From NCBI GenBank assembly GCA_003166055.1, contig PMWR01000051.1, positions 1,935 through 9,930 on the forward strand: DNA of 7,996 nucleotides, in the 5' to 3' direction. The notes beneath the pieces were generated by a model. It saw only the letters and a program-made list of their open reading frames with translations. It was not told the origin of the DNA and ran no database searches. Source of the stretch: Acidobacteriaceae bacterium. Its GTDB lineage: Bacteria; Acidobacteriota; Terriglobia; Terriglobales; Acidobacteriaceae. The translations under genes and the position numbers were made by a program. Below are positions 1 to 7,996 of this stretch, in pieces. Position 1 is the stretch's first letter; every line of letters begins with the position of its first letter.

Positions 1-309
1 CGTGACGGCGCCCGCCTGCGTCTGCGCCTCTTATGTGATGACTGGAATGAACGACCCCCTTCAGTCGTATTTCTTGATTGGGAGGGGAGCCCGCTCTCCA
101 GCATCGATCGCGACCCCTCAGGCGTATTCAACAACTCGCCACATCCGATCACCAGGAAGCCGTTCATTTGCATGAAAGGAGTTCGTGAGTACCACACTCA
201 TTCAAGCCACATCGCGGATTCCTGGGAGACCGTCAAGGGAAGCGATAAATTCACATTGGGAGGAATCCTGACGCAACTTTGGCACGTATGGAGAGGCCTG
301 CACAAATGA
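1..309 (+). CDS. CEHH-type predicted metal-binding protein of a ubiquitin-like conjugation operon (3' part only)
   Basis: Frame 1 is open from the first base to a TGA at 307-309, giving the last 102 residues of a protein whose start lies left of the window. The visible part has an HPIT segment, then a cluster Cys57, Glu63, His65, His67 and His70 (FICMKGVREYHTHSSH), then a hydrophobic Trp-rich tail (LGGILTQLWHVW). This Cys-Glu-His-His arrangement matches my memory of the predicted metal-binding domain (Metal_CEHH) found beside E1, E2 and JAB proteins in bacterial ubiquitin-like systems. The biochemical role of that family is unknown to me. The stop overlaps the next start by ATGA (306-309), so the gene is translationally coupled to the JAB gene. 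The reading frame is certain; the family name rests on motif and context. Confidence 0.72.
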   Translation, partial: RDGARLRLRLLCDDWNERPPSVVFLDWEGSPLSSIDRDPSGVFNNSPHPITRKPFICMKGVREYHTHSSHIADSWETVKGSDKFTLGGILTQLWHVWRGLHK

Positions 310-773
310 ACAACACTCCAGTTCAGATATCGTCTGGCCAAATCCGCGAGACGATCAACCTGTTTCGGAAAGTCGGCCAACGTGAATGTGTCCTGCTTTG
401 GCTCGGTCGTCGCGAACCCGGCGTCCAACGCATTTTTGATGTGTACCGGCCAATGCAAAACAGTGCGATTGATTACTTTGAGATTCCGCGGCAAGGCATG
501 GCGGCGCTCATGGATCGCCTCCGCACAGAAGGGCTTTACGTTGTGTCCCAGGTACACACCCACCCTCACGAAGCATTTCATTCGACCGCCGATGACCGAT
601 GGGCAATCGTGCGGCATGTCGGCGCCCTCTCGATAGTGCTTCCATTCTTTGCCCGGTCAACGACTCCGAAGAACTTTTTGCAACAGGCGGCCGTATATCA
701 GCTTGATGTCGCTAATGTTTGGAATGAAGTGAGTTCGGAACAGATACCGCTTCACCTGGGGATTACGCCATGA
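306..773 (+). CDS. JAMM/JAB-domain isopeptidase (deubiquitinase-like), 155 aa
   Basis: A single-domain JAB/MPN zinc metallopeptidase. The JAMM residues are visible: Glu27 in a strand (ECVLLWLG), then VHTHP with His84 and His86, then the FHSTADD segment carrying the Ser93 and Asp96/Asp97 positions. In ubiquitin-like systems such enzymes remove or mature the ubiquitin-like modifier by cutting after its C-terminal glycine. The protein is short, as bacterial stand-alone JABs usually are, with no signal peptide or membrane segment, so it should be cytosolic. I chose ATG 306 because it overlaps the upstream stop (ATGA); a TTG at 279 would only add nine residues that also overlap the upstream gene. 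Its own stop overlaps the E1 start by ATGA (770-773). This is the second gene of a metal-binding/JAB/E1 operon. Confidence 0.9.
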   Translation: MNNTPVQISSGQIRETINLFRKVGQRECVLLWLGRREPGVQRIFDVYRPMQNSAIDYFEIPRQGMAALMDRLRTEGLYVVSQVHTHPHEAFHSTADDRWAIVRHVGALSIVLPFFARSTTPKNFLQQAAVYQLDVANVWNEVSSEQIPLHLGITP

Positions 774-2155
774 CTCTGACATCAGATCAGGAAAACGCCA
801 AGGCGCTCGCAGCTCTGCTCGGCATCGCAGAGGACGATGCGGCGCAGCGTTTGAAGTTTCGGGTCGCTGTCACCTTTGATCCGGCAGACGAGGCATCCCA
901 CAAGATCGGCACTCATGTGATTCGGTTGCTTAATCGCACGATCGACTATGCCGGAATTTCCGATCAAAGTGTTTTTGCGGTTGAAATTATTCTCGGCCCG
1001 CACGCGCCCGCCACATCAGCGCCCAATAGGGTCTATGCAGGACAGCGCGGGTCTGCATTCGTCATCGACGGAAGCGGCCCTTTGTTGCCGAGTGATCCCT
1101 TAACTCCGCCTCCCCTCCTCGTAGTCGCTGCTTGCTACATTGCCGCAGCCGCTGTTCGGGTTGCGCTCGGACCCAGTTTTCCAATCCAGAATTCAGCACC
1201 GGTTGTACTTCCATGGGGTGAATTGTTTGGACCCCATCTCGAACGATTAGCCCTCCCGCTCGACATCGGCGAAACCTACCTGGCCGGAGCCGGCGCGGTC
1301 GGACACGGATTTATTTACACACTCTGCTGTTTCGACGTAACAGGCACGCTCTATATTGCCGATCCGAAAAAAGTAACCCCTGGCGGACTAAATCGATGCC
1401 TTTTGTTCAATTCCGATGATCTTGGCCACCCGAAGGCGTCCCGACTTTGCGAAGTGGCAAAACCTTCCTTTCCGCAATTGACCCTTGTTCCAGTGGACGC
1501 GACCCTGAACGAGGCCCGCAAATCGCGTGGCACCGACTTCCTTGTTCAGCGCTTGGTTGTTAGCGTTGATAGCCGTCGCGCGCGGCGATCTCTTCAATCA
1601 GAACTGCCAGGCGCCGTGTTCGATGCGTCTACGACCGGCGTCAGCGAAGTTGTCCTCCACTTCAATCGTCAGCCCACGGAGTTGGCATGTCTAAGCTGCG
1701 TTTACCCAGAAAGCGAGCGAGAGCGCAAGCATGAAGAGAATGTGGCCGAAGCCTTGGGATTGACCGTGCAGGAAGTGCGAAAGGGATTCATCGATTCAGC
1801 GATTGCCGCCAAGATTTGCGCTAGATACCCCGATCTTCGAACCGCCGATTTGATTGGCCGCGCGTTCGACACGGTCTACAAGGAACTCTGTGGGATTGGA
1901 AAACTCAAAAGCGTCGGAGGTCAGCAGGTCCTTGCACCCTTCTCGTTCGTTTCTGTCCTGGCGGGAGCATATCTCGCCATCGAGTTTGCGCTCCGGCTCA
2001 GTGACGCTAAGGACACTCGCTTCAATTATTGGAGGGTGAGCCCGTGGCACAGCCCAGTTCCTGCCCTGCGTCAGACGCGGCCCAGAGATTCTCAATGCGA
2101 ATTCTGCGGCATTCCCCTTTTGCGTCGGGTCCTGCGGCAATTATGGGGCTCGTAG
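770..2155 (+). CDS. E1-like ThiF/UBA-family adenylating enzyme, 461 aa
   Basis: The C-terminal two thirds is a ThiF/MoeB/E1 adenylation domain. It shows the nucleotide loop GAGAVG (173-178), an Asp at 198, the Asn208-Arg209 pair, Lys222 in a GHPKA segment, and Asp267 in VVSVD. Two CxxC pairs (Cys307/Cys310 and Cys443/Cys446) look like the structural zinc site of the family. Cys374 in the segment KELCGIG is a candidate for the thioester cysteine, by inference only. The first 165 residues or so form a separate domain that I do not recognise. The expected role is to adenylate the C-terminus of a ubiquitin-like protein using ATP and pass it to an E2. The gene is coupled to the JAB gene by ATGA and is the last gene of its operon, facing a convergent neighbour. 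It contains no fused E2 domain, so a separate E2 is expected upstream. Confidence 0.9.
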   Translation: MTLTSDQENAKALAALLGIAEDDAAQRLKFRVAVTFDPADEASHKIGTHVIRLLNRTIDYAGISDQSVFAVEIILGPHAPATSAPNRVYAGQRGSAFVIDGSGPLLPSDPLTPPPLLVVAACYIAAAAVRVALGPSFPIQNSAPVVLPWGELFGPHLERLALPLDIGETYLAGAGAVGHGFIYTLCCFDVTGTLYIADPKKVTPGGLNRCLLFNSDDLGHPKASRLCEVAKPSFPQLTLVPVDATLNEARKSRGTDFLVQRLVVSVDSRRARRSLQSELPGAVFDASTTGVSEVVLHFNRQPTELACLSCVYPESERERKHEENVAEALGLTVQEVRKGFIDSAIAAKICARYPDLRTADLIGRAFDTVYKELCGIGKLKSVGGQQVLAPFSFVSVLAGAYLAIEFALRLSDAKDTRFNYWRVSPWHSPVPALRQTRPRDSQCEFCGIPLLRRVLRQLWGS

Positions 2156-2216
2156 TCAGATCGCTCTCCGCTCGACAAGCCGCAAGAACTTCCGCGCGGG
2201 ATCTTTACAATCCCTT
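2156..2216. other. convergent intergenic gap between the two operons
   Basis: This 61-bp gap separates the E1 stop (TAG, 2153-2155) from the stop of the oppositely transcribed dCTP deaminase-like gene (2217-2219). I see only a short self-complementary CCGCGCGG core and no stem of normal length followed by a T-run on either strand. A bidirectional terminator would be expected here but cannot be shown by eye. Confidence 0.5.
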
Positions 2217-2828
2217 CTATGGCAAGAACACTTCATCACCATGGGCAACGTTACCCTCCACGGGCTCGAATGCCATGTCAAAACGGCTACCCATATCTTC
2301 CTCTCTAGCAGGCTCGCTCAATGTGTAAAAAGCAATTTGAGCGATCCGCAACCCTGGATAGAGTACAAGAGGAATCTGTCCGAGATTTGCAAGTTCGAGA
2401 GTAACAATGCCCTTGTAACCGGGATGAATTAGACTTGCTGTCGCAATGCTCAACCCCTCCCGAGCCCAGGACGACCGAGCCGTGACAATCCCTTGTAGAT
2501 CGGCCGGCAGTTTTATCCATTCAAGCGTAGGTACAAGTGCCAGCATCCCCGGATGGAGAAGGAACTTCTGGCCGAATGGTGCTTCAAATCTTTCATGCTT
2601 CTGCCTCCGGGCTTGATGAAAAGCATGATCACCCGCGGTTTCATCGGAATGCGCAAACCGTCCAGGGTCAACATCAGACAGCCCGCGTGCGCGTACCATC
2701 AGGAATACGTTTCCCAGTCTCAGGTCTATCGACGACGCGCCAATCTGCTTCGCGGAAATTATCGGCGAAACGACCAAATGCCCTTTGGCAATACTCTCCA
2801 GAATCGTCTTTTTGACGAGCGCGCTCAC
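2217..2828 (-). CDS. dcd: dCTP deaminase / dUTPase-fold protein, 203 aa
   Basis: The trimeric dUTPase/Dcd fold is clear. Landmarks in order are GASSIDLRLG (30-39), a core segment ending in HPGML (92-96), the signature ARSSWAREGL (117-126), TASLIHPGYKG (130-140), VTLELAN with Glu145, and LYPGLRIAQIAF (156-167). By alignment from memory with E. coli Dcd, the Arg/Ser pair, Arg123 and the catalytic Glu145 are kept, so dCTP deamination to dUTP (or dUTP hydrolysis) is plausible. The usual IDPG motif reads IHPG here, and the usual C-terminal Tyr/Gln lid is replaced by a RFDMAFEPVEG tail. It starts with GTG at 2828, overlapping the protease stop as GTGA, and is the last gene of the operon. Housekeeping Dcd is not normally in such an operon. 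dCTP deaminases that deplete dCTP during phage infection are known, so a defence role is the favoured inference. Confidence 0.85.
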   Translation of the reverse strand: MSALVKKTILESIAKGHLVVSPIISAKQIGASSIDLRLGNVFLMVRARGLSDVDPGRFAHSDETAGDHAFHQARRQKHERFEAPFGQKFLLHPGMLALVPTLEWIKLPADLQGIVTARSSWAREGLSIATASLIHPGYKGIVTLELANLGQIPLVLYPGLRIAQIAFYTLSEPAREEDMGSRFDMAFEPVEGNVAHGDEVFLP

Positions 2829-4171
2829 GACGTCTGCCCTTTCTTTGTTGAATTGTACAAATCAATCGCACGTTGTTGTCGCAAACCCAGCTCGCAAAGT
2901 CTGTTCAGTTGATCGAAGGTTAAGCCTTGCTTAACTGAACCGGACGGCGTGGTGAGCTTTTCTGCGACAAGCCACCCGGCGAACAAGATATGGCGGAAAT
3001 CAACGCCGCGATTAACGGGACTCGCTGCTCCGCTGAGATCGGACCCACACGGCGGAATATGGTTCGTCAACATACCCACTAATGATGAGAGCGTTGACTC
3101 ATCGGGCATATTAAAACATGAAGTGCCGGCTGCGCTCAGAAATGTTCTTAGCGCCTCCACGGCAGCCGCGACTTGGTCCTGAGTGAAGACATCTTCCCAC
3201 CTGCCTGGCGCGGTTGTCCCTGAATAGCTATTCATGAATGCCACAACATCAGCGCGCAAACCGGGCTCATGGAGACTTGCCGGAAGTTCGTCCCACTTCA
3301 GATGCTTACACGCACGCCACAACACGGCCTTCCTACATATGTATGGCGGATGGTACGGCCCCCAACGATGGCCTGTTGGGTCGAGCGCCAGCAGCAGAGT
3401 TTGGTGGGCAGCCAGAAAGCTTCCACCAAAAGTCACGAGACCAAAAAGATCGCACATGAACTCCTGAAACCAAGAGTTCAATTTGTTTCCGTCAATCTGG
3501 GTGCTGTCAGGGTCTTGATTCCGCAGATCTACAATCGGACCCGGCGCGCCAGGATCATTTCCTAGCCACGCCGTTGCTTGTGATGTGCTATTGAGGGGTC
3601 CCGCGGCCCTCAGGGGCTTAAGAACCTTATCCATCAAGTCAGCTTTGTGTTTTGGAATTGTCCACGCCGCGTGGCCGATTTCGTGCCCAAATATGGCGTG
3701 AAGAAGCACATGATGCCGAAGGGTGCGAGGAAAAACGATTGTGAAAATTCGCCGCCCGATATTCAGTTGCGACAGATCGTTCTCGAGGTTGATCTGGTAG
3801 GAGTCCAGCCCACCCTCAGCGTAAACGCGAATAATCGGCTCGCCTTCGTTCTGGGCCAGATTTTCCTTGCACAGCGGTGTAGCCAAGCTCTGCAAATACT
3901 CTGTAAATGGCCAAGGAAATTCGCCGGCATGCGACCGCTCCATATGGTGAACGATCGTTGAGAGAAGCGAAAGCTCGCCGGCAAAGGTCGCCAGAGCGGA
4001 AACGTCGTCGGAATCAGTGGGCTTAAGCAGATACTCTAGAAACGCCAGCCGTTCACAAAACTCGTTGTAGAACTCCGCGCTGCTGCCGGCCGAGTAGTCG
4101 TGCCGCAGCACGTCCCGCAAAGTCGCGCGAACATTTTCGCACTCTTGAAGCAGAAACTCCTTGGAGTTCAT
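2825..4171 (-). CDS. HEIGH-motif zinc metalloprotease-like protein, 448 aa
   Basis: The central part carries a gluzincin signature. HEIGH at 163-167 supplies two zinc-binding histidines and the catalytic Glu164. A second helix EFMCD (237-241) supplies the likely third ligand Glu237. Downstream lies an HPPYICR segment (274-280) like the His-Pro...Arg motif that follows the active site in M48-type peptidases. The first 130 residues and the last 150 are mostly helical and not recognised. There is no signal peptide or clear membrane segment, unlike classical M48 proteases, so a soluble cytosolic enzyme is inferred. Its ATG overlaps the stop of the 154-aa gene (ATGA, 4168-4171) and its stop overlaps the deaminase start (GTGA). 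Possible roles are cleavage of a repressor, antitoxin or partner protein, as ImmA/IrrE-type proteases do; the substrate is unknown. Confidence 0.75.
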   Translation of the reverse strand: MNSKEFLLQECENVRATLRDVLRHDYSAGSSAEFYNEFCERLAFLEYLLKPTDSDDVSALATFAGELSLLSTIVHHMERSHAGEFPWPFTEYLQSLATPLCKENLAQNEGEPIIRVYAEGGLDSYQINLENDLSQLNIGRRIFTIVFPRTLRHHVLLHAIFGHEIGHAAWTIPKHKADLMDKVLKPLRAAGPLNSTSQATAWLGNDPGAPGPIVDLRNQDPDSTQIDGNKLNSWFQEFMCDLFGLVTFGGSFLAAHQTLLLALDPTGHRWGPYHPPYICRKAVLWRACKHLKWDELPASLHEPGLRADVVAFMNSYSGTTAPGRWEDVFTQDQVAAAVEALRTFLSAAGTSCFNMPDESTLSSLVGMLTNHIPPCGSDLSGAASPVNRGVDFRHILFAGWLVAEKLTTPSGSVKQGLTFDQLNRLCELGLRQQRAIDLYNSTKKGQTS

Positions 4172-4632
4172 GTGTGGCGCTCTTTCAGAGCCTCACACAA
4201 AGCTACAAAAAACGAACGGGCCTTCACGAGCTCTTCTGTAGCCCTTGCATCGTCCGGCGGCGCGGACGCCGCGAGTTGTGCTAGCACCGTTTTCAAGGTC
4301 TGGAGCAGATCTTCCTTGGAAAGCGCCTGGTAAATTCGCGCATGTGCCGTCTCCAGGGCAGGAATCACATCAAGGGATACCTTCCGGCCTGCATCTCCAT
4401 ACTCCGTTCGCTGCGCGTCATTCCGCGTCTTGAAAACTTCGAGAATACCTGGCGCAACATCATATGTGAACGCATCGTATCGGTAACGTTCAAGCAACCG
4501 AGTCAGGCTCGTAAAAAGAATCTTGCTTTCAGCGCCAGCTTTCGGTTGATCAATGTGTTTCACCGCCTCCTCAGCCAGAATCCGGTATACGGTCCGACTG
4601 TCATCTCGCTTATACATCGAGAGTAGCGTCAT
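4168..4632 (-). CDS. hypothetical helical protein, 154 aa
   Basis: I do not recognise this family. The sequence predicts as almost wholly alpha-helical and charged, with a stretch rich in Ala, Leu, Glu and Lys from about residue 90 to the end (ALSKEDLLQTLKTVLAQLAA and following) that could form a helical bundle or coiled coil. It has one Cys, near the C-terminus, no membrane segment and no catalytic motif I can identify. The start at ATG 4632 is supported by a strong GGAGAG ribosome site about five bases upstream. It overlaps the metalloprotease gene by ATGA, so the two products are probably made together. A partner, adaptor or inhibitor of the protease is an inference from position only. Confidence 0.75.
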   Translation of the reverse strand: MTLLSMYKRDDSRTVYRILAEEAVKHIDQPKAGAESKILFTSLTRLLERYRYDAFTYDVAPGILEVFKTRNDAQRTEYGDAGRKVSLDVIPALETAHARIYQALSKEDLLQTLKTVLAQLAASAPPDDARATEELVKARSFFVALCEALKERHT

Positions 4633-4641
4633 TTTCTCTCC

Positions 4642-4863
4642 TCAGCAGGTCAATCGGGATGAGCTGCTTTTTGCTGGTGCGAAGCGCTTGGAAACCCATC
4701 GTACCGCTTTTTCGCGCGTCTGCAAGTTCGACAGAATGGCGGGTTTCCGCCACCTTGCCAACGATGACCCCGGCGCCTCTTTCGTTACAGACACACACAT
4801 GCAGTCAAAACACAGAGAGCGGGACGTTCGGTTGGTCACAATCAGGTGGCTGAACCTTTTCAC
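4642..4863 (-). CDS. small basic Cys-containing ORF, 73 aa
   Basis: A short ORF starting with GTG 4863, which overlaps the stop of the AbiEi-like gene as GTGA (4860-4863). Its TGA at 4642-4644 leads directly into the GGAGAG ribosome site of the next gene, 9 bp before that ATG. Both junctions match the style of the rest of the operon, which is the main support. The N-terminal half (FSHLIV, then LCFDCMC with three cysteines) looks like a small structured protein and may bind a metal. The C-terminal half is rich in Lys, Arg and Ser and looks disordered. I know no firm family. A second frame (4610-4798) is also open across the same bases, so a frameshift at the short GT repeat near 4791-4798 cannot be excluded. 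Confidence 0.5.
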   Translation of the reverse strand: MKRFSHLIVTNRTSRSLCFDCMCVSVTKEAPGSSLARWRKPAILSNLQTREKAVRWVSKRFAPAKSSSSRLTC

Positions 4864-5468
4864 GCCGCCTTCTCCGCAATCTTTTTTGCCACTTCATAAA
4901 TCCATTCCACGCCAAACCGCGTGTCTTTCACGAGCCTGCCCTTCTCCGCTAGAGACAGCCCTGCCCGCAACGTTTTGATCTCGCGCAGCCCCACTCCGCC
5001 TTTGCCAAGGTATCGGAGTGCCTGAACCACGAGCGCGAACTTGCCTTCAGATCCGGCTATCGATTTTGGACGCGCATGTTTGAAATGGATAACGCGGCGT
5101 CCGATTGGCACCTCGTGGTTCGGGCCGTCAGTCAGATAGATGATCTTCGACGGTACTTGGCTGGAAAGACCTAGCAGGTTTGCTGCCCACGCCCCTTCCG
5201 GCACAATCTTCCATCTCTGCCGTCTGGCTATGGCCTGAGCAGCCTCATCAATGTTCGGGCTCAACTTCCCTCCGAGCGCCGAATTGTCCCAGAGCATATC
5301 ATAGAGCCCGCGTTGTATACGGCGGAGCTTTCCACAGCGAGTCAGACTGGCCAGGGTTACGTCAATGGTCGTCCGGCTGGCGATGTCGAGGAAGTCCTTA
5401 GCGGAAAAAGCCTTCCCTTTGCCGAGACGCTCAATCCTCCCAATTATCTGATCTCGCATGGTTTGCAT
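4860..5468 (-). CDS. DUF6088/AbiEi-type antitoxin-like transcriptional regulator, 202 aa
   Basis: The protein begins MQTMRDQIIGRIERLGKG, followed by a winged-helix-like segment (AFSAKDFLDIASR...TLASLTRCGKLRRIQRGLYD, about residues 18-56). It then has the AbiEi-type core LGGKLSP...AAQAIARRQRWKIVPEGAWAANLLGLSSQVPSKIIYLTDGP, typical of DUF6088 proteins, and a helical C-terminus. AbiEi antitoxins bind inverted repeats and repress their own promoter while opposing an AbiEii nucleotidyltransferase toxin. Here no AbiEii follows; instead come the small ORF, a helical protein, the protease and the deaminase. I chose ATG 5468. A TTG 57 bases further upstream falls on the promoter -35 and would add residues the family lacks. 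The stop overlaps the next start by GTGA. It probably serves as the operon's repressor, and may be an antitoxin for one of the downstream products. Confidence 0.82.
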   Translation of the reverse strand: MQTMRDQIIGRIERLGKGKAFSAKDFLDIASRTTIDVTLASLTRCGKLRRIQRGLYDMLWDNSALGGKLSPNIDEAAQAIARRQRWKIVPEGAWAANLLGLSSQVPSKIIYLTDGPNHEVPIGRRVIHFKHARPKSIAGSEGKFALVVQALRYLGKGGVGLREIKTLRAGLSLAEKGRLVKDTRFGVEWIYEVAKKIAEKAA

Positions 5469-5480
5469 GGGCCAACCCGT

Positions 5481-5485
5481 CTCCC
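5481..5485 (-). promoter_or_regulatory. possible ribosome binding site of the AbiEi-like gene
   Basis: The - strand reads GGGAG 12 bases before ATG 5468. The spacing is longer than ideal, but it is the only SD-like element between the inferred transcription start near 5490 and the ATG. It supports 5468 over the TTG at 5525. Confidence 0.4.
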
Positions 5486-5487
5486 GA

Positions 5488-5516
5488 TTAAGAAAAACTA
5501 TGATGCTTTTTCTTAA
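5488..5516. promoter_or_regulatory. perfect 10-bp inverted repeat, predicted operator
   Basis: Left arm TTAAGAAAAA (5488-5497), a 9-base spacer, and right arm TTTTTCTTAA (5507-5516), with no mismatch. It sits 20 to 48 bases upstream of the AbiEi-like start and overlaps the predicted promoter spacer and -10. AbiEi-type antitoxins are known to autorepress through inverted repeats in their own promoters, so this is the expected operator. An A/T-only stem of this kind is a poor transcription terminator. Confidence 0.7.
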
Positions 5517-5525
5517 CCCTGGCAA
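5497..5525 (-). promoter_or_regulatory. predicted sigma70-type promoter of the five-gene operon
   Basis: On the - strand, TTGCCA (5525-5520, five of six matches to the -35 consensus) is followed after 17 bases by CATAGT (5502-5497, four of six matches to the -10). Transcription would start near 5490, leaving a leader of about 20 bases before ATG 5468. The spacer and -10 lie inside the perfect inverted repeat at 5488-5516, so a protein bound there would block RNA polymerase. Confidence 0.55.
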
Positions 5526-5730
5526 GCCGCATTCGGGCCGAAAATGTCCTCGGTTACCTTTGAAGCCACCTGCCCGCCCATGGTGGAAAACACCGCTTAA
5601 ACCCTCCCTCGGCGCGGCCTTTTGCTGCCCTTTGTGCGTCGAATAGCGCTAGAATCGAGACAAGCCCAAAACATCTGGTCGATGACCAGAGGGGTCGGTA
5701 ATGCAAACGCTCAAAGGAAACCGCTACCAT
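5526..5730. other. intergenic region between the DUF2971 gene and the AbiEi-like operon
   Basis: I see no convincing gene on either strand in these 205 bases. The only structure is the hairpin at 5674-5690, listed separately; the operon promoter lies at its left border. Confidence 0.6.
5674..5690 (-). terminator. possible weak terminator or small operator hairpin
   Basis: TCTGGTC (5674-5680), a 3-base loop, and GACCAGA (5684-5690) form a perfect 7-bp stem 40 bases past the DUF2971 stop. On the - strand it is followed by TGTTTTGGG, a short interrupted T-run. This is compatible with a weak intrinsic terminator for the DUF2971 gene. A protein-binding palindrome is equally possible. Confidence 0.35.
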
Positions 5731-6609
5731 TCAAAACAACAGCGTGTCCAAAAGCTCTTCATGCCTGGACAGGAGTCTGGATCGTCTGACAATGTCCTCG
5801 GAGAGCCCAAATCTCTCGCAGATCTTCGTCACGCTGCTCGCAAAAGGTTCTCCAGGATACGGCGAAACATGGATGGCCTTTACCAACGGATTTAGTTCCA
5901 CCGGAATCCTGACCGGAACAGGCTTCCACGATTCCAGATCCAACCCAGCCCTCGCGGTTTCCGGAACATGCACAATAAAGGCGCGTACCTCACGCTCATA
6001 CTCGTACGAAAGTCTCTTCAGCAAAGGGGCGCGATGCCCCTCCACAACGCAGTCCGCCGGTTTGAGCGTCTTGTCGAAGAAGTCCAAATACTTCACTGGG
6101 TAAATGTGGACCCGATATGCCGCATCCCTGGCGCCGATTGACTCCTTCAGCGCGCCGAGGGTCGTCTCGACGGCAATACCCTTACCGCGGTCGCCATAGA
6201 GACGCCACATCGCCTCGGATTCGTGCTTATTGATGTGCCAGCAATTGACGGCGATCGATTTGGCGATGGCGGCGTGATAGCGGCGCGGCGCCGCCTTGAG
6301 ATCGGCGATCTGCCCCTCGACACGCGCTCTCTCCTCACTAGTCAATTCATGCCCGACATCCTTTCGATGCTCTTCGACCAGCTGCCAGGCCAATTCAGCG
6401 TCCTTTACGTGCGACCGAAAAATCGACGCATCGGCCTCAAGAGCAACTGCCGGAAGGTATCCCTCGAACGGATCGCTCTTCGCAAAGGAGGCGAGCGGCG
6501 TGAAATGCAACTCCTGCGTCGCAAGGAGGTCAACAAGCTTATCCAGGGACATATACCGCCAGAGCGGCGTGTCCTCGTCGAGCTTCGTGGAGGAGCTAAG
6601 CCGTGTCAT
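5731..6609 (-). CDS. DUF2971 family protein, 292 aa
   Basis: The family pattern is present: an N-terminal LWRYMSLDKLVDLLATQELHFTPLASFAKSDPFEG segment (about residues 15-50), then AVNCWHINKHESEAMWRLYGDRGKGIAVET in the middle, then a C-terminal half with YEYEREVRAF and IPVELNPLVKAIHVSPYP. DUF2971 proteins are common in bacterial accessory regions; I know of no established reaction. The conserved Cys-Trp, Glu-Ser and Met-Trp-Arg-Leu-Tyr cluster is the likely functional core. I chose ATG 6609, which has GAGGGA four bases upstream. The frame stays open as far as 6732, but that extension is Cys/Arg-rich, runs through a palindrome and is unlike the family. No close upstream gene exists, so it is probably transcribed alone. 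Confidence 0.85.
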   Translation of the reverse strand: MTRLSSSTKLDEDTPLWRYMSLDKLVDLLATQELHFTPLASFAKSDPFEGYLPAVALEADASIFRSHVKDAELAWQLVEEHRKDVGHELTSEERARVEGQIADLKAAPRRYHAAIAKSIAVNCWHINKHESEAMWRLYGDRGKGIAVETTLGALKESIGARDAAYRVHIYPVKYLDFFDKTLKPADCVVEGHRAPLLKRLSYEYEREVRAFIVHVPETARAGLDLESWKPVPVRIPVELNPLVKAIHVSPYPGEPFASSVTKICERFGLSEDIVRRSRLLSRHEELLDTLLF

Positions 6610-6906
6610 TGCATCCCTCGTTTCGGCTGCCTCGCGGCTGGTTTGGGGCTGCCTTCTGCAGCCTAGTGCAACGCATGACAACCCTACAACACGCCCGCGA
6701 CCGCATATTGGGCCTCCGCATAATCTCCGCACATTATGCGGTGATCAAGCACCCGCTTCGCCGCATGCCGGAACGTGCCGGTCTGTGCCTCCGCCGCGCG
6801 CGCATGAGGCGATCCAGGGTCTCGCCTGTCCTCTTTGCGTGACCCGGCCTTGGCGGGGGAGATCCACATCACGCTTGGATAAAGAAGTTGCCTTCGGCGT
6901 TCCCCG
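6610..6906. other. gene-free stretch holding recombination-site-like repeats
   Basis: These 297 bases separate the DUF2971 start from the stop of the nuclease-fold gene. Frames are open here on both strands, but their translations are Arg/Ala-rich, lack motifs and lack ribosome sites, so I call no gene. Contents are a GGCTGC/GCAGCC hairpin (6647-6663), the palindrome at 6716-6741, and an extra CCGCATA half-site at 6701-6707. No clear promoter for the DUF2971 gene is visible. Confidence 0.6.
6701..6741. repeat. CCGCATAAT/ATTATGCGG palindrome with an extra half-site, possible tyrosine-recombinase site
   Basis: CCGCATAAT (6716-6724) and ATTATGCGG (6733-6741) form a perfect 9-bp inverted repeat around an 8-base spacer. 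CTCCGCA occurs as a direct repeat at 6714 and 6725, and a further CCGCATA lies at 6701-6707. The layout (two inverted arms around a short core, plus a neighbouring direct copy) resembles the crossover and arm sites of tyrosine recombinases, and the GCATAA/TTATG arms recall dif-like sites. The centre is longer than the 6 bases of a classic dif site and no recombinase gene is in the window. It may be an element end or a remnant. Confidence 0.45.
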
Positions 6907-7996
6907 TTACCCATTGGCTTCGAGGTTCACCCCGACCGACGGCTCTCCATCGAAGAACTGCGGGATCCTGCCGTAGACGTTAGCGGCCTGATGAATAGCC
7001 ATAAGGGCTGCGGGCCATGCCACAGGTTTGACCGGAAGATCCGTCAGTATGCTGAGAAGTTGAGGAGAGGGGGCAGCTTCCTCCCCTGCCGAGTAGTGCT
7101 CGGGATGATTTGTAACGACGAGAAGATTGATGGGGTCCTTTCCCAAATGCCGCCTCCGCATCCGATTCAAAGTGCCGTGGATTAACGGGTGAGGTGGGAT
7201 ATGCATGTCCAGAAGCCTGCTCGCGGTCATCCACGGAAGATTAAGGTCGAAGAAGACGGCCAGCGGATACGCTGTGTTCTTTCTGATCGCATCGTTGAGG
7301 AGGTGCCCTACATTTAGATTGTGTTCTCCTTCTGCTTGCCGTGCTCCCGGAAAGCCGAGCACGCCAGGACGGTGCTTGCTTTTCGCTTCAACCGAAACTC
7401 TTTGGCCGGAGGCTTTGTGAGTGGCAGTGAACTCCGCGTGGCGATTTAAGCCATCCGTCTCGTCTTCATGTTCGATAGAAAAGCCTGCCCGGAGGCAGGT
7501 AGCCTCTGCGAAAAGCTCATGCCTTGCGCCTTGGAATTGATCGCAATTCTTCAATCGCTCAATCAGTCGTGCGTCAAGGCGTCCGTTATCCTGTACCGTA
7601 AACAGGTCGTAAGCGAAGGTGATGTAAGCCATCATCGGACCTGTCATTGTCGCTTTATATACTCCTTGAGCGTCGTGAGGTTGCGCATTCATGTAGGACA
7701 TCGCCCTGTATCTTGCTTCAAAGGCCGGATGCCGAGTGCCACGAGGTTTTGCAACCTCAGCATCAAACCATTCTTTCCCAAAAGTGTTCGTGACAAAGGT
7801 GAGCAGAATATCAGTAAAGAACTGCGCCTTCTCCTTTGGCTGATACAACACCTTATTTCCCGCAACGACAAACTTGTACCCGAAGTAATCGGCAGAAATC
7901 GGTGGACGAACCTGACCAAATTGGTGAGTAAAGGCGGGATTCGCCCTCGAATTAATCGCTTCGGCCTGCAGGCTCTTCAGTTCTGGCGTGATCTCA
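6907..7996 (-). CDS. PD-(D/E)XK nuclease-fold protein of unknown role (5' part outside the window)
   Basis: The frame runs from the TAA at 6907-6909 to the right edge without a stop, giving 362 or more residues. A GTG at 7851 is not the true start: the 48 residues upstream of it (including HQFGQVRPPISADYFGYKFVVAGNK) read as normal protein and have no stop. About 150 residues into the visible part lies FQGARHELFAEATCLRAGFSIEHEDE...RHAEFTATHKASGQRVSVEAKSK. This has a helix Glu, an acidic residue in a strand (HAEF), and ExK in the next strand (VEAKSK), the order seen in PD-(D/E)XK nucleases. The C-terminal part (PLAVFFDLNLPW and NLLVVTNHPEHY) continues an alpha/beta fold. A DNA or RNA nuclease role in defence is inferred. 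I do not recognise the specific family, and the N-terminal part is missing. Confidence 0.75.
   Translation of the reverse strand, partial: EITPELKSLQAEAINSRANPAFTHQFGQVRPPISADYFGYKFVVAGNKVLYQPKEKAQFFTDILLTFVTNTFGKEWFDAEVAKPRGTRHPAFEARYRAMSYMNAQPHDAQGVYKATMTGPMMAYITFAYDLFTVQDNGRLDARLIERLKNCDQFQGARHELFAEATCLRAGFSIEHEDETDGLNRHAEFTATHKASGQRVSVEAKSKHRPGVLGFPGARQAEGEHNLNVGHLLNDAIRKNTAYPLAVFFDLNLPWMTASRLLDMHIPPHPLIHGTLNRMRRRHLGKDPINLLVVTNHPEHYSAGEEAAPSPQLLSILTDLPVKPVAWPAALMAIHQAANVYGRIPQFFDGEPSVGVNLEANG

Follow-up and report, generated by a model that had tools for sequence, protein, structure and literature searches.

Three adjoining genes, encoding a small helical protein, a gluzincin-like metalloprotease and a Dcd-type dCTP deaminase (Dcd), form a conserved and mobile set, and comparison of their sequences supports this set as real. 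The window (the whole 7,996-nucleotide stretch of DNA analyzed here) carries this triad on its minus strand (Table 1). Gene order and close spacing, catalytic residues, fusions, mobility and a sister branch with Argonaute could all be read from the sequences. From the Argonaute sister form, the recurrence on mobile DNA and the frequent ubiquitin-like neighbors, we infer that the triad is probably an unrecognized anti-phage module.

We read four minus-strand ORFs in the window (203, 448, 154 and 221 aa, the last drawn as 4860-5525), and only the first three make up the conserved unit. A sequence-only reading of the same DNA had described five same-strand ORFs. The fifth, a 73-aa ORF at 4642-4863, was unsupported by codon-position GC. 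The triad genes are joined by 4-nt overlaps, ATGA between the helical protein and the protease and GTGA between the protease and Dcd. Both were read directly, and these two of the junctions described earlier stand. The other two, a GTGA start and a 9-bp gap, belong to the unsupported ORF.

Table 1. Features of the window
Feature	Position	Strand	Evidence or remark
Metal_CEHH protein, C-terminal part, cut by window edge	1..309	+	PF14455 3e-11
JAB-domain (Prok-JAB) protein	306..773	+	PF14464 1.1e-6, over cut-off; PADLOC BilC 6.2e-15
E1-like ThiF protein (E1-N + ThiF)	770..2155	+	PF00899 3.5e-12, PF14463 2.5e-11
Dcd, dUTPase-fold dCTP deaminase, 203 aa	2217..2828	-	TIGR02274, PF22769; module partner enzyme
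Gluzincin-like metalloprotease, 448 aa	2825..4171	-	HEIGH 163-167, E237-x3-D241
Small helical protein, 154 aa	4168..4632	-	directly upstream of protease
Small ORFs 4642-4863 and 4610-4798, unsupported, outside module	4610..4863	-	codon-position GC, tblastn
DUF6088/AbiEi-like regulator, not a conserved module part	4860..5468	-	PF19570 125.3 bits, PADLOC AbiEi 1.1e-59
Perfect 10-bp inverted repeat, candidate DUF6088 operator	5488..5516	.	TTAAGAAAAA-9-TTTTTCTTAA

A genome scan with a protease profile returned eight relatives. Dcd was directly downstream of the protease in all eight, and a BLAST-detectable helical homologue was upstream in seven. Therefore, rare co-occurrence with the deaminase does not count against the set, and the association proposed from sequence alone holds across genomes. 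We catalogued 30 loci. Every one has a small ORF directly 5' of the protease (gap, -37 to +76 nt), and the protease partner is Dcd in 19 and Argonaute in 11. The protease and Dcd are fused in two lineages (L020/L033, 709 aa; L035, 643 aa). Left out of this count were weak protease matches (L021, L022, L023, and L025-L027), longer stretches (L034, L036, L037, and L038), L056, L057, L094-L096, and nine further near-identical R. phaseoli records. Some of the excluded weak rows contain HExxH..ExxxD. A partner check found neither Dcd nor Argonaute at L034 and L036. The L057 protease match is weak (27% identity over 68% of the query), and the ORFs listed there are short. Of L094-L096, which were found last, L095 has the triad, and L096 has a partial protease match only, without Dcd. 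We found no named system of this composition in PADLOC, NCBIfam, Pfam, or the open-licence papers searched, in agreement with the earlier reading.

Domain scans of the window (Pfam, NCBIfam, and PADLOC) covered nine proteins. The protease, with 115 homologues, matched no family in these collections at E values up to 1, and no PDB entry reached E 1e-3 for it in Foldseek. Its HEIGH motif was confirmed, but its assignment to the ImmA/IrrE kind was not: it has no match to Peptidase_M78 (PF06114) at Pfam E values up to 1, and its motif is HExxH plus ExxxD. Both elements are kept in 30/30 alignment rows, and H163, E164, H167, E237, D241, G249, P275, and R280 are invariant in all of them. In the predicted model of the window protein (pLDDT 90.2), helices span 155-170 and 228-248. 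The gluzincin trait, HExxH with a downstream Glu in a helical ExxxD, is therefore present in all 30 rows, with the helices taken from the window model. Searches found no window-type protease in viral contigs, phages, or plasmids, no L054 protease in phage records, and no L039 protease in plasmids.

The window helical protein has 59 homologues, and its predicted model is all helical (pLDDT 71.7). Here too, no PDB entry reached E 1e-3 in Foldseek. No helix-turn-helix (HTH) domain exceeded the cut-off in the two small partners scanned, those of the window and L055 (best, LacI, E 0.092). We rejected the idea that all the small proteins are one sequence family, with hhalign values among nine groups of at most 6.2%.

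The window Dcd scored 127.7 bits against TIGR02274 (cut-off, 92.8) and 7.1e-34 against PF22769. Its S119, R123, and E145 align with S111, R115, and E138 of E. coli Dcd, which we take to be the catalytic Ser, Arg, and Glu. These positions are kept in 19/19 module Dcds. Among control Dcds from 30 acidobacterial loci, the glutamate is kept in 23. A missing Asp at the site matching E. coli position 128, together with a shortened loop, was considered as a hallmark of module Dcds but rejected as nonspecific; the same controls carry E or Q at that site, and comparable deletions occur in most of them. The window Dcd matched neither NF041025 nor PADLOC dCTPase at E values up to 1. It belongs to another family than the known anti-phage dCTP deaminases, with which it had been grouped. 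Standalone Dcd genes without an annotated protease alongside were seen on plasmids (L050-L052).

In the sister branch, a small ORF and a related protease are found with Argonaute in place of Dcd. The partner follows the protease clade, and the tree shows a single partner switch (support, 91/85). All 11 sister-locus Argonautes matched PADLOC pAgo models. Bacterial Argonaute loci usually also carry a PD-(D/E)XK, Cas4-like nuclease, and 7/7 bacterial Argonaute operons examined encode a protein bearing the nuclease-type motif D..(D/E)xK. The protein in this slot at L047 has such a motif, though no Pfam match. At L045, the Argonaute and nuclease strongly matched PADLOC pAgo_II and Aga_Cas4-like_Nuc. 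The L048 Argonaute is approximately 3 kb from the protease. No Argonaute was found among the nine window proteins scanned (Pfam and PADLOC). On re-check, the Argonaute, HTH, glmS, and phage-tail gene readings were upheld.

The triad occurs on mobile DNA across distant bacteria, and module carriers include E. coli/Salmonella phage-plasmids, a prophage, a Tn7-like element, and conjugative plasmids. In Emticicia, the Dcd cassette lies within a restriction-modification locus, with hsdR on one side and hsdS/hsdM on the other. CIAT894 has a separate gene near the triad that is annotated as an anti-phage dCTP deaminase; a 108-aa piece of it was fetched and matches both NF041025 and PADLOC dCTPase. 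Separate HTH and M78 genes coexist with the module at L039 and L040 and, as annotated, also at L054, L058, and L060.

A Metal_CEHH-JAB-E1 operon converges on the window Dcd, with 61 bp between the E1 gene and Dcd. It was absent from the earlier reading. Its E1-like ThiF and JAB proteins are those of Bub/Bil-type operons, and its Metal_CEHH gene has homologous stretches in L001, L031, and L091. Ubiquitin-like genes are near 14/30 catalogued loci. In 13 genomes, this linkage was far above chance: the E1-like gene adjoins the module at three of its four places, and four of seven Multi_ubiq genes are within 4 kb of the module. Neither a 106-aa candidate ubiquitin-like ORF in the related L091 nor a JAB-like ORF in L092 had a Pfam match. 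The operon and the module are each also found without the other. The best explanation is that the E1/JAB operon is a separate pathway that is recurrently coupled to the module.

The sequence-only reading had placed an AbiEi-type gene and the extra small ORF in the cassette. The first is indeed a DUF6088 gene by its Pfam score, but its membership did not hold up. DUF6088, ORF 4642-4863, and the other-frame ORF 4610-4798 (62 aa) gave no tblastn hit at E values up to 0.01 when 90 other fetched loci were searched, and DUF6088 and the small ORF were rejected as module parts. Codon-position GC of ORF 4642-4863 (0.42/0.58/0.65) departs from that of the other genes (about 0.62/0.43/0.57), whereas ORF 4610-4798 (0.62/0.43/0.57) agrees with them. 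No AbiEii toxin was found among the nine window proteins scanned, and regulators differ at other loci (MerR in L040, by Pfam; related genes in L004-L006). Nor is a single five-gene operon under one promoter established, because 227 bp separate DUF6088 from the helical gene. The operator-like repeat was real (a single perfect match, versus zero in 200 shuffles), but promoter-like sites were not above chance (3 found versus 1.8 ± 1.3 in shuffles). If DUF6088 is drawn from 5525, its ORF contains both the repeat and the promoter-like hexamers (5525-5497), so ATG 5468 is the likelier start. DUF6088 is best explained as a local neighbor with its own candidate operator.

We propose, tentatively and at a little short of an even chance, that the small helical protein, the gluzincin-like protease, and Dcd are a mobile, probably anti-phage cassette in which a protease switch controls the effector. 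The small protein might keep the protease inactive, or it might sense infection. Once triggered, the protease would act on its own partner complex and release Dcd activity. Conversion of dCTP to dUTP would then starve phage DNA synthesis and load it with uracil. At the sister loci, a guide-directed Argonaute/nuclease effector would be under this same switch. In type II CBASS, Cap2 and Cap3 reportedly tag a system component, and by analogy the E1/JAB operon may tag a component of the module. A broader reading, which we consider rather unlikely, is that one helical protein and gluzincin switch, ancient enough to be shared by bacteria and haloarchaea, drives two unrelated nucleic-acid weapons (the dUTPase-fold Dcd, or a guide-directed Argonaute with a Cas4-like nuclease) and is repeatedly coupled to ubiquitin-like conjugation, as a new class of immune wiring. 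If true, the module would be a client or an output of Bub-type pathways.

The roles could also be reversed. The protease would be the effector, and Dcd (monitoring nucleotide pools) or Argonaute (guide-matched DNA) would be a sensor that frees the small protein-protease pair to cleave a host or phage protein. The pair is indeed the invariant part and Dcd/Argonaute the variable one, Dcd-family proteins bind dNTPs allosterically, and the protease-Dcd fusions are as compatible with a sensor domain as with an effector one. However, all 19 Dcd loci retain the catalytic S, R, and E, residues for which a pure sensor would have no use. The bacterial Argonaute operons, moreover, already hold a nuclease-type protein in every case examined. 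We regard reversal as unlikely.

We give still less credence to a non-defense cassette for the nucleotide metabolism or maintenance of mobile elements, in which Dcd would aid element replication, the protease and small protein would regulate it, and ubiquitin-like and defense neighbors would be mere co-residents. Carriage by phage-plasmids, a prophage, and plasmids is consistent with this, as are the plasmid Dcd genes without an annotated protease (L050-L052) and the separate occurrence of module and ubiquitin-like operon. However, the sister branch contains known defense parts (Argonaute and, at L045, the PADLOC Cas4-like nuclease), the Emticicia cassette is inside a restriction-modification locus, and ubiquitin-like neighbors recur above chance. 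Very improbable is the cassette first suggested, an AbiEi-controlled five-gene defense operon with the known kind of dCTP deaminase. Same-strand order and the palindrome ahead of DUF6088 favor it, but DUF6088 and the small ORF were in 0/90 other loci, regulators are different at loci such as L040, the 227-bp gap interrupts the proposed operon, and Dcd is outside the NF041025/PADLOC dCTPase family.

Our preferred reading, a protease switch with Dcd as effector, points to the recruitment of a housekeeping-type dCTP deaminase as a proteolytically controlled weapon. The analysis identifies a protease family that has no model, with its small partner, in two sorts of probable immune operon, and one of these, the Argonaute and Cas4-like nuclease operon, is already in defense catalogues without the small protein and protease. 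For bacterial ubiquitin-like operons, the triad is also a concrete neighbor that may be their target or output. The E. coli phage-plasmid copy was present in 8 of 5,426 complete genomes; therefore, laboratory tests should be easy.

Among known systems, the anti-phage dCTP deaminase (NF041025, PADLOC dCTPase) shares the predicted dCTP deamination chemistry, but the window Dcd is a 203-aa dUTPase-fold TIGR02274 protein without a match there. AbiE toxin-antitoxin systems share the AbiEi-like DUF6088; the window differs in having no AbiEii among the scanned proteins, and DUF6088 is unlinked to the triad elsewhere. Class II pAgo with a Cas4-like nuclease (PADLOC) has its counterpart in the L045 pair, and the 10 other sister Argonautes match pAgo models, whereas the window is without Argonaute. 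Of the small proteins and proteases scanned, none matched PADLOC models convincingly (best E 0.0052 or weaker), and neither "protease" nor "peptidase" occurs in the text of a paper on this system (PMC6299218). In nuclease-protease pairs and canu loci, as described in the available part of the source (PMC12799240, Science 2025), trypsin-like or caspase-family proteases accompany an MBL-type nuclease. That source likewise has a protease module repeatedly combined with varied immune systems, sometimes fused. The present set differs from what is described there in combining a gluzincin-like protease and a small helical protein with Dcd or Argonaute; "metalloprotease" and "deaminase" have no occurrences in the text of that paper, and the nine window proteins have no trypsin-like/caspase protease or MBL nuclease domains (Pfam). 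CapH and CapP resemble our pair as a metalloprotease and a small protein adjoining immune operons, but the window and L055 small partners lack an HTH over the cut-off and the window protease lacks Peptidase_M78. For Bub operons, the available part of one account (PMC13373217) notes that phage protection is still undemonstrated and describes association with CapW, CapH and CapP, or CapK and CapS, with the triad unmentioned in that part. What the window shares with Bub/Bil operons is a set of genes of the same general kind, the E1, JAB, and Metal_CEHH genes at 1-2155.

The four minus-strand open reading frames (ORFs) described by the sequence-only reading, for Dcd, the protease, the helical protein and the DUF6088 protein, agree with that description (see table). 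ATGA and GTGA overlaps join the first three genes, and 227 bp separate the end of the DUF6088 gene from the helical gene. The same reading had placed the DUF6088 gene and a small ORF in a five-gene cassette. Neither stood up as a member: the codon-position GC of the small ORF differs from that of the other genes, and both were matched at 0/90 fetched loci. A cassette of all five genes is therefore highly improbable, and the DUF6088 protein is probably the user of the inverted repeat. Beyond that cassette, convergent with Dcd and 61 bp away, the plus strand carries a ubiquitin-like operon that encodes a JAB protein, an E1-like ThiF protein and the final part of a Metal_CEHH protein. The match of the DUF2971 protein to a candidate defence family gives the window the look of a defence island.

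Features of the window and of loci fetched from other records
Feature	Locus	Positions	Strand	Observation
Dcd	window	2217-2828	minus	TIGR02274, 127.7 bits (cut-off 92.8); PF22769 match
Protease	window	2825-4171	minus	no family matched in Pfam, NCBIfam or PADLOC (E up to 1)
Helical protein, 154 aa	window	4168-4632	minus	sub-cut-off matches only
Proposed small ORF	window	4642-4863		
Alternative small ORF	window	4610-4798		no match among 90 fetched loci
DUF6088 protein, AbiEi-like, 221 aa	window	4860-5525 as ORF; likely start ATG 5468	minus	
Perfect inverted repeat	window	5488-5516		
DUF2971 protein	window	5731-6732		PADLOC PDC-S31 (8.3e-16)
314-aa protein	window	6907-7851		unmatched in Pfam, NCBIfam and PADLOC; by eye, the stretch that ends in EAKSK resembles a nuclease
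HNH_5 protein	L031	7901-8893		directly after protease; a window-type E1/JAB operon converges on this Argonaute-type locus
1044-aa open frame	L036	3351-6485		at contig end; HELGH..ELLCD; no Pfam match; possibly a larger protease relative in another architecture
Distant gluzincin-like protein	L034	match near 9874-10185		HEVAH..EIFAD; unrelated gene cluster, no match to Dcd or Argonaute seeds
Second E1/JAB/CEHH locus, L001 genome	L091	7615-10562		no triad; HTH gene and 106-aa candidate ubiquitin-like ORF
Tn7-like element	L092 (Methylotenera, G004)	208-14956		cargo of Multi_ubiq-like and E1 genes and triad
Mg-chelatase (comM-type) gene pieces	L006 (Hydrogenophaga); L040 (Variovorax)	7308-8519; 7951-8361		adjoin module, suggesting a common insertion hotspot
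Integrase-like gene	L001; L002	8576-9574; 2-802		overlaps helical gene start, at the site of the gap and DUF6088 in the window; Pfam match for L001
Triad	L095 (IMG/VR contig)	5682-7648		just past minor-tail genes of phage type (PhageMin_Tail, Minor_tail_Z), which hints at an accessory cassette carried by a phage
Argonaute-type and Dcd-type modules	L047 (one Emticicia plasmid)	11390-12924 and 19900-21994		
Triad, then annotated S8 and trypsin-like peptidases and AAA ATPase	L053 (Rhizobium phaseoli plasmid)	7820-14504		

Protein searches returned 115 homologues of the protease and 59 of the helical protein, and the E. coli-type protease alone gave 372. A protease-profile scan with one genome per species found at least eight loci, in Acidobacteriota, Pseudomonadota and Actinomycetota. 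The co-occurrence of protease and Dcd, which the sequence-only reading had singled out for checking, was borne out, with Dcd directly downstream in 8/8 of the profile matches listed. Directly upstream was a BLAST-detectable helical homologue (7/8 of the loci listed) or, at the eighth, a 163-aa ORF. Distant relatives retain this plan: L017/L030 has a small ORF, protease and Dcd, and the small ORF is followed by a 709-aa protease-Dcd fusion in L020/L033 and by a 643-aa fused protein in L035. In all 30 catalogued loci, the protease gene has a small ORF (95-170 aa) ahead of it (gap of -37 to +76 nt); small proteins from different groups could not be aligned. The predicted active sites are conserved.

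Argonaute takes the place of Dcd in a sister branch. A small ORF and protease lie near an Argonaute gene in bacterial (L031, L032, L043-L047) and haloarchaeal (L041, L042, L048, L049) loci, and 11/11 of these Argonautes match PADLOC pAgo models. The haloarchaeal Argonautes are convergent, that of L048 about 3 kb off, beyond other genes. A PD-(D/E)XK nuclease gene, identified by Pfam or annotation, is ahead of Argonaute in six of the seven bacterial loci; the seventh, L047, has the nuclease motif only. The L045 nuclease is PADLOC Aga_Cas4-like_Nuc, and the small protein and protease beside it had no convincing PADLOC match. The protease partner is Dcd at 19 and Argonaute at 11 of the catalogued loci, or 17 and 11 without L053 and L054, which were found by a Dcd-containing query. 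On the protease tree this partner exchange is a single change (support 91/85; shuffled labels average 9.2). The rows lack full independence, L058 being nearly a copy of L060 and L048 of L049, and long branches leave the deep order unsure.

E1 or Multi_ubiq genes occur in the fetched stretch of 14/30 loci, 11 of Dcd type and three of Argonaute type (window, L001, L002, L004, L006, L007 [L040], L008 [L039], L031, L033, L043, L046, L054, L058 and L060). The other 16 had neither within the fetched stretch, several stretches being cut by contig ends. This label changes eight times on the protease tree, at least six changes being forced by well-supported branches, and does not cluster beyond chance (61/500 shuffles as low). 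Therefore, the link has been gained or lost repeatedly. In 13 control genomes (63.9 Mb), four of seven Multi_ubiq genes over cut-off lay within 4 kb of the module (expected, 0.011) and three of four window-type E1 places, L091 being the fourth, lay beside it (expected, 0.004); these expectations assume uniform placement and independent genomes, but G001/G002 and G006/G007 are related. Three observations count against the link: the 16 loci without these genes, the L091 place, where JAB and CEHH occur but the module is missing, and the plasmids. Among 72,556 plasmid records, 138 had a related E1; plasmid searches gave 34 records in total with protease relatives, so at least 104 of the 138 lack one at this search sensitivity. 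In the portion of PMC13373217 consulted, 219/544 bacterial ubiquitin-like (Bub) operons carry CapW or CapH+CapP, and no phage protection by Bub is said to have been demonstrated so far. The module and its ubiquitin-like neighbours may be coupled in function.

The module is rare in surveyed genomes. Counting centre genomes, matches were found in 8/396 genomes of the G001 phylum (some weak or spurious), 1/392 of one family, and 4/349 (three weak) and 2/296 of two further phyla. Searches of plasmids brought in further carriers: Rhizobium phaseoli, Agrobacterium, Shinella, Rhizobium CIAT894, Bradyrhizobium and Emticicia, together with plasmids from E. coli/Salmonella that measure about 90-96 kb. 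The module is in 8/5,426 complete E. coli genomes, plasmid-borne in 8/8, and we read the two E. coli records examined as phage-plasmids from their annotated neighbours (Ref, Icd-like, ash, baseplate or Rha proteins). One side of the Tn7-like element encodes TnsA, a Mu-type transposase, an AAA protein resembling TniB, and TnsD/TniQ; on the other side the element ends at a glmS-like gene, for a SIS and glutamine-amidotransferase (GATase_6) protein. L005 has a phage-type integrase, and the Emticicia Dcd-type module sits between hsdR and hsdS/hsdM. A mobile-element cassette with a role other than defence would suit carriage on phage-plasmids, a prophage and plasmids, and we consider it unlikely. 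A defence function would suit the Argonaute branch and the hsd neighbours. Within such a function, we tentatively favour Dcd as an effector that the protease would switch on or off. The reverse, in which Dcd would be the sensor and the protease the effector, would fit the protease-Dcd fusions as well and seems less likely to us.

Searches of Pfam, NCBIfam, PADLOC and open-licence papers found no gluzincin-like protease that has a small helical protein as partner and is common to Dcd and Argonaute systems. Protease-controlled effectors that were repeatedly joined to immune systems are known and are described in the part of PMC12799240 consulted. Those pair an MBL nuclease with a protease of the trypsin-like or caspase kind, whereas here the protease is gluzincin-like and its partner is a small helical protein.
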